NCBI RefSeq assembly: GCF_030345715.1
Contig: NZ_JAUASX010000002.1
Coordinates: forward strand, 248,001 to 312,000
Direction of reading: 5' to 3'
Source: Solimonas sp. SE-A11
Lineage (GTDB): Bacteria > Pseudomonadota > Gammaproteobacteria > Nevskiales > Nevskiaceae
DNA length: 64,000 nt
Part shown: in pieces, positions 1 to 64,000 of the stretch
How positions within the stretch are numbered: the first letter of the stretch is position 1
Layout: the number at the start of each line of letters is the position of its first letter
The notes under the pieces: model-generated
What the model saw: only the letters and a program-made list of their open reading frames with translations
What the model was told of the DNA's origin: nothing
Database searches by the model: none
Program-made: the position numbers and the translations under genes

Positions 1-13
1 AGGCCGTCGCACG

Positions 14-1606
14 GTGAGCGCAACGGCCGCCACGCTGGAGGAGCCTGCCCGGCGCCCGGCGAAGGCCGGCGCGCGCTTCACCTACCTGATCGCCGTGGTC
101 TGCGGCATGGCGGCGTTCATGGAGGTGCTGGACACCGCCATCGCCAACGTCTCGCTGGTGCATATCGCCGGCTCGCTGTCCGCCAGCACCGAGGAAGCCA
201 CCTGGGTGCTGACCTCCTACCTGGTCGCCAATGCCATCGTGCTGCCGATGACCGGCTGGCTGTCGGACACCATCGGCCGGCGGCGCTACTATATCGGCTG
301 CATCGTGGCCTTCACCGTGGCCTCGCTGCTCTGCGGCCTGGCGCCATCACTGCCGGCGCTGATCGGCCTGCGCATCCTGCAGGGTGCCGCCGGCGCCGGC
401 CTGCAGCCGGTGTCGCAGGCGATCCTGGCGGATTCCTTCCCGCAGGAACAGCGCGGCATGGCCATGGCGGTCTACGGCATGGCGGTGATCTCCGGCCCGG
501 CATTCGGCCCGGCGCTGGGCGGCTGGATCACCGACCAGTTCTCCTGGCACTGGATCTTCCTGATCAACGTGCCGGTAGGCATCGCGTTGGTCACCATGGC
601 CATGGCCCTGATCCGCGATCCGCCCGAGGCCCGCGAGATCACGCGCAAGCGCCGCGAGTCCGGTATCCGCGTGGACTACATGGGTTTCGCGCTGATCGCG
701 CTGAGCATGGGCAGTCTGCAGCTGATCCTGGACCTGGGGCAGAAGCACGACTGGTTGGATTCGGACTTCATCGTCTCCAGCCTGATGGTGCTCGCGGTCT
801 CGCTGGCGCTGCTGGTGTACCGCGAGCTGACGCACGAGCACCCGATCATCAACCTGCGGCTGTTGGGCAACCGCAACTTCGCCATCGCCAACCTGCTGGT
901 CGCCGGCATGTCGATTCCGCTGATGGGCCTGTCGGTGCTGCTGCCGCAGATGATGCAGACCCTGCTGGGCTACTCGGCGATGGATGCGGGCATCGTCGTG
1001 TCGCCTGGCGCTCTGGTCACGGTGGTGATGATGCCGCTGGTCGGCATGCTGGTGACGCGCGTGGATTCGCGCATCCTGTCCAGCGGCGGCTACGTCTTCA
1101 TCACGCTGGCCATGCTGGTGCTGACCACGATCGACCTGGATGTCTCGCAGGGACAACTGGTGGCCCTGCGCATGTTCCAGATGTTCGGCCTGGCCTTCGT
1201 GTTCATTCCGCTCAACGCCCTGGCCTATGCCGACACGCCTCCCGGCCAGACCAGCAGCGCTACCGCCATCATCAACCTGATGCGCAACCTCGGCGGCAGC
1301 ATCGGCATCTCGATGGTGACCTTCTCGCTGGCGCGGGCGAACCAGGTCCATCATTCGCACCTGGCCGAACACATCGACCCGCTGAACCCGGCCTACCAGG
1401 CCACGATGCAGTCCATGAGCGCCAGCCTGGGCAGCGAGCAGGCGGCCCACGCCGCCATGGCCGGCATCATCGGCCGCCAGGCCGGCATGCTGGCCTACAT
1501 CGACGTGTACTATCTGCTGGCAGCACTGACCGCGCTCATGGCGATGACCGTGTGGCTGGTGAAGCGCTCCAAGCCGCCGGCCAAGGCGCCGGTGGATTCA
1601 CACTAG
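14..1606 (+). CDS. DHA2-family MFS drug efflux transporter (EmrB/QacA type)
   Basis: A 530-residue inner-membrane protein of the length and hydrophobicity expected for a 14-helix DHA2 drug:H+ antiporter. Visible motifs are the TM1 motif LDTAIANVSL (about residues 39-48) and the loop 2-3 motif A GWLSDTIGRRR (81-91), followed by a motif-C-like glycine/proline-rich helix (SGPAFGPALGGW). Family members export hydrophobic compounds, usually with an HlyD/EmrA adaptor and a TolC channel. The start is GTG at 14, inside GTGA, so an upstream gene may end at 15-17 and be translationally coupled; it lies outside the window. The substrate cannot be told. An alpha/beta hydrolase follows after 11 bases, probably in the same operon. 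Confidence 0.9.
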   Translation: MSATAATLEEPARRPAKAGARFTYLIAVVCGMAAFMEVLDTAIANVSLVHIAGSLSASTEEATWVLTSYLVANAIVLPMTGWLSDTIGRRRYYIGCIVAFTVASLLCGLAPSLPALIGLRILQGAAGAGLQPVSQAILADSFPQEQRGMAMAVYGMAVISGPAFGPALGGWITDQFSWHWIFLINVPVGIALVTMAMALIRDPPEAREITRKRRESGIRVDYMGFALIALSMGSLQLILDLGQKHDWLDSDFIVSSLMVLAVSLALLVYRELTHEHPIINLRLLGNRNFAIANLLVAGMSIPLMGLSVLLPQMMQTLLGYSAMDAGIVVSPGALVTVVMMPLVGMLVTRVDSRILSSGGYVFITLAMLVLTTIDLDVSQGQLVALRMFQMFGLAFVFIPLNALAYADTPPGQTSSATAIINLMRNLGGSIGISMVTFSLARANQVHHSHLAEHIDPLNPAYQATMQSMSASLGSEQAAHAAMAGIIGRQAGMLAYIDVYYLLAALTALMAMTVWLVKRSKPPAKAPVDSH

Positions 1607-1617
1607 GAAAACCCGAG

Positions 1618-2517
1618 ATGCCCTTCGTCAACGCCCGCGACGGCCAGCGCCTGCACGTGCGCGTCATCGGCCGCGGCCAGCCCGCACTGCTGCTGCACGG
1701 CATGGGCATGGACAGCCGCTACTGGTTGCCCTTCCTGCTGCCCTACCTGCACCGTTTCCGCTTTTACCTGCCGGACTTCCGCGGCGCCGGCCGCTCGGCC
1801 GGCGTGCGCCTGAACCAGGCCGACATCTTCCAGAACCACATGGAGGACGTGCAGGACATCATCAAGCACTTCGGCCTCCAGGATTTCCTGCTGGCCGGCT
1901 ATTCCTTGGGCGGCAGCACCGCGCTGCACCTGCTGCACAGCGGCGGCTTTGGTGGCGTGCGGCGCTACCTGCACATTGACCAGTCGCCCTGCGTCGGCAA
2001 TCGCGAGGGCTGGAACTACGGCCTCTGGGGCGAGCGCCAGACTGAGCTGTTCGGCGCACTGCAGCGCCTGCAGGACGTGCTGGCCAAGAATGCGCAGTCA
2101 GGACGCCTGACGGAACTGCCGCCACCCGCGCGGCGGCAGACAATGGACACGCTGGCCGATACCCTGTCGCAGATCGCCGGCAAGCCGGCCCTGCGCAGCA
2201 CGCTGCGCGCCGCCTCGCACTGGCCCTGGCTGTTCTCGCGCCTGGTGCCGTCCACGCACCTGGGCGACCTGCGTGCGACGCTCGCGTCATATCTAAGCGG
2301 CGGGCACGACTACCGCCCCGCCCTCGCCGGCTGCCCGGTGCCGGTGACGGTGCTGGTGGGCATGCGCTCCGATCTCTACCACCCGGAGGGCCAGATGAGC
2401 ATCGCTCGCCAGGTGCGGCAGGGCCGCATCGTGCGCTTCGAGAAATCCGGCCACGTACCGCTCAGCGACGAGCCGCTGCGCTTCATGCGGGAGCTGGGGC
2501 GATTCCTGAAGGGTTAG
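1618..2517 (+). CDS. alpha/beta-hydrolase fold protein
   Basis: A 299-residue cytoplasmic hydrolase with the classical fold signatures: the oxyanion stretch HGMG (27-30), the nucleophile elbow GYSLGG with Ser96, and a late KSGHVPLSDEP segment carrying the catalytic His. The start ATG at 1618 is 11 bases after the transporter stop, which makes the two likely co-transcribed. Longer in-frame readings from 1552 overlap the transporter and are not needed. The class includes esterases, haloperoxidase-like enzymes and epoxide or ester hydrolases, and the sequence does not fix the substrate. Pairing with an efflux pump could mean detoxification of an ester-type compound, which is speculation. Confidence 0.85.
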   Translation: MPFVNARDGQRLHVRVIGRGQPALLLHGMGMDSRYWLPFLLPYLHRFRFYLPDFRGAGRSAGVRLNQADIFQNHMEDVQDIIKHFGLQDFLLAGYSLGGSTALHLLHSGGFGGVRRYLHIDQSPCVGNREGWNYGLWGERQTELFGALQRLQDVLAKNAQSGRLTELPPPARRQTMDTLADTLSQIAGKPALRSTLRAASHWPWLFSRLVPSTHLGDLRATLASYLSGGHDYRPALAGCPVPVTVLVGMRSDLYHPEGQMSIARQVRQGRIVRFEKSGHVPLSDEPLRFMRELGRFLKG

Positions 2518-2629
2518 TTACGGGCCGCCAGTGTGGTCCCGGCTTGTCTGCGGCAACCGGGCTACGGGTGATGCGGATGCTGGCTAGCGGATTCCCGGTT
2601 CCGCGCGCGGGATCGAAGAAGCCCACCAC

Positions 2630-4027
2630 TCACATCACCCGCGACATCATCGCCGGCGCCTGCTCGATGGCGTCCTCGATGATCTCCAGGGTGTGGCGGC
2701 ATTCCTCGCGGTCGGCGGGGCCGCCCAGGCAGACTCGCACCGATTCGGGCGCGGTGCCGCTGACGGTGAAGGTGTCCGACACCACCACGCCGACCCCATG
2801 CGCACGCAGGTGGGTGGCGAACTCGATGCGCGTCCAGGCCGGCGGCACCGTCAGCCAGAGGTGGAAGGCCTCGGGTTTGGTGAAGTAATCGGCCTTGCGC
2901 AGCACCTCGGTGGCCAGCTGCTGCCGCGCCATCGATTCTTCGCGGATCGCCAGGGTCATGGCGCGCACGGTGCCGTCGTCGATCCAGCGCGTGGCCAGGC
3001 GCACCATCGGCGGTGGCGCCATCACCGTGGTGGTGCGCATGATCGCCGACAGGCGCGCGGTGTAGCGCGCGCTCGGCAACGAGACGTAGCCGATGCGCAT
3101 GCCGGCGCCCAGGCACTTGGAGAAGCCGGTGACGTGGAAGGTCAGCTCCGGCGCCAGGGCCGCGAGCGATACCGAGCGTTGGCGCGGCAGGCGGGCGTAG
3201 GGGTCGTCCTCCACGATGGGCACGCTGTAGCGGCGGGCGATCTCGGCCACCGCCTCGCGCCGCTCCTGCGACATCACCGCGGTGGTGGGATTGTTGAACG
3301 TGGGATTGAGGTACAGGGCCTTGGGCGGATCAGCCGCGCAGAGCGCACCAAAGGCCTCGGGGTCGATCCCTTCGTCGTCGGCCGGCAGGCCGGCAAGGCG
3401 GATGCCGAGTTGCGCCGCCAGGCCCTTGATGCCGGGATAGGTCACGGCCTCGCAGGCGATGCTGTCGCCGGCCCGCGCCAACAGCGTGAACAGGGCCAGT
3501 AGCGCGCCCTGCGCACCAGGGCAGACCAGCACACGCCCGCCGTCCAGGCCCGGCACATGGCGCGACAGCCAGCGCGCGCCGGCCTCGCGGTCCTCCGGCA
3601 GTCCGCCGAACTCCTGGTAGCGCAGCATGGCATAGGGGTCTGCCTCCGCCAGGCTGGCGAAGCCCTCCCGCAAACGCTGCAGCAGCGCGCGGTCGCGCGG
3701 CTCCGGCGGCATGTTCATGGTCATGTCCACCAGGCCAGCCGGCGGCGAGCGCCGCACCGGACCGGAGCGCAGCGTCTCTCGCACGAAGCTGCCGCTGCCA
3801 GCGCGGCTGTCGATCAGGCCGCGCTGCTGCGCCTCGGCGTAGCCGCGGGCCACGGTGCTGAAGTTGAGGTCCAGGGCCAGCGCCAGCGAGCGCAGCGTGG
3901 GCAGGCGCTGCAGTGCCGCCAGCTTGCCGGACTGGATGTCCTCGGCCAACGCATCGGCCAGGGCGACGTAGGCCGGCTTGCTGCTGGCGCGGATGGCGGC
4001 GGCCCAGCGGCTGGTTTCATTGGACAT
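2630..4027 (-). CDS. MocR-type PLP-dependent transcriptional regulator (GntR HTH plus aminotransferase fold)
   Basis: A 465-residue fusion. An N-terminal winged-helix GntR domain (about residues 15-80, RLPTLRSLALALDLNFSTVARGYAEA region) is joined to a fold-type I aminotransferase domain (about 110-460). The PLP lysine is expected in GFSKCLGAGMRIGY. MocR regulators sense amino-acid- or vitamin-like ligands via PLP and bind direct repeats. The start ATG at 4027 has GGAGAG upstream; an in-frame start at 4090 is less likely. The gene is divergent from the Nit1C cluster across 382 bases containing a repeated CACATTGATYGCAT motif, so it is a good candidate regulator of that cluster, of itself, or both. 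The ligand is unknown. Confidence 0.88.
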   Translation of the reverse strand: MSNETSRWAAAIRASSKPAYVALADALAEDIQSGKLAALQRLPTLRSLALALDLNFSTVARGYAEAQQRGLIDSRAGSGSFVRETLRSGPVRRSPPAGLVDMTMNMPPEPRDRALLQRLREGFASLAEADPYAMLRYQEFGGLPEDREAGARWLSRHVPGLDGGRVLVCPGAQGALLALFTLLARAGDSIACEAVTYPGIKGLAAQLGIRLAGLPADDEGIDPEAFGALCAADPPKALYLNPTFNNPTTAVMSQERREAVAEIARRYSVPIVEDDPYARLPRQRSVSLAALAPELTFHVTGFSKCLGAGMRIGYVSLPSARYTARLSAIMRTTTVMAPPPMVRLATRWIDDGTVRAMTLAIREESMARQQLATEVLRKADYFTKPEAFHLWLTVPPAWTRIEFATHLRAHGVGVVVSDTFTVSGTAPESVRVCLGGPADREECRHTLEIIEDAIEQAPAMMSRVM

Positions 4028-4072
4028 GGGTGATCTCTCCGGTGGATCACCTGGCGCTCGCAACAACTGTTC

Positions 4073-4102
4073 CACATTGATTGCATACAAACCGCGATCA
4101 AT
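4073..4102. promoter_or_regulatory. candidate MocR operator, copy 1
   Basis: CACATTGATTGCAT lies at 4073-4086, close to the MocR start. A second copy, CACATTGATCGCAT, lies at 4287-4300 with 13 of 14 bases identical. An inverted partial copy (ATTGATCGC on the minus strand) lies at 4094-4102. MocR proteins are known to bind directly repeated sites in their own divergent promoters. The assignment to this regulator is inferred from position and repetition. Confidence 0.45.
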
Positions 4103-4286
4103 TGGTCATGCGTTGCACGACGAATGCCCAGCGCCTGCACCGCCAGGCAGCGCGCGCGCCATCCTGATGCGGCACTTTATCCCTGCAAAACCAGGTGTTT
4201 CGCGGTGTTTCGCGCGATAGCGGGCGAGTGCGCTGCCGCGCCTGCGGCGAGTGCGAAGAAAATGTTTCGCAGATTCCGGAATGTCT

Positions 4287-4300
4287 CACATTGATCGCAT
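4287..4300. promoter_or_regulatory. candidate MocR operator, copy 2
   Basis: CACATTGATCGCAT is the second copy of the motif at 4073-4086 and sits 26 bases upstream of the sigma-54 promoter of the Nit1C cluster. The same intergenic region also has a tandem pair of GTGTTTCGCG at 4195-4214, a third TGTTTCGC at 4263-4270, and two GGCGAGTGCG repeats at 4223 and 4246. Any of these could be activator sites; no clean NtrC palindrome is visible. Confidence 0.4.
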
Positions 4301-4325
4301 TTTCCAGGCGACTCCGGCGAAACAA

Positions 4326-4341
4326 TTGGCACATCGGTTGC
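4326..4341 (+). promoter_or_regulatory. sigma-54 (RpoN) promoter of the Nit1C cluster
   Basis: TTGGCACATCGGTTGC matches the -24/-12 consensus TGGCAC-N5-TTGC at every key base, with exactly ten bases between the GG and GC dinucleotides. The predicted transcription start is about 4352-4354, roughly 57 bases before the first gene. Sigma-54 dependence fits a nitrogen-limitation cluster and implies an enhancer-binding activator such as NtrC; none is encoded nearby. Confidence 0.75.
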
Positions 4342-4409
4342 GCTGTATCAGGTGCCGCGACAGGGAACGGCGAAATTCCCGAACCACCGCACACACCTGG
4401 AGAGTCACC

Positions 4410-4892
4410 ATGCCCGCAGTCAGCACCCCCGCCACCAAGAAGGGCGATTTCTTCGTCGACTACGAGGAGAAGGTCTTCGAGGACGTGAAGGCCAAGCCCG
4501 GCGAGAAAGCGCTGGTCACCTTCCACACCGTGGCCTTCGAAGGCTCCATCGGCCTGGTCAACATCCTGCAGGGCAAGCGCCTGCAGCGTAAGGGCTTCGA
4601 GACCTCGATCCTGCTGTACGGCCCTGGCGTGACGCTGGGCATCCAGCGTGGCTTCCCCACCATCGGCGACGAGGCCTTCCCCGGCGCGCAGAACTTCAGC
4701 AAGCAGCTGGAATCGTTCATGGCCGAGGGCGGCAAGGTGTACTGCTGCCGCTTCGCGCTGCAGATGCTCTACGGCCACGGCGAGCACTCGCTGCTGCCGG
4801 GCATCCGTCCGATCAATCCGCTGGACGTGCTCGACCTGATCCTGCTCCACCGCAACGACAACGCCTTCATGATCCACACCTGGACCGTGTAA
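4410..4892 (+). CDS. MSMEG_0572/Sll0783-family nitrogen starvation response protein
   Basis: A 160-residue protein at the head of the Nit1C cluster. It has no signal peptide. A conserved-looking core runs through [20 protein letters not shown] and a later [18 protein letters not shown] segment with paired cysteines and histidines that could bind metal. It has DsrE-like features (small alpha/beta domain, glycine-rich loop), but its biochemical role is not established. Start ATG at 4410 follows CTGGAGAG. The identification rests mainly on the unmistakable gene order that follows it (nitrilase, radical SAM, GNAT, AIR-synthase-like, 0570, 0569). It lies 28 bases before the nitrilase gene and behind the sigma-54 promoter. 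Confidence 0.85.
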
Positions 4893-4920
4893 GGCCGACG
4901 CAAGCACGGAGCCCATCGCC

Positions 4921-5949
4921 ATGACCGCGAGAAAAGTCCGCGCCGCCGCTGTCCAGCTCAATCCCGAGCTGGACAGCGCCGACGGCACCGTCAGCCGCGT
5001 GCTGGAGGCCATCGCCGAGGCCGCGCGCGAAAGCGTGCAGCTGATCGTGTTCCCCGAGACGGTGGTGCCCTACTACCCCTACTTCTCCTTCGTCACTCCC
5101 GCAGTGACGATGGGCGCGGCCCACCTGAAGCTGTACGAGCACGCGCCGACCGTGCCCGGCCCCGTCACCGACGCGGTGGCCGCGGCCGCGCGGCGCCACG
5201 GCATGGTGGTGGTGCTGGGCGTCAACGAGCGCGACCACGGCACGCTGTACAACACGCAGCTGGTATTCGACGCCGACGGCGCGCTGGCGCTGAAGCGCCG
5301 CAAGATCACGCCCACCTACCACGAGCGCATGGTCTGGGGCATGGGCGACGGCTCGGGCCTGCGCACGGTGGAGACCGCCGTGGGCACGGTTGGCGCCCTG
5401 GCCTGCTGGGAGCACTACAACCCCCTGGCGCGCTACGCGCTGATGGCGCAGCACGAGCAGATCCACTGCTCGCAGTTCCCGGGCTCGCTGGTGGGGCCGA
5501 TCTTCTCCGAGCAGATGGAAGTGACCATGCGCCACCACGCGCTGGAGTCCGGCTGCTTCGTGGTCAACGCCACCGCCTGGCTGACCCCGGAACAGAAGAA
5601 GGCCGCCGCACCCTCGCCCGACATGGAGAAGGCCTTCAACGGCGGCTGCTACACGGCGATCATCTCGCCGGAGGGCAAGCACCTGGCCGAACCGTTGCGC
5701 GACGGCGCGGGCCTGGTGATCGCCGATCTCGACTTCGCGCTGATCGACAAGCGCAAACGAATGATGGATTCGGTGGGCCACTACGCGCGGCCGGAGCTGC
5801 TGAGCCTGCAGCTGGATCGCCGCGCCACCGCGCCGCTGGCCGAGCTGCCCGCCGCCACGGCCGCACCCAAGCCCATGCCGCTTCCCGCCGCCGACGGCGT
5901 GGAGTCTGCCTACATGAGCGCCATTGCCAGCCTGATGGGGAAACACTGA
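4921..5949 (+). CDS. Nit1-type nitrilase (Nit6803/NitC-like)
   Basis: A 342-residue carbon-nitrogen hydrolase. The catalytic triad is visible: Glu46 in [11 protein letters not shown], Lys128 in KRRKITP and Cys162 in ACWEHYN. The Glu136-containing [11 protein letters not shown] loop is typical of true nitrilases. Such enzymes convert R-CN to the carboxylate and ammonia, and the Nit6803 group often prefers fumaronitrile-like or aliphatic nitriles. In cyanide-utilising bacteria the Nit1C nitrilase is reported to be required for growth on cyanide, although the true substrate is unclear. The stop overlaps the next start by one base (TGATG), so translation is coupled to the radical SAM gene. Confidence 0.92.
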
Positions 5950-7094
5950 TGGAAACCGCCGCCCTGCCCCTGGCCGCCCTCGGCCAGCAGCTGATCACCG
6001 AACTGCAGGCCAGCGGCCTGCGCCTGGAGAACCCGCAGGCCGGCGCCGCCGCGCGCAAGGGTGGCGCCGGCCCCACCGACCACAAGGCCGTGACGGTGGA
6101 AGGCCGCACGGTGATGGTGCCGGTGCACGGCGACGCGGCGCTGGCCTCGCCCTTCCTGGCGCGGGCACCGGATGCACGCGGCGTCAGCGTGCTGGAGCGC
6201 AACGGCCTGGCGGTGGGCCGCGTGGAATTCCCGCGCCAGCCGAAGTTCTACAAGCTGCAGACCCTGGACGGCATACCCTACTCCAAGATCGCGCAACTGC
6301 ATGGCGCCGACGTGCTGGCCACCACGGTGCTGCAGACCTGCATCCGCTATGGCCGGCGCAGCACCTCCTGCCAGTTCTGCGCCATCGGCGAGTCACTGAG
6401 GGAAGGCCGCACCATCAACCGCAAGACGCCGGAGCAGCTGGCCGAGGTGGCGCGCGCGGCGGTGCTGCTGGACGGCGTGAAGCACATGGTGATGACCACC
6501 GGCACACCCAACTTCACCGACCGCGGTGCGGAGATACTCTGCGAGAGCGCCTTCGCGGTGAAGGCGGCGGTGGACCTGCCGATCCAGGCGCAGTGCGAGC
6601 CACCGGATGACGCGGCCTGGTTCCTGCGCCTGAAGGACGCCGGCGTGGATGCCCTGGGCATGCACCTGGAAGCGGTCACGCCGGAGGTGCGGCAGCGCGT
6701 CATGCCGGGCAAGGCCAGCGTCACCATCCCGGAATACCTGAAGGCCTTCGAGGACGCGGTGCAGGTCTTCGGCCGCGGCCAGGTCAGCACCTACATCCTC
6801 GCCGGCCTGGGCGACAGCGACGCGGCGATCCTGGAGATGTGCGAGCGCCTGATCGGTCTGGGCGTCTATCCCTTCGTGGTGCCCTTCGTGCCGGTGGGCG
6901 GCACGCCGCTGGCGCAGCACCCTTCGCCGAGCGCGGCGGCCATGCGCGGCCTGCTGGCGCCGCTGGGGCGCATGCTGGTGGCGGGCGGGCTGAAGTCGGC
7001 CGACATCAAGGCCGGCTGCGGCAAGTGTGGCGCCTGCTCCTCTCTGGCCTCCTACGAGCAGGGCGCCGCGGAGGTGCGCGCCCATGCCGGCTGA
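5949..7094 (+). CDS. MSMEG_0568-family radical SAM protein of the Nit1C cluster
   Basis: A 381-residue predicted [4Fe-4S] enzyme. The cluster-binding cysteines appear to be Cys131, Cys141 and Cys144 (TCIRYGRRSTSCQFC), giving an unusual CX9CX2C spacing instead of CX3CX2C. A TIM-barrel-like region follows (TTGTPN, QCEPPDD, GMHLEAVTPEVR, AGLGD). Near the C-terminus KAGCGKCGACSS adds three cysteines that could bind a second Fe-S cluster. It presumably modifies a small molecule or the nitrilase product. The reaction is unknown, and assignment rests on gene order plus the cysteine pattern. It overlaps the GNAT gene by 11 bases. Confidence 0.88.
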   Translation: METAALPLAALGQQLITELQASGLRLENPQAGAAARKGGAGPTDHKAVTVEGRTVMVPVHGDAALASPFLARAPDARGVSVLERNGLAVGRVEFPRQPKFYKLQTLDGIPYSKIAQLHGADVLATTVLQTCIRYGRRSTSCQFCAIGESLREGRTINRKTPEQLAEVARAAVLLDGVKHMVMTTGTPNFTDRGAEILCESAFAVKAAVDLPIQAQCEPPDDAAWFLRLKDAGVDALGMHLEAVTPEVRQRVMPGKASVTIPEYLKAFEDAVQVFGRGQVSTYILAGLGDSDAAILEMCERLIGLGVYPFVVPFVPVGGTPLAQHPSPSAAAMRGLLAPLGRMLVAGGLKSADIKAGCGKCGACSSLASYEQGAAEVRAHAG

Positions 7095-7656
7095 CGGCGG
7101 GCTGCTGGACTGGGCGCCCGCCGGCGGCAGCGGCGCGGGCCTGTTCCTGCCCAGCGAGTACCTGGTGAAACCCGCGACCGAACGCTGGGAGCGGCGCGAG
7201 GCGCTGCGCCTGCGCCGCGAGGTGTTCTGCGCGGAGCAGGGCCTGTTCGGACGCGACGACCGCGACATCGTCGACCGCACGGCGCTGCTGCTGGTGGCAG
7301 TGTCCTGCCTCTCCGGCATGCCGGAGCAGGTGGTGGGCACGGTGCGCATCCACGAGAGTGCGCCCGGCCAATGGCAGGGCTCGCGGCTTGCGGTGCACGC
7401 GGACTACCGCCGCGTGGCCTGGCTGGGCAGCGAGTTGATCCGCCTGGCCGTGGGCATGGCGCATGCCCGCGGCGCCTGGCGCTTCACCGCGCAGGTGCAG
7501 GCGCAGAACGCGCCGTTGTTCCAGCGCCTGCACTGGCGCACGCTGGAGCAGATCGAGTTGCACGGCCGGCCACACCACCGCATGCAGGCGGACCTGGCGC
7601 ACTATCCGCCCTGCGATGCCGCCGGCTTCGTCTCCATGCCCCGGCGCGCCGCATGA
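7084..7656 (+). CDS. MSMEG_0567/Sll0786-family N-acetyltransferase (GNAT fold)
   Basis: A 190-residue GNAT-like protein. The segment SEYLVKPATERWERREALRLRREVFCAEQGLF resembles the start of acyltransferases that act like autoinducer synthases. The acetyl-CoA site appears to be VVGTVRIHE and the WLGSELIRLAVGMAHARGA region. The start ATG at 7084 lies inside the end of the radical SAM gene, and the stop overlaps the next start (ATGA), so the cluster is tightly coupled. In this family the acetyl acceptor is unknown; placement in the Nit1C cluster suggests processing of a nitrile- or amine-derived metabolite. Confidence 0.87.
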   Translation: MPADGGLLDWAPAGGSGAGLFLPSEYLVKPATERWERREALRLRREVFCAEQGLFGRDDRDIVDRTALLLVAVSCLSGMPEQVVGTVRIHESAPGQWQGSRLAVHADYRRVAWLGSELIRLAVGMAHARGAWRFTAQVQAQNAPLFQRLHWRTLEQIELHGRPHHRMQADLAHYPPCDAAGFVSMPRRAA

Positions 7657-8636
7657 ATCCGCATGCCTTGGTCGACGCCCTGCACGACAGCCGAGGGCTG
7701 GCGCAGAAGCGTGACATCACCGGCGTGGTGCAGGCGCTGGACGTCGGCGCCCATAGCGACGTGCCGGTGGGCGACGACTGCGCCGCGATCCCCGATGGTG
7801 AGGGCTGGCAGTTGCTGGCCATCGAGGGCTTCATCCCGGAGTTCGTCGAGCGCGATCCCTGGTTTGCCGGCTGGTGCGGCGTGATGGTTAACGTGTCCGA
7901 CATCTACGCCATGGGCGGCCGCCCGCTGGCGGTGGTGGATGCGGTCTGGGCGCGCGACGCCGAACGACTGCAGCCGCTGCTGGCCGGCATGGCCGCGGCC
8001 TCGGCCGCCTACGGCGTGCCGGTGGTGGGCGGCCACAGCAACCTGCGCGGCAGCGGCGAGAACCTGGCGGTGTCGATCCTGGGCCGCGCGCGGCGCCTGC
8101 TCTGCAGCTTCGACGCGCAGCCGGGCGACGTATTGCTCTGCGCGGTGGACCTGCGCGGCGCCTACCGCGAACCCTTTCCGCACTGGAACTGCGCCGTGGG
8201 CACCGACCCGGCACGCCTGCGCGGCGACCTGGAACTGCTGCCCACGCTGGCCGAAGACGGCCTCTGTGCCGCCGCCAAGGACATCAGCCAGGCCGGGCTG
8301 ATCGGCACCGCGATGATGCTGCTGGAATGCTCCGGCATCGGCGCGCTCATCGACCTGGACGCCATCCCCTGTCCGCCGGGCGCCGATCCGCAGCGCTGGC
8401 TGCTGTCGGCCTTCCCCAGCTACGGCTTCATCCTGTCGGTGCCGCCGCGCCACGTAGACGAGGTGATCGCGCGCTTCCGCGGCCGCGACCTGGCCTGCGC
8501 TGCCATCGGCCGCTGCGATGACACGCGGCGCCTGGTCCTCGAAGGCGGCGGCAGCCATGCCCTGGCCTGGGACTTCCGCCGCGAGGCCGTCATCGGCTGC
8601 GGCCCTACGTCACTGCCGGAGCGGCGACATGCCTGA
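7653..8636 (+). CDS. Sll0787-family AIR synthase (PurM)-like protein
   Basis: A 327-residue protein with the PurM/SelD/ThiL/HypE ATP-binding fold. The N-terminal half carries VGDDCAAIPDGEGW and the metal/ATP loop VNVSDIYAMGGRPLAVVDAVW; the later DISQAGLIGTAMMLLECSGIGALID segment is the C-terminal PurM-like domain. Enzymes of this fold activate a carbonyl or carboxylate oxygen by phosphorylation. It overlaps the GNAT gene by four bases (ATGA) and the next gene by eight bases. Its substrate in the Nit1C pathway is unknown. Confidence 0.88.
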   Translation: MNPHALVDALHDSRGLAQKRDITGVVQALDVGAHSDVPVGDDCAAIPDGEGWQLLAIEGFIPEFVERDPWFAGWCGVMVNVSDIYAMGGRPLAVVDAVWARDAERLQPLLAGMAAASAAYGVPVVGGHSNLRGSGENLAVSILGRARRLLCSFDAQPGDVLLCAVDLRGAYREPFPHWNCAVGTDPARLRGDLELLPTLAEDGLCAAAKDISQAGLIGTAMMLLECSGIGALIDLDAIPCPPGADPQRWLLSAFPSYGFILSVPPRHVDEVIARFRGRDLACAAIGRCDDTRRLVLEGGGSHALAWDFRREAVIGCGPTSLPERRHA

Positions 8637-8910
8637 AACCCTGTTCCTGGTGCGCTGGCCCGACGACTCCACCAGCCGCTGCTACTCGCCCTCCAGCACG
8701 ATCCGCGAGGCCTTCGAGCCCGGGCGGCGCTACCCGCTGGCGGACTTCGTCGAGCGCAGCCGCGCCGCGCTGGAGCACGCCAGCGCCCGCGTGACGCAGA
8801 AGTACGGCTTCGGCTGCGGCCAGGCGCTGGCGCAGATCCGCGCCATCGAGCAGCGCGCCACCCTCTATCCCGACGGCGGCCACGTGGTCGTCGAATCCTT
8901 CGAATCCTGA
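8629..8910 (+). CDS. MSMEG_0570-family nitrogen starvation response protein
   Basis: A 93-residue protein of unknown biochemical role always found in Nit1C clusters. It begins MPETLFLVRWPDDSTSRCYSPSS, has no membrane segment, and contains a TQKYGFGCGQALAQI helix and an acidic end. The start ATG at 8629 lies inside the previous gene. Its short length, lack of catalytic motifs and conserved surface-type WPDG/S-YSPS pattern suggest a binding or accessory subunit rather than an enzyme; that is inference. Recognition rests on size, motif and position. Confidence 0.85.
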   Translation: MPETLFLVRWPDDSTSRCYSPSSTIREAFEPGRRYPLADFVERSRAALEHASARVTQKYGFGCGQALAQIRAIEQRATLYPDGGHVVVESFES

Positions 8911-8917
8911 GCCCGAG

Positions 8918-10201
8918 ATGTCCATGAGTACCCCGATCTCCGCCGTACCCGAACCCCGCCGCATCCCCGTCGCCATCGTCGGCGGCGGGCAGGCCGGTCT
9001 GTCGATGAGCTGGCACCTGAAGCAGGCCGGCATCGAGCACGTGGTGTTCGAGCGCGACCGCTGCTTCAGCGAGTGGCGCAAGGCACGCTGGGATTCCTTC
9101 TGCCTGGTGACGCCCAACTGGCAGTGCCGCCTGCCGGGCCACCCTTACGCCGGCCCCGATCCGCAGGGCTTCATGCTGCGCGAGGAGATCGTGGACTACC
9201 TCGACGCCTACGTGGCGCGCTTCGACCCGCCGGTGCTGGAAGGCGTGGAGGTGACGCAACTGCAGCGCGGTGCCGACGGCCGCTTCCTGCTGGCCACCAG
9301 CGCCGGCGCCTGGATCGCCGAGCAGGTGGTACTGGCCAACGGCGTCTACCAGAAGCCGGTGATCCCGCGCGAGGCCGAGCGCCTGCCGGCGGACATCCTG
9401 CAACTGCACTCCTCCAGCTACCGCAACCCGCAGTCGCTGCCGCCCGGCGCGACGCTGGTGGTGGGTAGCGGACAGTCCGGCTGCCAGATCGCAGAGGACA
9501 TCCACCTGGCCGGGCGCCAGGCGCATCTCTGCGTCGGCCGGGCGCCGCGTTCGCCGCGCATCTACCGCGGCCGCGAAGTCACCGACTGGCTGACCGAGTC
9601 GGGCTACTACGACATCCCCTACGAGAATCACCCGCAGAAGGCCACGGTGCGGGAAAAGACAAACCACTATCTCACCGGCCGCGATGGCGGCCGTGAGATC
9701 GACCTGCGCCGGCGTGCGCTGGAGGGCATGAAGCTGCACGGCTCGTTCCGCGGCGTGGACGGCAGCCAGCTGTTGTTCGCACCCGATCTGCGCCACAACC
9801 TGGACGAGGCGGACCGCTCCTACAACAACATCCGCACGCTGGTGGACCAGTACATCGCGCAGGCTGGCATCGACGCGCCGCAGGAGCCGGCCTACCAGCC
9901 GCCCTGGGCACCTGCCGAGGAAGTCACCACGCTGGATTACGCCGCCGCCGGCATCACGAGCATCGTCTGGGCCATCGGCTTCACACCGGACTACGGCTGG
10001 GTGGACCTGCCGGTGTTCAACGGCCGCGGCCACCCGGTGCAGCGCCGCGGCGTCACGCCGGTGCCCGGCGCCTACTTCCTGGGCCTGTCCTGGCAGAACA
10101 CCTGGGGCTCGGGCCGGCTGGCCGATGTCGGCAAGGATGCGGAACACCTGCTCGGCAGCATCAGCCGCCTGGCGGGCCTGCCGGAGGCCGCAGCAGCCTG
10201 A
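8918..10201 (+). CDS. MSMEG_0569-family flavin-dependent oxidoreductase (last gene of the Nit1C cluster)
   Basis: A 427-residue FAD/NAD(P)H oxidoreductase. The N-terminal dinucleotide-binding motif is VAIVGGGQAGLSMSWHLKQ (about 16-34), and a second NADPH-type motif is VVGSGQSGCQIAEDI (about 183-197). The layout resembles class B flavoprotein monooxygenases. The substrate is unknown; the family is confined to Nit1C clusters and might oxidise a nitrogenous intermediate. The start at 8918 is followed by a second in-frame ATG at 8924. It ends seven bases before a convergent gene. No glycosyltransferase (MSMEG_0565 type) follows, unlike in some actinobacterial clusters. Confidence 0.88.
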   Translation: MSMSTPISAVPEPRRIPVAIVGGGQAGLSMSWHLKQAGIEHVVFERDRCFSEWRKARWDSFCLVTPNWQCRLPGHPYAGPDPQGFMLREEIVDYLDAYVARFDPPVLEGVEVTQLQRGADGRFLLATSAGAWIAEQVVLANGVYQKPVIPREAERLPADILQLHSSSYRNPQSLPPGATLVVGSGQSGCQIAEDIHLAGRQAHLCVGRAPRSPRIYRGREVTDWLTESGYYDIPYENHPQKATVREKTNHYLTGRDGGREIDLRRRALEGMKLHGSFRGVDGSQLLFAPDLRHNLDEADRSYNNIRTLVDQYIAQAGIDAPQEPAYQPPWAPAEEVTTLDYAAAGITSIVWAIGFTPDYGWVDLPVFNGRGHPVQRRGVTPVPGAYFLGLSWQNTWGSGRLADVGKDAEHLLGSISRLAGLPEAAAA

Positions 10202-10208
10202 TACGGCT

Positions 10209-10667
10209 TCAGCCCGGCAGCCGTGCGCGCAGGCCCGGCAGCGCGATGCCGGCAACGCCGCGTAGCGAGGCGCGGCCGATGTCCATCCAGTCGAAGTAAT
10301 CGCGCCACAGCACGATGCGGCCGTCCTGCACGCGGAAGGTGCCGCAGACCCAGAAGCACATCTGGAAGGGGCCGACCTTGAGCAGGTCGGTGCGCTCGGT
10401 CAGCACGGTGTCGCCGTTGACGGCGATGGAGTGGATCTTCACGCCGAAGCCACCGCCGCGGCGCAGGCCCTGCTCGAACAGGCGCGCCGCCTTCTCGCCG
10501 CCACGAATCGTGGGCAGCGAGACGTTGGTGTAGACCAGGTCCGGATCCAGCAGCGCCGCCATGGTGGCGTAGTCGCGGTCCGCGATGGCGTGCAGGAAGC
10601 GCGAGACGATGGCGTCCGGCTTGGCGATGGATTCCACTTTGCTCTTGCGGGTGCTGGCCATGGGCAT
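10209..10667 (-). CDS. limonene-1,2-epoxide hydrolase/SnoaL-like (NTF2-fold) protein
   Basis: A 152-residue single-domain protein. The FLHAIADRDYATMAALLDPDLVYTN opening, the central GEKAARLFEQG helix, and the C-terminal FRVQDGRIVLWRDYFDWMDIGRA segment are the hallmark of the limonene-epoxide hydrolase branch of the NTF2-like fold. The Arg-Asp pair of the catalytic Asp-Arg-Asp triad is visible in WRDYFDW. Members hydrolyse epoxides or act as ketosteroid-isomerase-like enzymes; the substrate is not evident. It is convergent with the Nit1C cluster and probably a separate unit. A start at 10661 is an alternative to 10667. Confidence 0.8.
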   Translation of the reverse strand: MPMASTRKSKVESIAKPDAIVSRFLHAIADRDYATMAALLDPDLVYTNVSLPTIRGGEKAARLFEQGLRRGGGFGVKIHSIAVNGDTVLTERTDLLKVGPFQMCFWVCGTFRVQDGRIVLWRDYFDWMDIGRASLRGVAGIALPGLRARLPG

Positions 10668-10744
10668 GCTCGGTCAGGGTTGGCGGTGAATCCTAGCGCC
10701 GTTGGCCGCAGCGGTGACTGGCCTGCGCGCCCGGGCGGCGCGGC

Positions 10745-10903
10745 TCAGAAAACCTGATGGCATTCACCGTCCATGCAAAGCTCCGGTGACGGGCCGCTGA
10801 AAGTCCAGGCCGCCAGCGCGACCAGCAGCAAGGCCAGGACCAGAAACAGCCAGTTTCGGACGCTCTCGGACATGGGCAGCAGTTTGCGGGCCTGGGCCAT
10901 CAT
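10745..10903 (-). CDS. small single-pass membrane protein, unknown function
   Basis: A 52-residue protein starting at a double ATG (10903) that is preceded by AAAGGA. A longer reading from 10927 adds eight residues. It has a short basic N-terminus, one clear transmembrane helix (WLFLVLALLLVALAAWTF) and a short outward tail ending CMDGECHQVF with two cysteines and a histidine, which could bind metal or form a disulfide. I do not recognise a family. It is divergent from the epimerase gene at 11050. Confidence 0.5.
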   Translation of the reverse strand: MMAQARKLLPMSESVRNWLFLVLALLLVALAAWTFSGPSPELCMDGECHQVF

Positions 10904-11049
10904 CGGTCCTTTCAGGTATTTGGACATGGACCGTCCGACAAGTGCCAAGGCGGGCAAGGCGCACTGCGTTTGCAGGGGGATTCGGGAAGGGGCCGGCAGG
11001 TAACTTGTGCCAGATTATCGGGGCCACGGGTCCCCCACCTGGAGCAAGC

Positions 11050-12018
11050 ATGTCCAAGACCGTTCTCCTGACGGGAGCCTTCGGCAACATCGGCACCCAC
11101 GTCCTGCAGCACCTGCTGGCAGCCGGGCATCACGTGGTCTGCCTGGAGCTGGCCTCCGACAAGAACCGCCGTACCGCCGCCACCTTCGGCGACCGCGTGC
11201 GCGTGATCTGGGGAGACCTTCAGCAGCCGGAGGTCATCCGCGCCAGCCTGGCCGGCGTGGACACCGTGGTACACATGGCCGGCATCATCCCGCCGCTGTC
11301 CGAACACAACCCGGCCCTGGCCACCGCCGTGAATGTGGACGCCACCGCCGGGCTGATCCGCGCGATGGAGGAATCCGGGCAGGCACGCCGGCTGGTGTTT
11401 GCCTCCAGCATGGGCGTGGCCGGCCAGGAGCAGCACCGCCGCCAGCCACCGCTCACCGTGGACCTGCCGCCTTCCCCCTCCGACCACTACGGCCAGACCA
11501 AGGTCCGCTGTGAGGAACTGATCCGGGCCAGCGCGCTGCAGTGGTCGATCCTGCGTATCGCCGCCTGCCCGCCCATGGACCTGGGCACCGGAGACCCCAC
11601 TCAACTGGCCATCATGTTCGAGGCCACGGTGGACGGCCGCGCGGAGTTCGTGCACATGGACGACGCCGGCCTGGCCTTTGCCAACGCCGTGGACTGCGAT
11701 GCCGCCATCGGCAAGGTGCTGTTCATCGGCGGCGACGAGTGCTGCCGCACCCGCGCCCTGGATTTCTACAACCGCTTGATCGGCACCATGGGCCTGGGCC
11801 CGCTGAAGCCGGAAAAATTCCGCCCCGGCCCCAGCTACTTCTTTGGCGACTGGCTCGACACGCAGGAGAGCCAGGCCCTGCTGCGGTTCCAGCGCCATAG
11901 CCTGGACGACTACTTCGCAGCCATGCGGCAGCGCGTGGGGTTCAGGCGGCACCTGATGCGGCTGGTGGCGCCGCTGGCGAACCGGCATATCGAGAAGCAC
12001 TCGCCGTATGGCCGGTAA
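11050..12018 (+). CDS. NAD(P)-dependent epimerase/dehydratase (extended SDR)
   Basis: A 322-residue extended short-chain dehydrogenase. The Rossmann motif TGAFGNIGTHVLQHL is at about residues 7-21, VHMAGIIPP marks strand 4, the SSMG segment supplies the catalytic Ser, and DHYGQTK gives the Tyr-x3-Lys active site. The start ATG at 11050 has GGAG nine bases upstream; the in-frame extension to 10942 is rejected. The family includes nucleotide-sugar epimerases and 3-beta-hydroxysteroid-like dehydrogenases. The substrate is unknown. A bidirectional terminator follows. Confidence 0.85.
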   Translation: MSKTVLLTGAFGNIGTHVLQHLLAAGHHVVCLELASDKNRRTAATFGDRVRVIWGDLQQPEVIRASLAGVDTVVHMAGIIPPLSEHNPALATAVNVDATAGLIRAMEESGQARRLVFASSMGVAGQEQHRRQPPLTVDLPPSPSDHYGQTKVRCEELIRASALQWSILRIAACPPMDLGTGDPTQLAIMFEATVDGRAEFVHMDDAGLAFANAVDCDAAIGKVLFIGGDECCRTRALDFYNRLIGTMGLGPLKPEKFRPGPSYFFGDWLDTQESQALLRFQRHSLDDYFAAMRQRVGFRRHLMRLVAPLANRHIEKHSPYGR

Positions 12019-12034
12019 GCCGGGCGGCGGAAAC

Positions 12035-12066
12035 AAAAAAGCCCAGCTTTTCGGCTGGGCTTCTTG
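12035..12066. terminator. bidirectional rho-independent terminator
   Basis: Arms GCCCAGC (12041-12047) and GCTGGGC (12054-12060) enclose a six-base loop. Six A residues precede it and a T-rich stretch follows. It can stop the epimerase transcript on the plus strand and the tRNA-Asn transcript on the minus strand. Confidence 0.85.
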
Positions 12067-12089
12067 CTTGGTTCATAAAACCTTGTAAA

Positions 12090-12165
<76 letters not shown>

Positions 12166-12260
12166 ACAGCGGGGTGCGCATTGTAGTGAGGCGAGACCGC
12201 AGTTGCAATACCGCCTCGCGTTCAAAGACTTACAGGTTACTTTTTGACCGGAGGTCAAAG

Positions 12261-12303
12261 GGTTGCCGCCCGCCCTTCGATGAACTCAGGGCGAGCGGCA
12301 ACC
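12261..12303. repeat. dispersed palindromic repeat (REP-like)
   Basis: Outer arms GGTTGCCGC and GCGGCAACC and inner arms GCCCT/AGGGC flank TCGATGAACTC. The core CCCTTCGAYRAACTCAGGGCGA is shared with the elements at 30390-30470 and 32271-32361. It lies just beyond the 3' end of the aminotransferase gene and could act as an RNA-stabilising hairpin. A separate 7-bp palindrome (TTTGACC-GGA-GGTCAAA) is at 12243-12259. Confidence 0.65.
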
Positions 12304-12314
12304 TCGGAGCCGGC

Positions 12315-13502
12315 TCAGGCTCCGGCGGCCAGGGCCTTCATGCGCTCGACGCTGCCCTTCAGCACCTTGTCGGAGGTGGCGAAGGACAGGCGCAGGTGGC
12401 CGGGGGCGCCGAAGGCGGAACCGGGCACCACGGCGACCAGGGCCTTTTCCAGCATCAGGTTGGACAGCTCCAGGTCGGTCTTGCAGCCGAGCTTGGCCAT
12501 CAGGCCTTCCACATTCGGGAAGGCGTAGAAGGTGCCGTCGCCGGCCAGGCAGTGCACGCCCGGAACCGTGTTGAGGTCCGCCACCAGGGCATCGTGGCGA
12601 GCCTTGAAGGCCTTGACCATCTCGGTGACGCAGGTCTGGTCGCCCGACAGCGCGACTTCCGCCGCCACCTGGGCGATGGAGTTCGGGTTGGACGTGGACT
12701 GACTCTGGATGTCGGCCATGGCGGTGATCAGCTTAGCGGGGCCGCAGGCCCAGCCGATGCGCCAGCCGGTCATCGAGTAGGTCTTGGACACGGCATGGAT
12801 GACCACGGTGCGGTCATACAGGTCCGGGCAGACGTTGATGATGTTGGCATAGGGCTCGGCGGTCCACAGGATCTTCTCGTACATGTCGTCCGTGGCGATG
12901 ACGATCTGCGGGTGCTTGCGCAGCACCTCGCCCAGCGCCAGCAGCTCGGCGCGGCTGTAGGCCATGCCGGAGGGGTTGGACGGCGAGTTCAGCCAGATCA
13001 TGCGGGTGCGCGGCGAGATCGCCCGTTCCAGCTGCTCGGGCGTGATCTTGAAGCGCTGCTCGGCGGTGGTCTCGATGAACACCGGGGTGGCGTCGGCCAG
13101 CAGCACCATGTCCGGGTAGGACACCCAGTACGGCGCCGGCACGATCACTTCGTCCGTGGCGTTGAGCAGGGCCTGGCACAGGTTGTAGCAGGACTGCTTG
13201 CCGCCGTTGGAGACCAGGATCTGGTTGGGCTTGTAGTCCAGGTCGTTGTCACGCTTCATCTTGTCGATGATGGCCTTCTTCAGGCTGGCGGTACCGCCGA
13301 CCGGCGTGTACTTGGTGAAGCCCTTCTTGATCGCCTCGTGGGCGGCGTCCTTGATGTGCTGGGGAGTGTCGAAGTCCGGCTCGCCGGCACCCAGCGACAG
13401 TACGTCCTTGCCCTGCGCCTTCAGCTCGGCGGCCTTGGCGGTGACGGCCAGGGTCGGCGAAGGCTTGATGCGGCTGTTGCGGAGGGCGAGAGTCAGTTCC
13501 AC
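12315..13502 (-). CDS. class I pyridoxal-phosphate aminotransferase (aspartate aminotransferase type)
   Basis: A 395-residue fold-type I aminotransferase of the Ib/I-gamma aspartate aminotransferase group. The PLP lysine is in SKTYSMTGWRIGW, the cofactor-contacting segment is NSPSNPSGM, and RLSFATSD carries the substrate-carboxylate arginine. It interconverts aspartate and oxaloacetate with glutamate, though some members act on other amino acids. The best start is GTG at 13502, preceded by AAAGGAA; reading on to 13592 adds non-conserved sequence. It is divergent from uvrB. Confidence 0.9.
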   Translation of the reverse strand: MELTLALRNSRIKPSPTLAVTAKAAELKAQGKDVLSLGAGEPDFDTPQHIKDAAHEAIKKGFTKYTPVGGTASLKKAIIDKMKRDNDLDYKPNQILVSNGGKQSCYNLCQALLNATDEVIVPAPYWVSYPDMVLLADATPVFIETTAEQRFKITPEQLERAISPRTRMIWLNSPSNPSGMAYSRAELLALGEVLRKHPQIVIATDDMYEKILWTAEPYANIINVCPDLYDRTVVIHAVSKTYSMTGWRIGWACGPAKLITAMADIQSQSTSNPNSIAQVAAEVALSGDQTCVTEMVKAFKARHDALVADLNTVPGVHCLAGDGTFYAFPNVEGLMAKLGCKTDLELSNLMLEKALVAVVPGSAFGAPGHLRLSFATSDKVLKGSVERMKALAAGA

Positions 13503-13677
13503 GGCGATTCCTTTTTGGGGGTCGAAAAAGCGCGCGGAATGATACCGGACGGGGGCGGCGGCGCCTACCTGCCCGGGCAAAAGGCAACCCACCCCGCCCG
13601 CGGCCGGGCGGCGGCATTGAACCCCGGGGGTTCGCCCCCAGTTATGCTAGGTCCCCGCCTGCCCCGCCCTGCCTCCC

Positions 13678-15741
13678 ATGAAAGAAGGCTCCCGCGAAAC
13701 CCTTTCCGACGTAAAGACCGCCCGCCTGGCCCGGCGCGCGGATGACCGTTTTCACCTGAAAGCGGACTGGAAGCCCTCCGGCGACCAGCCCACGGCTATC
13801 GCGCAACTGGCCGAGGGGCTGTCGGACGGCCTTGCCCACCAGACCCTGCTGGGCGTGACCGGCTCGGGCAAGACCTTCACCATCGCCAACGTCATCCAGC
13901 AGTTGCAGCGTCCGGCCATGATCCTGGCGCCCAACAAGACCCTGGCGGCGCAGCTCTACGGCGAGTTCCGTGAGTTCTTCCCGGAGAATTCGGTCGAGTA
14001 CTTCGTCAGCTACTACGACTACTACCAGCCGGAAGCCTACATCGCCAGCACCGACACCTTCATCGAGAAGGATTCGTCGATCAACGAGCACATCGAGCAG
14101 ATGCGCCTCTCCGCCACCAAGGCGCTGATGACGCGCAAGGACTCGATCATCGTGGCCTCGGTCTCGGCGATCTACGGCCTGGGCGACCCCGAGAGCTACT
14201 TCTCGATGACGCTGCACCTGATCAAAGGCGAGAAGCTGCCGCAGCGCGAACTGATCCGGCAGCTGACCACGATGCAGTACACGCGCAACGAGATGGCGCT
14301 GGAGCGCGGCACCTACCGCGTGCGCGGCGACGTGATCGACATCCACCCCGCCGAAGAAAGCGAAGCGGCGGTGCGCGTGGAGCTGTTCGACGACGAGATC
14401 GAGACCATCTCGCTGTTTGACCCGTTGACCGGCGAGGTCCGCGCCAAGGTGCCACGCGTCACGGTGTTCCCCAAGACGCACTACGTGACGCCGCGCGAGA
14501 AGATCCTGGCGATGATGGACGAAATCCGCGCGGAGCTCGATGGCCGCATGAAGGTCTTCCGCCAGGCCAATAAGCTGATCGAGCTGCAGCGCATCGAGCA
14601 GCGCACCAACTTCGACCTGGAGATGATCCAGGAGATCGGCTACTGCAACGGCATCGAGAACTACTCGCGCTACCTCTCGGGGCGACGCCCGGGCGAGGCA
14701 CCGCCCTGCCTGTTCGACTACCTGCCGCCGGATGCCATCGTGGTGATCGACGAATCGCACGTCACCGTGCCGCAGCTCGGCGCCATGTACAAGGGTGACC
14801 GCTCGCGCAAGGAGACGCTGGTGGAGTACGGCTTCCGCCTGCCCTCGGCACTGGACAACCGGCCACTGCGCTTCGACGAGTTCGAGCGCCTGGCGCCGCA
14901 GACCATCTACGTCTCCGCCACGCCGGGCCCCTACGAGCTGGAGAAGTCCGGCGACGCCATTGCCGAGCAGCTGGTGCGCCCCACCGGCCTGATCGACCCG
15001 CCCACCGAGATCCGCCCGGCCTCCTCGCAGGTGGATGACCTGCTCGGCGAGATCCGAGTGCGCGTGGAAGCCCAGGAGCGCGTGCTGGTCACCGTGCTGA
15101 CCAAGCGCATGGCCGAGGATTTGACCGAGTACCTGCACGACAACGGCGTGAAGGTGCGCTACATGCACTCCGACGTGGACACGGTGGAGCGCGCCGAGAT
15201 CATCCGCGACCTGCGCCTGGGCAGCTTCGACGTGCTGGTGGGTATCAACCTGCTGCGCGAGGGCCTGGACCTGCCCGAGGTCTCGCTGGTGGCGATCCTC
15301 GACGCCGACAAGGAAGGCTTCCTGCGCTCCGAGCGCTCGCTGATCCAGACCATCGGCCGCGCGGCACGCAACCTCAACGGCAAAGCGATCCTCTATGCGG
15401 ACCGCATGACCCACTCGATGGAGCGCGCCATCGGCGAAACCAACCGCCGCCGCGAGAAGCAGGTGGCCTACAACCAGGCCCACGGCATCACCCCCAAGGG
15501 CGTGCAGAAGCGCATCGCCGACGTCATGCGCTACGGCTACGAGGACCTGGTGCCCACGCTGAAGGCCGCTGAGGCCCGCGCCAAGTACGAGGTCATCCCG
15601 CCGGAGCAACTGGCCAAGCGCATTTCCAAGCTGGAGAAGGAAATGAAGCAGCACGCCATGAACCTGGAGTTCGAGGCGGCGGCCAAGATCCGCGACCAGA
15701 TCCGCAAGCTGCGCGAACAGGCGCTGATGAACCCGAACTGA
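13678..15741 (+). CDS. uvrB: UvrABC excinuclease subunit B
   Basis: A 687-residue UvrB, the damage-verification helicase of nucleotide excision repair. Visible signatures are Walker A GVTGSGKT, the beta-hairpin region [21 protein letters not shown] that inserts into DNA, the DEAH-like motif VVIDESHVT, the motif VI region [13 protein letters not shown], and the C-terminal UVR motif [21 protein letters not shown] that contacts UvrC. It is about 15 residues longer than the E. coli protein at the N-terminus. No LexA-type CTGT-N8-ACAG box was found upstream, so SOS control is not evident. Confidence 0.98.
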
Positions 15742-15744
15742 GCC

Positions 15745-16161
15745 ATGTCCGTCGACCAGGCCTTGCCCTCGCGGGTCATCGTCTATGACGGCGCCTGCCG
15801 CTTCTGCGACGGCTGGGTGAAGTTCCTGCTCCGGCGGGACCGGCAGGCGCTGTTTCACTTCGCGCCCATGCAAGGTGCCTGCGGCAGCCGTCTGCTGGCC
15901 GCGCAGGGCCTGGACCCGACCGATCCGGCCAGCTTCCTGTACCTGGAACACGGCCGCGCCTACGTCGACTCGTCGGCGGTACTGCGGGTGCTGGGCCAGC
16001 TGGGCGGGGTCTGGCCGCTGGTCCGCCTGCTATGGTTGGTGCCGACCTTCCTGCGCGACCCGGCCTACCGTCTGGTAGCGCGCAACCGCTACCGCTGGTT
16101 CGGGCGCAAGGACCGCTGCGAACTGCCGGCCCCGGGGGCGGCAGAACGCTTCATTGATTGA
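15745..16161 (+). CDS. DCC-family thiol-disulfide oxidoreductase-like protein
   Basis: A 138-residue DUF393/DCC protein. The family signature YDGACRFCDGWVKFLLRRD near the N-terminus holds the conserved Asp and the CxxC-type cysteine pair, and the later AYVDSSAVLRVL and RNRYRWFGRKDRC segments are typical. The function is presumed thiol redox exchange; no physiological substrate is established. It starts three bases after the uvrB stop, so it probably shares the uvrB transcript. Confidence 0.88.
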   Translation: MSVDQALPSRVIVYDGACRFCDGWVKFLLRRDRQALFHFAPMQGACGSRLLAAQGLDPTDPASFLYLEHGRAYVDSSAVLRVLGQLGGVWPLVRLLWLVPTFLRDPAYRLVARNRYRWFGRKDRCELPAPGAAERFID

Positions 16162-16227
16162 AAAATCAGCAGGAAGTTGCCCACCGCGGCTAAAACAGGT
16201 ATCTTTCGCGCCCTTCGTAAGACCCAT

Positions 16228-16304
16228 AGGCGCGTAGCTCAGCTGGTTAGAGCACTACCTTGACATGGTAGGGGTCGTTGGTTCGAGTCCAATCGCGCCT
16301 ACCA
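16228..16304 (+). tRNA. tRNA-Val (anticodon GAC)
   Basis: A 77-base tRNA beginning AGGCGCG and ending CGCGCCT-A-CCA, with the D-arm GCTCAGCTGGTTAGAGC, anticodon loop TTGACAT carrying GAC, and T-arm GGTTCGAGTCC. CCA is encoded. A strong terminator follows at 16321. Confidence 0.97.
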
Positions 16305-16320
16305 ACTTAGTTGGTAGAAA

Positions 16321-16347
16321 GCCCCCGAGATGATCGGGGGCTTTTTT
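16321..16347 (+). terminator. rho-independent terminator after tRNA-Val
   Basis: Arms GCCCCCGA (16321-16328) and TCGGGGGC (16334-16341) with a five-base loop are followed by six T residues. Confidence 0.92.
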
Positions 16348-16435
16348 CGTTGGGCCACCCTCCTCGGACTCTCACCATCGCCCCCCCGGGGCGTGGTTGT
16401 TTGGTTCATCCATGAGCCTCACCCCTTGCTTGAGT

Positions 16436-17518
16436 TCAAGGCTCCCCTGCTCCGGCCGCCGGGTTGCCTTCCACGCAAGGCAGCGAGGTGCCGGACTTTC
16501 GGTAGCGCTTGAGGAAGTCCCACACGGCTTCCGACGCGCTCATGGCGCGGGGCTCGATGAAGGCCGGCAGGTCCGGGTCGTCGGAGCCGCCGGGGTACAG
16601 GTGCTGCAGCCCCTGTATGCGGATATGACGTACCACGAGGCATCCCTCGGGATCGCGATAGTCATCCACCTCGTAGGGGAAGTCCTTGCCCTGGTCATAG
16701 GCTTTCGTTTCGCTGGGGGTCAGCGGGAATGGGCCCGTCCTCGATCCCGATGCGACCAGGTTGTTGGTCATCAGCCACTGCTGCACGGCGTTGTCACCGT
16801 TCACCGGGTAGATCGTGGTGTCCGCGTCGCCGTGGATTTCCAGCAGCGGGACTATGCGAGCACGCGGACCCATCGCCAGGTAAGCCAGTTGCGCCTGCAA
16901 GGCCGGGTTCGCCAGGGCCGGGATCAGGGGATTGGCGGCGTCGAGGAAGGTGGAGGCATAGGGGCCACCCGCGAGATTGGCCATGGCCGCGTAGAGGTCC
17001 GGGTAGGCGGCACCCAGGATGCTGGTCAGGAAGGCGCCGGACGATCCCCCCGTGACGTAGACCCGTTCCGGATCGACGGACCAGCGCTCCATCACCATGC
17101 GCGTCAGCCCGACGACGCCAGCGGCATCGCCCTGGCCGCGGGTCCATTCGGTCGGCAGGTAGAAGCGCCAGCAGACCAGCGGGTGGCTGTCCTGATCGAC
17201 GAAATCGGGGTAGACGACGATGAAGCCCTCGCGCTGGGCAATCTCGTCGAACAGGGTCCCGGCCTGCTGCAGCTCGGCGGTCTGGGCGCAGCCGTGAATG
17301 TTGACCACCACGGGCACCGGCGTGCCCGGCCTGTAGCTCGCGGGAATGTGCACCAGCGCCCGGTACTCGTTGATGCCGCTGCCGTAGCGGATCTCCACAG
17401 TCTCGCCACCGGCTGACCCGGATGGGGCCGTGGAGTCATGGCAGCCCGACAGCAACGCGGCCATGCAAAGAGTGACCAAAACCCATGTCCGGCTGGCACC
17501 CGCAATCACTGCATTCAT
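16436..17518 (-). CDS. secreted lipoprotein esterase, PHB-depolymerase-like (paralogue 1)
   Basis: A 360-residue alpha/beta hydrolase related to polyhydroxybutyrate depolymerases and feruloyl/acetylxylan esterases. The N-terminus has a lipoprotein signal with lipobox LLSGC (about residues 22-26). The oxyanion HGCAQ, nucleophile elbow GGSSGA, an Asp in HGDADTT and a late His in QHLYPGGSDDP complete the fold. The start ATG at 17518 has GAGGAAAAG upstream. It shares gene length, lipobox and the LMTNNLVASG...FPL and YPGGSDDP segments with the gene at 19160-20227, so the two are duplicates. The polymer or ester acted on is unknown. Its promoter carries TCCGGA repeats 20 bp apart. Confidence 0.85.
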   Translation of the reverse strand: MNAVIAGASRTWVLVTLCMAALLSGCHDSTAPSGSAGGETVEIRYGSGINEYRALVHIPASYRPGTPVPVVVNIHGCAQTAELQQAGTLFDEIAQREGFIVVYPDFVDQDSHPLVCWRFYLPTEWTRGQGDAAGVVGLTRMVMERWSVDPERVYVTGGSSGAFLTSILGAAYPDLYAAMANLAGGPYASTFLDAANPLIPALANPALQAQLAYLAMGPRARIVPLLEIHGDADTTIYPVNGDNAVQQWLMTNNLVASGSRTGPFPLTPSETKAYDQGKDFPYEVDDYRDPEGCLVVRHIRIQGLQHLYPGGSDDPDLPAFIEPRAMSASEAVWDFLKRYRKSGTSLPCVEGNPAAGAGEP

Positions 17519-17612
17519 CGGCAACTTTTCCTCGCATCGCCCCTGCCCTGCCATGCTGACCCTGCGGCATGAAACATATCCGGCCACGGCCCTGCAAGGC
17601 TCTCCTTCAGCC

Positions 17613-17677
17613 ATTGTCCCGGCCGTGGAATGGGCTGCAAAGGTGTCCTTCCGGACGATTCATGTGATTTCCGGAAA
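17613..17677 (-). promoter_or_regulatory. promoter and operator of esterase 1 (TCCGGA direct repeats)
   Basis: On the minus strand, TCCGGA occurs at 17675-17670 and again exactly 20 bases downstream at 17655-17650. A -35-like TTTGCA follows, then GACAAT (17618-17613) after 17 bases. The same geometry (TCCGRM repeats 20 bp apart, about eight bases, then a TTGAA-type -35) occurs in the elements at 20773 and 22554. The spacing fits an AraC-family dimer. Confidence 0.45.
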
Positions 17678-17874
17678 CGCTACGTTGCCCAGCACGCCGC
17701 CTCCAGCGCATGAAAGGAGCAAAGATGACTTTCCCAAAATTTCACGCGAATATTGAGGCTTAGCGGCCGATCTGCTCGGCGAACGCGAACATGCCTCTGG
17801 ATACTGGGTGAACAAGCGTGGTTGTGATGTTCGGACACTCCAGGCGCCCCTGCGACGGATCGCGGTGACAGGAC

Positions 17875-18879
17875 ATGCAAATTTCCCGAAGCATCTACAG
17901 TGTGGTGCAGATGGTGGACACGGCAGCCGAATGCGGCCTGAGCACCCATGCCTGCCTGGCCGGCTCGAACATCGAGCCCGAGCAGTTGCTGCAACTGGAA
18001 TCCCAGATCTACCCGCAGCAGGAATTTGCCGTCATCGCCAACATCGTGCGCGAGCTTCCGCATGTGCCGGCACTGGGCCTGCGCATGGCGGCGCGCTTCC
18101 ACATGCCGGTCTATGGGGTGCTGACTTTCGCCATGTGCAGTTGTGCCACGGCAGGTGATGCCATCGACCTTGGCCTCAGCTATCACGAGCTGAGTTTCAC
18201 CCTGGTGGAAAAGCACCAGCAGGTGATCGGCAACGATCTGGTCTTCACCTTCGGCGATCGCCACATCCCGGCCCCGCTGCGCCAGATCATCGTGGAGCGG
18301 GACATGTTCGCCCTGCCCCGTGTCATGGACGAGGTGTTCTCGCGCCAGATGCCCAAGCGCCAGGTGCGCTTCGCCTTCAGCGCGCCGCCGCATGCGAAGC
18401 TCTATTCGGAACTTCTGGGCCTCGAACCTGAATTCGATGCGCCTGCGCATCAGATCGTGGTGGATGCGGATTTCCGGAAGATCCCCATGCCCCAGGCCAA
18501 CGCCGCCACGCTGCGGCATTGCCAGGCACAGTTGCAGGCCATCGTCGCCAAGCACAAGACCTGGGGCGGTACCTCGGGCCGGGTGCGCGACATGCTGCTG
18601 CGCCACCCCGCGATGGGCCCGGACATGGAAGCCGTGGCGGCGGAGCTGCGCATGACCTCGCGCAACCTGCGCCGCATGCTGGAGGCGGAGAACACATCCT
18701 TCCGCGAGATCGCGGACGAGGTGCGGCAGACTCTCGCCGAGGAATTGCTGGGCCTGGGGAAGTTCAGCGTGAAGGACGTCGCGGCCCGGCTGGGTTACAG
18801 CGAGGTGTCGAGCTTCACCAATGCCTTCAAGCGCTGGACCGGCCGCGCCCCGCGCGACTGGCGTTCAGGGCAACGCTAG
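17875..18879 (+). CDS. AraC-family transcriptional regulator (arabinose-binding-like sensor domain)
   Basis: A 334-residue regulator of the OruR/ArgR-like AraC branch. The N-terminal ligand domain (about 1-200) includes the typical PALGLRMAARFHMPVYGVLTFAM segment, and the C-terminal double HTH (about 235-334) includes VAAELRMTSRNLRRMLEAENTSF and VAARLGYSEVSSFTNAFKRWTGRAPRDW. It stands between two paralogous esterase genes and is divergent from esterase 1 across 356 bases. That gap also holds a tiny reading frame with a good ribosome site at 17710-17763. Its stop shares the four bases CTAG with the stop of the convergent LuxR gene. It is the natural candidate to bind the repeated operators of this island; the ligand is unknown. 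Confidence 0.9.
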   Translation: MQISRSIYSVVQMVDTAAECGLSTHACLAGSNIEPEQLLQLESQIYPQQEFAVIANIVRELPHVPALGLRMAARFHMPVYGVLTFAMCSCATAGDAIDLGLSYHELSFTLVEKHQQVIGNDLVFTFGDRHIPAPLRQIIVERDMFALPRVMDEVFSRQMPKRQVRFAFSAPPHAKLYSELLGLEPEFDAPAHQIVVDADFRKIPMPQANAATLRHCQAQLQAIVAKHKTWGGTSGRVRDMLLRHPAMGPDMEAVAAELRMTSRNLRRMLEAENTSFREIADEVRQTLAEELLGLGKFSVKDVAARLGYSEVSSFTNAFKRWTGRAPRDWRSGQR

Positions 18880-19127
18880 CCCCTGGCAGCTTCCAACGGC
18901 ACGAGGGCACTTTCACGCGCGATGCGGACGGCATCGCGCTTTCCGCTGGCGCCTAGCTTTCCGTAGATATTACGGAGGTGGCATTTCACCGTGCTGCGGC
19001 TGATGCTCAGCTCATGGGCGATATCGTCCGTGGAGCCTCCCGTCAGCAGACCTGACAACACCGCCTGCTCGCGCGAGGTCAACGGCTCCCTACCTCCGGC
19101 CATCACCTGCATCCTGCGCATCCGCAT
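18876..19127 (-). CDS. LuxR-type HTH-only protein
   Basis: An 83-residue protein that is essentially one GerE/LuxR helix-turn-helix: LTSREQAVLSGLLTGGSTDD, then IAHELSISRSTVKCHLRNIYGKL, then a short basic tail. A normal LuxR or MalT-like regulator would have 150-800 residues of sensor domain before it. The frame stays open upstream to 19787, but only by overlapping the esterase 2 gene out of frame, so the domain was either never attached or lost. Start ATG at 19127, 33 bases after the esterase 2 stop; it is likely co-transcribed. It may be an independent small regulator like GerE or a remnant of a larger one. Confidence 0.75.
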   Translation of the reverse strand: MRMRRMQVMAGGREPLTSREQAVLSGLLTGGSTDDIAHELSISRSTVKCHLRNIYGKLGASGKRDAVRIARESALVPLEAARG

Positions 19128-19159
19128 CACTCCCCGTCCGCCGGCATTGCCGCGCGAGC

Positions 19160-20227
19160 TCAAGACCGGGACTTTACGCAGGGCAGCGAGGTGTCCGACA
19201 GGCGGAAGCGCTTGAAGAAGGCCCAGGTCAGCTCCGCCCCGCTGGGCGCCAGCGGATCGGTGAAGCCGCGCAGTTGGGGGTCGTCCGATCCACCGGGCCA
19301 GTAGTGCGCCATCTCTTCGATCCGCACCTGTTCGAGAATGCGGCATCCATCCTCGTCCTGATAGATGTCGATGTGGTACGGATATCCACTCGGCGGCGTC
19401 ACATCGACGGTTTCCGTGGGAGACAGCGGGAACGGAGCGTTCAGGTTGCCGGACGCCACCAGGTTGTTCGTCATCAGCCACTGCCGGACGGCATGTACGC
19501 CACTCGCGGGCGTGGCGGCGGGGTCCTTGTCGCCCTGGATGTTGATGACCGGCAGTACGCGCGTGCGCGGGCCCATCGCCTGGTAGGCCGCCAGCGCCAG
19601 CAGTTCGGGACGCAGCAGCAAGGGGCCGAGGGGCTGGCCAATGCCTGCCAGGCCGATCCCGTAGGCGCCGGATTCCACCAGGCCGATGGCAGCATACAGA
19701 TCGGGATAGGTCGCGCCCATGATGCTGGTCATCCATCCCCCGGCCGACATGCCCACGATATAGACGCGCTCCGGGTCCACGTTCCACGTGGCCATGGTCT
19801 GGCGCGTGAGCTCCGCGATAGCCTGGGCATCTCCGACATCCCGCTGCATCTCCAGCGGGTTGTAGAAATGCCAGGACTGCAGCGGATGCTGGCCCAGGGC
19901 GCTATCGGTCTCGTGATCCGGATACATCACGATGAAGCGTTCACGCACGGCAATCGGATCGAACAGGTTCGACGCACGCTGCTGCTCGGCCGTGGTGTTG
20001 GCACCATGCAGGACCACCACCAGGGGCGCCGGATTGCCGGGCCGCAGGGAACCCGGCACGTAGACCAGGCTGCGGTACTGCCCGAAGGCGTTGGAGTAGT
20101 AGATCTCCGCGTTCGTGTCCGGCGGCTCGACCTCGTCCGATCTGCCGTTTGAACATCCGGCCAAGCAGAGCGCCAGGAGCCCGAAAGCAATTGCCAGCCG
20201 GCCATGCTGCCTGCCGATGACCTTCAT
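19160..20227 (-). CDS. secreted lipoprotein esterase, PHB-depolymerase-like (paralogue 2)
   Basis: A 355-residue alpha/beta hydrolase with a lipoprotein signal (lipobox LCLAGC, about residues 20-25), HGAN oxyanion segment, nucleophile elbow GMSAGG, Asp in QGDKDPAA and His in AHYWPGGSDDP. It is the paralogue of the gene at 16436-17518. The start ATG at 20227 has GGAGGAGAG upstream. It is likely anchored to the cell surface or the periplasmic face of the outer membrane and acts on an ester polymer or glycan ester; the substrate is unknown. It probably belongs to a unit with the unknown gene upstream (20378-20737) and the LuxR-type gene downstream. Confidence 0.85.
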   Translation of the reverse strand: MKVIGRQHGRLAIAFGLLALCLAGCSNGRSDEVEPPDTNAEIYYSNAFGQYRSLVYVPGSLRPGNPAPLVVVLHGANTTAEQQRASNLFDPIAVRERFIVMYPDHETDSALGQHPLQSWHFYNPLEMQRDVGDAQAIAELTRQTMATWNVDPERVYIVGMSAGGWMTSIMGATYPDLYAAIGLVESGAYGIGLAGIGQPLGPLLLRPELLALAAYQAMGPRTRVLPVINIQGDKDPAATPASGVHAVRQWLMTNNLVASGNLNAPFPLSPTETVDVTPPSGYPYHIDIYQDEDGCRILEQVRIEEMAHYWPGGSDDPQLRGFTDPLAPSGAELTWAFFKRFRLSDTSLPCVKSRS

Positions 20228-20377
20228 GTTTCTCTCCTCCCATGACTTTTTATGTGCCGTCAGGCCGCTTGCGCCGGAGAACGGCGCCGCGCTGCAGCGA
20301 TATCTGGAACTGGCCGGGCCCGGGAGTGGCTTGGCGCAGGAACAAAAGTACTCAAGAAGGCCGGCAAGGCCAATGGC

Positions 20378-20737
20378 TCAGCCCCCCGCGCGCGCCGGAA
20401 CTGCCGAAGCCCGTCGGCGCCCAAGCCTCGGCGGAGCCACGGTGCCGGCTGGCGATGCTGGTGCAGCCGGCTGGGCTTCCTGGGGGACAGCCACCCCGGT
20501 GATCATCTGGTAGACCCTCGATGCGTCGGCAAAGGAAAAGAAGTCGCCCACGGCGATCGCCGGCCGGCCCGACGCAAGTCCGAAGAGACACCAGAAAGCC
20601 CTGCCCCGGCTCGTGAATGCCATCTTCAATGCCGCATCGCGGCTGGCGCAGCGCTGTACCAGTCCGTTCTGCCCGTCCTCGTAGACGGGGCAAATCTCGT
20701 ATCGGGAAAATCGGTCGGCGGCCAAAGGCACTTCCAT
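20378..20737 (-). CDS. hypothetical protein, unknown
   Basis: A 119-residue reading frame with natural-looking composition: an ordered first part (SRYEICPVYEDGQNGLVQRC, then GRAFWCLFGLASGRPAIAVGDFFSFADASRVYQMITG) and a proline/alanine-rich tail. No signal peptide or known domain is recognised. It is supported by a promoter element at 20773-20846 placed 36 bases before its start and nearly duplicated before the beta-helix gene. A five-codon open frame (ATG at 20755) runs in frame into TGAATG at the start, so translation may be re-initiated. It may be the first gene of a unit with esterase 2. Confidence 0.5.
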   Translation of the reverse strand: MEVPLAADRFSRYEICPVYEDGQNGLVQRCASRDAALKMAFTSRGRAFWCLFGLASGRPAIAVGDFFSFADASRVYQMITGVAVPQEAQPAAPASPAGTVAPPRLGRRRASAVPARAGG

Positions 20738-20772
20738 TCATGCGGCAGACTGCATCGACACACCCTGCCGGC

Positions 20773-20846
20773 GCAGATTAGGAATTTGTGGAGCGCATTC
20801 AAATGCTCGCACCGGACGCGAGTTGTTCTTTCCGGCCATTGATGAC
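20773..20846 (-). promoter_or_regulatory. 74-bp promoter/operator element, copy 1
   Basis: This stretch is about 72% identical, without gaps, to 22554-22627 (53 of 74 bases by hand count). On the minus strand it holds CCGG and TCCGG repeats spaced 20 bp, then TTGAAT, 16 bases, and TAATCT, a good -35/-10 pair. The two copies lie in the same orientation before different genes, so this is a shared regulated promoter and not a coding duplication. Confidence 0.7.
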
Positions 20847-20890
20847 CCGCCGCGGCCTGCTGCATCGCAGCACCGCGGCGGGGATCCGGC

Positions 20891-22510
20891 TCAGTTCGGT
20901 TGATGGAAGCCGCGTGTCGGTGCGACGGCTGGCGACAGCGGATTACCGAAGTAGTCGCGCGCGCCGTTATCCGTGATGAAAGCACCCGCGCCCACGGCCG
21001 GTGAGCCAGGCAGCAGCCCGTAGCCCGCCACCGTGTAGAGGCCGTCCGGCGCCACCGTCAGTGGAGCGATCATCTGCGGGTCGGCGGTGATCTTGTAGGC
21101 GTCGGCCGGCTCGCCCGCCGTGTGATTGCCGAAGATGAGGTTGTGGCTGATCGTGGTGCCGCGGCCCTTCGGCTGTTCCCAGGCACCCGTACCGTGATTG
21201 ACGATCACGTTGTTCTGGAAGCTCCAGGTGTTGTTGTTGTCGCCGTCCCAGCCGAGCTGGAAGGTGGGGCGCGACGAGAGGCCCGGCGCGATATAGACCG
21301 TGTTGTTGTAGATCTTCGAGCCGGACAGCAGGCCACTGGAGAGCGTGAAGACGCCGTTAGTGACGAACGCGTCGTTGACGCTGAGGTTGTAGCGCACGGT
21401 GGCGTTCGAGCCGGAGAAGTTTCCGCCCATCAGCAGGACCATGCCGCCTTCGTTGTCGTGGCTGTAGTTGTACTGCACGATGGAGTTGTAGGCCATCAGG
21501 TCGACATCGTAGGCCTGGCCGTCGACGACGTTGTGGCGCACGCCGGAGACCTCGTTGAACTGCATGATGCTGTTCGTGGTCTTGGCGATGAACATGCCGA
21601 CGGTGCCCGGCTGGGTCGTCCCTGCCACCGTGACCAGGCCGGCCGTGTCGATGCGGTTGCGCTCGATAAGGTTGTTGATCGAGCCCGAGAGGATGATGCC
21701 GTCGCCCTCGATGTCCTTCAGCCGGTTGCCGGCGATCGTGACGTTCTTGCTCAGCATGGCCTGGTTCACGATGTAGAACAGGATGCCCGTCGAGTAGTCG
21801 TTGAAAGCGATGCCGGTGCGGCCAACACGCTCGATGACGTTGTCCAGGACCTGCACGCCATCGAAGCTACTGCCGCCGTTGGAGAGGCCGTTCATTACGT
21901 CGGCGATGACGGCGATGCCGCCGTTGGTCTGCGGGTTGGCGCCGGTGCAGACGAAGCAGCCGTTGACATCGTGCACGTAGTTGTCGCGGATGATGATGCC
22001 GGACCGGAGCTGACCGCTGGCGTTGTAGACCATGATGCCGCTGCGGTTGCTGCCCGGCTGCATCACGGTGCCCACGTTGTTCTTGCCCGTGTCGTTGGTG
22101 ACCTCGAGCCCGCTCACGGTCCAGTAGGAGACGCTCTTCAGCAGTACCGCGGCCCCACCCGCGCCACCACCGGCCACGTCGCGCCCGTCGATGATCGGGC
22201 GCGGGCCTTCGCCGTAGGAGCCGATGGTGATGGGATTGCCGCTCACGCCCGAGCCCTTGGGGTTTAGCTGTTCCACCCACTGCTGCCCGGCCCGCAGCAG
22301 GATCTTGTCTCCCGCCGAGAAGGTCGTGGCGTTGACCTTGGCCAGCGTCTTCCAGGGCGCTGCCTGGCTGGTGCCGGGATTGCCGTCCGCTCCGGCAGTG
22401 GCGTCAATGTAGTACGTCGTGTTCAAGGCGGATGCCGCCGTGGCGGCGAACAGCGCGCCCATGCCCATGAGAGCGCCAGCCAGCGCCCCGATCCTGCGAT
22501 TGCTACCCAT
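20891..22510 (-). CDS. secreted right-handed parallel beta-helix protein
   Basis: A 539-residue exported protein. A Sec signal peptide (about 1-28, ending ATAASA) precedes TYYIDATAGADGNPGTSQAAPWKTL, the usual start of DUF1565-type beta-helix domains. Repeating rungs such as VSGLEVTNDTG, IIIRDNYVHDV, VQVLDNVIERV, VTIAGNRLKDI and IYNNTVYIAPG then follow. The fold is used by pectate lyases, alginate and chondroitin lyases, and surface adhesins; no clear lyase active site is visible. The start ATG at 22510 has GGGAGGGAG upstream and a strong promoter element at 22554-22627. It is plausibly a polysaccharide-binding or degrading partner of the neighbouring esterases. Confidence 0.88.
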   Translation of the reverse strand: MGSNRRIGALAGALMGMGALFAATAASALNTTYYIDATAGADGNPGTSQAAPWKTLAKVNATTFSAGDKILLRAGQQWVEQLNPKGSGVSGNPITIGSYGEGPRPIIDGRDVAGGGAGGAAVLLKSVSYWTVSGLEVTNDTGKNNVGTVMQPGSNRSGIMVYNASGQLRSGIIIRDNYVHDVNGCFVCTGANPQTNGGIAVIADVMNGLSNGGSSFDGVQVLDNVIERVGRTGIAFNDYSTGILFYIVNQAMLSKNVTIAGNRLKDIEGDGIILSGSINNLIERNRIDTAGLVTVAGTTQPGTVGMFIAKTTNSIMQFNEVSGVRHNVVDGQAYDVDLMAYNSIVQYNYSHDNEGGMVLLMGGNFSGSNATVRYNLSVNDAFVTNGVFTLSSGLLSGSKIYNNTVYIAPGLSSRPTFQLGWDGDNNNTWSFQNNVIVNHGTGAWEQPKGRGTTISHNLIFGNHTAGEPADAYKITADPQMIAPLTVAPDGLYTVAGYGLLPGSPAVGAGAFITDNGARDYFGNPLSPAVAPTRGFHQPN

Positions 22511-22553
22511 CAGAGCTCCCTCCCTGGTGTGATGGTCCCGGTTGGGACGCTGC

Positions 22554-22627
22554 GCACATTAAGAATTCACGGGGCCGCTTCAAATGCTCGCGTCGGACGG
22601 CAATTGCTTAATTCGGACATTGACGAC
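22554..22627 (-). promoter_or_regulatory. 74-bp promoter/operator element, copy 2
   Basis: Near-duplicate of 20773-20846. On the minus strand TCCGAA and TCCGAC are exactly 20 bases apart, then eight bases, then TTGAAG, 16 bases, TAATGT. The predicted start of transcription is about 39 bases before the beta-helix gene. The two-helical-turn spacing is what AraC-family dimers bind. Confidence 0.7.
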
Positions 22628-22660
22628 GGTCTGCCTGCCCGAGGCCTTCACCTTAATACT

Positions 22661-22672
22661 TGACTTAAGTCA
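22661..22672. promoter_or_regulatory. perfect 12-bp palindrome TGACTTAAGTCA
   Basis: A perfect palindrome between the beta-helix promoter and the cytochrome remnant, in an AT-rich patch unlike its surroundings. It is a likely protein-binding site; the factor is unknown. Confidence 0.35.
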
Positions 22673-22686
22673 CATTTAAACATTGA

Positions 22687-23001
22687 ATGGGCCATCAGAT
22701 AACGCAGCGACACGATGTCATGGCCTGTGGCGTCGGCACCCTGGCCTTTGTCGACTGCAACCCCATCATCGGCGGGACGCCGCTGGTACAGCAGGTGCTG
22801 CAGGCCATCTACGGCAACGTACTGTTGGCCTGGAACCTGGGGCAATTGCCGATCTTCCTGCAGGTGGCCCCACAGCAGGCCGAGGCCCGCAAGATCTACA
22901 ACACCCACCTGTACAGCCAGGGCAACCAGGGCCACGACTTCACCACCGTGCTCACCGACACCGAGCGCGAGGCGATCATCGAATACCTGAAGACCCTGTA
23001 G
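22687..23001 (+). pseudogene. remnant of a c-type (di-haem, peroxidase/RoxA-like) cytochrome
   Basis: A 104-residue reading frame whose last 36 residues (IYNTHLYSQGNQGHDFTTVL, then TDTEREAIIEYLKTL) match the C-terminal signature of di-haem cytochrome c peroxidase-like and rubber-oxygenase-like proteins, which end ...GHEF..LSDxERxALIEYLKTL. No CxxCH haem site and no signal peptide is present, so at most the tail of the protein survives. The first 68 residues are not recognised. It may be a decayed member of the esterase/beta-helix island. An intact small protein is possible but less likely. Confidence 0.45.
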
Positions 23002-23068
23002 AAGATCCCGCGGGAATCCTGTAGCGACACGTCCGGCATGGACCGAATCGCGCTTTCGCATTGGCCCT

Positions 23069-23112
23069 GAGGCCGCCTGATCAGCTAATGTCCGGCTGAT
23101 ACAGGCGGCCTC
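23069..23112. repeat. long imperfect inverted repeat
   Basis: Arms GAGGCCGCCTGATCAGC (23069-23085) and GCTGAT-A-CAGGCGGCCTC (23095-23112), with one bulged A and a nine-base loop. There is no T tract, so it is not a standard terminator. It lies 112 bases before the hybrid kinase gene and could be a leader structure or protein-binding palindrome. The rest of 23002-23223 shows nothing else. Confidence 0.55.
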
Positions 23113-23223
23113 GTTGCCACACCCTCCAGGGCGTGCAATCTGCAATGCGGACGCCCTTCGAGAACTCATTGCCAGGAAGGCTGGAAGTTTTCCGGCAGTC
23201 CCCGCCCGCTACAGGATTCGCCG

Positions 23224-26200
23224 ATGAACCCGCAGTCGCCTGCCCCCGCCGCCGTCTCCGACCTGCGCAGCATTCCCTGGCTGCCGCCGCGCGCGACGCT
23301 GGCCTTCGCGGTAGCCGTGATGGCGGTGATTTCGATCGCGGGCATGTCCTTCAGCGCCCTGCAGGCCCGCAGCGCCAGCCGCGAGGCGATTGCGCGCACC
23401 ATGACCACGCTGGAGAGCCTGCAGCGTGCCATTTCGGCGGTAAAGGACGCGGAAACCGGCCAGCGCGGCTTCCTGCTCACCGGCGAGGAGCCCTACCTGG
23501 CGCCGCACTCCCAGGCCACTGCCCAGATTCCCGGAGAAATCCAGGGACTGCGGAATCTCATGAAGGGCAACGAGGCGCAGACCCGGCGCGTGGACAAGCT
23601 GGAGAACCTGATCCAGCAGAAGCTGGATGAACTGGAGCGCACCATCGCCCTGCGCCGCGACAAGGGCATCGAAGCCGCCTTGGCCGCCGTCTATTCCGAC
23701 CGCGGCAAGGAAGTGATGGACGACATCCGCACCCTGGTCACCCAAATGGAAGCGGCCGAACGTGCGGAGCTTGCCACTCGACAGGACGAATGGACCGGTG
23801 CGGCCACCCTGTCCTCGCTGGTGACCTGGGGTGGCTCTGGCCTGCTGCTGGCGCTGATCCTGATCGGCGCCGTCTTCGCCTCCCGCGACTACCGCACTCG
23901 CGAAAAGGAGATCTGGCTCAAGGCCGGGCAGATGGGCCTGGCCATGCGCCTGCAGGGCGAGCAGCGCCTGGACCAGCTCGGCGAGAGCCTGCTGTCCTTC
24001 CTCGGCCAGTTCCTGAGCGCCCAGGTGGGTGCGGTCTACATGCCGGATCACGGCCGCCTGCGCCGCTTTGCCGGCTACGCCCTGCCGGGCGACGACAGCA
24101 CGGCGGAACTGCGCGCCACGGAGGGGCTGGTGGGCCAGGCCGTACGTGAGCAGCGCACGCTGCTGGTACGCGAGGTGCCGCCGGGCTACCTGCCGGTCAG
24201 CTCCAGCCTGGGCCGCGCCGATTCGACCACCCTGTTGATCGCGCCAGCGGTTGTGGATGGCAAGACCCAGGCCGTCATCGAGCTGGGCTTCTTCCGTCCA
24301 CTGCTGCCGGAAGAGCAGGAGCTGATGGACCGCGTCTCCGAGATGCTGGCCGTGGCGGTGCGCACTTCGCGCGATCGCACCCGGCTCGAGGAACTGCTGG
24401 AGGAAACCCAGCGCCAGAGCGAGGAGCTGCAGTCCCAGCAGGAGGAGCTGCGCGTCAGCAACGAGGAGCTGGAGGAGCAGAGCCGCGCCTTGCGCGAATC
24501 CGCCGTGCGCCTGGAGTCGCAGCAGACCGAGCTGGAGCAAACCAACAGCCAGCTCGAGGAGCAGACGCAGATGCTGGCGGCGCAGCGCGACGAACTGGAG
24601 CGCGCGCAGACCAGCCTCGAGCACAAGGCGCGGGACCTGGAGCGATCCAACCAGTACAAGAGCGAGTTCCTGGCCAACATGAGCCACGAGTTGCGCACGC
24701 CGCTGAACTCCTCCCTGATCCTGGCCAAGCTGCTGGCGGACAACAAGCAGGGCAACCTCAGCGAGGAGCAAGTGCGCTTCGCACAGACCATTTCCTCCGC
24801 CGGCAACGACCTGCTGGCACTGATCAACGACATCCTCGACCTGTCGAAGATCGAGGCGGGCAAGGTCGAGGTGCTGGTGGAATCCATGCCGGTCGCGCGC
24901 ACGCTGGAATCGCTGGCGGCCGGCTTCGAGCCGGTGGCGCGGCAGAACGGCCTGGATTTCGGCATCCACGTGGAGCCGGGCACGCCCGAGTTCATCGACA
25001 CCGACCCGCAGCGACTCGGGCAGATCCTGCGCAACCTGCTGTCCAATGCCCTCAAGTTCACCGAGAAGGGCCGCGTCAGTGTGACGACCCGCAGCCTGCC
25101 GGGCCAGCGCATCAGCTTCACCGTGCGCGACAGCGGCATCGGTATCCCGGAGGCACAGCAAGGCATCATCTTCGAGGCCTTCCGCCAGGCAGACGGCAGC
25201 ACCCACCGCAAGTACGGCGGCACCGGCCTGGGCCTGTCGATCTCGCGCGACCTGGCGCGGCTGCTGGGCGGCGACATCACGGTGGAGAGCACGCCCGGAC
25301 AGGGCAGCGCCTTCACGGTGGAACTGCCGCTGAAGGCCCCGGCACCGGGAACGGTGGAGTTGCCGCGTCCCACCCCCTCCCCCATGCCGGTGCCGCTGCC
25401 GGCCGCGCCGACCCGCGCCGAGATGCCGCCAGCAGCACCCCTGCCCTCGGCTGGCTTCGCCGACGACCGTGCCAGCCTGGTCAAGGATGCCCGCCTGGTG
25501 CTGGCAATCGAGGACGACCAGCGCTTCGCCGCCATCCTGCGCGACCTGGCCCACGAGATCGGCTTCCAGTGCATCGTCGCCGTCTCGGCCAGCGAGGGCC
25601 TGGCCGCCGCGGCGCACTACCGGCCCGATGCGATCCTGCTGGACATGAACCTGCCGGATCACTCCGGCCTGGGCGTGCTGGACCAGCTCAAGCACAACTC
25701 GCAGACCCGCCACATCCCCGTGCACGTGGTCTCGGTGGCGGACTACGCGCAGGAAGCGCTGGAACTGGGCGCCATCGGCTATGCGCTGAAGCCGGTCAAG
25801 CGCGAGTTGCTGGTAGAGGCCTTCCGCCGCCTGGAGCAGAAGGCCTCGCAGGTCTTGCGCCGCGTGCTGGTGGTGGAGGACGACGAGCGGCAGCGAGAGA
25901 GCATCGGCCAACTGCTGGGCGACAGCGAGGCCCAGATCGTGGGCGTGGGCAGTGCCGCAGAGGCCCTGGATCAACTGCAGTCTTCCACCTTCGACTGCAT
26001 GGTGATGGACCTGAGCTTGCCAGACTTCAGCGGCTACGAGCTGCTGGAGCGCATGGCAGCGCAGGAGGAGCTGGCCTTCCCGCCGGTGATTGTCTACACC
26101 GGCCGCTCGCTGACCCGCGACGAGGAACAGAAGCTGCGTCGCTTCTCGCGCTCCATCATCGTCAAGGACGCGCGCTCCCCAGAGCGTCTGCTGGACGAGG

Positions 26201-26676
26201 TGACGCTGTTCATCCACCAGGTGGAGTCGCGCCTGCCACCCGAGCGGCAGCGCATGCTTCAGGTCGCGCGCGACCGCGAGTTGGTGCTGGAGGGCAAGCG
26301 CATCCTGGTGGTAGAGGACGACGTGCGCAACATCTTCGCCCTGTCCAGCGTGCTGGAGCCCAAGGGTGCGAAGGTGGAGATCGCACGCAATGGCCGCGAG
26401 GCGCTGGAGTCGCTGCGCCGCAGCTATGGCCAGCCGGGCTCGACGATCGACCTGGTGCTGATGGACATCATGATGCCCGAGATGGATGGCTTCACCGCGA
26501 TGCGCGAAATCCGCCGCAACCCGGACTGGAAGCGTCTGCCGATCATCGCGCTGACCGCCAAAGCCATGAAGGACGACCAGGAGAAATGCCTGGCCGCCGG
26601 CGCCAACGACTACATCGCAAAGCCCCTGGACGTGGAGAAGCTGCTGTCCCTGGTCCGGGTCTGGATGCCGAAGTAA
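23224..26676 (+). CDS. hybrid sensor histidine kinase, CHASE3-GAF-HisKA-HATPase with three receiver domains
   Basis: An 1150-residue inner-membrane kinase. A first membrane helix (about 24-46), a periplasmic CHASE3 domain (about 47-190, [12 protein letters not shown]) and a second helix (about 195-218) are followed by a GAF-like domain (about 245-385) and a long Glu/Gln-rich coiled coil (about 390-480). Then come HisKA with His near 487 ([11 protein letters not shown]), HATPase_c ([15 protein letters not shown]), and receivers at about 758-870, 879-990 and 1026-1147 with acceptor aspartates in LLDMN, VMDLS and LMDIM. It starts a four-gene operon with CheR, CheB and another REC-kinase. The stimulus is unknown. 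Confidence 0.93.
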
Positions 26677-26689
26677 GGAGCGCCAGACC

Positions 26690-27517
26690 GTGCCGCACCG
26701 CAACTTCGACATCGAGCTGCAACTGCTGATCGACGCGATCTACCTGAAGTATCACTACGACTTCCGGGGATACGCGCAGGCCTCGCTGAAGCGCCGCCTG
26801 ACCACGGCCATGAGCCGCTTCGGCTGCCGCACGCTGTCGCAGCTGCAGGACCGCGTGCTGCACGATCCTGCCGTGTTCCAGCCGCTGCTGGACTACCTCA
26901 CGGTGCAGGTCAGCGATCTGTTCCGCGATCCCGCCTACTTCCTGGCACTGCGCGAGAAGGTGGTGCCGCTGCTGCGCACCTATCCCTCGCTGCGCATCTG
27001 GGTGGCGGGCTGCAGTACCGGCGAGGAGGTCTACTCGCTGGCCATCCTGCTGCGCGAGGAAGGGCTGCTGGAGCGCTCGCTGATCTACGCCACCGACATC
27101 AACGCCCAGGCCCTGCAGATGGCACAGGCCGGCGTCTACGACATCGAGCGCCTGCCCGGCTTCACCGAAAACCACCGACGCTCCGGCGGCCGCTCCTCGC
27201 TGTCGGACTACTACAGCGCGGCCTACGGCAAGGCCGTTTTCGACAAGAGCCTGCGCAAGCAGATCGTATTCTCCGACCACAGTCTGGCCACCGACAGCGT
27301 CTTCGCCGAGGTACAGCTGGTGTCCTGCCGCAACGTGCTGATCTACTTCAACCGCGAGCTGCAGGACCGCGCCTTGGGCCTGTTCCGCGAGGCGCTGTGC
27401 CGCAAGGGCTTCCTGGGCATCGGCGCCAAGGAGTCGCTGCGCTTCTCTTCGCATGCCGAGGCCTTCGCGGACTACGCACTGGCCGACCGCATCTACCAAA
27501 AGAAGGACCTGCCGTGA
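26690..27517 (+). CDS. CheR-type protein-glutamate O-methyltransferase
   Basis: A 275-residue SAM-dependent methyltransferase. The N-terminal helical CheR domain (DFRGYAQASLKRRLTTAMSR) precedes a Rossmann domain with the SAM motif IWVAGCSTGEEVYSLAI, then IYATDINAQAL and CRNVLIYFN. It has no TPR or receiver extension. The start is GTG at 26690, 13 bases after the kinase stop. The nearest genes are a CHASE3 kinase and a CheB, with no chemoreceptor, CheA or CheW in the window, so it probably methylates the kinase coiled coil rather than a chemotaxis receptor; that is inference. Confidence 0.92.
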   Translation: MPHRNFDIELQLLIDAIYLKYHYDFRGYAQASLKRRLTTAMSRFGCRTLSQLQDRVLHDPAVFQPLLDYLTVQVSDLFRDPAYFLALREKVVPLLRTYPSLRIWVAGCSTGEEVYSLAILLREEGLLERSLIYATDINAQALQMAQAGVYDIERLPGFTENHRRSGGRSSLSDYYSAAYGKAVFDKSLRKQIVFSDHSLATDSVFAEVQLVSCRNVLIYFNRELQDRALGLFREALCRKGFLGIGAKESLRFSSHAEAFADYALADRIYQKKDLP

Positions 27518-28130
27518 GCGCGCCCGTCCTGTCGCGCCACATCGCCGCCGTGGCCATCGGCGCCTCCGCCGGTGGCGTAGAGGCCTTGTCACAGTTGCTG
27601 ACGGCATTGCCCCGCGGATTCCCGGCGGCGGTGTTCATCGTGCTGCACCTGTCACGTGAGCGGCCCAGCATGCTGGCGGAGCTGTTCCAGGCACGCTGTG
27701 CTTTGCCGGTGCGCGAAGCCGCAGACAAGGAGCCGATACAGGCCGGCACGGTCTACCTGGCGCCACCGGACTATCACCTGCTGGTGGACGCCGGCCCGCA
27801 GCTGGCGCTGTCGGTGGACGAGCCCGTGCAGTACTCGCGTCCCTCCATCGACGTGCTGTTCGAAACCGCTGCCGACGAGTATGGCGATCGCCTGCTGGGC
27901 ATCGTACTGACCGGCGGCAACGACGACGGTGCGCGCGGCCTGGTGGCCATCCGTGCCGCCGGTGGCCTCGGTGCCGTACAGGATCCCGCTACTGCCCTGG
28001 TCCCCGCCATGCCGCTGGCGGCCCAGAGCGCCGCCACCCCTGAGTACGTACTATCGCTGGACGGACTGGCCGCGCTGCTGCGCAGCCTGGCCTCTCCAGT
28101 CTCCGCTTCCCCTGCCGCCGAACGACCGAG

Positions 28131-28134
<4 letters not shown>
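27514..28134 (+). CDS. CheB-type methylesterase domain protein (no receiver domain)
   Basis: A 206-residue stand-alone CheB catalytic domain. The catalytic Ser is in GASAGGVEAL near the N-terminus, the His in LHLSRERPSML, and the Asp in LTGGNDDGARGL. The usual CheB N-terminal receiver is absent, so it cannot be switched by direct phosphorylation. The GTG start at 27514 overlaps the CheR stop (GTGA), and the last bases overlap the next gene (ATGA). It is expected to reverse CheR modification of a partner, most likely the hybrid kinase of the same operon. Confidence 0.92.
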
Positions 28135-29234
<1,100 letters not shown>

Positions 29235-29287
29235 GGCTCCCGGCAAGTCGCGTATGCTGACCGCCTGATCCATCGGCGGGGGTACTC

Positions 29288-30376
29288 ATGCTGTCCCGAC
29301 TCAAGCGCTTGCGCAGCGACATCGGCCGCCGCGGCTGGGAGCTGTTCCTCGACCGCGCCTACCCGCTGGCCGACACCACCGCCGCGGAGGAAGGCCGTCC
29401 GGTCCCGGCCGACTGCCCGATGCCTCCGTACGTGCATTCCAAGCGCTACGGCTGGACCCACTACGGCGTGATGATCCCCAACCTGCCGGCACCGCACCGC
29501 TTCTTCTCGATCATGTCCATCGTCGGCACGCCGGGCGCGCTGGCCTTCGACACCGACCACGCACTGAAGGACACGCCACGGGGCAACGCCACCGTGGTCA
29601 GTGGCACAGCGGCCACCCGTCCGGCCCACTTCTCCGGCTATTCCATCGCACACGACTGCGAGATGGCGGAGGACGGCAGCGTCATCCGTTTCGGCAACGA
29701 AGTGGAGATCCGCGGCCGTTATCCCGAGTATCGCGTGCGCGCCGAATACGCCGGCCTGCGCCTGGACCTGGAAATCCGCAATACCGACAAGATCAGCTGG
29801 TTCATGAAGACGCCGGTCTACGACCACTTCAGCCTGCTGTCGGAGTACCGCGGCGAGCTGCGCTGGCAGGGCAAGACTCGCGAGATCGCCGGCCTCTGCA
29901 CCTTCGAATACGCCGCCTGCTTCAGCCCCTACCTGCTGCGCGACAGGCCCCTGCCCCCGGCACTGAAGCTGCCGCTGGATTTCTTCACCTACCAGATCAT
30001 CAATCTCGACGAGAAGACGCAGCTGCTGCTGACGCGCGTGTCGATGGGTGGCGCCACGGCGGTCAGCCGGCTCTACGTGCGCTCGCTGGACCGCTATAGC
30101 CTGCGCCACGAGGCTGAACTGCAGGTGGTGGAGTACCGGGAGGAGCCGGGCATCGCACCCGACGGGCGACGCATGCGCCTGCCCCGGTGCTTCCGCTGGA
30201 ACGTGCCGGGCGAGGACGGCATCCCGCTGATGAGCATCGACTGCGAGGTGGACACGCCCTTCACCTACGGCCTGGGCAGCGGCTATGTCGGCGGGTATCT
30301 GTACGCCGGCGAGTACGAGGGCAAGCCAGTGTCGGGGCGTGGGTATGTGGAATACATCGACCGGACGGATGGGTAG
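29288..30376 (+). CDS. conserved-looking hypothetical protein, unknown function
   Basis: A 362-residue soluble protein with no signal peptide or membrane helix. It is rich in beta-strand-like stretches (HYGVMIPNLPAPHRFFSIMSI, VRAEYAGLRLDLEIRNTDKI, then YVGGYLYAGEYEGKPVSGRGYVEYIDR), resembling lipocalin-like or AttH/carotenoid-hydratase-like beta-barrel proteins that bind hydrophobic ligands. I cannot assign it to a named family with confidence. The start ATG at 29288 follows GGCGGGGG. The gene is complete and of normal composition, followed by a REP-like element. It may be transcribed from its own promoter or with the sensory operon 53 bases upstream. Confidence 0.7.
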   Translation: MLSRLKRLRSDIGRRGWELFLDRAYPLADTTAAEEGRPVPADCPMPPYVHSKRYGWTHYGVMIPNLPAPHRFFSIMSIVGTPGALAFDTDHALKDTPRGNATVVSGTAATRPAHFSGYSIAHDCEMAEDGSVIRFGNEVEIRGRYPEYRVRAEYAGLRLDLEIRNTDKISWFMKTPVYDHFSLLSEYRGELRWQGKTREIAGLCTFEYAACFSPYLLRDRPLPPALKLPLDFFTYQIINLDEKTQLLLTRVSMGGATAVSRLYVRSLDRYSLRHEAELQVVEYREEPGIAPDGRRMRLPRCFRWNVPGEDGIPLMSIDCEVDTPFTYGLGSGYVGGYLYAGEYEGKPVSGRGYVEYIDRTDG

Positions 30377-30389
30377 ACCATCGCTCGAA

Positions 30390-30470
30390 GGCCGTTCGCG
30401 CTGAGCCTGTAGAAGCGTGAACGGTCCGGCACCAGCCGTTCATCCTTCGACAGGCTCAGGACGAACGGCC
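30390..30470. repeat. REP-like repeat, inverted pair
   Basis: Two copies in opposite orientation. The first (30390-30424) begins GGCCGTTCGCGCTGAGCCTG; the second (30435-30470) ends CAGGCTCAGGACGAACGGCC. The pair can fold into a long hairpin. The core (TTCGACARRCTCAGGRCGAACGG) recurs at 32271-32361 and, diverged, at 12261-12303. The elements sit between convergent or adjacent gene ends, as REPs do. Confidence 0.8.
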
Positions 30471-30482
30471 TCTGGCATCGCT

Positions 30483-31246
30483 CTAGTTCTTCAAGCGATA
30501 CCCGCTCTTGAAGATCCAGCCCACCACCAGCAGGCACAGCCCGAAGAAGCCCAGCGTGGCCAGCAGGCTGACCTCGATGGCGACGTCCGATTCGCCGTAG
30601 AAGCTCCAGCGGAAACCGGAGATCAGGTACACGATGGGATTGAACAGGCTGAAGGTGCGCCAGGCCGGCGGCAGCATGTCGATGCTGTAGAAGGCGCCGC
30701 CGAGGAAGGTCAGCGGCGTCACGATCAGCATCGGGATCACCTGCAACTGCTCGAAGCCCTTGGCCCAGACGCCGATGATGAATCCGAACAGGCTGAAGGT
30801 GACGGCCGTGAGGATCAGGAAGGCCACCATCCAGAATGGGTGCAGGATCTGCACCGGCACGAAGAAGTTCGCCGTCAGCAGGATCACCGAACCGATCAGC
30901 ATCGACTTGGTCGCCGCCGCGCCCACGTAGGCCAGCACGATCTCGGCCGGCGACACCGGTGCCGACAATATCTCGTAGATGGTGCCGGTGAATTTCGGAA
31001 AGTAGATGCCAAAGGACGCGTTGAAAATGCTCTCGGTGAACAGCGACAGCATGATCAGGCCGGGCACGATGAAGGCGCCATAGGGCACGCCGTTGACCTC
31101 GCTCATGCGCGAGCCGATGGCAGCACCGAACACGATGAAATACAGCGAGGTGGTGATGACCGGGGTCATCAGGCTCTGCCAGACGGTGCGGCGGAAGCGC
31201 GCCAGCTCGAAATGGTAGATCGCCCAGACGCCATGGCGGTTGAATC

Positions 31247-31250
<4 letters not shown>
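30483..31250 (-). CDS. ABC-2 type transporter permease (YadH-like)
   Basis: A 255-residue integral membrane protein with six predicted helices and the ABC-2 signature region ([41 protein letters not shown], then [17 protein letters not shown]). Sequence and length closely resemble E. coli YadH. The start ATG at 31250 overlaps the ATPase stop by four bases (ATGA), so the two are one transcription unit. Such exporters act on lipids, polysaccharides or drugs. YadGH itself has no firmly established substrate. Confidence 0.92.
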
Positions 31251-32185
<935 letters not shown>

Positions 32186-32270
32186 GGGCGCGACCTTAGC
32201 AAAGCGCCGCGTCCGGGGCCATCTTGGGCCGCAAGAATCCGGATACCCTGTTCAGCGGATCGCCCCCTCA

Positions 32271-32361
32271 GCCGTTCGCCCAGAGCCTGTCGAAGCATGA
32301 ACGGACCGACCGGCAGTCACCCGGTTACCGCTCACCCTTCGACAAACTCAGGGCGAACGGC
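32271..32361. repeat. REP-like repeat, inverted pair
   Basis: First copy 32271-32304 begins GCCGTTCGCCCAGAGCCTGT; second copy 32330-32361 contains CCCTTCGACAAACTCAGGG and ends GAACGGC. Same family as 30390-30470, also bounded by gene ends. The two lie about 1.9 kb apart, flanking the ABC exporter. Confidence 0.8.
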
Positions 32362-32373
32362 AACTCTGCACCC

Positions 32374-32718
32374 CTACTTCAGCCTCACCTTGCCGTTGTC
32401 CGGCCCGCCCTGGGGCTCGGTCCAGACCCGCGTCACCCGCCCGCGGATCAGTTCCACCCAGAGCGTCTGTGCCGGCTTGCCCTGGCCGATGAACATCCAC
32501 TGCTCGCCGATGGGCAGGCCTTCGGTGGGATTGAGCGGCACAGCCCGGTCCGGATACTTGCCGGCCACGGCGCGTACCTGCGCCTCGGCGTCGCCCAGTT
32601 TCACCACGCCATCGTTCCAGGGCACCGGCTTGTCGGTCACCAGGGGCGCGGCGGACGGGCCGGCCGTCCAGGCCAGGGCCAGCACGGCGAGCCAGCACGG
32701 GTTCAAGCGCCTGTTCAT
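32374..32718 (-). CDS. small secreted/periplasmic protein, unknown
   Basis: A 114-residue protein with a Sec signal peptide (about 1-23, ending AGPSAA). The mature part reads VVKLGDAEAQVRAVAGKYPD and ends in a beta-rich segment (QTLWVELIRGRVTRVWTEPQGG), reminiscent of small periplasmic SmpA/DUF2845-like proteins that start with a conserved G-D/A pattern. I do not assign a family. It is the last gene of a probable minus-strand operon, 49 bases after the metal-dependent hydrolase. Confidence 0.6.
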   Translation of the reverse strand: MNRRLNPCWLAVLALAWTAGPSAAPLVTDKPVPWNDGVVKLGDAEAQVRAVAGKYPDRAVPLNPTEGLPIGEQWMFIGQGKPAQTLWVELIRGRVTRVWTEPQGGPDNGKVRLK

Positions 32719-32767
32719 GAAAACGCTCCTGCGGCGGGTCCAGGCCGCCGCAGGAGCATCATACGCC

Positions 32768-33742
32768 TCAGGCCGCTACGCGCGCCGCGGCCGGCGAGGA
32801 GTTCAGGTAGGCCAGGGCCTGCTCGGTGGAGCCTTCCTTGACCGGGTCGTACCAGGGGCTGAAGAACGGCAACTGCTTCAGAAAGATGAGCCAGAAGGGA
32901 TTGGGCAGCTGGCCAGTCTTGCTGACCCGCAGCCACTCGCGCCAGATCCAGGGCTTCCACAGCGCCGGCTTCTTGCCGGCGAAGCGCGGATCCTGCCCCA
33001 TCAGGTTGGCGGCGCCGTCCACCCACAGGCCGAAGACGGCGGGCGTGGCGATACAGGCCAGGTAGTAGCGCGAGGGATAGCTGCCGCCCAGGTGCTGGTA
33101 GAGATCGAAGGCGACACTGCGGTGTTCCACTTCCTCGGCGCCGTGCCAGCGGATCAGGTCCAGCAGCACGGGGTCGGCGCCCGCCTGGTCCCAGTGCTTG
33201 TTCTCCAGCGCGTACTGGCCCAGCACGCAGGTCATGTGCTCCACCGCGGCGATGATGCCCAGGCGGAACACCAGCCATTCCTTCTGCAGGAACTTGGGCA
33301 GCTTGCGGCCGAAGGGCTCGTCCGCCAGCACCTGCTCGAACAGGAAGTCCATGACGCGCTCGTTGCGCTCGGTCCGGATGCCGCGCTGCTTCAGGTAGCC
33401 CTCGATGGCACCGGAATGGGCGCGCGCATGCATGGCCTCCTGGCGCATGAACATCTGGATGTCGTCGCGCAACTTGGCGTCGGTGACGTAGGGCAGCGCC
33501 TTGTTGTACAGGCGGCAGAACCAGAACTCGCCGGCCGGCAGGATCGTGTTGATCTCGTTGATGAAGTAGCTGGCGAAGGGATGGCCCGGGATCCAGTCGG
33601 TGGGGGTCTCCTCCCAGTCGAACTGCACCTTGCGCGGGATCAACCGGCCCTGCGTGTTGGACGCGGACTTGGGCGTGGACTTGGGCGCTTTCGCGGACTT
33701 GAGGGTCTTGCCGAGGTTCTCGGTGATCTGGCTGACGGACAT
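32768..33742 (-). CDS. predicted metal-dependent hydrolase (PF10118/COG3687 type)
   Basis: A 324-residue soluble protein. Histidines and acidic residues typical of a di-metal helical fold are seen in FMRQEAMHARAHSGAI, IAAVEHMTC and WHGAEEVEHRSVAFDLY, spaced like the ferritin-like ligands ExxH...ExxxH. Members are annotated as metal-dependent hydrolases but no reaction is proven. The start ATG at 33742 is chosen because a further 36 residues upstream are Arg/Ser-rich and unlike the family. It lies 34 bases after the EphD-like gene and is probably in one operon with it. Confidence 0.85.
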   Translation of the reverse strand: MSVSQITENLGKTLKSAKAPKSTPKSASNTQGRLIPRKVQFDWEETPTDWIPGHPFASYFINEINTILPAGEFWFCRLYNKALPYVTDAKLRDDIQMFMRQEAMHARAHSGAIEGYLKQRGIRTERNERVMDFLFEQVLADEPFGRKLPKFLQKEWLVFRLGIIAAVEHMTCVLGQYALENKHWDQAGADPVLLDLIRWHGAEEVEHRSVAFDLYQHLGGSYPSRYYLACIATPAVFGLWVDGAANLMGQDPRFAGKKPALWKPWIWREWLRVSKTGQLPNPFWLIFLKQLPFFSPWYDPVKEGSTEQALAYLNSSPAAARVAA

Positions 33743-33776
33743 GTTCGGGCTCCGGCTTCGTATTCTTGTCTTCGGA

Positions 33777-35531
33777 TCAGGGCGCGACGTCGAGGCGTGC
33801 CAGGCGGCGCGACAGCGCCGGGAAGAAGCGCGACAACAGGCGTGAGCCATGGGCTTCCACGCCCACCGGCACCTCGGCGCGCTTGTGCTCCACCGCGTCC
33901 AGGATGGCGCGCGCGATGGTCTGCGGCTTCAGGTTGCGCTTCTGGTAGAGCTTGGTGGCGTTCTGCTGGCGGCGCGTCTCCTCTTCCGGCGTGGTGCCGA
34001 CGAAGCGCGTGCTCTGCGTGATGTTGGTGATCGACAGCCCCGGACAGATGGTGCTGACCTCGATCTTGTGGTCGGCCAGCTCGGCGCGGATGCAGTCGCT
34101 CAGCATCATCACGGCGGCCTTGCTGGTGTTGTAGGCCGACATGAAGCGGGACGGGGTGAAGCCGCCCATGGAAGCGACGTTGACGATGTGGCCACGCTTG
34201 CCGGCGGCGATCATCTGCTTGCCGAACAGGCGCGAGCCGTGGATCACGCCCCAGAGGTTCACGCGCAGCACGCGCTCCCAGTCGGCGTCGCTGGTGTCGA
34301 AGAACGAGCCGGCCACGCCAATGCCGGCGTTGTTGACGACGATATCCGGCGCGCCCAGCTCCTTCTCCACCCAGCTGGCCAGGGTCTGCATCTGCTCGAT
34401 GCTGCCGACATCGGTCTGGCGGGCCCAGGCCTGCGCGCCCAGCAGGCGCGACAGCTCGGCGGTGCGCTCGGCCGCTTCCAGGTTGATGTCCACGGCGATG
34501 ATGTCGGCACCGGCCTCGGCGAACAGCAGGGCCGTCTCGCGGCCGAAGCCGGAACCGGCCCCTGTGATCACCACCAGCTTGCCGCTATGGGGCTTGCCGC
34601 GGCGCTCCTCGCGCACGCGGGCGCGCTTGAGCGCCGGGGTCTCCTCGCCGCTCTCGACGAAGTCCACGAACTCGGCGGCCTGCACGGCGACCAGCTCGGG
34701 GTGGCTGACCTGCAGCCAGTGGCCCGCATCCACCTCGCGGCGCCACAGGTTGGGCACCCACTGCGGAAGATCGTCCCAGATCTCCTGCACCATGAACTTG
34801 TCGCCGCGCGGCACGATCAGCTGCACCGGCAACTCGGTGCGGCGTTCCTGCGGATTGATCAGGCGCTGCACGAAGTTGGCGCGGTAGAGGTTCACGCCGT
34901 TGGCGCCGTCGCGGGTCTGCGTCGGGCTGGCCTCGACCTCGCCGATGCCCTCGACTTTCTCCAGCAGGGTCGGCCAGAGCTTGTCCAGGCCGCCCTTCCA
35001 CAGCGCCGGTGCCAGTACCGGCAGCTGGAACATGCCGATGTACCAGCTGTGCGCCAGCTGGCGGCCGACCTGCGCGATCTTTTCCGGCGAGCCGCTGCGC
35101 AGCCGGTTCATGATCCAGTAGCTGGCGTGATCGATGCTCGGACCCGAGATCGAGGTATAGGAAGCGATGCGGCCCTCCATGCGCTCCGTGGTCACCGCTT
35201 CCCAGCACTGGATCGAGCCCCAGTCGTGGCAGACCAGGTGCACCGGCTTGTCCGGGCTGGTGGCATCCACCACCGCGGCCAGGTCCGCCACCAGGTGATC
35301 CAGGGCATAGGCGGCCGTGTGGTCCGGCGTGGTGGAGCGTCCGGCGCCGCGCACGTCATAGGCCACCACGTAGTAGCGCTTCGACAGGATTTCCGCCGTG
35401 GCCTTCCACACGCTGGCGGCGTCGGGGTAGCCATGCACGAGCACGATGGTCGGCTTCTTCTTGCCGGGCTTGCCCCATTCGTAGACGGCGAGTTCGATGC
35501 CGCCCGACTGGACGATCTGGCTGGGTGTCAT
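33777..35531 (-). CDS. alpha/beta hydrolase-SDR fusion (EphD-like)
   Basis: A 584-residue two-domain enzyme. Residues about 1-290 are an epoxide-hydrolase-type alpha/beta hydrolase (HGYPDAASVW; nucleophile position in VCHDWGS, an aspartate; late GHWLQVSHP). Residues about 315-584 are an SDR: VVITGAGSGFGRETA, NNAGIGVAG, catalytic Ser in VNVASMGG, and YNTSK. The layout and length match mycobacterial EphD (Rv2214c), linked to mycolic-acid or lipid metabolism. Likely role: hydrolysis of an epoxide, then oxidation or reduction of the product; this is inference. It starts 28 bases after the M24 gene. Confidence 0.9.
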   Translation of the reverse strand: MTPSQIVQSGGIELAVYEWGKPGKKKPTIVLVHGYPDAASVWKATAEILSKRYYVVAYDVRGAGRSTTPDHTAAYALDHLVADLAAVVDATSPDKPVHLVCHDWGSIQCWEAVTTERMEGRIASYTSISGPSIDHASYWIMNRLRSGSPEKIAQVGRQLAHSWYIGMFQLPVLAPALWKGGLDKLWPTLLEKVEGIGEVEASPTQTRDGANGVNLYRANFVQRLINPQERRTELPVQLIVPRGDKFMVQEIWDDLPQWVPNLWRREVDAGHWLQVSHPELVAVQAAEFVDFVESGEETPALKRARVREERRGKPHSGKLVVITGAGSGFGRETALLFAEAGADIIAVDINLEAAERTAELSRLLGAQAWARQTDVGSIEQMQTLASWVEKELGAPDIVVNNAGIGVAGSFFDTSDADWERVLRVNLWGVIHGSRLFGKQMIAAGKRGHIVNVASMGGFTPSRFMSAYNTSKAAVMMLSDCIRAELADHKIEVSTICPGLSITNITQSTRFVGTTPEEETRRQQNATKLYQKRNLKPQTIARAILDAVEHKRAEVPVGVEAHGSRLLSRFFPALSRRLARLDVAP

Positions 35532-35559
35532 AACCTTGCTCCTCTCGAAATCTGTTTTC

Positions 35560-36429
35560 TTACGCCGCCTGTTTCCACAGGCCACGCTGGGCCCAGCGCC
35601 GCACATGCGGCACGTCGTCGTCCAGCCAGAAGGCGTCGCTGTCGGTCACCACCAGCAGCTCCTCCCACTTGGCGCCGACATCGCGGAAGCCCAGGTGCGG
35701 CTCCACCGCCCAGAGACCCGGGGTGGGCACGTGTTGGGAGGCGTCGCTGCTGTTCCAGATCGGGTTCCAGCCCTCGCGGGCCCCGCGGATCTTGTCGCGC
35801 AGCAGTTCACTGATGTTGCGCACGCCGAAGTTGGCGATCTTCAGGTGGCTCTTCTTGCCGTCGTCCCTCAGCTTCTCGATGCGGTGCGCCAGCGTCTCGA
35901 AGGGATAGGCCTTGTGGCGCGGGTCGTAGCCGTGTTTCGCGCAGAGGGCATCCACCGCACGACTGATCTCGGCCAGCGGACGTCGCGCCTTCACCTGCTC
36001 CAGGATCAGTTGGCGGTACTCGATCAGGTCGTCCATCAGGCGATCCAGGATCGCGTTGTGGCCGATCACCCCGCAGTAGCCGATGTCGGCCGTGCAGCCC
36101 TGGATCGTCGGCGCGCAGTCGAGGATGAACGGCATGTTCTCCTCCAGGCGGCGCAGGCCCGGATAGAACGCGGGGTTGAAGCCGCCGAGCTGCTTGACCG
36201 CGATCAGGCCGCGGAAGGCCGTGCGGTCGCCAAACCAGGCGAAGGGCTCGTGAAAGCAATCGTCCGCGCCGTGGTCCAGAAGGTATTCCTTCATGCGTGC
36301 GGCGACATGACGCTCGGTCATGCCCGGCTTCATCTCGGCGCTGATGGCCTCGGCACAGTCATAGGCCAGTCGCTGGGCCTTGCGGAACCCGGCCAGTTCC
36401 CCGGCCGACGGAATCCATGCCTCGCTCAT
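35560..36429 (-). CDS. M24-family (creatinase/aminopeptidase-like) metallopeptidase fold protein
   Basis: A 289-residue pita-bread-fold protein. The metal-binding asparates are likely in MPFILDCAPTIQGCTADIGYC, and the late acidic residues in AVEPHLGFRDVGAKWEELLVV. The fold serves methionine aminopeptidases, prolidases, creatinase and non-peptidase enzymes. The middle of the protein is not typical of aminopeptidases, so a different substrate is likely. The start ATG at 36429 has GGGGT nine bases upstream; an in-frame start at 36456 would lie inside the operator. It is the first gene of a minus-strand operon with the EphD-like gene. Confidence 0.82.
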   Translation of the reverse strand: MSEAWIPSAGELAGFRKAQRLAYDCAEAISAEMKPGMTERHVAARMKEYLLDHGADDCFHEPFAWFGDRTAFRGLIAVKQLGGFNPAFYPGLRRLEENMPFILDCAPTIQGCTADIGYCGVIGHNAILDRLMDDLIEYRQLILEQVKARRPLAEISRAVDALCAKHGYDPRHKAYPFETLAHRIEKLRDDGKKSHLKIANFGVRNISELLRDKIRGAREGWNPIWNSSDASQHVPTPGLWAVEPHLGFRDVGAKWEELLVVTDSDAFWLDDDVPHVRRWAQRGLWKQAA

Positions 36430-36446
36430 GATTGCTACCCCAAATA

Positions 36447-36472
36447 AATGTGACATCGAACGGTGTCACATT
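36447..36472. promoter_or_regulatory. TetR-type operator upstream of the M24 gene
   Basis: Perfect 9-bp arms AATGTGACA (36447-36455) and TGTCACATT (36464-36472) are separated by eight bases. The TGACA-N8-TGTCA core equals the two operators at 40919-40964 near the TetR gene. Confidence 0.75.
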
Positions 36473-36555
36473 ATGCCTGGGATGTCATTGCCCGTCAGCC
36501 GGACGGCGCTGGCGAGCAGGCCATTGCCGGCCCGGCTCGCCAAGAGCGCCCCCAC

Positions 36556-38355
36556 TCAGAACTCGTCCGTCGCCATGGCCAGGCAGGTGTCGTCGAGCTT
36601 CGCCAGCAACTCCGCCTGGCGCGCCGCCTTGGGCAGCTCGTAACGGAAGAAGTAGCGACAGGCGCGCAGCTTGCCGGCGTAGAAGGCGCGATCTGCCACC
36701 CCCACCCCGCCCTGTGCCGCCTGTGCCTTGAGGGCCTGCTCCAGCCACAGCCAGGCGATCACGGTGTGACCCATCATCTCCAGGTACAGGTGCGCGTTGG
36801 CCAGGAACAGGTCCACCTTGCCCTGCATCGCCGCCTGGCCCAGCGTCATCGTGACCTGGGCGGCGGTGTCGGCGGCCTGCTTCAGGGCCTGCGCGTACTC
36901 CGTCAGTTCCGGCACCGCGGCGGCGATCTTCACGGCGGCGCTGATGCGGCCCAGCAGCAGGCGCAGCGCGGCGCCGTTGTGCATCGTCACCTTGCGACCC
37001 AGCAGGTCCAGGCCCTGGATGCCGTTGGTGCCCTCGTGGATCGGGTTGAGGCGGTTGTCACGGTAATAACGCTCCACCGGGTAGTCGCGTGTGTAGCCGT
37101 AGCCACCCAGCACCTGGATCGCGAGCTTGTTGGCCTCCAGGCAGAAATCGCTGGGCCAGGCCTTGGCCATCGGCGTCAGGATCTCCAGCAGCAGGTGCAG
37201 TTCCTCGCGCCGCTTAGGGTCCTGCTCGACGGACTGCTCGTCCACCAGCTTGGCGCAGTACAGGCAAAGCGCCAGGCCGCCTTCGACGTAGGACTTCTGC
37301 TGCAGCAGCATGCGGCGCACGTCGCTGTGCTCGATGATCATCACCGGCTTGGTGGCCGGGTCCTTGGCCGAAGCCGGCCGACCCTGCGGGCGGTTGCGCG
37401 CATAGTCCAGGGAGAACAGGTAGCCGGCGTAGCCCATCGTGGCGGCGCCCATGCCGACGCCGATGCGCGCCTCGTTCATCATGTGGAACATGCAGGCCAG
37501 GCCCTGCCCGGGCGTGCCGACGATGTGGCCCACGGCCGGCACGGTCTCGCCGAAGTTGAGCGCGCAGTTGGTGGTGCCGCGATAGCCCATCTTGTGATTC
37601 AGGCCCGCCAGGCGCACGCCGTTGCGCTCGCCCACGCTGCCGTCCCCGTTCACACGGCGCTTGGGCACGATGAACAGCGAGATGCCCTTCACCCCGGGCG
37701 GCGCGCCATCAATGCGCGCCAGCACCAGGTGCACGATGTTCTCCGACAGGTCCTGTTCGCCACCGGAAATCCACATCTTGTTTCCAACGATATGGAAGCT
37801 GCCATCCGGCTGCGGGATCGCCCGCGTGCGGATATCGCCCAGCGAGGAACCCGCCTGTGGCTCCGACAGGCACATGGTGCCGAACCAGCGGCCTTCCAGC
37901 ATCGGCTGCATGTAGCGCGCCTGCTGCTCCGGCGTGCCGTGGGCACGCAGCAGGTTGGCGGCGGCCGAGGTCAGGAACGGATAGCCCGAGGTGCCGCAGT
38001 TGGCGGCCACGAACATGCCGTTGGCCGCAGCCACCACGGTATAGGGCAACTGCATGCCGCCATGCTCCTCGTCGAAGGCGGCAGACATCCAGCCACCCTC
38101 CACATAGGCGTCCAGCGCCTCGCGCACCTCGGGGATGATGTGCACACGCTCACCGTCGAAGTGCGGCTCGTTGGCGTCGAGCTTGGCGGCATGCGGCTGG
38201 AACTTCTGCTCCGCCAGCTTCAGTGCGGCGTCGAGCACGCCGTCGAAGGCGGCGCGGTCATGCATGGCGAAGCGCGGCGCGTTCGTGAGCTGGCCGATGT
38301 CGAGCAGTTCGTAGAGCATGAAATCCAGGTCACGGCGATTCATCAGGTGCGGCAC
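36556..38355 (-). CDS. acyl-CoA dehydrogenase with C-terminal extension (AcdA/FadE5 type)
   Basis: A 599-residue FAD enzyme that oxidises acyl-CoA to enoyl-CoA. The acyl-CoA dehydrogenase N, M and C parts are seen in order: MCLSEPQAGSSLGDIRT, WISGGEQD, GYGYTRDYPVERYYRDNR and the catalytic Glu in IHEGTNGIQGLD. The added C-terminal helical domain (about 470-599) is typical of the long DUF1974/PF12806 class acting on long or complex substrates. The start is GTG at 38355 with GGAGGAGA upstream; an ATG 12 bases on is an alternative. A terminator (38382-38412) separates it from the upstream SDR. Confidence 0.93.
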   Translation of the reverse strand: MPHLMNRRDLDFMLYELLDIGQLTNAPRFAMHDRAAFDGVLDAALKLAEQKFQPHAAKLDANEPHFDGERVHIIPEVREALDAYVEGGWMSAAFDEEHGGMQLPYTVVAAANGMFVAANCGTSGYPFLTSAAANLLRAHGTPEQQARYMQPMLEGRWFGTMCLSEPQAGSSLGDIRTRAIPQPDGSFHIVGNKMWISGGEQDLSENIVHLVLARIDGAPPGVKGISLFIVPKRRVNGDGSVGERNGVRLAGLNHKMGYRGTTNCALNFGETVPAVGHIVGTPGQGLACMFHMMNEARIGVGMGAATMGYAGYLFSLDYARNRPQGRPASAKDPATKPVMIIEHSDVRRMLLQQKSYVEGGLALCLYCAKLVDEQSVEQDPKRREELHLLLEILTPMAKAWPSDFCLEANKLAIQVLGGYGYTRDYPVERYYRDNRLNPIHEGTNGIQGLDLLGRKVTMHNGAALRLLLGRISAAVKIAAAVPELTEYAQALKQAADTAAQVTMTLGQAAMQGKVDLFLANAHLYLEMMGHTVIAWLWLEQALKAQAAQGGVGVADRAFYAGKLRACRYFFRYELPKAARQAELLAKLDDTCLAMATDEF

Positions 38356-38381
38356 GTTCTCTCCTCCGGCTCGCGGGCAAC

Positions 38382-38412
38382 AAAAAAGGCGGCAGGTCCG
38401 GGACCTGCCGCC
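38382..38412 (-). terminator. rho-independent terminator after the SDR gene at 38466
   Basis: On the minus strand arms GGCGGCAGGTCC and GGACCTGCCGCC are followed by six T residues. It lies between the SDR stop and the acyl-CoA dehydrogenase start, so the latter needs its own promoter or readthrough. Confidence 0.88.
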
Positions 38413-38465
38413 GTCATCATATCGGGGTGGGCGCCTAGCACGATCACCCCGGAGCGAAGAACGCT

Positions 38466-39305
38466 TCAGTTCGACATCTGGCGCCGGGTGCCCCAGGACA
38501 CCAGCTTCTGGTAGCCCGTGGGCAGGAAACGCACCATCGCGTCGAAGGCCACGGCGTCCGGGCCCACCAGCACGCGGCGGCTGTCCTTCTGCACGGCCTT
38601 GAGGATGGTCTTGGCCGCCGAGTTCGCCGTGGTGATGAACAGTTTCTCGAAGTTGGCCTTGGCCTGCTTGTCGTCCTTGCCGGTAAAGTCCTTCATGTTG
38701 TCGGAGAAGCGCGCGGCGGCGGCGATGTTGGTCTTGATGCCGCCCGGGTGCACGCTGGTGGCGGAGACACCGCAGCGAGCCATGTCCAGCTCCTGGCGCA
38801 GCGACTCGGTGAAGCCGCGCACCGCGAACTTGGCGGAGTTGTAGGCCGACTGCGAGGGGATGCCTGCCAGGCCGAAGATGCTGGAGGTATTGACGATGTG
38901 GCCCTCACCGGCGGCCTTGAGGTGCGGCAGGAAGGCCTTGGTGCCGTAGACCACGCCCCAGAAGTTGATGCCCATGAGCCACTCGAAATCTTCGTAGTTC
39001 ATGCCCTCGATGGTGCTGCCCAGCGCCACGCCGGCGTTGTTGAAGATCAGGTTGACCTTGCCGTGGTCGGCCACAACCTGGTCGGCCCAGGCGTAGACCG
39101 CCTCGCGCTTGGCCACGTCCAGCTTCTGCGAGGTGACCTTGACGCCGTAGGCGCGCGCCAGCGCTGCCGTCTCGGCTAGGCCGGTTTCGTTGACGTCACT
39201 GATGGCAACGTTGCAGCCGGCCTTGGCCAGTTCCACGGCCAGTTCGCGGCCCATGCCCGACGCGGCGCCGGTGATCGCGGCGACCTTGTTCTTGAACGAC
39301 TTCAT
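38466..39305 (-). CDS. short-chain dehydrogenase/reductase
   Basis: A 279-residue classical SDR. The cofactor motif is TGAASGMGRE (about 12-21), NNAGVALG marks strand 4, VNTSSIFG holds the catalytic Ser, and YNSAK the Tyr/Lys pair. The absence of a basic residue after the first glycine motif and the D at the end of strand 2 (AISDVNE) suggest NAD rather than NADP. Substrate probably a secondary alcohol or ketone in lipid or steroid degradation, judging by neighbours. The start ATG at 39305 has AGAGGGG upstream. Confidence 0.92.
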   Translation of the reverse strand: MKSFKNKVAAITGAASGMGRELAVELAKAGCNVAISDVNETGLAETAALARAYGVKVTSQKLDVAKREAVYAWADQVVADHGKVNLIFNNAGVALGSTIEGMNYEDFEWLMGINFWGVVYGTKAFLPHLKAAGEGHIVNTSSIFGLAGIPSQSAYNSAKFAVRGFTESLRQELDMARCGVSATSVHPGGIKTNIAAAARFSDNMKDFTGKDDKQAKANFEKLFITTANSAAKTILKAVQKDSRRVLVGPDAVAFDAMVRFLPTGYQKLVSWGTRRQMSN

Positions 39306-39388
39306 GAATCCCCTCTCTAGATTTGAGTGTCGCCGCCCTCGGGCGGCGATGAGAACCTATACAGCGAATGATGTAACGATAGCGCGGA

Positions 39389-40894
39389 TCAGGCCTTGGC
39401 CGTGGAGCCGCGGCTCTCCGTCCGATAGTCCACCAGCTCCACACGGCGGGTCAGCTCGCGGAAGCGGAAGGTGAAGCCCGGCCACAGCGTGGTGTTCTTG
39501 CCGGCCTCGTTGACGTACCAGCTCTTGCAGCCCGACTGCCACACCGCCTTGCCCAGCTTCTGCTGCAGGCCGGCGTTGTAGCGCGCCTGCGCCTCGGGGC
39601 GCACTTCCAGGCTGCGCAGGGCGTCGCGCTGCATGGTCTGCACCGCGTCCAGCACGTACTGTATCTGCGATTCGATCATGTAGACCATGGAGCTGTGGCC
39701 CAGGCCGGTGTTGGGGCCCATCAGCATGTAGAAGTTGGGGAAGCCGGCCACAGCAGCGCCCTTGTAGGCCTCCGGGCCGTCGCTCCAGGCGTCCAACAGG
39801 TCCTGCCCGCCGCGGCCGAAGATGGCGCCGCGCGGCATCGGGTCCTGCGCCTTAAAGCCGGTGCCGAGGATGATGGCATCCACCGCTCGCTCGACACCGT
39901 TGGCATCCACCACGCTGTTGTCGCGAATCTCGCGAATGCCGTCGGTGATCACGTCGACGTTGGCCTGCGACACCGCCGGGTAGAAATCGTCGGAGATCAG
40001 CACGCGCTTGCAGCCGATGGTGTAGTCCGGCGTCAACTTCCGGCGCAACGCCGGGTCCTGCACCTGGCGACGGATATGGCTGCGCGCCTGGCGTTCCACC
40101 AGCTTCATCACGCGCGGATTGAAGACAAAGCCCAGCACGCGCGACTCCAGCATCCAGTAGATGCTGTTGCGCAGGGCACGCTGCGCCGCCGGGAAGCGCT
40201 TGAACAACAGCCGCTCGGCGCCGCTGATCTCGCGGTCCGGCTTGGGCAGGATCCAGGTGGCGGTGCGCTGGTAGAGGTCCAGGCGTGCCGCCTGCCTCGC
40301 CACCTGCGGCACGAACTGGATCGCCGACGCACCGGTGCCGATCACGGCGACGCGCTTGCCCTCCAGGTCGTAGCCGTGATCCCAGTGGGCGGAGTGGAAA
40401 ATCTTGCCCTTGAACGCCTCCAGCCCCTTGATCGACGGGAAGGCCGGCGTGGACAGGCCGCCCATGCCGGACACCAGCACGCTGGCGCTGTAGGTCTCGC
40501 CGGCGCGCGTAGTCACGGTCCACAGCGCGTTCTTCTCGTCGTACTCGGCACGCACCAGCTCGGCCTGAAAGCGGATATGCGGCAGCAGGCCGTACTTGCG
40601 GGCACAGCGCTGCAGGTAGGCCTTGATCTCCGGCTGCGGCGCGAACATGCGCGTCCACTCCGGGTTCGGCTCGAAGGAATAGGAATACAGGTGCGACTGC
40701 ACGTCGCAAGCGCAGCCCGGGTAGTCGTTGTCGCGCCAGGTGCCGCCGACATCGTCGGCGCGCTCCAGGATGGTGAAGTCCTCGAAACCGGCCTGCTTGA
40801 GCTTGATGCCCATGCCCAGCCCCGAGAAGCCCGTGCCGATGATCAGCACCGACAGCCCCTTCCCGCCACGACCGCCCCTGGAATCGAACGCCAT
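39389..40894 (-). CDS. flavin-containing Baeyer-Villiger-type monooxygenase
   Basis: A 501-residue FAD/NADPH enzyme. The FAD motif is IIGTGFSGLGMGIKL (about 18-32), the NADPH motif is VAVIGTGASAIQFVPQV (about 180-196), and FKGKIFHSAHWD matches the Baeyer-Villiger fingerprint FxGxxxHxxxW(P/D). Family members insert oxygen next to a ketone to make an ester or lactone. The start ATG at 40894 follows GAGGAGAG; seven residues upstream in the longer frame are rejected. It is divergent from the TetR gene across a pair of TetR-type operators and may form a unit with the SDR. Confidence 0.92.
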   Translation of the reverse strand: MAFDSRGGRGGKGLSVLIIGTGFSGLGMGIKLKQAGFEDFTILERADDVGGTWRDNDYPGCACDVQSHLYSYSFEPNPEWTRMFAPQPEIKAYLQRCARKYGLLPHIRFQAELVRAEYDEKNALWTVTTRAGETYSASVLVSGMGGLSTPAFPSIKGLEAFKGKIFHSAHWDHGYDLEGKRVAVIGTGASAIQFVPQVARQAARLDLYQRTATWILPKPDREISGAERLLFKRFPAAQRALRNSIYWMLESRVLGFVFNPRVMKLVERQARSHIRRQVQDPALRRKLTPDYTIGCKRVLISDDFYPAVSQANVDVITDGIREIRDNSVVDANGVERAVDAIILGTGFKAQDPMPRGAIFGRGGQDLLDAWSDGPEAYKGAAVAGFPNFYMLMGPNTGLGHSSMVYMIESQIQYVLDAVQTMQRDALRSLEVRPEAQARYNAGLQQKLGKAVWQSGCKSWYVNEAGKNTTLWPGFTFRFRELTRRVELVDYRTESRGSTAKA

Positions 40895-40918
40895 GACCCG
40901 CTCTCCTCGATACATAAG

Positions 40919-40964
40919 TTGACAATCAGTGTTGTCAATTTACTTCTGACAATGCTTCATGTCA
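40919..40964. promoter_or_regulatory. two TetR-type operators between the monooxygenase and TetR genes
   Basis: Site 1 at 40920-40937 and site 2 at 40947-40964 both read TGACA-N8-TGTCA (site 1 extended by T and A to TTGACA...TGTCAA). Their centres are 27 bp apart. The same core occurs before the M24 gene at 36451-36468. Confidence 0.75.
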
Positions 40965-40975
40965 ACATTCGCCCC

Positions 40976-41638
40976 ATGGAATCGCTCGACGAAAAGCCGA
41001 AACGCCGTACTTTCAAGGGCCTGGCCCCGGAAGTTCGGCAGCGCGAGCGCCATGAACGCTTCATGGAGGCCGGCCTCGCCCTTTACGGCACCCGCGGCTA
41101 TCACGGCGTGACCGTGAAGGAGCTCTGCTCCGAGGCAAAGCTGACCGAGCGCTACTTCTACGAGTCCTTCAAGGACCGCGAGGCCCTGTTCGGCGCCGTC
41201 TACCAGCGCCAGGTGGAGCAGCTGCGGGAGCGCGTGCTGGCGGTGATCCGCCGCCACCTGCCCGATCCCCGCGCCATGGCCCGGGCCGGTCTGGAGACTT
41301 TCTTCCAGGGGTTGCGCGAGGACCCGCGCTGCGCCCGTATCCTGTTCGTGGACGTGCTGAGCATCAGCCCTGCGATGACCGAGCAGTCGCGCCAGGTCAC
41401 CTCCGGCCTCAGCGGTTTCCTGCTGCAGTTCACCCAGGCGCTGTACCCGCAGCTGCGGGCGCAGGGCCTGGACCCGGAGATCGTCGCCACCGGACTGGTC
41501 GGCGCCTGCATCAACGTGGCCATGCATTGGGTCTACGGCGGCTTCGCGCAGCCGGTTGAGGCTGTGCGCGACAACTGCTACGCGCTGTTCGAGGCCATGA
41601 TCCTGACCTGGTCTGTCAAGGCTTCTAAGGCCGGCTGA
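40976..41638 (+). CDS. TetR-family transcriptional regulator
   Basis: A 220-residue regulator. The N-terminal HTH reads ALYGTRGYHGVTVKELC then SEAKLTERYFYESFKDREALF (about 35-75), followed by a helical ligand domain. The start is ATG at 40976; an earlier in-frame ATG at 40952 falls in the operator. Position and repeated operators suggest it represses itself and the divergent monooxygenase, and probably the M24-EphD operon. Its ligand is unknown and may be an acyl-CoA or steroid-like catabolite. Confidence 0.9.
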   Translation: MESLDEKPKRRTFKGLAPEVRQRERHERFMEAGLALYGTRGYHGVTVKELCSEAKLTERYFYESFKDREALFGAVYQRQVEQLRERVLAVIRRHLPDPRAMARAGLETFFQGLREDPRCARILFVDVLSISPAMTEQSRQVTSGLSGFLLQFTQALYPQLRAQGLDPEIVATGLVGACINVAMHWVYGGFAQPVEAVRDNCYALFEAMILTWSVKASKAG

Positions 41639-41742
41639 GCGTGCGATAATCCCCGCGTCCCGGCGCCCCCGCTTTTCGCAGCGCCGACTCCCCTGATGCA
41701 AGACGCGCGACAGCCACCTGTCGCCCGTGGGTACCCGTCGCC

Positions 41743-42681
41743 ATGTGGTTCAAGAACCTGCAGGTCTACCGTCTCCCGCCCGGTTGGGCGATGTCTCCCG
41801 GCGAACTCGAGGAAGAGCTGGCACGCCAGCCGCTGACCCCGTGCATGGGCCAGAACCTGCAGTCTCGTGGTTGGGTCGCGCCGCAGGGCGAGGTGCCGCT
41901 GGTGCGCTCCATGGAGCGCCAGCTGATGATCGCCCTGGGCACCGAGCAGAAGCTGCTGCCCGGCGCCGTGGTGCGCCAGCACACCGAGGAGCGCGCCGCG
42001 CAGATCGAGCAGGTCAAGGGCTACAAGCCCGGCAAGAAGATGATGCGCGAGATCAAGGACCAGGTGATCATGGAACTGCTGCCGCGCGCCTTCGTGCGGC
42101 GCCGCAGCCTGCGCTCCTGGATCGACCCGGTCGCCGGCTGGCTGGTGGTGGACGCCAGCGCCCCCGCCAAGGCCGAGGAACTGGTGGAGATGCTGCGCAA
42201 CACGCTCAATGGCGAGCTGGCCGTGACCATGCTGGAACCGGCGCAGGCGCCCTCCGCCCTGCTGACGGGCTGGCTGTCCGCGCGGGAAGCACCGGGCCGT
42301 TTCGAGCTGGGCGACGAGTGCGAGCTCTGCGGCAGCGACGAGAGCAAGCCCACGGTGCGCTACGTGCGCCACGGCCTGGATGGCGACGACATCCGCCGCC
42401 ACATCACCGAAGGCAAGTTTGCCACCAAGCTGGGCCTGACCTGGAACGACAAGGTCAGCTTCGTGCTGACCGAGAAACTGCAGATCAAGAAAGTGAAGTT
42501 CCTGGCCGTGCGCGAGACCGAAAACGAGACCTCGGATCACCCCGAGGAACAGTTCGACATCGACTTCGCCCTGATGAGCGGCGAGCTGTCGCTGCTGCTC
42601 AAGGATCTCGCCGAAGCCGTGGGCGCGCCGCTCTCCGGTGGTTCTGAGCGCAGCCAGAAACGCGAGGCGGCGGAAGCGTAG
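41743..42681 (+). CDS. rdgC: recombination-associated protein RdgC
   Basis: A 312-residue RdgC, a ring-shaped double-stranded DNA-binding protein that limits RecA activity. The start MWFKNLQVYRL is the family hallmark, and the RSMERQLMIALGTEQKLLP, KPGKKMMREIKDQV and VDASAPAKAEELVEML segments follow family order. The length is close to the usual 300. The start ATG at 41743 is 105 bases after the TetR stop, so it is likely a separate unit. An AraC remnant follows on the other strand. Confidence 0.96.
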   Translation: MWFKNLQVYRLPPGWAMSPGELEEELARQPLTPCMGQNLQSRGWVAPQGEVPLVRSMERQLMIALGTEQKLLPGAVVRQHTEERAAQIEQVKGYKPGKKMMREIKDQVIMELLPRAFVRRRSLRSWIDPVAGWLVVDASAPAKAEELVEMLRNTLNGELAVTMLEPAQAPSALLTGWLSAREAPGRFELGDECELCGSDESKPTVRYVRHGLDGDDIRRHITEGKFATKLGLTWNDKVSFVLTEKLQIKKVKFLAVRETENETSDHPEEQFDIDFALMSGELSLLLKDLAEAVGAPLSGGSERSQKREAAEA

Positions 42682-42765
42682 AAAACCCCTCCGCCATACC
42701 GTCGAAAGCCGGTATGGCGATGCCCATCCGTCCAGCCCACCAGCGCGCCGATCCGGCGCGCCAGG

Positions 42766-43197
42766 GCTTACCATCAGGCCCTCGCAGTAAAGGCCGCGCA
42801 GCGACACCCGCGCGCGCAGGGCCTGCAGGTGCAGCAGCAGGTCATTTCCGTCCCGCTCCAGCCTCAGTCCGACGAAGGGCTGGCGCAGCATTGCGCAGCG
42901 CGCCAGCACTTCGAGCGCCGACTCGCTCGAAGCACTGCTCAGCAGCGCTTAGCCCAGACAGCCATGCAGCGTCGGCCGCATGCGCATGCCCACGTCGATG
43001 CCCAGGGCCGGATCGCCGCTCAGCTGCAGCGTGCGCAGCATCATCGCCACGGCCTCGTCGGCGCGCAGGCGCAGCTGCGGCTGATCGAGCTGCGCATGCC
43101 CGAACACCTGCAGCAGATCGACACCGCGCTCCGCCCTCCACTCTCGCAGCTGGCGCAGGTAGGCCACCGGCAGCGTCGGTGGCGCGTTGCGCCACGA
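42766..43197 (-). pseudogene. decayed AraC-family regulator (N-terminal sensor domain only)
   Basis: The minus strand reads LPVAYLRQLREWRAERG, then SGDPALGIDVGMRMRPTLHGCLG, a TAA stop at 42949-42951, then in the same frame ALLSSASSESALEVLARC and MLRQPFVGLRLERDGNDLLL. This is the arabinose-binding-like domain of AraC regulators, where the stop takes the place of the Tyr in HGxLGYALLSS. Similarity ends near 42766 and the double HTH is missing, so the gene is both interrupted and truncated. It lies between rdgC and the FG-GAP gene. The rest of 42682-43272 shows nothing else. Confidence 0.75.
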
Positions 43198-43272
43198 ACG
43201 CGCCGCAAGGGACCCCCGGCGTTGCCGCCGGGGAGTCGCCTCGAAGGATCGCCGAGTCGAACACGAGCGATC

Positions 43273-44397
43273 TCAGGGGGAGGTGTTGCGCAGCACCGAC
43301 AGCTGGCCACCGGCACCGGCGACGGCGATGTCCGGCTCGCCGTCGCGGTTATAGTCGGCCACCACCGGGGTTTGCGGCTGGTTGGTCACGCTCAGGTTCT
43401 GCGGACCGCTGAGCGTGCCGCTGCCGTTGTTGGTGTAGACCGCCAGCTTGCTGGTGACCACGGCCGAGACCACGATGTCGGGATCGCCGTCGCCGTCGAA
43501 GTCGGCCATGCGGATTCCCACCGGGCCGCCAATGCCGAAGTAGCGCTTGGTCGGCTGGTAGCTGCCGACGCCGTTGGACAATACCACCGACATCGAGAAC
43601 GAGAACGAGTCGGCCGAGGCAAGGTCGTCGATGCCGTCGCCGTTGAGATCACCCGCCGCAATATCCTCTGCGATGAAGCCCAGGAAGGCGGTGGCCATCT
43701 CGGTGAAGCTGCCGTCGCCGTTGCCGCGCATGATGATCGCACGCTGCGCCACGTCGTCGATGATGGCGATATCGGCGATGCCGTCGTTGTTGAAGTTGCC
43801 GCGGGCTGTGGAGCTGATGACGGTGTAGACCGGGCTGGTCGGGCCGTCGACGAAGTCGCCGTTGCCCTGGCCAAGGAAGGTCTTCACACCGCCGGGTGTC
43901 GGCGCCACGATGTCGAGGCGTCCGTCGTTGTTGGTGTCGAACACGTAGGCCTGCACCTGGCCCGAGACCACCAGCGTGCGGCGGCTCAGTTCGGTGAACG
44001 TGCCATCGCCATTGCCGCGCAGGATGATCAGCTGCATGCCGGTGGCCACCGCGATGTCGGCCTTGCCATCGCCGTCGAAATCGCCTGCGCCGACCGAGCC
44101 CGTGCTGGTGAGCAGGTTGGTCACGATCGCCGGGCCGAAGCCACCGCTGCCGTTGTTGAGCATCGCGCGGATGCCGGTGCCCCACCAGTCGGCCATCACG
44201 ATGTCGGCGTCGCCGTCGTTGTCCAGGTCCACCTGCACCATCGCTTCGGCCGCCGGGCCGGGGCCGCCGGCGCTGCCGGTGGGGTAATTCACCATCGGAG
44301 CGAACTGGATCGCCGCCTGTGCCGTGGCGCTGAGCGCCACCCCGACGAGGCCCAGCAGAGCCACCAGTCGCCTTTTCGCATTCGTGTGCTTCTTCAT
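43273..44397 (-). CDS. secreted FG-GAP/VCBS repeat protein (beta-propeller)
   Basis: A 374-residue exported protein. A signal peptide (about 1-29, ending SATAQA) is followed by seven Ca-binding-like loops: DLDNDGDAD, DFDGDGKAD, DTNNDGRLD, NFNNDGIAD, DLNGDGIDD, DFDGDGDPD and DYNRDGEPD. Seven repeats fit a full integrin-like seven-bladed propeller. Such proteins bind surfaces or partners; no catalytic motif is seen. The start ATG at 44397 begins MKKHTNAKRR; the longer frame to 44463 is not needed. It is the third gene of a minus-strand set with a beta-helix lipoprotein and a CocE-like hydrolase. Confidence 0.88.
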   Translation of the reverse strand: MKKHTNAKRRLVALLGLVGVALSATAQAAIQFAPMVNYPTGSAGGPGPAAEAMVQVDLDNDGDADIVMADWWGTGIRAMLNNGSGGFGPAIVTNLLTSTGSVGAGDFDGDGKADIAVATGMQLIILRGNGDGTFTELSRRTLVVSGQVQAYVFDTNNDGRLDIVAPTPGGVKTFLGQGNGDFVDGPTSPVYTVISSTARGNFNNDGIADIAIIDDVAQRAIIMRGNGDGSFTEMATAFLGFIAEDIAAGDLNGDGIDDLASADSFSFSMSVVLSNGVGSYQPTKRYFGIGGPVGIRMADFDGDGDPDIVVSAVVTSKLAVYTNNGSGTLSGPQNLSVTNQPQTPVVADYNRDGEPDIAVAGAGGQLSVLRNTSP

Positions 44398-44527
44398 GTC
44401 TGAAACTCCATTTCCGTAGTTGTTGAGTCCATCAAAGCGGCATCCAGCCCGGATTGCCGTCACTCTCCCCGCGCCGGCGCTGCAGCACCGGCGTCGAACG
44501 GGTTACTGTCCGGAATGCCTGCCGGAC

Positions 44528-46279
44528 TCAGGGCACCGCACAGCGCGTGGGTGCATTGCCCAGGGCCGCGGTCGTGTCGAGCGAGCCACGCCGCTCGGAA
44601 AGCCGGGCAGCGTCGGGACCGCCCGCGCGCCCCCACCAGTTGCCTCGCATGAGCACGTCGAGGCCATCGGTGGTCGCGTCATGGCGGGTGCCGCCAGCGA
44701 TGCAGTTGCCGCCACGGCTGCCCAGCGTGCCGCCGCCGAAGTCGACGCTGGTCGTCTCGATGCGCCCGAGGTTGATCTTCTTGAAGGCCAGAGCGCTGTC
44801 GCCGGCTCCGCGAAAGTCGCTGTCCTCCACACGCAGGCGCAACTCGCGCAGCGGCGCAATCACACCGACGACGAGGTTGCTGTAGGCGTTGTTGCGGAAG
44901 GTGGAATTGATCACTTCCACGTCGATCAGCCCGTCGGACAAGCCGCCGTTGAGCAGGGACACGCCGCTGAGGATCGTGAGGCCGTTGTTGCAGTTGGAGA
45001 ACTCGCTGTCGCGCACGCGCAGCACCGTGGTGTTGTTGGCGCCATCGCTGCCGGCGAGGACGCATTCGCCGAGGTTGAAGGGCAGCGGCTGCGCGTCCGG
45101 GCTGCCAGGTCTCTCGGTGGTATCACGCACGATGACGCGGTCCAACTCAAGGATCAGCGTCGAGCCGCTACCGAGGTTGTCCTGCTGCAACATGTCGCCG
45201 GGGTTGTCGACGAATGTACTGTTGCTGATGCTCATCTCGCCATGCGCAGGGCCATGGCTGATGACGGCCTCCATGCCATTGCAGGAGAAGCCGCCGATAC
45301 CATGCTCGAAGCGGTTGCGGTCGATGGTCCAGCGCGCGTAGGCGTTGTCGGCCAGGTTCATGAACAGGCCCTCGCAGTCGGCACCCGGCCCGCCGATGAA
45401 GGTCTGCGTGTTGTTGACCGAGTTCGCCTCCAGGCGCGCGTCGTCGGTGATCTGCGTGGTGATGGCGTGCACCAGGTGCAGCTCCCGCGTTTGCCACAGC
45501 GGCCCCCTTTCCAGCGCGTTGACGAAGTTGCCGGAAATCTCGGCGCGGTAGTCGGCCGCGCCCTTGATGCGCAGGTCGATGCCGTTGCCGCAGGCCGCGT
45601 GGTGCACATGGTTGTCGAGGATGCGGAGCTCACCTGCACCGGCGTCGGCGTCTATCATGATCCCGGCCCAGCCGGCCGGCAGGATCAGCGGCACGCCGAA
45701 GTACGGCAGCCGCGTCGGCGCGGTGAAACGCTCTACTGTGAAGCCGATGGCGCAGCGCGTGTTGTAGCCGGAGACGTCATTGCCACGGATGATCGCGCCC
45801 GGCACGTTGAGCCCGTAGATGCCGCCGCGCGAGGCGGAGGCGATCACCAGGTTGCGCACCTCGCTGCCCGGCGCCAGCCGCACGGCATCGCCGCCCTGGC
45901 GCAGCGGGTTGCTGTTGGCGATGCGCGGCAGAGCAGCAAGCCCGCTGCTGCCCTCCACCGCCGCGTCGGATTTCTTCCGCACCACATCCGGCCCGACGCC
46001 GATCAGCCTTTGCCCCTCCTTCAGGGCGATGCCGCCTTCCAGCGGTGTCACATCCAGCGGCGCAGGCAACACCATCAGTGTGTCGCCGGGCGCGGAGGCC
46101 TCCTGCAGATCAGCTAGCGAATTGAATGGACGCTGCCGGCTGCCATCACCGCCCTCCGCCGCCTCGGCACTGACGTAGAGCGTCCTGCCTTCGGTGACGG
46201 GCGTGCTTCCATCGGCGCCGCTACCCGCGCCGCAGCCGGCCAGCAACACCAGGGGCAGGGTCCAGAAAGCGGACTTCAC
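44528..46279 (-). CDS. beta-helix lipoprotein (right-handed parallel beta-helix)
   Basis: A 583-residue lipoprotein: lipobox LLAGC (about residues 12-16) after a short signal, then RTLYVSAEAAEGGDGSRQRP, typical of DUF1565-type beta-helix starts, and many Asn/Asp-rich rungs (IRGNDVSGY, ILDNHVHHA, ISGNFVNAL, IDRNRFEHG, ISNSTFVDN, VINSTFRNN). No lyase active site is recognised. The GTG start at 46279 overlaps the CocE-like stop (GTGA), so the two are translationally coupled. Probably outer-membrane anchored; may bind a polysaccharide. Confidence 0.85.
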   Translation of the reverse strand: MKSAFWTLPLVLLAGCGAGSGADGSTPVTEGRTLYVSAEAAEGGDGSRQRPFNSLADLQEASAPGDTLMVLPAPLDVTPLEGGIALKEGQRLIGVGPDVVRKKSDAAVEGSSGLAALPRIANSNPLRQGGDAVRLAPGSEVRNLVIASASRGGIYGLNVPGAIIRGNDVSGYNTRCAIGFTVERFTAPTRLPYFGVPLILPAGWAGIMIDADAGAGELRILDNHVHHAACGNGIDLRIKGAADYRAEISGNFVNALERGPLWQTRELHLVHAITTQITDDARLEANSVNNTQTFIGGPGADCEGLFMNLADNAYARWTIDRNRFEHGIGGFSCNGMEAVISHGPAHGEMSISNSTFVDNPGDMLQQDNLGSGSTLILELDRVIVRDTTERPGSPDAQPLPFNLGECVLAGSDGANNTTVLRVRDSEFSNCNNGLTILSGVSLLNGGLSDGLIDVEVINSTFRNNAYSNLVVGVIAPLRELRLRVEDSDFRGAGDSALAFKKINLGRIETTSVDFGGGTLGSRGGNCIAGGTRHDATTDGLDVLMRGNWWGRAGGPDAARLSERRGSLDTTAALGNAPTRCAVP

Positions 46280-48222
46280 GACTGCGCGGCCCGCAGAGCG
46301 GAAGCGGGGACCAACGGTATCACGACACTGGACGGATACTCCGCGTCGCCATGGATGCGCATGACGCCGGCCAGCGACTGCAGCAGGCTCGGAATCGGCA
46401 TCATCGCGAACGGGAAGTTGCTGGCACCCACCGAGATGCGCAGGCGGTGCCCCTTGCGGATCAGCGCGCTGGTCGGGAACACCTCCACCGGCACCTTGAC
46501 GGGATTGCCGATCCCCACCGTTTCCACCGAACCCTCGCTGAAGGGATGCCAGGGCTGGATCATCTCGCCGTCCAGGTAGCGCGAGCGGCTCTCGTCCACC
46601 GCGCGCAGCGAGGCCGTCTGCAGGCCGCTGCTGAGCGAGCGTGCGTTGCCGTTCGGCTCCAGATCGGAGACGCGCACCACCAGGCCCGCGTCCAGTGCCG
46701 TGGTCGACATCCAGATGTCCGCCTGGATCGGCCCATTGATATACAGGTCCTGCTCCAGCGGCGCGGTATCGAAGGTGGCTTCCAGCGTCTGCGCCAGGTT
46801 GTCGCTGTACCAGCAGGGCAGCGGCGCATAGGCCACGATGCCGATCGCAATCTGCATGGCGCTCTCGGAGCATATGCCGTTGAAGGGCTGCTGGATGACG
46901 GTGGCCGGCGCCGCGCTGGCGGCTGGCTTGTCCGCGGCGAGGGTGCCGCTTTGCAGGTACAGCCGCTGAGCGCGTGCCTGCGGGTGCGGCCAGTCGCTGC
47001 TGGTGTCAAAACGCTCATGCCCCCAGACCCATTGCGTGACATTGGGCAGGCGCTCAGCGCCGTTGGGGACGTTCTTCAGGTAGCGGTCGAACCACATCAT
47101 CGCGATGTGATCCAGCGTCGGCACACCATCCATCGGCAGGCCCGCGCCGGTAGCGGCTTCCAGGTGATGCCAGGGGCCGATCAGCAGCTTGGCCGTGGTG
47201 TGGCCCTTCAGCGCCTCATAGTTCAGCGGCTCGCTGCGCTGGAAGATATCGAACAAGCCGCCGACGATGAAGGTGGGCACCTTGACGCCGCGCGCCACTT
47301 CCAGCGGCGCCTTGTCGGCCCAGTAGCCGTTGTCATAGGCGGTGTCGGGCTCGGCGGCAAGCACTCCCAGGGTGCGCGACACCAGGAAGCCGTTGAGCCC
47401 CAGCAGGTGATCCGCCACCGCGGCGGCATACTGCGCCGGCTGGTCGTAGAACGTAGGGTTCACCGTCGCCAGCGCCGTAACGACGCCCATCCAGGCCGGC
47501 AGGAAGGCGATGCTGCCCTGCCCCCCCACCAGCACCACGTCGCGGTAGATGTCGCCATGCGGCACGATCGGGAACACTGCCTTGATCGCCGGGTGACCGC
47601 CCTTGGCTGCCAGCAGCGCGGTGGTGGCCGTGGCGGAGATGCCCCACATGCCGACCACGCCATTGCTCCAGGGCTGCTGGATGACCCAGTCGATCACCTG
47701 CGGGTAGTCCTGCTGCTCGCGCGCACTGAAGGGATCCCAGCCACCGCCGGAGCGACCGGTGCCGCGCACGTCGACCTGCACATGGTTATAGCCACGCTTC
47801 ACGAAGTAGGGGTTGATGGCGCCGCCCAGCGAGACATAGGCGGTGGCGTTCTTGTTGTAGGGCGTGAAGGTCACGATGGTCGGCAGCGGGGCGCTCTCCG
47901 CCACCCCGTCTGAGCCGGTAGGCCGCACCACCTGCAGCGAGATGGCGGTGCCGTCGTCCATCTTCACCGTGATGTTGTCCTGCTTGACGGTGCCGGCGTA
48001 GGTCTCCGGCGTTGCGTAGTCCACCCAGCCGGAGTCGCCTCTGCTGCGCGGCGCCTGGCTGCGCTGGGCCGGCAGGGCACGCGTGCCCAGCGTGGTCGTC
48101 AGTCCACGCGCCGCCAGCGCTTCGCCGCCGCTCTCCACTTCCGAGGAACTGCCGCAACCTGTCAGCAGCGCCAGCACGACGGCGCCCACCAAGGGACCCA
48201 GCGGCTTCTTATCCATCCTCAT
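46276..48222 (-). CDS. CocE/NonD-family (X-Pro dipeptidyl-peptidase S15-like) lipoprotein hydrolase
   Basis: A 648-residue exported hydrolase. A lipobox LLTGC (about residues 18-22) precedes an S15-type alpha/beta hydrolase domain (YNKNATAYVSLGG, VQVDVRGTGRSGGGWDPFS, DWVIQQPWSNGVVGMWGISA) and the C-terminal PepX_C jelly-roll domain (QADIWMSTTALDAGLVVRVSDL). The nucleophile Ser is expected in GISATA, where most members have GxSYxG, so the elbow is atypical. Substrates may be acyl esters or amides. The start at 48222 has GAGGG upstream. Divergent from TetR across tandem palindromes. Confidence 0.85.
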   Translation of the reverse strand: MRMDKKPLGPLVGAVVLALLTGCGSSSEVESGGEALAARGLTTTLGTRALPAQRSQAPRSRGDSGWVDYATPETYAGTVKQDNITVKMDDGTAISLQVVRPTGSDGVAESAPLPTIVTFTPYNKNATAYVSLGGAINPYFVKRGYNHVQVDVRGTGRSGGGWDPFSAREQQDYPQVIDWVIQQPWSNGVVGMWGISATATTALLAAKGGHPAIKAVFPIVPHGDIYRDVVLVGGQGSIAFLPAWMGVVTALATVNPTFYDQPAQYAAAVADHLLGLNGFLVSRTLGVLAAEPDTAYDNGYWADKAPLEVARGVKVPTFIVGGLFDIFQRSEPLNYEALKGHTTAKLLIGPWHHLEAATGAGLPMDGVPTLDHIAMMWFDRYLKNVPNGAERLPNVTQWVWGHERFDTSSDWPHPQARAQRLYLQSGTLAADKPAASAAPATVIQQPFNGICSESAMQIAIGIVAYAPLPCWYSDNLAQTLEATFDTAPLEQDLYINGPIQADIWMSTTALDAGLVVRVSDLEPNGNARSLSSGLQTASLRAVDESRSRYLDGEMIQPWHPFSEGSVETVGIGNPVKVPVEVFPTSALIRKGHRLRISVGASNFPFAMMPIPSLLQSLAGVMRIHGDAEYPSSVVIPLVPASALRAAQS

Positions 48223-48241
48223 GCGCACCCTCTGAATTGTT

Positions 48242-48284
48242 TTAGTATCCACTTGGATACTAAACGTATCCACTTGGATACTAA
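48242..48284. promoter_or_regulatory. tandem palindromic operators between the CocE-like and TetR genes
   Basis: Site 1 has perfect 10-bp arms TTAGTATCCA and TGGATACTAA at 48242-48263 with a two-base spacer. Site 2 at 48266-48281 has arms GTATCCA and TGGATAC around the same CT spacer, with the right arm continuing to TAA. The sites fill the 88-base divergent gap and are 21-22 bp centre to centre, fitting two TetR dimers. Confidence 0.85.
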
Positions 48285-48310
48285 TCGTCAAGAAGGGTAC
48301 AATTCGCGAC

Positions 48311-48937
48311 ATGGAGACCGACAGCGCCATCCAACCCAGCGGCAAACAACGCCTGATCCAGGCGGCCTTCCGCCTCGCCGCGCGCAACGGCGCCTCGCTG
48401 GCTTCGCTAGGACTACGCGAACTGGCTCGCGAGGCCGGTCTCAACCACAACACCTTCTACCGCCACTTCGCGACGCTGGAAGACCTGGGGCATGCCGCCG
48501 CCGCCGAGGTGGCGGGTCAGCTGATGGCGGCAATCAAGGAAATCCGGCGCAATGCTGCGCGGCATGCGGATGCCTCGGTCGGTGTCGCGGAGTACTTCCT
48601 CGACTGGGCCCGCGACAATGCCGACCTGGTGACCGTGGGTGTGCGTGAGCTGCACAGTACTGAAACGCCGATCCGCAAAGCCATGCAACGCGTCGTGCAC
48701 GAGATCGCCACCGAGAGCGTGGAGCAGATCGTCAGCATGCGGCTGGTGCCGGGCATCGAGCCCGACGCGCTGCTGCGGGCGACCACGTCGATCACCCACT
48801 ACATGTTCTACCGCGCCCTGGACTACATCGAGAGGCCGCGCCAGCGCCGTGCGATACGGGACGAACTGGTGAACTTCATGCGTGCCCAGTTCCTGGGCCA
48901 GTTGGCACTGCAGAGAACCACGGCCACGTCGGCCTAG
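48311..48937 (+). CDS. TetR-family transcriptional regulator (FabR-like HTH)
   Basis: A 208-residue regulator. The HTH LGLRELAREAGLNHNTFYRHF (about 38-58) closely resembles that of FabR/DesT fatty-acid regulators, though the ligand domain differs. Start ATG at 48311. It is divergent from the CocE-like gene and has two tandem palindromes in the gap, so it most likely represses both itself and the CocE-beta-helix-FG-GAP genes. Its stop shares CTAG with the convergent epimerase stop. Confidence 0.9.
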   Translation: METDSAIQPSGKQRLIQAAFRLAARNGASLASLGLRELAREAGLNHNTFYRHFATLEDLGHAAAAEVAGQLMAAIKEIRRNAARHADASVGVAEYFLDWARDNADLVTVGVRELHSTETPIRKAMQRVVHEIATESVEQIVSMRLVPGIEPDALLRATTSITHYMFYRALDYIERPRQRRAIRDELVNFMRAQFLGQLALQRTTATSA

Positions 48938-49911
48938 GGCTTGGGCAGGCGCAGTTGCGTCGCCACGCCGCGCATGCCCTCTTCCAGGGTAACCCTCGGC
49001 GCATAACCCAGCACGCGCCGCGCCTTGTCTATGGAATAGGCCCCGCGCCGCCGCAGGAAATGGATACCAGCCGCGCTCGCGGGCGGCTTCCGGCCGGCGA
49101 GCCGATACAGCCAAGCCAGTGTGCCCACCAACGCGATCAGCAGCCCGCCAGGCGCCGTCGGCACGCTGCCGCGCCCCAGCATGCGCGCGTGATGGCCGAA
49201 GAACTCGCTGCAAGGGGTGGCCACACCGTCGGAGATCGTGAAGCACTCGCCGCCCGCGTTCTTATCCAGAGCCAGGAAGACGCCATCCAGCAGGTTGTCG
49301 ACGTGCACGTGGTTGATGACGCCCTGCCCGCCGTCGGGCAGCGTGAACAGCCGCTGCCGCAGCAACTGCAGCGGCCTCAACACCCAGGGCACGCTGCCGG
49401 CGCCGTAGACGTCCCCGGGACGGATCACGATCACGTCGAACGCGTCCGGGCGGTGGAACTCCAGCGCCACGCGCTCGCTGCGCAACTTGGTCTCGTTGTA
49501 GATGTTGCCGTCGTCGCGGAAGGGGCCTTCCTCGGTCACCCCATCGGGATAGTCGAAGCCGTAGACCATCACCGACGACAGCTGCACCAGTTGGCGCACG
49601 CCCTGCGCCTGTGCCGCATGGCAGACCGAGCGCGTGCCTTCCACGTTCACCCGCTCGTAGAGCTCGCGCGCGCCGTCTTCCTCGACGATGGCGGCGGTGT
49701 GGAACACGATGTCGGCACCGCTGAAGCAGCGCTGCAACAGCAGGGCGTCGTTGATGTCGCCAATGAAGACCTCGGCGCCCTGCTCCCGGGCACGCTGCGC
49801 GGCGGCCGGTGATACATCCAACCCGCGCACCTGCCAGCCCAGGGCCTTGGCGCGCTGCGCCATGCACAGGCCAATGAAACCACCGATGCCGGTGATCGCG
49901 ATCGTCGTCAT
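48934..49911 (-). CDS. NAD-dependent epimerase/3-beta-hydroxysteroid dehydrogenase-like extended SDR
   Basis: A 325-residue extended SDR. Rossmann motif ITGIGGFIGLCMAQ (about 6-19), HTAAIVEED after strand 4, and the active-site YNETK with Ser in QLSSVMVYG. The HVDNLLDGVFLAL and SIDKARRVLGYAPR segments are typical of 3-beta-HSD/sterol-dehydrogenase-like members. The start overlaps the TetR stop by four bases (ATGA), so it is the second gene of a TetR-epimerase operon. Substrate may be a sterol-like or sugar compound. Confidence 0.9.
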   Translation of the reverse strand: MTTIAITGIGGFIGLCMAQRAKALGWQVRGLDVSPAAAQRAREQGAEVFIGDINDALLLQRCFSGADIVFHTAAIVEEDGARELYERVNVEGTRSVCHAAQAQGVRQLVQLSSVMVYGFDYPDGVTEEGPFRDDGNIYNETKLRSERVALEFHRPDAFDVIVIRPGDVYGAGSVPWVLRPLQLLRQRLFTLPDGGQGVINHVHVDNLLDGVFLALDKNAGGECFTISDGVATPCSEFFGHHARMLGRGSVPTAPGGLLIALVGTLAWLYRLAGRKPPASAAGIHFLRRRGAYSIDKARRVLGYAPRVTLEEGMRGVATQLRLPKP

Positions 49912-50585
49912 TTCTTCTTCACCTTCTTTTCGTGTTGTGCCATCGCCGCGCCGCCCAGCAGCAGGGCCTGCATCACGTCACTGATCGCCTGGTGCAGTTG
50001 CTGCAGGCTGCTCGGATCGCCGGACATCAGCCATTCCGCCAGCAGCTCGTTGATGCCGCCGACCAGGGCCAGGCTCACGGGATGGTAGTTGCGCTGCGGC
50101 AGCAGGCCCTGCGCCACCAGCGAATCGGCATAGCCTTCCAGTACCTGGGCGAACTCACGAATCACCTCGCGGCGGCGCTTCTCCACCGCGGGGCTCACGC
50201 CCACCACCTCCAGCACGCCGACCTGCGCGCGGCGGCGGTCGCTGACATAGGTCTCGATGAAGGCACCCATGACCTGCGGGATGCGCGTGGCCAGGTCCAG
50301 TCCCGGGCGCTGCAGTGCCTCGCGCACCACCGCCTGGGCCTCGCGGATGATCCGTTCGTACAGCGCCAGCAGCAGCGCTTCGCGCCCGGCGAAGGCTTCG
50401 TAGAAATGCCGCGTGGTGACCTTGGCGGCGGCGCAGAGCTGCTCGATGGGGGTGTTCTGGTAACCCTGCGTGGCGAACAGCTCCAGCGCCGCTTCCAGCA
50501 GACGCTCGCGACGCTCCTGCACGCGCTGCCCGGCGTCGATGCCGCCGTAGACGCGACGCTTGGCGGGAGTGGGTTTCTTGCTCAT
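49908..50585 (-). CDS. TetR-family transcriptional regulator
   Basis: A 225-residue regulator with the HTH LFATQGYQNTPIEQLCAAAK then VTTRHFYEAFAGREALL (about 35-75), a helical ligand domain and a Lys-rich end (HEKKVKKK). An ATG six bases earlier (50591) is an alternative start. It resembles the TetR at 40976 in its HTH (FYE.F..REAL), suggesting common ancestry. It is divergent from an MBL-like/SDR operon across about 100 bases in which I see no convincing palindrome beyond GTCCGGAC. Confidence 0.9.
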   Translation of the reverse strand: MSKKPTPAKRRVYGGIDAGQRVQERRERLLEAALELFATQGYQNTPIEQLCAAAKVTTRHFYEAFAGREALLLALYERIIREAQAVVREALQRPGLDLATRIPQVMGAFIETYVSDRRRAQVGVLEVVGVSPAVEKRRREVIREFAQVLEGYADSLVAQGLLPQRNYHPVSLALVGGINELLAEWLMSGDPSSLQQLHQAISDVMQALLLGGAAMAQHEKKVKKK

Positions 50586-50690
50586 TCGCATATTTGACAA
50601 GATTTCTTTCCCAAAATACAGTCGCCCCGCCGCCACTCGTCCGGACGGCTGCGCTTTACCCGTAACCCAGCCAACGCCAGAGGTTTCCCG

Positions 50691-51770
50691 ATGAGCATCC
50701 TGAACCGCATCACCAGCTTCGACGGCACGCGCGACGCGCTCAAGCCGCTGGACCGCGTGGACAACGTCAAGCAGGCTTCGGGCGACTTCCGCAAGCGCAT
50801 GCTGGCCGGGCCCAAGGTGCGCTACTACCAGTCCTTCGAGCTGGTGCGCGTGCCCTACCCGTCCAAGTACGGCTATCTCAATGCGCACACCGGCCCGTCG
50901 CCGTACATCCACCTTTGCAATCGCCTGTTCGTCATCCAGTTCGAATCCGACGAAGGCCTCAAGACCCTGCTCGCCAGCCCCTCGGACTGGGAGCACCAGC
51001 TGGAGACGCCGTTCTTCAAGCGCCTGACCGATTCCTACGGCGTGTTCGCGCCGGTGTCGGAGGCCCTGGTGTTCCGCAAGACCAACACGGTGCTGAACAT
51101 CCTCAAGAGCATCGGCCTGGATCCGGCCGACGTCGACTACATCACCTACGACCACCTGCACACGCAGAACCTCACGCGCTGGCTCGGCGGCAACGGCCAG
51201 CCCGCGCTGCTGCCCAACGCCAAGCTTCTGGTGATGCGTGAGGAATGGGAGAGCACGCAGTCGCTGATCCCCTGGCAGAACCAGTGGTACTGCCCCAACG
51301 GCATCGCCGGCATCCCGCAGGACAAGGTGATCCTGCTCGACCACGACACCGCGCTGGGCGATGGCTCGGTGGCGCTGGTGCGAACCAAGGGCCACACCGA
51401 GGGCAACCACTCCATCGTGGCGCATACGCCGGAAGGCCTGAAGGTGACCAGTGAGAACGGCGTCTCCGTGGAAGCCTACGTGCCGGCGCTGTCGCCGGTG
51501 CCGGGCGTGGCGGACTTCGCGCGCTACACCGGCGCGGAGGTGGTGCTCAACGGCAACACGGCCGAGTACGCCATCGACCAGTACATCTCCATGGTGCAGG
51601 AGAAGAGCATCGCCGGCCCCAACCCGCGCGACGAGCGCTACCCCAACATCGCACCCTCCTCCGAGTCCGCCGGCTACTGGCTGTTCCCGCGCACCGCGCC
51701 GGGCTTCCGCGTGGGCGACCTGCAGTACGGCACGCTGCAGAAGGCGCAGCCGCGCCGCAAGGCGGCTTGA
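50691..51770 (+). CDS. metallo-beta-lactamase-like protein with degenerate metal motif
   Basis: A 359-residue protein whose DYITYDHLHTQNLTRW and RTKGHTEGNHSI segments align with the MBL motifs HxHxDH and GHTxGxxS. The Asp and third His of the first motif are replaced by Gln and Asn, so a normal dinuclear site is not intact. It may bind one metal or work differently. A complete, well-coded gene, start ATG at 50691, closely followed by an SDR gene (five bases). No firm family name can be given. Confidence 0.7.
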   Translation: MSILNRITSFDGTRDALKPLDRVDNVKQASGDFRKRMLAGPKVRYYQSFELVRVPYPSKYGYLNAHTGPSPYIHLCNRLFVIQFESDEGLKTLLASPSDWEHQLETPFFKRLTDSYGVFAPVSEALVFRKTNTVLNILKSIGLDPADVDYITYDHLHTQNLTRWLGGNGQPALLPNAKLLVMREEWESTQSLIPWQNQWYCPNGIAGIPQDKVILLDHDTALGDGSVALVRTKGHTEGNHSIVAHTPEGLKVTSENGVSVEAYVPALSPVPGVADFARYTGAEVVLNGNTAEYAIDQYISMVQEKSIAGPNPRDERYPNIAPSSESAGYWLFPRTAPGFRVGDLQYGTLQKAQPRRKAA

Positions 51771-51774
51771 GGCC

Positions 51775-52587
51775 ATGGCCAAGACCTACCTGTTGACCGG
51801 CTGCGGCAGTGGCATCGGCCGCAACACCGCCATGGCGCTGGCGCGCCGCGGCGACCGCGTCTGCGCCACCGACATCAACGCCGAAGCCCTCGCGGTCCTG
51901 CGCAAGGAGCTGGCGGCGCCGGACAACCTGCGCACCGAACTGCTCGACGTGCGTGATCCGCAGGCCTGGGAGAAGCTGGTTACTACGCTCGCCGCCGACT
52001 GGGGCCGCCTCGACGTGGTGATGAACATCGCCGGCTATCTCAAGCCGGGCTACGTGCATGAGGAAGGCCCCGAGGAAGTACACCGCCACTTCGACATCAA
52101 CACCAAGGGCGTGGTCTTCGGCACGCAGGCGGCGGCGCGGCAGATGCTGCGCCAGGGCGGCGGCCACATCGTCAACATCGCCTCGCTGGCCGGCATCGCG
52201 CCGGTGCCGGGCCTGAACCTCTACAGCGCCAGCAAGTTCGCCGTGCGCGGCTACAGCCTCTCCGCTGCCATGGACCTCGCCCCGCGCGGCATCAAGCTCA
52301 CCGTGATCTGTCCGGACGCCGTGCAGACGCCGATGCTGGACCTGCAGGTGGACTACGAGCAGGCGGCCATGACCTTCTCCGGCAACGCCCAGCCGCTGAC
52401 CGCCGAGGACATCACCGACGCGATCCTGCGTGCGCTGGAACAGGCGCCGATGGAGATAACCCTGCCCGCCTCGCGCGGCCGCATCGCCAAGCTCGGCAGC
52501 GCCTTCCCGGGCCTGTCGGGCCGGCTGCTGAACTGGCTGCGGGAGCGCGGCCGCCGACAGCAGCAGAAGCGGGCCAGGAAACGCTAG
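51775..52587 (+). CDS. short-chain dehydrogenase/reductase
   Basis: A 270-residue classical SDR: TGCGSGIGRNTAMAL (about 8-22), MNIAGYLKP after strand 4, catalytic Ser in VNIASLAG, and YSASK. The D at the end of strand 2 (ATDINAE) favours NAD. It starts four bases after the MBL-like stop and is co-transcribed with it. The C-terminal Arg/Lys-rich tail (RERGRRQQQKRARKR) may be membrane- or nucleic-acid-associated. Substrate unknown. Confidence 0.92.
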   Translation: MAKTYLLTGCGSGIGRNTAMALARRGDRVCATDINAEALAVLRKELAAPDNLRTELLDVRDPQAWEKLVTTLAADWGRLDVVMNIAGYLKPGYVHEEGPEEVHRHFDINTKGVVFGTQAAARQMLRQGGGHIVNIASLAGIAPVPGLNLYSASKFAVRGYSLSAAMDLAPRGIKLTVICPDAVQTPMLDLQVDYEQAAMTFSGNAQPLTAEDITDAILRALEQAPMEITLPASRGRIAKLGSAFPGLSGRLLNWLRERGRRQQQKRARKR

Positions 52588-52700
52588 CTTCCTACACTTC
52601 GGTTTTCGAAAGCAGGTACTGGAGCCCGGTCGCGGCTCCGGCTAGGATGGACCGCACGGAGCAGGCAAAGACCTGACGGTACATCCCATACCGGAGGAGA

Positions 52701-54020
52701 ATGCGCATGGAGCAGCACCACCCTGCCCGCAAAGCCGCGGTCGCCCTGTTGATGGGCCTCGCCCTGTGGTCCACCGCCGCGTTGGCCGCACCGGGCGACC
52801 CGCTAGGGCCGCCCTTGGCCGTGAACACCTACCAAGCCGGCGCCGAGCGCATCACGGCACTAGCGGCCAGCCAGGCAGACTTTCGCGTATTCTGGGTCAG
52901 CAGCACCGCCAGCTCCGTGCACTCCTTCCAGACACGCTACGACAGCGTGGGCAACCCGTTGACCGGGGACGTCGCGGTTCCCGGCTACTCCGGCGTGGGC
53001 GACGCTGCCTCCGCGCCGGATGGCCGCCATGTGATCATCAGCTATGGCTACGATGGCAACCGCGCCCGCTTGGTGGGGCGGCGCTACGCCTCGGACGGTT
53101 CGATGGTCGGCAGCGACTTCGAGATCACCGATCCGCTCGACACCGTCGGCGTGCTCACCACCGGCTTCCCGCGGGTGGCAATGAACGCCGCCGGCGACTT
53201 CGTCGTGGTCTGGGGCCAGGGCAAGCCCAGCGCCAACTCGGGCCCGACCTGCAACGGCGGCTTCGGCGCGCCGCGCACCTGCCTGGGGAGCTACCAGACC
53301 AAGATCCTTGCGCGCCGCTACACCGATGGCGGCATGAGCGCCCAGCCCATCGTCACGGTGGACAGCGCCAGCTTCACGACTGCACTGGTCTACGGCCTCG
53401 GCGCCGAGGCCCTGGGGCCAGAGATCAGCTATCCCTCGGTCGCCCTGGCCAATAACGGCAGCTATGCCGTGTCCTGGACCTCCAATTCCGAGATCAGCCC
53501 CCTGGTCCGACAGCGCCAGGTCAAGCTGCGGCACTACCCTGCCTCTGGTGCAGTGCCGCTGGCGCGCACGGTGGAAGACGCGACGACTCTCGCCGGATCG
53601 CAGGTCGTGTTCGACGGCATGGGCAATTCGGTGGTGGTGTTCCGCAAGCACGCCTTTGGCAACCAGAGCGCCGCGAGCCTCTGGCTCCGGCGCTACTCCA
53701 CTTCCAGCCACAACGCATTAGGCCCCGCCCTGCGTGTGGATACAGGCTTACAGATGCAACAGGAGGATCAGCTCGCCGCGGCCTCCGACGGCAATGGCTC
53801 GGTGGTAGTGGCCTGGACCGATCCCGCAGGCGTCTACTTTCAGCGCTATGCAGCGGGCGGTGCAGCAGCCGGCGGTAACGTCAAGGTGAGTGTCGGCGGC
53901 GTCACTCACCGCAGTGCGAAAATTGCCTGGGGCAGTGGCCGCTTCATGATCGGCTGGACCCAGTCCCTCGACCCGTACAGCCAATCGGATGTGAAGGCTC
54001 GCCTGTACGAAGGGCCCTAG
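52701..54020 (+). CDS. secreted propeller-like repeat protein, unknown
   Basis: A 439-residue exported protein with a signal peptide (about 1-30, ending AALAA). It has about five or six repeats of a pattern like VAMNAAGDFVVVWG...RRYxxxG: DGRHVIISYGYDG...RRYASDG, AGDFVVVWGQ...RRYTDGG, NGSYAVSWTSN...HYPASG, MGNSVVVFRK...RRYSTSS and NGSVVVAWTD...QRYAAGG, which suggests a beta-propeller. No catalytic site is visible. Start ATG at 52701 with GGAGGA upstream. It ends only three bases before the convergent gene. Confidence 0.75.
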   Translation: MRMEQHHPARKAAVALLMGLALWSTAALAAPGDPLGPPLAVNTYQAGAERITALAASQADFRVFWVSSTASSVHSFQTRYDSVGNPLTGDVAVPGYSGVGDAASAPDGRHVIISYGYDGNRARLVGRRYASDGSMVGSDFEITDPLDTVGVLTTGFPRVAMNAAGDFVVVWGQGKPSANSGPTCNGGFGAPRTCLGSYQTKILARRYTDGGMSAQPIVTVDSASFTTALVYGLGAEALGPEISYPSVALANNGSYAVSWTSNSEISPLVRQRQVKLRHYPASGAVPLARTVEDATTLAGSQVVFDGMGNSVVVFRKHAFGNQSAASLWLRRYSTSSHNALGPALRVDTGLQMQQEDQLAAASDGNGSVVVAWTDPAGVYFQRYAAGGAAAGGNVKVSVGGVTHRSAKIAWGSGRFMIGWTQSLDPYSQSDVKARLYEGP

Positions 54021-54023
54021 TGT

Positions 54024-54920
54024 CTAGCGCGCGGCCACCTGCAGGCGCCGGTACTGGCTGCGCTTGATGCTGACGTATTCCTCGCGCGTGCCCTCCTCCT
54101 TGAGCTGGCGCGGGTACTGTTCCACCGCATCCAGCCAGCGTTGCAGGCTGCGCTCGAAGCGCTGGCTTTGCGGCGTCGCCTGCTCCGCCAGGTGCGATTC
54201 CAGCGCCAGGTAGTAGCGCATGGCGTTGCGCTCGATGCCGCCGCGCATGCCGCCGATATAGCCGTCGCCCTGCGGCGTGAAGCCCACCTTGTTGCGGCCC
54301 TTGGTGCTGAGGTACGCCTGCGTCGCCATGCGCGAGGTGAAACTGGGCACGTAGGAATAGGAAAAATGCAGGAAGGTCTGGCCCTCGTCCGTCGGTACCG
54401 CCTCCACCAGGATACGGTAGTCACGCGTACCCACGGGGCCCTTGTCCGCCTCCAGGCGCAACTGCAGGAAGCCGTCATCGGCCTGCAGGCGGCGGAATTC
54501 GAACTCGGCGTAATACGGCGCCTCGGCCGAGGCATCCAGGCGCGTACCCAGGCTCATGCCGAGCTTCGGCGCGGCGCTGTCGCCCAGCACGCGGCAGCCG
54601 GCAACGTTGGGATGAACCATCAACGCCTCACACCAGTTCTCGGGACTGGCCAGCGCGGCACTCACCTGCGGCAGCGGCTTGCTGATCACAGCGTGTACTT
54701 CACCCTTCAGGGCGCCACCGGACTCTGCAGATTGCAGGATGATCGGCCGCTTGAAAGGGCTGTCGCGCAAGCGCTCAGCGCTGGCCTGGTAGGTGGTTAG
54801 CAGCGCGGATTTCGCACTGTCCGCGGGCGCTGCTAAGGTGGCGACGCCCCAGGTGGCGCCCAGCAGCCAGAGGGATGAAACCGCGAGGGACCGGATTCTG
54901 TTCGGGGATTGCATGCTCAT
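54024..54920 (-). CDS. START/SRPBCC-like periplasmic protein
   Basis: A 298-residue protein with a signal peptide (about 1-31). The body resembles START/SRPBCC lipid-binding domains: GEVHAVISKPLPQVSAALAS, NVAGCRVL, YAEFEFRRLQADDGFLQLRL, GTRDYRILVEAVP and TFLHFSYSYVP. Such domains carry hydrophobic ligands. The start ATG at 54920 is preceded by GAGG. Frames continuing to 55007 are rejected. It stands alone between a convergent gene and a coiled-coil protein gene in the same direction. Confidence 0.72.
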   Translation of the reverse strand: MSMQSPNRIRSLAVSSLWLLGATWGVATLAAPADSAKSALLTTYQASAERLRDSPFKRPIILQSAESGGALKGEVHAVISKPLPQVSAALASPENWCEALMVHPNVAGCRVLGDSAAPKLGMSLGTRLDASAEAPYYAEFEFRRLQADDGFLQLRLEADKGPVGTRDYRILVEAVPTDEGQTFLHFSYSYVPSFTSRMATQAYLSTKGRNKVGFTPQGDGYIGGMRGGIERNAMRYYLALESHLAEQATPQSQRFERSLQRWLDAVEQYPRQLKEEGTREEYVSIKRSQYRRLQVAAR

Positions 54921-55028
54921 ATCTGACCGAGCCTCGAGATGGAGGTTCGCAGGCTTCATGCTCCTGCAACAACATGAACACCGCATGAAGCGTGCCGCCG
55001 TCCCCACGGCGGCACGTGGCAGGTCAGC

Positions 55029-55487
55029 TTAGCTTTTTCGCGCCGTCTTACCAGCCGCTTTCGCCACCGTTTTCTTCGCGGGAGCCTTCTTGGCTGCCGC
55101 CTTCTTCACGGCAGGCTTCTTCCCCACCGGCTTGCCGGCCGCGTTCTTCTTCGCAGCCGCCTTCTTCGGCGCCGGAGCCACCTCGGCCTCGTTCTCTTCC
55201 ATCACACGCTTGATGTGCTGCGCGTCTTCCAGATTCTCGATCTGGTCGGAGACCAGGTCGCCGATCTGCTGGTTGATGCGGCGGATCGCGTCATAGACCA
55301 TGGTGGCGGCCTGGCGGTTGCGCTCGCGCAGTGCCAGCTTGTCCTCGTTCAGCACGCCGGCGCGCTCCAGCAGTTCGAACGGCAGGTCGGCGATCTGCTG
55401 GTGGATCTGGCCAATGGAGCTGACGGCGCGGTCGATGGCCTGCTGCAGGGAATCCTTCAGCAGCTCGAGTTTCTGCAACTTGCTCAT
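55029..55487 (-). CDS. coiled-coil protein with histone H1-like Lys/Ala tail
   Basis: A 152-residue protein. The first 95 residues are helical with heptads (KLELLKDSLQQAIDRAVSSI, IRRINQQIGDLVSDQIENLE); the rest is a Lys/Ala/Pro tail (PKKAAAKK, KKPAVKKAAAKKAPAKK). The layout resembles AlgP and the phasin-like PhaF of Pseudomonas, which bind DNA by the tail. The tail is low-complexity, so homology cannot be inferred from it. Start ATG at 55487. Confidence 0.72.
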   Translation of the reverse strand: MSKLQKLELLKDSLQQAIDRAVSSIGQIHQQIADLPFELLERAGVLNEDKLALRERNRQAATMVYDAIRRINQQIGDLVSDQIENLEDAQHIKRVMEENEAEVAPAPKKAAAKKNAAGKPVGKKPAVKKAAAKKAPAKKTVAKAAGKTARKS

Positions 55488-55665
55488 GCTTGTTCCTGTG
55501 GCATCGCAATATCGGGGCTTGTAGGGTGGACTGTACCCGAGCCCCGTGACGGATGACGATGGGCGGGGAGACCACCCCTGCGTCCCCAGGGCCAAGCCCA
55601 CGCCCGTACACCGAAACCCGGGGTTTCGCCACACCCGTGGCCCAAGGCATTGATTTGACTGCTGT

Positions 55666-55686
55666 GCTAACGTAGCCAGTGTTAGC
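55666..55686. promoter_or_regulatory. candidate operator of the FabR/DesT-like repressor
   Basis: Perfect arms GCTAAC (55666-55671) and GTTAGC (55681-55686) separated by nine bases, 14 bases before the start at 55701. It resembles the symmetric sites bound by fatty-acid-responsive TetR repressors, here most likely for autorepression. The rest of 55488-55700 holds no gene I can see. Confidence 0.6.
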
Positions 55687-55700
55687 CGAACCTGCAGTCG

Positions 55701-56378
55701 ATGACCACCCGTACTCCCCGCTCCCGTGCCGGCGCCGAAGACAGCGCGCTGGTGACCCGCTCCGAGCGCAAGCAGCGCACGCGCGGCGCCCTGCTCGACG
55801 CTGCCCTGCAGCTCATGAGCGAGGGTCGCAGTTTCACCAGCCTCGGACTGCGCGAGATCACGCGCGAAGCCGGCGTGGTGCCCACCTCGTTCTACCGCCA
55901 CTTCCGCGACATGGACGAGCTGGGCCTGGCCCTGGTGGAGGAAAGCGGCCTGACGCTGCGCCGGATGCTGCGCGAGGCGCGCAAGCAAGGTCGCCCCGAC
56001 ACGGACATGGTCCGGCGCTCGGTGGAGGTCTACAAGGAATACGTCGAGGCCAATCGCCTGCAGTTCTTCTTCATCTCCGGCGAACGCCATGGCGGCTCGC
56101 CAGTGATCCGCCGCGCGGTGCGCAACGAGGCGACGCATTTCATCAACGAGATGGCCGAGGACATCCGCCAGCTCAACATCGCGCCGCGCTTGTCCTTTGC
56201 CTCGCTGCAGATGATCTGCAACCTGATCGTCTCGACGATGATGCAGGCCGCCACCGACATCCTCGACCTGCCGGCCAACCAGCCCCAGGCGCACCGCGAG
56301 TTGACCGATTTCCTGGTCAAGCAGCTGCGCGTGATCTTCCTGGGTGCGATGCAGTGGAAGGAAAAGCCGCTGGTTTGA
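55701..56378 (+). CDS. FabR/DesT-like TetR-family repressor
   Basis: A 225-residue regulator. RSFTSLGLREITREAGVVPTSF then YRHFRDMDELGLALVEESG (about 50-90) matches E. coli FabR and Pseudomonas DesT almost position by position, and a C-terminal helical domain follows. FabR represses fabA/fabB and DesT represses acyl-lipid desaturases, in response to acyl-CoA saturation. No such genes adjoin it here; the nearest are a Bcr/CflA pump and a dioxygenase on the other strand. A symmetric operator sits just upstream. Confidence 0.88.
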   Translation: MTTRTPRSRAGAEDSALVTRSERKQRTRGALLDAALQLMSEGRSFTSLGLREITREAGVVPTSFYRHFRDMDELGLALVEESGLTLRRMLREARKQGRPDTDMVRRSVEVYKEYVEANRLQFFFISGERHGGSPVIRRAVRNEATHFINEMAEDIRQLNIAPRLSFASLQMICNLIVSTMMQAATDILDLPANQPQAHRELTDFLVKQLRVIFLGAMQWKEKPLV

Positions 56379-56411
56379 GCCCGCCCCTCTCCCGTCGGGG
56401 ATAGGACAAGC

Positions 56412-57578
56412 TCAGGGCCTCTTCGGCGCCAGCACCCGCAGCATCACGTTGGCCCCCAGGGCACAGCAGGCCAGCACCGCCGCCATCGGCAGGGCCGTGC
56501 CGTCATGCCAGGAGCCCGCGACGGCCGCCGACAGCGCGGCAGCCCCGTACTGAACCATGCCCAGCGCGGCAGCCGCCGTGCCGGCATTGTTCTCGAACGG
56601 CGCCATCGCCAGCGCGGTGGAGTTGGGGAACACCAGGCCCATCGAGGCGATACACAGGAACAGGGGCACCAGGATCGCCGGCAGTCCGCCCCGGCCGATC
56701 AGCACCACGGCCAACAGCGCGAGCCCCGCCACGGCGTGCGTCAGCAGCGCGCCGCGCAACACCTGCTCCAGGGAGAAATGGTCGAGCAGGCGGCCGTTGA
56801 GCTGCGTGGCGGCGATCAGGCCGAAGGCATTGGCCCCGAACAGCCAGCCGAAGTGCTCCGCCGGCACCTTGAACAACTCGATGAAGACGAAGGGCGCCGC
56901 GGCGATGTAGGCGAACATGCCGGCCTGCGCCAACGCCCCGCCCAGCGCGTTGGACAGGAATGTCCGGTTCGAGAACACGCTGCCGTAGCCGCCACGGGGG
57001 CCACCACGGGGCTTGCCGGTCTCCGGCAGCATGCGCCAGGCGGCCATCAGGGTGCCAACGGCGAACAGCATCAGCCCGGCGAAAATCCAGCGCCAGCCGA
57101 ACCCCACGAGCACCCATCCACCCACCAGCGGTGCCAGGATTGGCGCCAGCCCCATCACCAGCATCAGCAGCGCGAATACCTTGGCCGCGGCCTTGGGCTC
57201 GAACAGGTCACGCACCACCGCGCGCGACACCACGATGGCGCTGCCCCCGCCCAGGGCCTGCAGTGCGCGGAACCCCATCAGCGCTTCGATCCGCCAGGCC
57301 AGGGCACAGCCCAGCGACGCCAGGGTGTAGAGCGCCAGGCCGGCGTACAGCGGCCGCTTGCGGCCATAGCGATCGATCAGCGGGCCGTAGATCAGCTGCC
57401 CCAGCACCAGCCCGGCGAAGTAGGCCGACAGCGTGAACTGCGCCTGCCCCTGCGACGCCGCCAGTTCCTTGGCCAACGTCGGCAGGGCCGGCAGGTACAT
57501 ATCGATCGACATCGGGCCGATCGCGATGGCGATGCCCAGGACCAGGATCAGTCGTCGGTGCCGCGTCGTAAGCTGCAT
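56412..57578 (-). CDS. Bcr/CflA-family multidrug efflux MFS transporter
   Basis: A 388-residue 12-helix membrane protein. MSIDMYLPALPTLAKELAAS after TM1 is the Bcr/CflA signature, and GQLIYGPLIDRYGRKRPLYAG is motif A. The family exports drugs such as bicyclomycin, sulfathiazole or chloramphenicol; the substrate is unknown here. It starts eight bases after the DODA-type dioxygenase stop and is probably co-transcribed with it. Confidence 0.92.
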   Translation of the reverse strand: MQLTTRHRRLILVLGIAIAIGPMSIDMYLPALPTLAKELAASQGQAQFTLSAYFAGLVLGQLIYGPLIDRYGRKRPLYAGLALYTLASLGCALAWRIEALMGFRALQALGGGSAIVVSRAVVRDLFEPKAAAKVFALLMLVMGLAPILAPLVGGWVLVGFGWRWIFAGLMLFAVGTLMAAWRMLPETGKPRGGPRGGYGSVFSNRTFLSNALGGALAQAGMFAYIAAAPFVFIELFKVPAEHFGWLFGANAFGLIAATQLNGRLLDHFSLEQVLRGALLTHAVAGLALLAVVLIGRGGLPAILVPLFLCIASMGLVFPNSTALAMAPFENNAGTAAAALGMVQYGAAALSAAVAGSWHDGTALPMAAVLACCALGANVMLRVLAPKRP

Positions 57579-57586
57579 GAGGGGCT

Positions 57587-58393
57587 TCAGGCCGCCCTGG
57601 CCGCGGCCATGGCAGGTTCGGTGAATTGGTAGACATCCATCGCCAGGACCTCGTGGGTGACGCCGCCAAAGCGGCGATCGGCTACGGCGCCCTCGCCCGC
57701 CGCGCCCAGCGCGACGAACAATGGCAGCAGGTGTTCTTCCGTGGGATGCGCGCGGGCCGCCTGCGGAGCGCGGCGACGGTAATCCAGCAGGGCCTCGATG
57801 TCACCTTCCGCGAGACGTTCGGCGAACCACTGCTGGAACTCGGCGACATAGGGCGCGATCTCGCCGCTCTCCTCGAAGCGCACCTCGTGCAGGTTGTGCG
57901 TCAGGCTGCCGGAGCCCAGCACCAGCACGTCCTCCGCGCGCAGCGCCTGCAGGGCCCGGCCCAGCCGGTAGTGATGCTCCGGGCCCAGGCGCGGCTGCAG
58001 CGCCAGCGGCACCACCGGCACGTCGGCCTGCGGGTAGAACTCGCGCAGCGGCACCCAGACACCATGGTCCAGGCCACGCTCCACGCCGTGCACCTCGAAG
58101 CCCGAAGCGGACAGCAGTTCCGCGGCCCGTCGCGCCACGGCGGGCTCGCCGGGCGCGGGGTACTGGATGCGGAACAGCGGCTCGGGAAAGCCGCCGAAGT
58201 CGTGGATGGTCTCCGGCTGCGGCGCCGCGCCCACCGCCGGGGCACTGGTCAGCCAGTGGGCGGAAGCCACCACTACCGCCCGGGGGCGCGGCAGCCCGGC
58301 CGCCAGCCCGCGCCAGGCCGTGCCGGTGTCGCCGCCGCCCAGTGCCAGCATCGGCGAACCGTGGGAAACGAAAATGGCGGGCAGGCGGACCAT
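57587..58393 (-). CDS. DODA-type extradiol aromatic ring-opening dioxygenase (LigB superfamily, class III)
   Basis: A 268-residue metal-dependent dioxygenase. SHGSPMLAL near the N-terminus, ASAHWLT, and LGSGSLTHNLHEVRF carry metal-binding and active-site histidines, and YPQADVPVVPLALQPR matches the family. Members such as E. coli YgiD cleave DOPA or other catechols. Start ATG at 58393 with AGGAGTC upstream. It precedes a Bcr/CflA pump. Confidence 0.9.
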   Translation of the reverse strand: MVRLPAIFVSHGSPMLALGGGDTGTAWRGLAAGLPRPRAVVVASAHWLTSAPAVGAAPQPETIHDFGGFPEPLFRIQYPAPGEPAVARRAAELLSASGFEVHGVERGLDHGVWVPLREFYPQADVPVVPLALQPRLGPEHHYRLGRALQALRAEDVLVLGSGSLTHNLHEVRFEESGEIAPYVAEFQQWFAERLAEGDIEALLDYRRRAPQAARAHPTEEHLLPLFVALGAAGEGAVADRRFGGVTHEVLAMDVYQFTEPAMAAARAA

Positions 58394-58549
58394 GAGGGAC
58401 TCCTGTCTCATGAAGGGGGTACCAGCATGCGCCCCACCACGCCCGCGATGAATCCCCGTTTGTTGAATAGAGATTTCAGACTATTTGAAGCATCACGCAT
58501 TTGGGCACGGCCAATCTGCGGTATCTTGCGGGAAACATGGGGGATTTCG

Positions 58550-59752
58550 ATGGGCGCCGAGCGGCACCGCCGCAGCCTTGCAGCAGGGGAAACGCTGTTC
58601 CGAGAGGGCGATGGAGGTCACGAGGCCTACGTCATCGAGACCGGCTGCGTGGAAATCTTCACCGGTGCCTTCGAAACCCGCCGCAGCATCGCGCGCCTCG
58701 GCGCGGACGAGATTTTCGGCGAAATGACCCTGCTGGGCGGCCACACCCGGCTGGCCTCCGCCGTGGCGACAGAAGCCACCTCGCTGATCGTCATCAGCCA
58801 CGAATACCTGGAGGAACGCGTGCTGGCGGCCGACCCGCTGCTGCGCCACCTGCTGCGCGTGGTGATCGCCCGCACCCGCGACAACGTGCTGCGCCTGGGC
58901 CAGAACACCAGCGACCAGGGCGCCGGCGTTTCCGGCACTCCCCATGCCACGGCCGACCGCCAGGCGGCGCTGCAGCACCTGCGCCTGGAACAGGCCATGG
59001 CCACGGCCCTGGAGCAGAAGGAATTCCAGCTGCACCTGCAGCCCATCGTGCGGCTGGGCGATGGCCGCCCCGCCGGCTTCGAGGCCCTGATCCGCTGGAT
59101 CCGTCCCGATGGCAGCCGGGTGTCACCCGGCGAGTTCATCCCGGTGGCCGAGCAGAGCGAGCTGATCTACGTGCTGGGCCACTGGATCATCCGCGAATCC
59201 TGCCGCTGCCTGGCCGAGCTGGACCGGCTCGCCCCAGGGGCCGCCCCCTTCCTGAGCCTGAACCTGTCCCTGCGCCAGTTCGACGACCCCGCCCTGTTCC
59301 CGGTGCTGGAGGCCGCCCTGGCCGACAGCGGCCTGGAGCCGCGGCGCCTGCGCCTGGAGATCACCGAATCCATGATCGCCCGCGACGCCGACGCCACCCT
59401 GAGGCTGCTGCAGCGCTGCAAGGCCCTGGGCGCCAAGCTGTCGGTGGACGACTTCGGCACCGGCTACAGCTCCCTGTCCTACCTGCAGCGCCTGCCGGTG
59501 GACTGCCTGAAGCTGGACCGCAGCTTCATCAGCGAGCTGGAGACCAGCCCCGCCGCCACCCGCATCGTTGGCGCCGTGGCCCGGCTGGCCCACGAGCTGG
59601 GCATGGAAACGGTGGCCGAGGGCATCGAGACCCCGGGCCAGGCGGCCCTCTGCCGTGAGCTGGGGGTGGACTACGGCCAGGGCTTCCACTGGTCGCCGGC
59701 CGTGCCCCTGGAGCGGGCGGCCCAGGTCCTATCCCCCGGCCAAGCCGCCTGA
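58550..59752 (+). CDS. cyclic-nucleotide-binding domain plus EAL c-di-GMP phosphodiesterase
   Basis: A 400-residue cytoplasmic protein. The N-terminal cNMP-binding domain (about 5-125, LAAGETLFREGDGGHEAYVI and FGEMTLLGGHTRLAS) is joined to an EAL domain (about 150-395). The EAL residues appear intact: FEALIRW, NLSLRQF, LEITES, DDFGTGYSSLSYL, LKLDRSFI, VAEGIET and QGF. It should hydrolyse c-di-GMP to pGpG, with activity set by cAMP or cGMP binding. Start ATG at 58550 with GGGGGA upstream. Confidence 0.9.
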   Translation: MGAERHRRSLAAGETLFREGDGGHEAYVIETGCVEIFTGAFETRRSIARLGADEIFGEMTLLGGHTRLASAVATEATSLIVISHEYLEERVLAADPLLRHLLRVVIARTRDNVLRLGQNTSDQGAGVSGTPHATADRQAALQHLRLEQAMATALEQKEFQLHLQPIVRLGDGRPAGFEALIRWIRPDGSRVSPGEFIPVAEQSELIYVLGHWIIRESCRCLAELDRLAPGAAPFLSLNLSLRQFDDPALFPVLEAALADSGLEPRRLRLEITESMIARDADATLRLLQRCKALGAKLSVDDFGTGYSSLSYLQRLPVDCLKLDRSFISELETSPAATRIVGAVARLAHELGMETVAEGIETPGQAALCRELGVDYGQGFHWSPAVPLERAAQVLSPGQAA

Positions 59753-59838
59753 GGCGGTCGGTGCCCCGCTATGGAGCACGGAATCGTTTGATTCACCTTG
59801 AGATTCGCCCCCAGCGCTGGTAGGATGCGCGCCCTCAT

Positions 59839-59860
59839 GCCCCGCCTGCGCGGGGCTTTT
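59839..59860 (+). terminator. short hairpin with T tail before infC
   Basis: Arms GCCCCGC (59839-59845) and GCGGGGC (59850-59856) followed by TTTT. A modest terminator for the EAL gene, 24 bases before infC, or a leader structure of infC. Confidence 0.5.
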
Positions 59861-59883
59861 CGGCTTGACGCGGGAGATGAACC

Positions 59884-60405
59884 ATCGCAGCAGAACGTGA
59901 AGACCGGCGCAACGGACAGATCAATGTACCCCGCGTACGCGTGATCGGAGCCGATGGCGAACAGGTCGGCATCATGCTCACCCGCGACGCCATCGCCAAG
60001 GCCGAAGCGGATGGCCTGGACCTGGTGGAAGTGTCTCCCAACGCGGAGCCGCCGGTCTGCAAAATCATGGATTACGGCAAGTACCTTTATGCAAAGGACA
60101 AGGCCGCCCATGCTGCGAAGCGCAAGCAGAAGCAGATCCAGGTCAAAGAAGTGAAGTTCCGGCCAGCCACCGAGGAAGGCGACTACCAGACCAAGCTGCG
60201 CAACATCACGCGCTTCCTGGAAGAAGGCGACAAGGTGAAGGTCACGATCCGCTTCCGCGGCCGTGAAATGGCTCACTCCGAGCTGGGCATGGAAATCATG
60301 AACCGTCTCAAGACGGAACTGGATGCGCTGGCCCTGGTCGAGCAGCATCCGAAGATGGAAGGCCGCCAGTCGGTCATGGTGATCGCTCCGCGCAAGCGGG
60401 TGTAA
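59884..60405 (+). CDS. infC: translation initiation factor IF-3, starting at the rare codon ATC
   Basis: A 173-residue IF-3 with both domains: [20 protein letters not shown] then [24 protein letters not shown] (N-domain) and [17 protein letters not shown] with [19 protein letters not shown] (C-domain). The family's conserved N-terminal residues begin right after ATC at 59884. The nearest upstream ATG (59878) is out of frame and hits a stop after seven codons, and the first ATG in frame (59973) would lose much of the N-domain. Rare starts of this type let IF-3 repress its own translation. GGGAG lies about 8 bases upstream. No thrS precedes it. Confidence 0.95.
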
Positions 60406-60422
60406 ACCACAAGTTTTTACGG

Positions 60423-60478
60423 CCTTGCACCCCGGTGCAGGGCTGGAAAAAAGAGAAGTCCTGCCGGCTACCGGCAGG
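60423..60478 (+). promoter_or_regulatory. hairpins in the infC-rpmI leader (candidate L20 control site)
   Basis: Two hairpins: CCTTGCACC/GGTGCAGGG at 60423-60442 and the perfect CCTGCCGG-CTA-CCGGCAGG at 60460-60478. They lie between infC and rpmI, where L20 represses the operon in many bacteria. The later stretch before rpmI contains a clear AAGGAG. Assignment is by position only. Confidence 0.4.
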
Positions 60479-60540
60479 CCCGGTCAGCTCCCCAGGGCGG
60501 GGATGTGAAACCGGCAATCGAAAGCTTTAAGGAGTAAGAA

Positions 60541-60738
60541 ATGCCCAAGATGAAAACCATCAAGAGCGCCGCGAAGCGCTTTGCCAAGACTGGCAAAGGC
60601 GGCTTCAAGCGCGGTCACTCGCACAAGCGCCATATCCTGACCAAGAAGTCCGGCAAGCGGATCCGTCAGCTGCGCGGTGAAGCCCAGGTGCACAGCTCAG
60701 ACGTGCGTGAAGTTGCGCACATGCTGCCCTACGCCTAA
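60541..60738 (+). CDS. rpmI: 50S ribosomal protein L35
   Basis: A 65-residue, very basic protein that begins [18 protein letters not shown] and contains [19 protein letters not shown], the L35 signature. Length is exactly that expected. It is followed by rplT after 11 bases. The order infC-rpmI-rplT is the usual one. Confidence 0.97.
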
Positions 60739-60749
60739 GGAGAACGACT

Positions 60750-61109
60750 ATGGCACGCGTCAAACGTGGTGTTACCGCTCGCGCAAAGCACAAGAAAGTC
60801 CTGAAGAAGGCCAAGGGTTACTACGGCGCAAAATCGCGCACGTATCGCTCGGCCAAGCAGCAGGTCATCAAGTCCGGCCAGTACGCCTTCCGCGATCGTC
60901 GCGTGAAGAAGCGCGAGTTCCGCGCCCTCTGGATCATCCGTATCGGTGCCGCCTCCCAGGAACTGGGCCTGGCCTACAGCCGATTTATCAACGGGCTCGC
61001 CAAGGCTGGCGTCGCCCTGGATCGCAAGGTTCTCGCTGACCTCGCCATGCACGACAAGCCGGCTTTCGCCAAGCTCGTCGAGCAGGCCAAGGCCCAGCTC
61101 GCCGCTTAA
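60750..61109 (+). CDS. rplT: 50S ribosomal protein L20
   Basis: A 119-residue L20: [20 protein letters not shown] at the start, [20 protein letters not shown] and [18 protein letters not shown] further on. L20 binds 23S rRNA early in assembly and represses the infC-rpmI-rplT mRNA in many bacteria. A strong hairpin-T tract at 61139-61169 follows. Confidence 0.97.
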
Positions 61110-61138
61110 TCGCAGCGAACCGTCGTAGATCCGAATCA

Positions 61139-61169
61139 GGGGGACGGCACACAGCCGTTCCCCTTTTTT
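61139..61169 (+). terminator. terminator/attenuator between rplT and pheS
   Basis: Arms GGGGGACGGC (61139-61148) and GCCGTTCCCC (61154-61163) with one G-T pair, followed by TTTTTT. It should end most ribosomal transcripts. It is at the place of the E. coli pheM attenuator, but no Phe-rich leader peptide is found. Confidence 0.85.
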
Positions 61170-61206
61170 GTTTGTTTTTCACCAACCACAGATCAGTATC
61201 GCAAGC

Positions 61207-61238
61207 GTTCCCCCTCTCCCGCCGGTGGGAGAGGGAAC
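61207..61238. repeat. GTTCCCCCTCTCCC hairpin before pheS
   Basis: Arms GTTCCCCCTCTCCC (61207-61220) and GGGAGAGGGAAC (61227-61238) with bulged C residues and a six-base loop. There is no T tract. The CCCTCTCCCGCCGG sequence resembles intergenic repeats common in related gammaproteobacteria. Confidence 0.5.
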
Positions 61239-61264
61239 AGAAGCATGTCGACGACTGGCATTGA

Positions 61265-62287
<1,023 letters not shown>

Positions 62288-62309
62288 ACCCCATCAGAAG
62301 AATAGCCAC

Positions 62310-64000
62310 ATGAAACTGAGCGAAAACTGGCTGCGCGAGTGGGTCAACCCGCAGGCCACCATCAACGAGATCTCCGACCGCCTGGTGATGGGCGGCCTGG
62401 AGCTTGAAGTCGAGCCCGTGCTGGAGACGCTGCCGCAGGGCGTCGTCGTCGGCCGCATCGTCAAGGCCGAGCGCCACCCGCAGGCCGATCGCCTGCAGGT
62501 CTGCGAGGTGGACGTGGGCCAGCCGCAGAAGCTGCAGATCGTCTGCGGCGCCGCCAACGCGCGCGCCGGCATGAACGCCCCCTGCGCCGTGGTCGGCGCC
62601 AGGCTGCCGGACGGGATGGAGATCAAGCAGGCGCAACTGCGCGGCGTGGACTCCTTCGGCATGCTCTGCTCGGCCAAGGAACTGGGCCTGGCGGAGAAGT
62701 CCGAGGGCCTGCTGGAGCTGGATGCCGACGCCAAGCCGGGCACGCCCATCGAGCAGTACCTGGGCCTGAAGGACAACGTCCTGAACCTGGAGATCACCCC
62801 CAACCGCGGCGACTGCCTCAGCGTGCTGGGCCTGGCCCGCGAGCTGTCGGCGCTGTACGCCATCCCCATGAAGCGCCCCAACTTCCCGCAGGCCGTGGTC
62901 GTGGGCCACGCGCAGGTGAAGGTGGAGATCGAGGACCTGCAGAGCTGCCCGCACTACACCGGGCGCGTCATCACCAAGCTCAACCCCAAGGCCCTCACGC
63001 CCGACTGGATGCGTGAGCGCCTGCGCCGCTCCGGCATCCGCTGCATCCACCCGGTGGTGGACATCACCAACTACGTGATGCTCGAGCTGGGCCAGCCGAT
63101 GCACGCCTTCGACTCCGGCAAGATCTCCGGCCAGGTGCGCGTGCGCCGCGCGCGCGCCGGCGAGAAGCTGGAATTGCTCAACGGCGAGACCCTGGAGTTC
63201 GACCACGGCGAGCTGATCATCGCCGACGACCATGGCCCGCTCGCGCTGGCCGGCGTCATGGGCGGCCAGGAATCCGGCGTAGCCACCCGCACCACCGGCA
63301 TCTTCCTGGAGTCGGCCTGCTTCGCGCCCACCGCCGTGGCCGCCACCGCGCGCCGCCACAAGCTGGCCTCGGACTCCTGCTACCGCTTCGAGCGCGGCGT
63401 GGACCCCAACCTGCAGCGCAGTGCGCTGGAACGCGCCACGCAGCTGATCCTGCAGATCTGCGGCGGTGAGGTGCACCCGGTGATCACCGCGGGCCGCCCG
63501 CCGGCCGAGCCCATCACCGTGCGCCTGCGCCAGACCCGCCTGAACCAGCTGCTGGGCCACGAGATCGCCGAGAAGGACGTGGAGCAGCTGCTGTCGCGCC
63601 TGGGCATCACCACCCGCCACGAGCTGGGCGGCGCCTGGATCGCCCGCGTGCCGAGCTACCGCTACGACCTGCGCATCGAGCCCGACCTGATCGAGGAAGT
63701 GGCCCGCCTCTACGGCTACGACCGCATCCCCGCCAAGCCCTACGCCGCCCGCCTGGCCCCCGGCCGGCCCAGCGAAGCCGCCCGCTCGCTGACCCGCGTG
63801 CAGGACGTGCTGGTGTCGCGCGGCTGGCAGCAGATCGTCAGCCTGTCCTTCGTCGAGCCCGGCCTCCAGGGCCAGCTCAACCCGGACGCCCGCGGCATCC
63901 CCCTGGACAACCCCATCGCCGACACGCTGTCGGTGATGCGCACCACCCTGTGGGCCGGCCTGATCCCCGCCTGGCTCTACAACCGCCAGCGCCAGCAGAA
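62310..64000 (+). CDS. pheT: phenylalanyl-tRNA synthetase beta subunit (partial, runs off the window)
   Basis: About 563 codons of a protein that is usually near 790. It starts MKLSENWLREWVNPQATINE, then the tRNA-binding domain (about 40-150, with VGRIVKAERHPQADRLQVCEV), the B3/B4 editing domain (RCIHPVVDITNYVMLELGQPMHAFD), and the B5 domain (ITVRLRQTRLNQLLGHEI) with IEPDLIEEVARLYGYDRIP. The end lies beyond 64000. ATG at 62310 is the only good start. ihfA normally follows but is not in the window. Confidence 0.97.
   Translation, partial: MKLSENWLREWVNPQATINEISDRLVMGGLELEVEPVLETLPQGVVVGRIVKAERHPQADRLQVCEVDVGQPQKLQIVCGAANARAGMNAPCAVVGARLPDGMEIKQAQLRGVDSFGMLCSAKELGLAEKSEGLLELDADAKPGTPIEQYLGLKDNVLNLEITPNRGDCLSVLGLARELSALYAIPMKRPNFPQAVVVGHAQVKVEIEDLQSCPHYTGRVITKLNPKALTPDWMRERLRRSGIRCIHPVVDITNYVMLELGQPMHAFDSGKISGQVRVRRARAGEKLELLNGETLEFDHGELIIADDHGPLALAGVMGGQESGVATRTTGIFLESACFAPTAVAATARRHKLASDSCYRFERGVDPNLQRSALERATQLILQICGGEVHPVITAGRPPAEPITVRLRQTRLNQLLGHEIAEKDVEQLLSRLGITTRHELGGAWIARVPSYRYDLRIEPDLIEEVARLYGYDRIPAKPYAARLAPGRPSEAARSLTRVQDVLVSRGWQQIVSLSFVEPGLQGQLNPDARGIPLDNPIADTLSVMRTTLWAGLIPAWLYNRQRQQ

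Follow-up and report, generated by a model that had tools for sequence, protein, structure and literature searches.

A shared direct-repeat promoter element before esterase and beta-helix genes of Solimonas and its candidate AraC-family regulator

In a 64-kb window of the Solimonas sp. SE-A11 genome, which is the whole stretch of DNA analyzed here, an island of minus-strand genes encodes two lipoprotein esterases, a secreted beta-helix protein, and a small protein, and a gene for an AraC-family regulator lies among them. Promoter regions of this island resemble each other, which raises the question of whether they carry the operator of a common regulon and, if so, which protein binds it. The genes concerned are the following.

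16436-17518, minus strand: esterase 1, a lipoprotein resembling type 1 short-chain PHA depolymerases
17875-18879, plus strand: AraC-family regulator of 334 aa with a PF12625 N-terminal domain and HTH_18, the proposed operator binder
18879-19130, minus strand: small stand-alone LuxR-type (GerE) HTH protein, downstream of esterase 2, a rival regulator
19160-20227, minus strand: esterase 2, a lipoprotein of the same family as esterase 1
20378-20737, minus strand: 119-aa protein with a small alpha/beta core
20891-22510, minus strand: secreted right-handed beta-helix protein related to GH136 lacto-N-biosidases, with the Asp pair of the DGQxxDxD motif kept

Anatomy of the shared promoter element

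Aligned without gaps on the minus strand, positions 20773-20846 and 22554-22627 are identical at 53 of 74 bases, which bears out the identity of about 72% noticed in a sequence-only reading of this DNA. The best identity in 2000 dinucleotide shuffles of both upstream regions was at most 41/74, the next best 74-bp match within the window has 34 identical bases, and the likeness between the two copies stops at about 76 bp. The weaker third copy that had been proposed before esterase 1 is also present, with two TCCGGA cores at the same spacing in a block that is almost unchanged in three genomes. The three elements have the following parts.

22552-22627, minus strand: operator-promoter of the beta-helix gene, kept in Solimonas fluminis and Solimonas sp. 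BWSM_106; distal core TCCGAA (22612-22617), proximal core TCCGAC (22592-22597), -35 TTTGAA (22579-22584), -10 TAATGT (22556-22561)
20771-20846, minus strand: operator-promoter of the 119-aa gene and probably of esterase 2, kept in both relatives; distal core GCCGGA (20831-20836), proximal core TCCGGT (20811-20816), -35 TTTGAA (20798-20803), -10 TAATCT (20775-20780)
17613-17684, minus strand: operator-promoter of esterase 1, between that gene and araC; cores TCCGGA (17670-17675 and 17650-17655, spacing 20), -35-like TTTGCA (17636-17641), -10-like GACAAT (17613-17618)

In the promoters of the 119-aa and beta-helix genes, the cores are spaced by exactly 20 bp, and the proximal core is followed after 7 bp by TTTGAA and, past a 17-bp spacer, by TAATCT or TAATGT, while the esterase 1 copy has 8 bp, TTTGCA, 17 bp, and GACAAT. 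The architecture had been described as TCCGRA-like repeats 20 bp apart, then about 8 bp, a TTGAA-type -35, 16 bp, and TAATNT; the repeat spacing and the TAATNT -10 stand, but the distal hexamer at 20.8 kb is GCCGGA, and the measured values are 7 bp, TTTGAA, and 17 bp. Over 11 sites, including those found outside the island (see below), the repeat period is 20 bp, with 11.9 of 24 positions matching at a shift of 20, against 3.2 to 8.0 of 24 at each of the remaining shifts between 8 and 32. An ATG of esterase 1 at 17614 overlaps the -10; of the two possible starts, that of the lipoprotein at 17518 is the more likely.

At araBAD and Pm, the direct-repeat half-sites used by the activators AraC and XylS lie ahead of a poor -35, at a distance from each other of about two turns of the helix. 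The Solimonas elements show the layout of a class II activator promoter of this kind, with direct-repeat half-sites at a spacing of 20 and 7 to 8 bp between the end of the proximal core and a weak -35, and they differ from araBAD and Pm in their spacing of 20 rather than 21 bp, in their TCCGG core, and in lacking the overlap of the TCCG core with the -35 seen at araBAD. No sigma-70-like promoter in the region passes a consensus scan, as is expected of activator-dependent promoters. The -35 region GAGCATTTGAA is as well conserved as the half-sites, which is what would be seen if the element were just a sigma-70 promoter type that these genes have in common, with no regulator dedicated to it, or if the AraC-family protein mainly repressed. 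Both possibilities are quite unlikely, given that the repeats lie upstream of the -35 and not on the -10 or the start, that the consensus scan is negative, and that the sites of esterase 1 and of a second beta-helix gene retain the repeats without CATTTGA. Furthermore, in Pseudomonas aeruginosa, the related AraC-family regulator GliR (PA3027) has two sites for the activation of glycerolipid genes, one of which overlaps the -35 while the other lies upstream (PMC8151288).

The promoter at 20773-20846 precedes the 119-aa gene. Esterase 2 starts 150 bp after that gene with no site in between, and the weight matrix described below found no operator of its own before it; the two genes are probably one operon, so that control of esterase 2 by the 20.8-kb promoter assumes read-through. 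The operator of esterase 1 lies between this gene and the divergently oriented araC; the 5' region around araC is conserved, and the only candidate operator before araC itself is weak (17840, minus strand, 1.4 bits).

Occurrence of the element in the genome and in relatives

A pattern of the shared bases, allowing up to 3 mismatches, was searched against the 4.94-Mb genome, in which the window corresponds to positions 248001-312000 of contig C12. Many unrelated matches would have spoken against a regulon; the search returned three places, namely, the two known promoters and a single additional site (C34:175406-175449) on another contig, which lies 50 to 95 bp upstream of the start codon of esterase 3, a third paralog among the lipoprotein esterases, and is accompanied by TTTGAG and TAATGT at the same distances as in the island promoters. 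The island is also present in S. fluminis HR-BB (G001, locus L066) and BWSM_106 (G002, L065), and all three of its sites are retained there. Among the three genomes, the element of esterase 1 (TTTCCGGAAATCACATGAATCGTCCGGAAGGACAYCTT) varies at a single C/T position only, in surroundings that are otherwise eroded in S. fluminis.

Across 61 genomes, pattern matches with 0 or 1 mismatch occur in the three Solimonas genomes only, and they include a new site on S. fluminis contig C29, before a gene for a secreted GDSL esterase. A first operator profile built from seven earlier sites recovered this GDSL site, which was not in its training set, at an E value of 4e-10, the next match outside the training set being at 0.007. 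When each target gene was left out of a weight matrix in turn, the left-out sites of the 119-aa gene, the beta-helix gene, esterase 3, and the GDSL esterase outscored all 2.8 million background positions. The left-out esterase 1 site was weaker, being equalled by 20 to 101 background positions, and the case for it therefore rests on its conservation. The weight matrix also revealed an additional site before a second beta-helix gene in BWSM_106, whose GH136-like product is 54% identical to the first.

With a 12-site profile, the number of strong sites (E ≤ 4.2e-6) was exactly four in every one of the three genomes, and the next match, inside a coding gene, came only at 0.005; since this profile was trained on its own sites, the result speaks for the absence of others and is not an independent confirmation. 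The fourth site precedes esterase 3 in SE-A11, the GDSL esterase gene in S. fluminis, and the second GH136-like beta-helix gene in BWSM_106. A regulon of the two island esterases, the beta-helix protein, and the small protein, as first proposed, is thus supported, but it extends beyond the island in all three genomes. In 85 genomes of the order, a strict pattern gave 8 matches, all in the three Solimonas genomes, against 0 control matches, and did not find the element in the remaining 82. Two profile matches 1.8 kb apart in another genome (G006; E = 0.005 and 0.4) were judged to be due to chance, the stronger one lying within coding sequence.

The promoters of the 119-aa and beta-helix genes are alike also beyond repeats and hexamers (55/76) and may share one ancestral segment, which would suit a promoter segment that was only recently duplicated, or an interspersed repeat, with no shared control of the genes. 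This explanation is very improbable, as there are four copies per genome only, all oriented before functionally related genes, the likeness of the two promoters within a genome is no higher than that between species, and the contact positions are retained while others vary.

The candidate regulator and its relatives

The island AraC protein matches PF12833 (E = 2e-17) and PF12625 (E = 1e-33), and its HTH_18 domain provides the double HTH of the AraC/XylS family. Its orthologs, with 87% identity in S. fluminis and 98% in BWSM_106, occur only in genomes with sites; these three genomes form one clade, so the co-occurrence reflects few independent events. Between SE-A11 and S. fluminis, 94% of the DNA-binding domain and 83% of the N-terminal part are conserved. 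Orthologous targets in genomes without an ortholog of the regulator (G022, G006, and G037) have no site, namely, the beta-helix gene of G022 (82% identity) and esterase 2 of G006 (76%) and G037 (71%). In G006 and G037, the esterase 2 ortholog has a different AraC-family regulator as its head-to-head neighbor, in which the PF12625 domain was checked for G006. The genes flanking the nearest homolog of the island regulator in G003 (50%) encode a secreted lipase-like protein that carries ricin-type lectin repeats and a protein without a Pfam hit that reads, from its sequence alone, as an alpha/beta-hydrolase lipoprotein; no recognizable operator was found near this homolog, just scattered TCCG pairs.

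The operator might instead belong to another regulator, either another AraC-family protein, of which the genome offers a choice with 26 AraC homologs at E ≤ 0.001, or the LuxR-type HTH protein encoded inside the island. However, LuxR-type sites are usually dyads, and the element is a direct repeat. In addition, all of the sites persist in S. fluminis, where the search for the LuxR-type protein came out negative, and araC is the sole regulator gene recognized in the island across all three genomes. Together with the confinement of the AraC orthologs to site-bearing genomes, this makes another regulator unlikely. The lack of sites where there is no ortholog, the negative search for the LuxR-type protein in S. 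fluminis, the conserved DNA-binding domain, and the gene neighborhoods of the homologs make the island AraC protein the best reading of the binder, which, with 26 homologs in the genome, we infer rather than regard as proven.

Among known systems, the NCBIfam model of GliR (NF050186) matches the island regulator (E = 6e-38), but at 131 bits against an equivalog cutoff of 570, so the island regulator is not GliR. Compared by eye, positions 10 to 13 of GliR motif A (YYGGCGHTDTYSGMC) hold a TCCG-like core, as in the Solimonas motif (CAnnnnnnGTCCGGA). The targets of GliR are intracellular lipid metabolism genes and plcA, and a strict 20-bp direct repeat is not described in that study, which also summarizes araBAD (PMC8151288). 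VirS of Mycobacterium tuberculosis (PDB 8RCX) matches residues 64 to 331 (E = 1e-8) and controls the adjacent mymA operon from an intergenic region; it is very distant from the island regulator and has other targets, and its operator sequence is not given in the study cited (PMC13234193). Compared with AraC and XylS themselves, the Solimonas system has a PF12625 sensor domain and secreted hydrolases as targets.

Target genes and proposed circuit

Esterases 1 to 3 score 185 to 210 bits against NF050058 (extracellular short-chain PHA depolymerase, type 1; cutoff, 150), which is a hypothetical equivalog model, and their lipobox Cys, GxSxG motif, and catalytic Asp and His (triad) are invariant. 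Esterase 3 is 61 to 62% identical to esterase 2. Over residues 55 to 339, esterase 2 matches the PHB-hydrolyzing esterase LtPHBase (PDB 8DAJ; E = 1e-42), its nearest relative of solved structure, a Ser-His-Asp enzyme active on PHB, PLA, and PCL (PMC11544428). The Solimonas esterases differ in being lipoproteins of a proteobacterium, and their activity is predicted. Acetylxylan and feruloyl esterases are also related to esterase 2. The GDSL esterase of S. fluminis is secreted and carries a CBM60 domain, and a GH16 gene comes next downstream on the same strand.

The protein first described as a secreted beta-helix protein can now be named more closely as GH136-like. It aligns over most of its length with the GH136 enzyme LnbX (PDB 5GQC; E = 9e-29) and shares both motif Asp residues with it (DGQAYDVD versus DGQAWDAD in LnbX). 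These putative catalytic residues are seven positions apart, as are Asp 568 and Asp 575, the catalytic residues of ErLnb136 (PMC7335108). Known GH136 enzymes need a partner subunit, GH136I/LnbY, and none was recognized among the island genes with Pfam and NCBIfam. The 119-aa protein, whose small alpha/beta core is confidently predicted, is conserved, with distant relatives on contig C41 of the same genome and in another genus; a fold search against PDB and viral models gave no significant match.

With four sites per genome, always before secreted ester- or sugar-cleaving genes and mostly beside one AraC-type gene, the element is very probably the mark of a small control circuit, one not described before but in other respects of a familiar kind. 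Most likely, the PF12625 AraC-family protein (17875-18879, plus strand) binds the half-sites as a dimer and activates genes for secreted ester and glycan hydrolases. The dimer would sit on a single face of the helix, touching two half-sites with a TCCGGA core at a 20-bp spacing, and from this position just upstream of the weak -35 would recruit RNA polymerase. This would switch on secreted and surface-anchored ester hydrolases, the GH136-like beta-helix protein, and the 119-aa protein along with esterase 2. As inducer, the PF12625 domain would likely sense a small product freed by the target enzymes; judging by the targets, one might guess at a hydroxy acid, a fatty acid, or a sugar. No earlier description of this regulon was found in the literature searched, and the regulon is new, but its kind is already known.

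The kinships with PHB hydrolases, acetylxylan and feruloyl esterases, and GH136 suggest that both an acylated glycan and a polyester come into question as the target substrate. More tentatively, one regulator could coordinate a surface system for an acylated glycan, glycolipid, or biopolyester, in which the lipoprotein esterases would strip acyl groups, the GH136-like protein, plus the CBM60-GDSL and GH16 proteins in S. fluminis, would attack the carbohydrate, and the PF12625 domain would sense the freed product. The operator would then have been recruited by new genes lineage by lineage, as by esterase 3, the GDSL esterase gene, and the second beta-helix gene. The regulon is directly testable, as its operator is sharp, its sites number four per genome, and one candidate regulator stands out. 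It connects uncharacterized PHB-depolymerase-like lipoprotein esterases, which are kin of plastic-degrading enzymes, with both a GDSL esterase and a GH136-like protein; this connection helps to narrow down what they act on in nature, and a concrete operator is now proposed for a PF12625 subgroup of AraC-family regulators.

Conserved 5' region of araC and a small LuxR-type protein

Window positions 17808-17875, the 5' region of the island's regulator gene araC, are strongly conserved in three genomes, yet non-coding in the araC frame. It carries a weak half-operator on the minus strand at 17840, TGTCCGAACATCACAA, and autoregulation of araC via this region is possible. Downstream of esterase 2, positions 18879-19130 (minus strand) encode a LuxR-type HTH protein that stands alone, lacking both receiver and sensor domains; it has a counterpart in Solimonas sp. 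BWSM_106 and was searched for and not found in S. fluminis.

The 119-aa protein and genes near the S. fluminis GDSL esterase

The 119-aa protein (20378-20737, minus strand) has a distant relative on contig C41 of the same genome (L207:6014-6298), and this relative adjoins helicase-like and methylase-like genes, which suggests descent from a mobile element. A 104-aa frame at 22687-23001 (plus strand) matches the C-terminus of a RoxA-like (rubber-oxygenase-like) cytochrome of 805 aa at 52% identity and is probably a truncated remnant of this protein. The cytochrome gene is intact in S. fluminis (L158:3318-5732), where it and the regulated GDSL esterase lie ~2.6 kb apart. On the strand of that esterase and 185 bp downstream of it, a gene for a GH16 glycoside hydrolase (L158:7355-8311, minus strand) may be an additional regulon member.

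Esterase 2 orthologues in two other genera

G006 (L159:5946-9310) and G037 (L160:7782-11144) are genomes from two other genera. In each, the orthologue of esterase 2 and a second putative esterase lie head to head with an AraC-family regulator. Neither locus has an operator in common with the island, and their regulators show only 23-25% identity to the island AraC protein. The partnership of esterases with an AraC-family protein is as in the island, with a different regulator.
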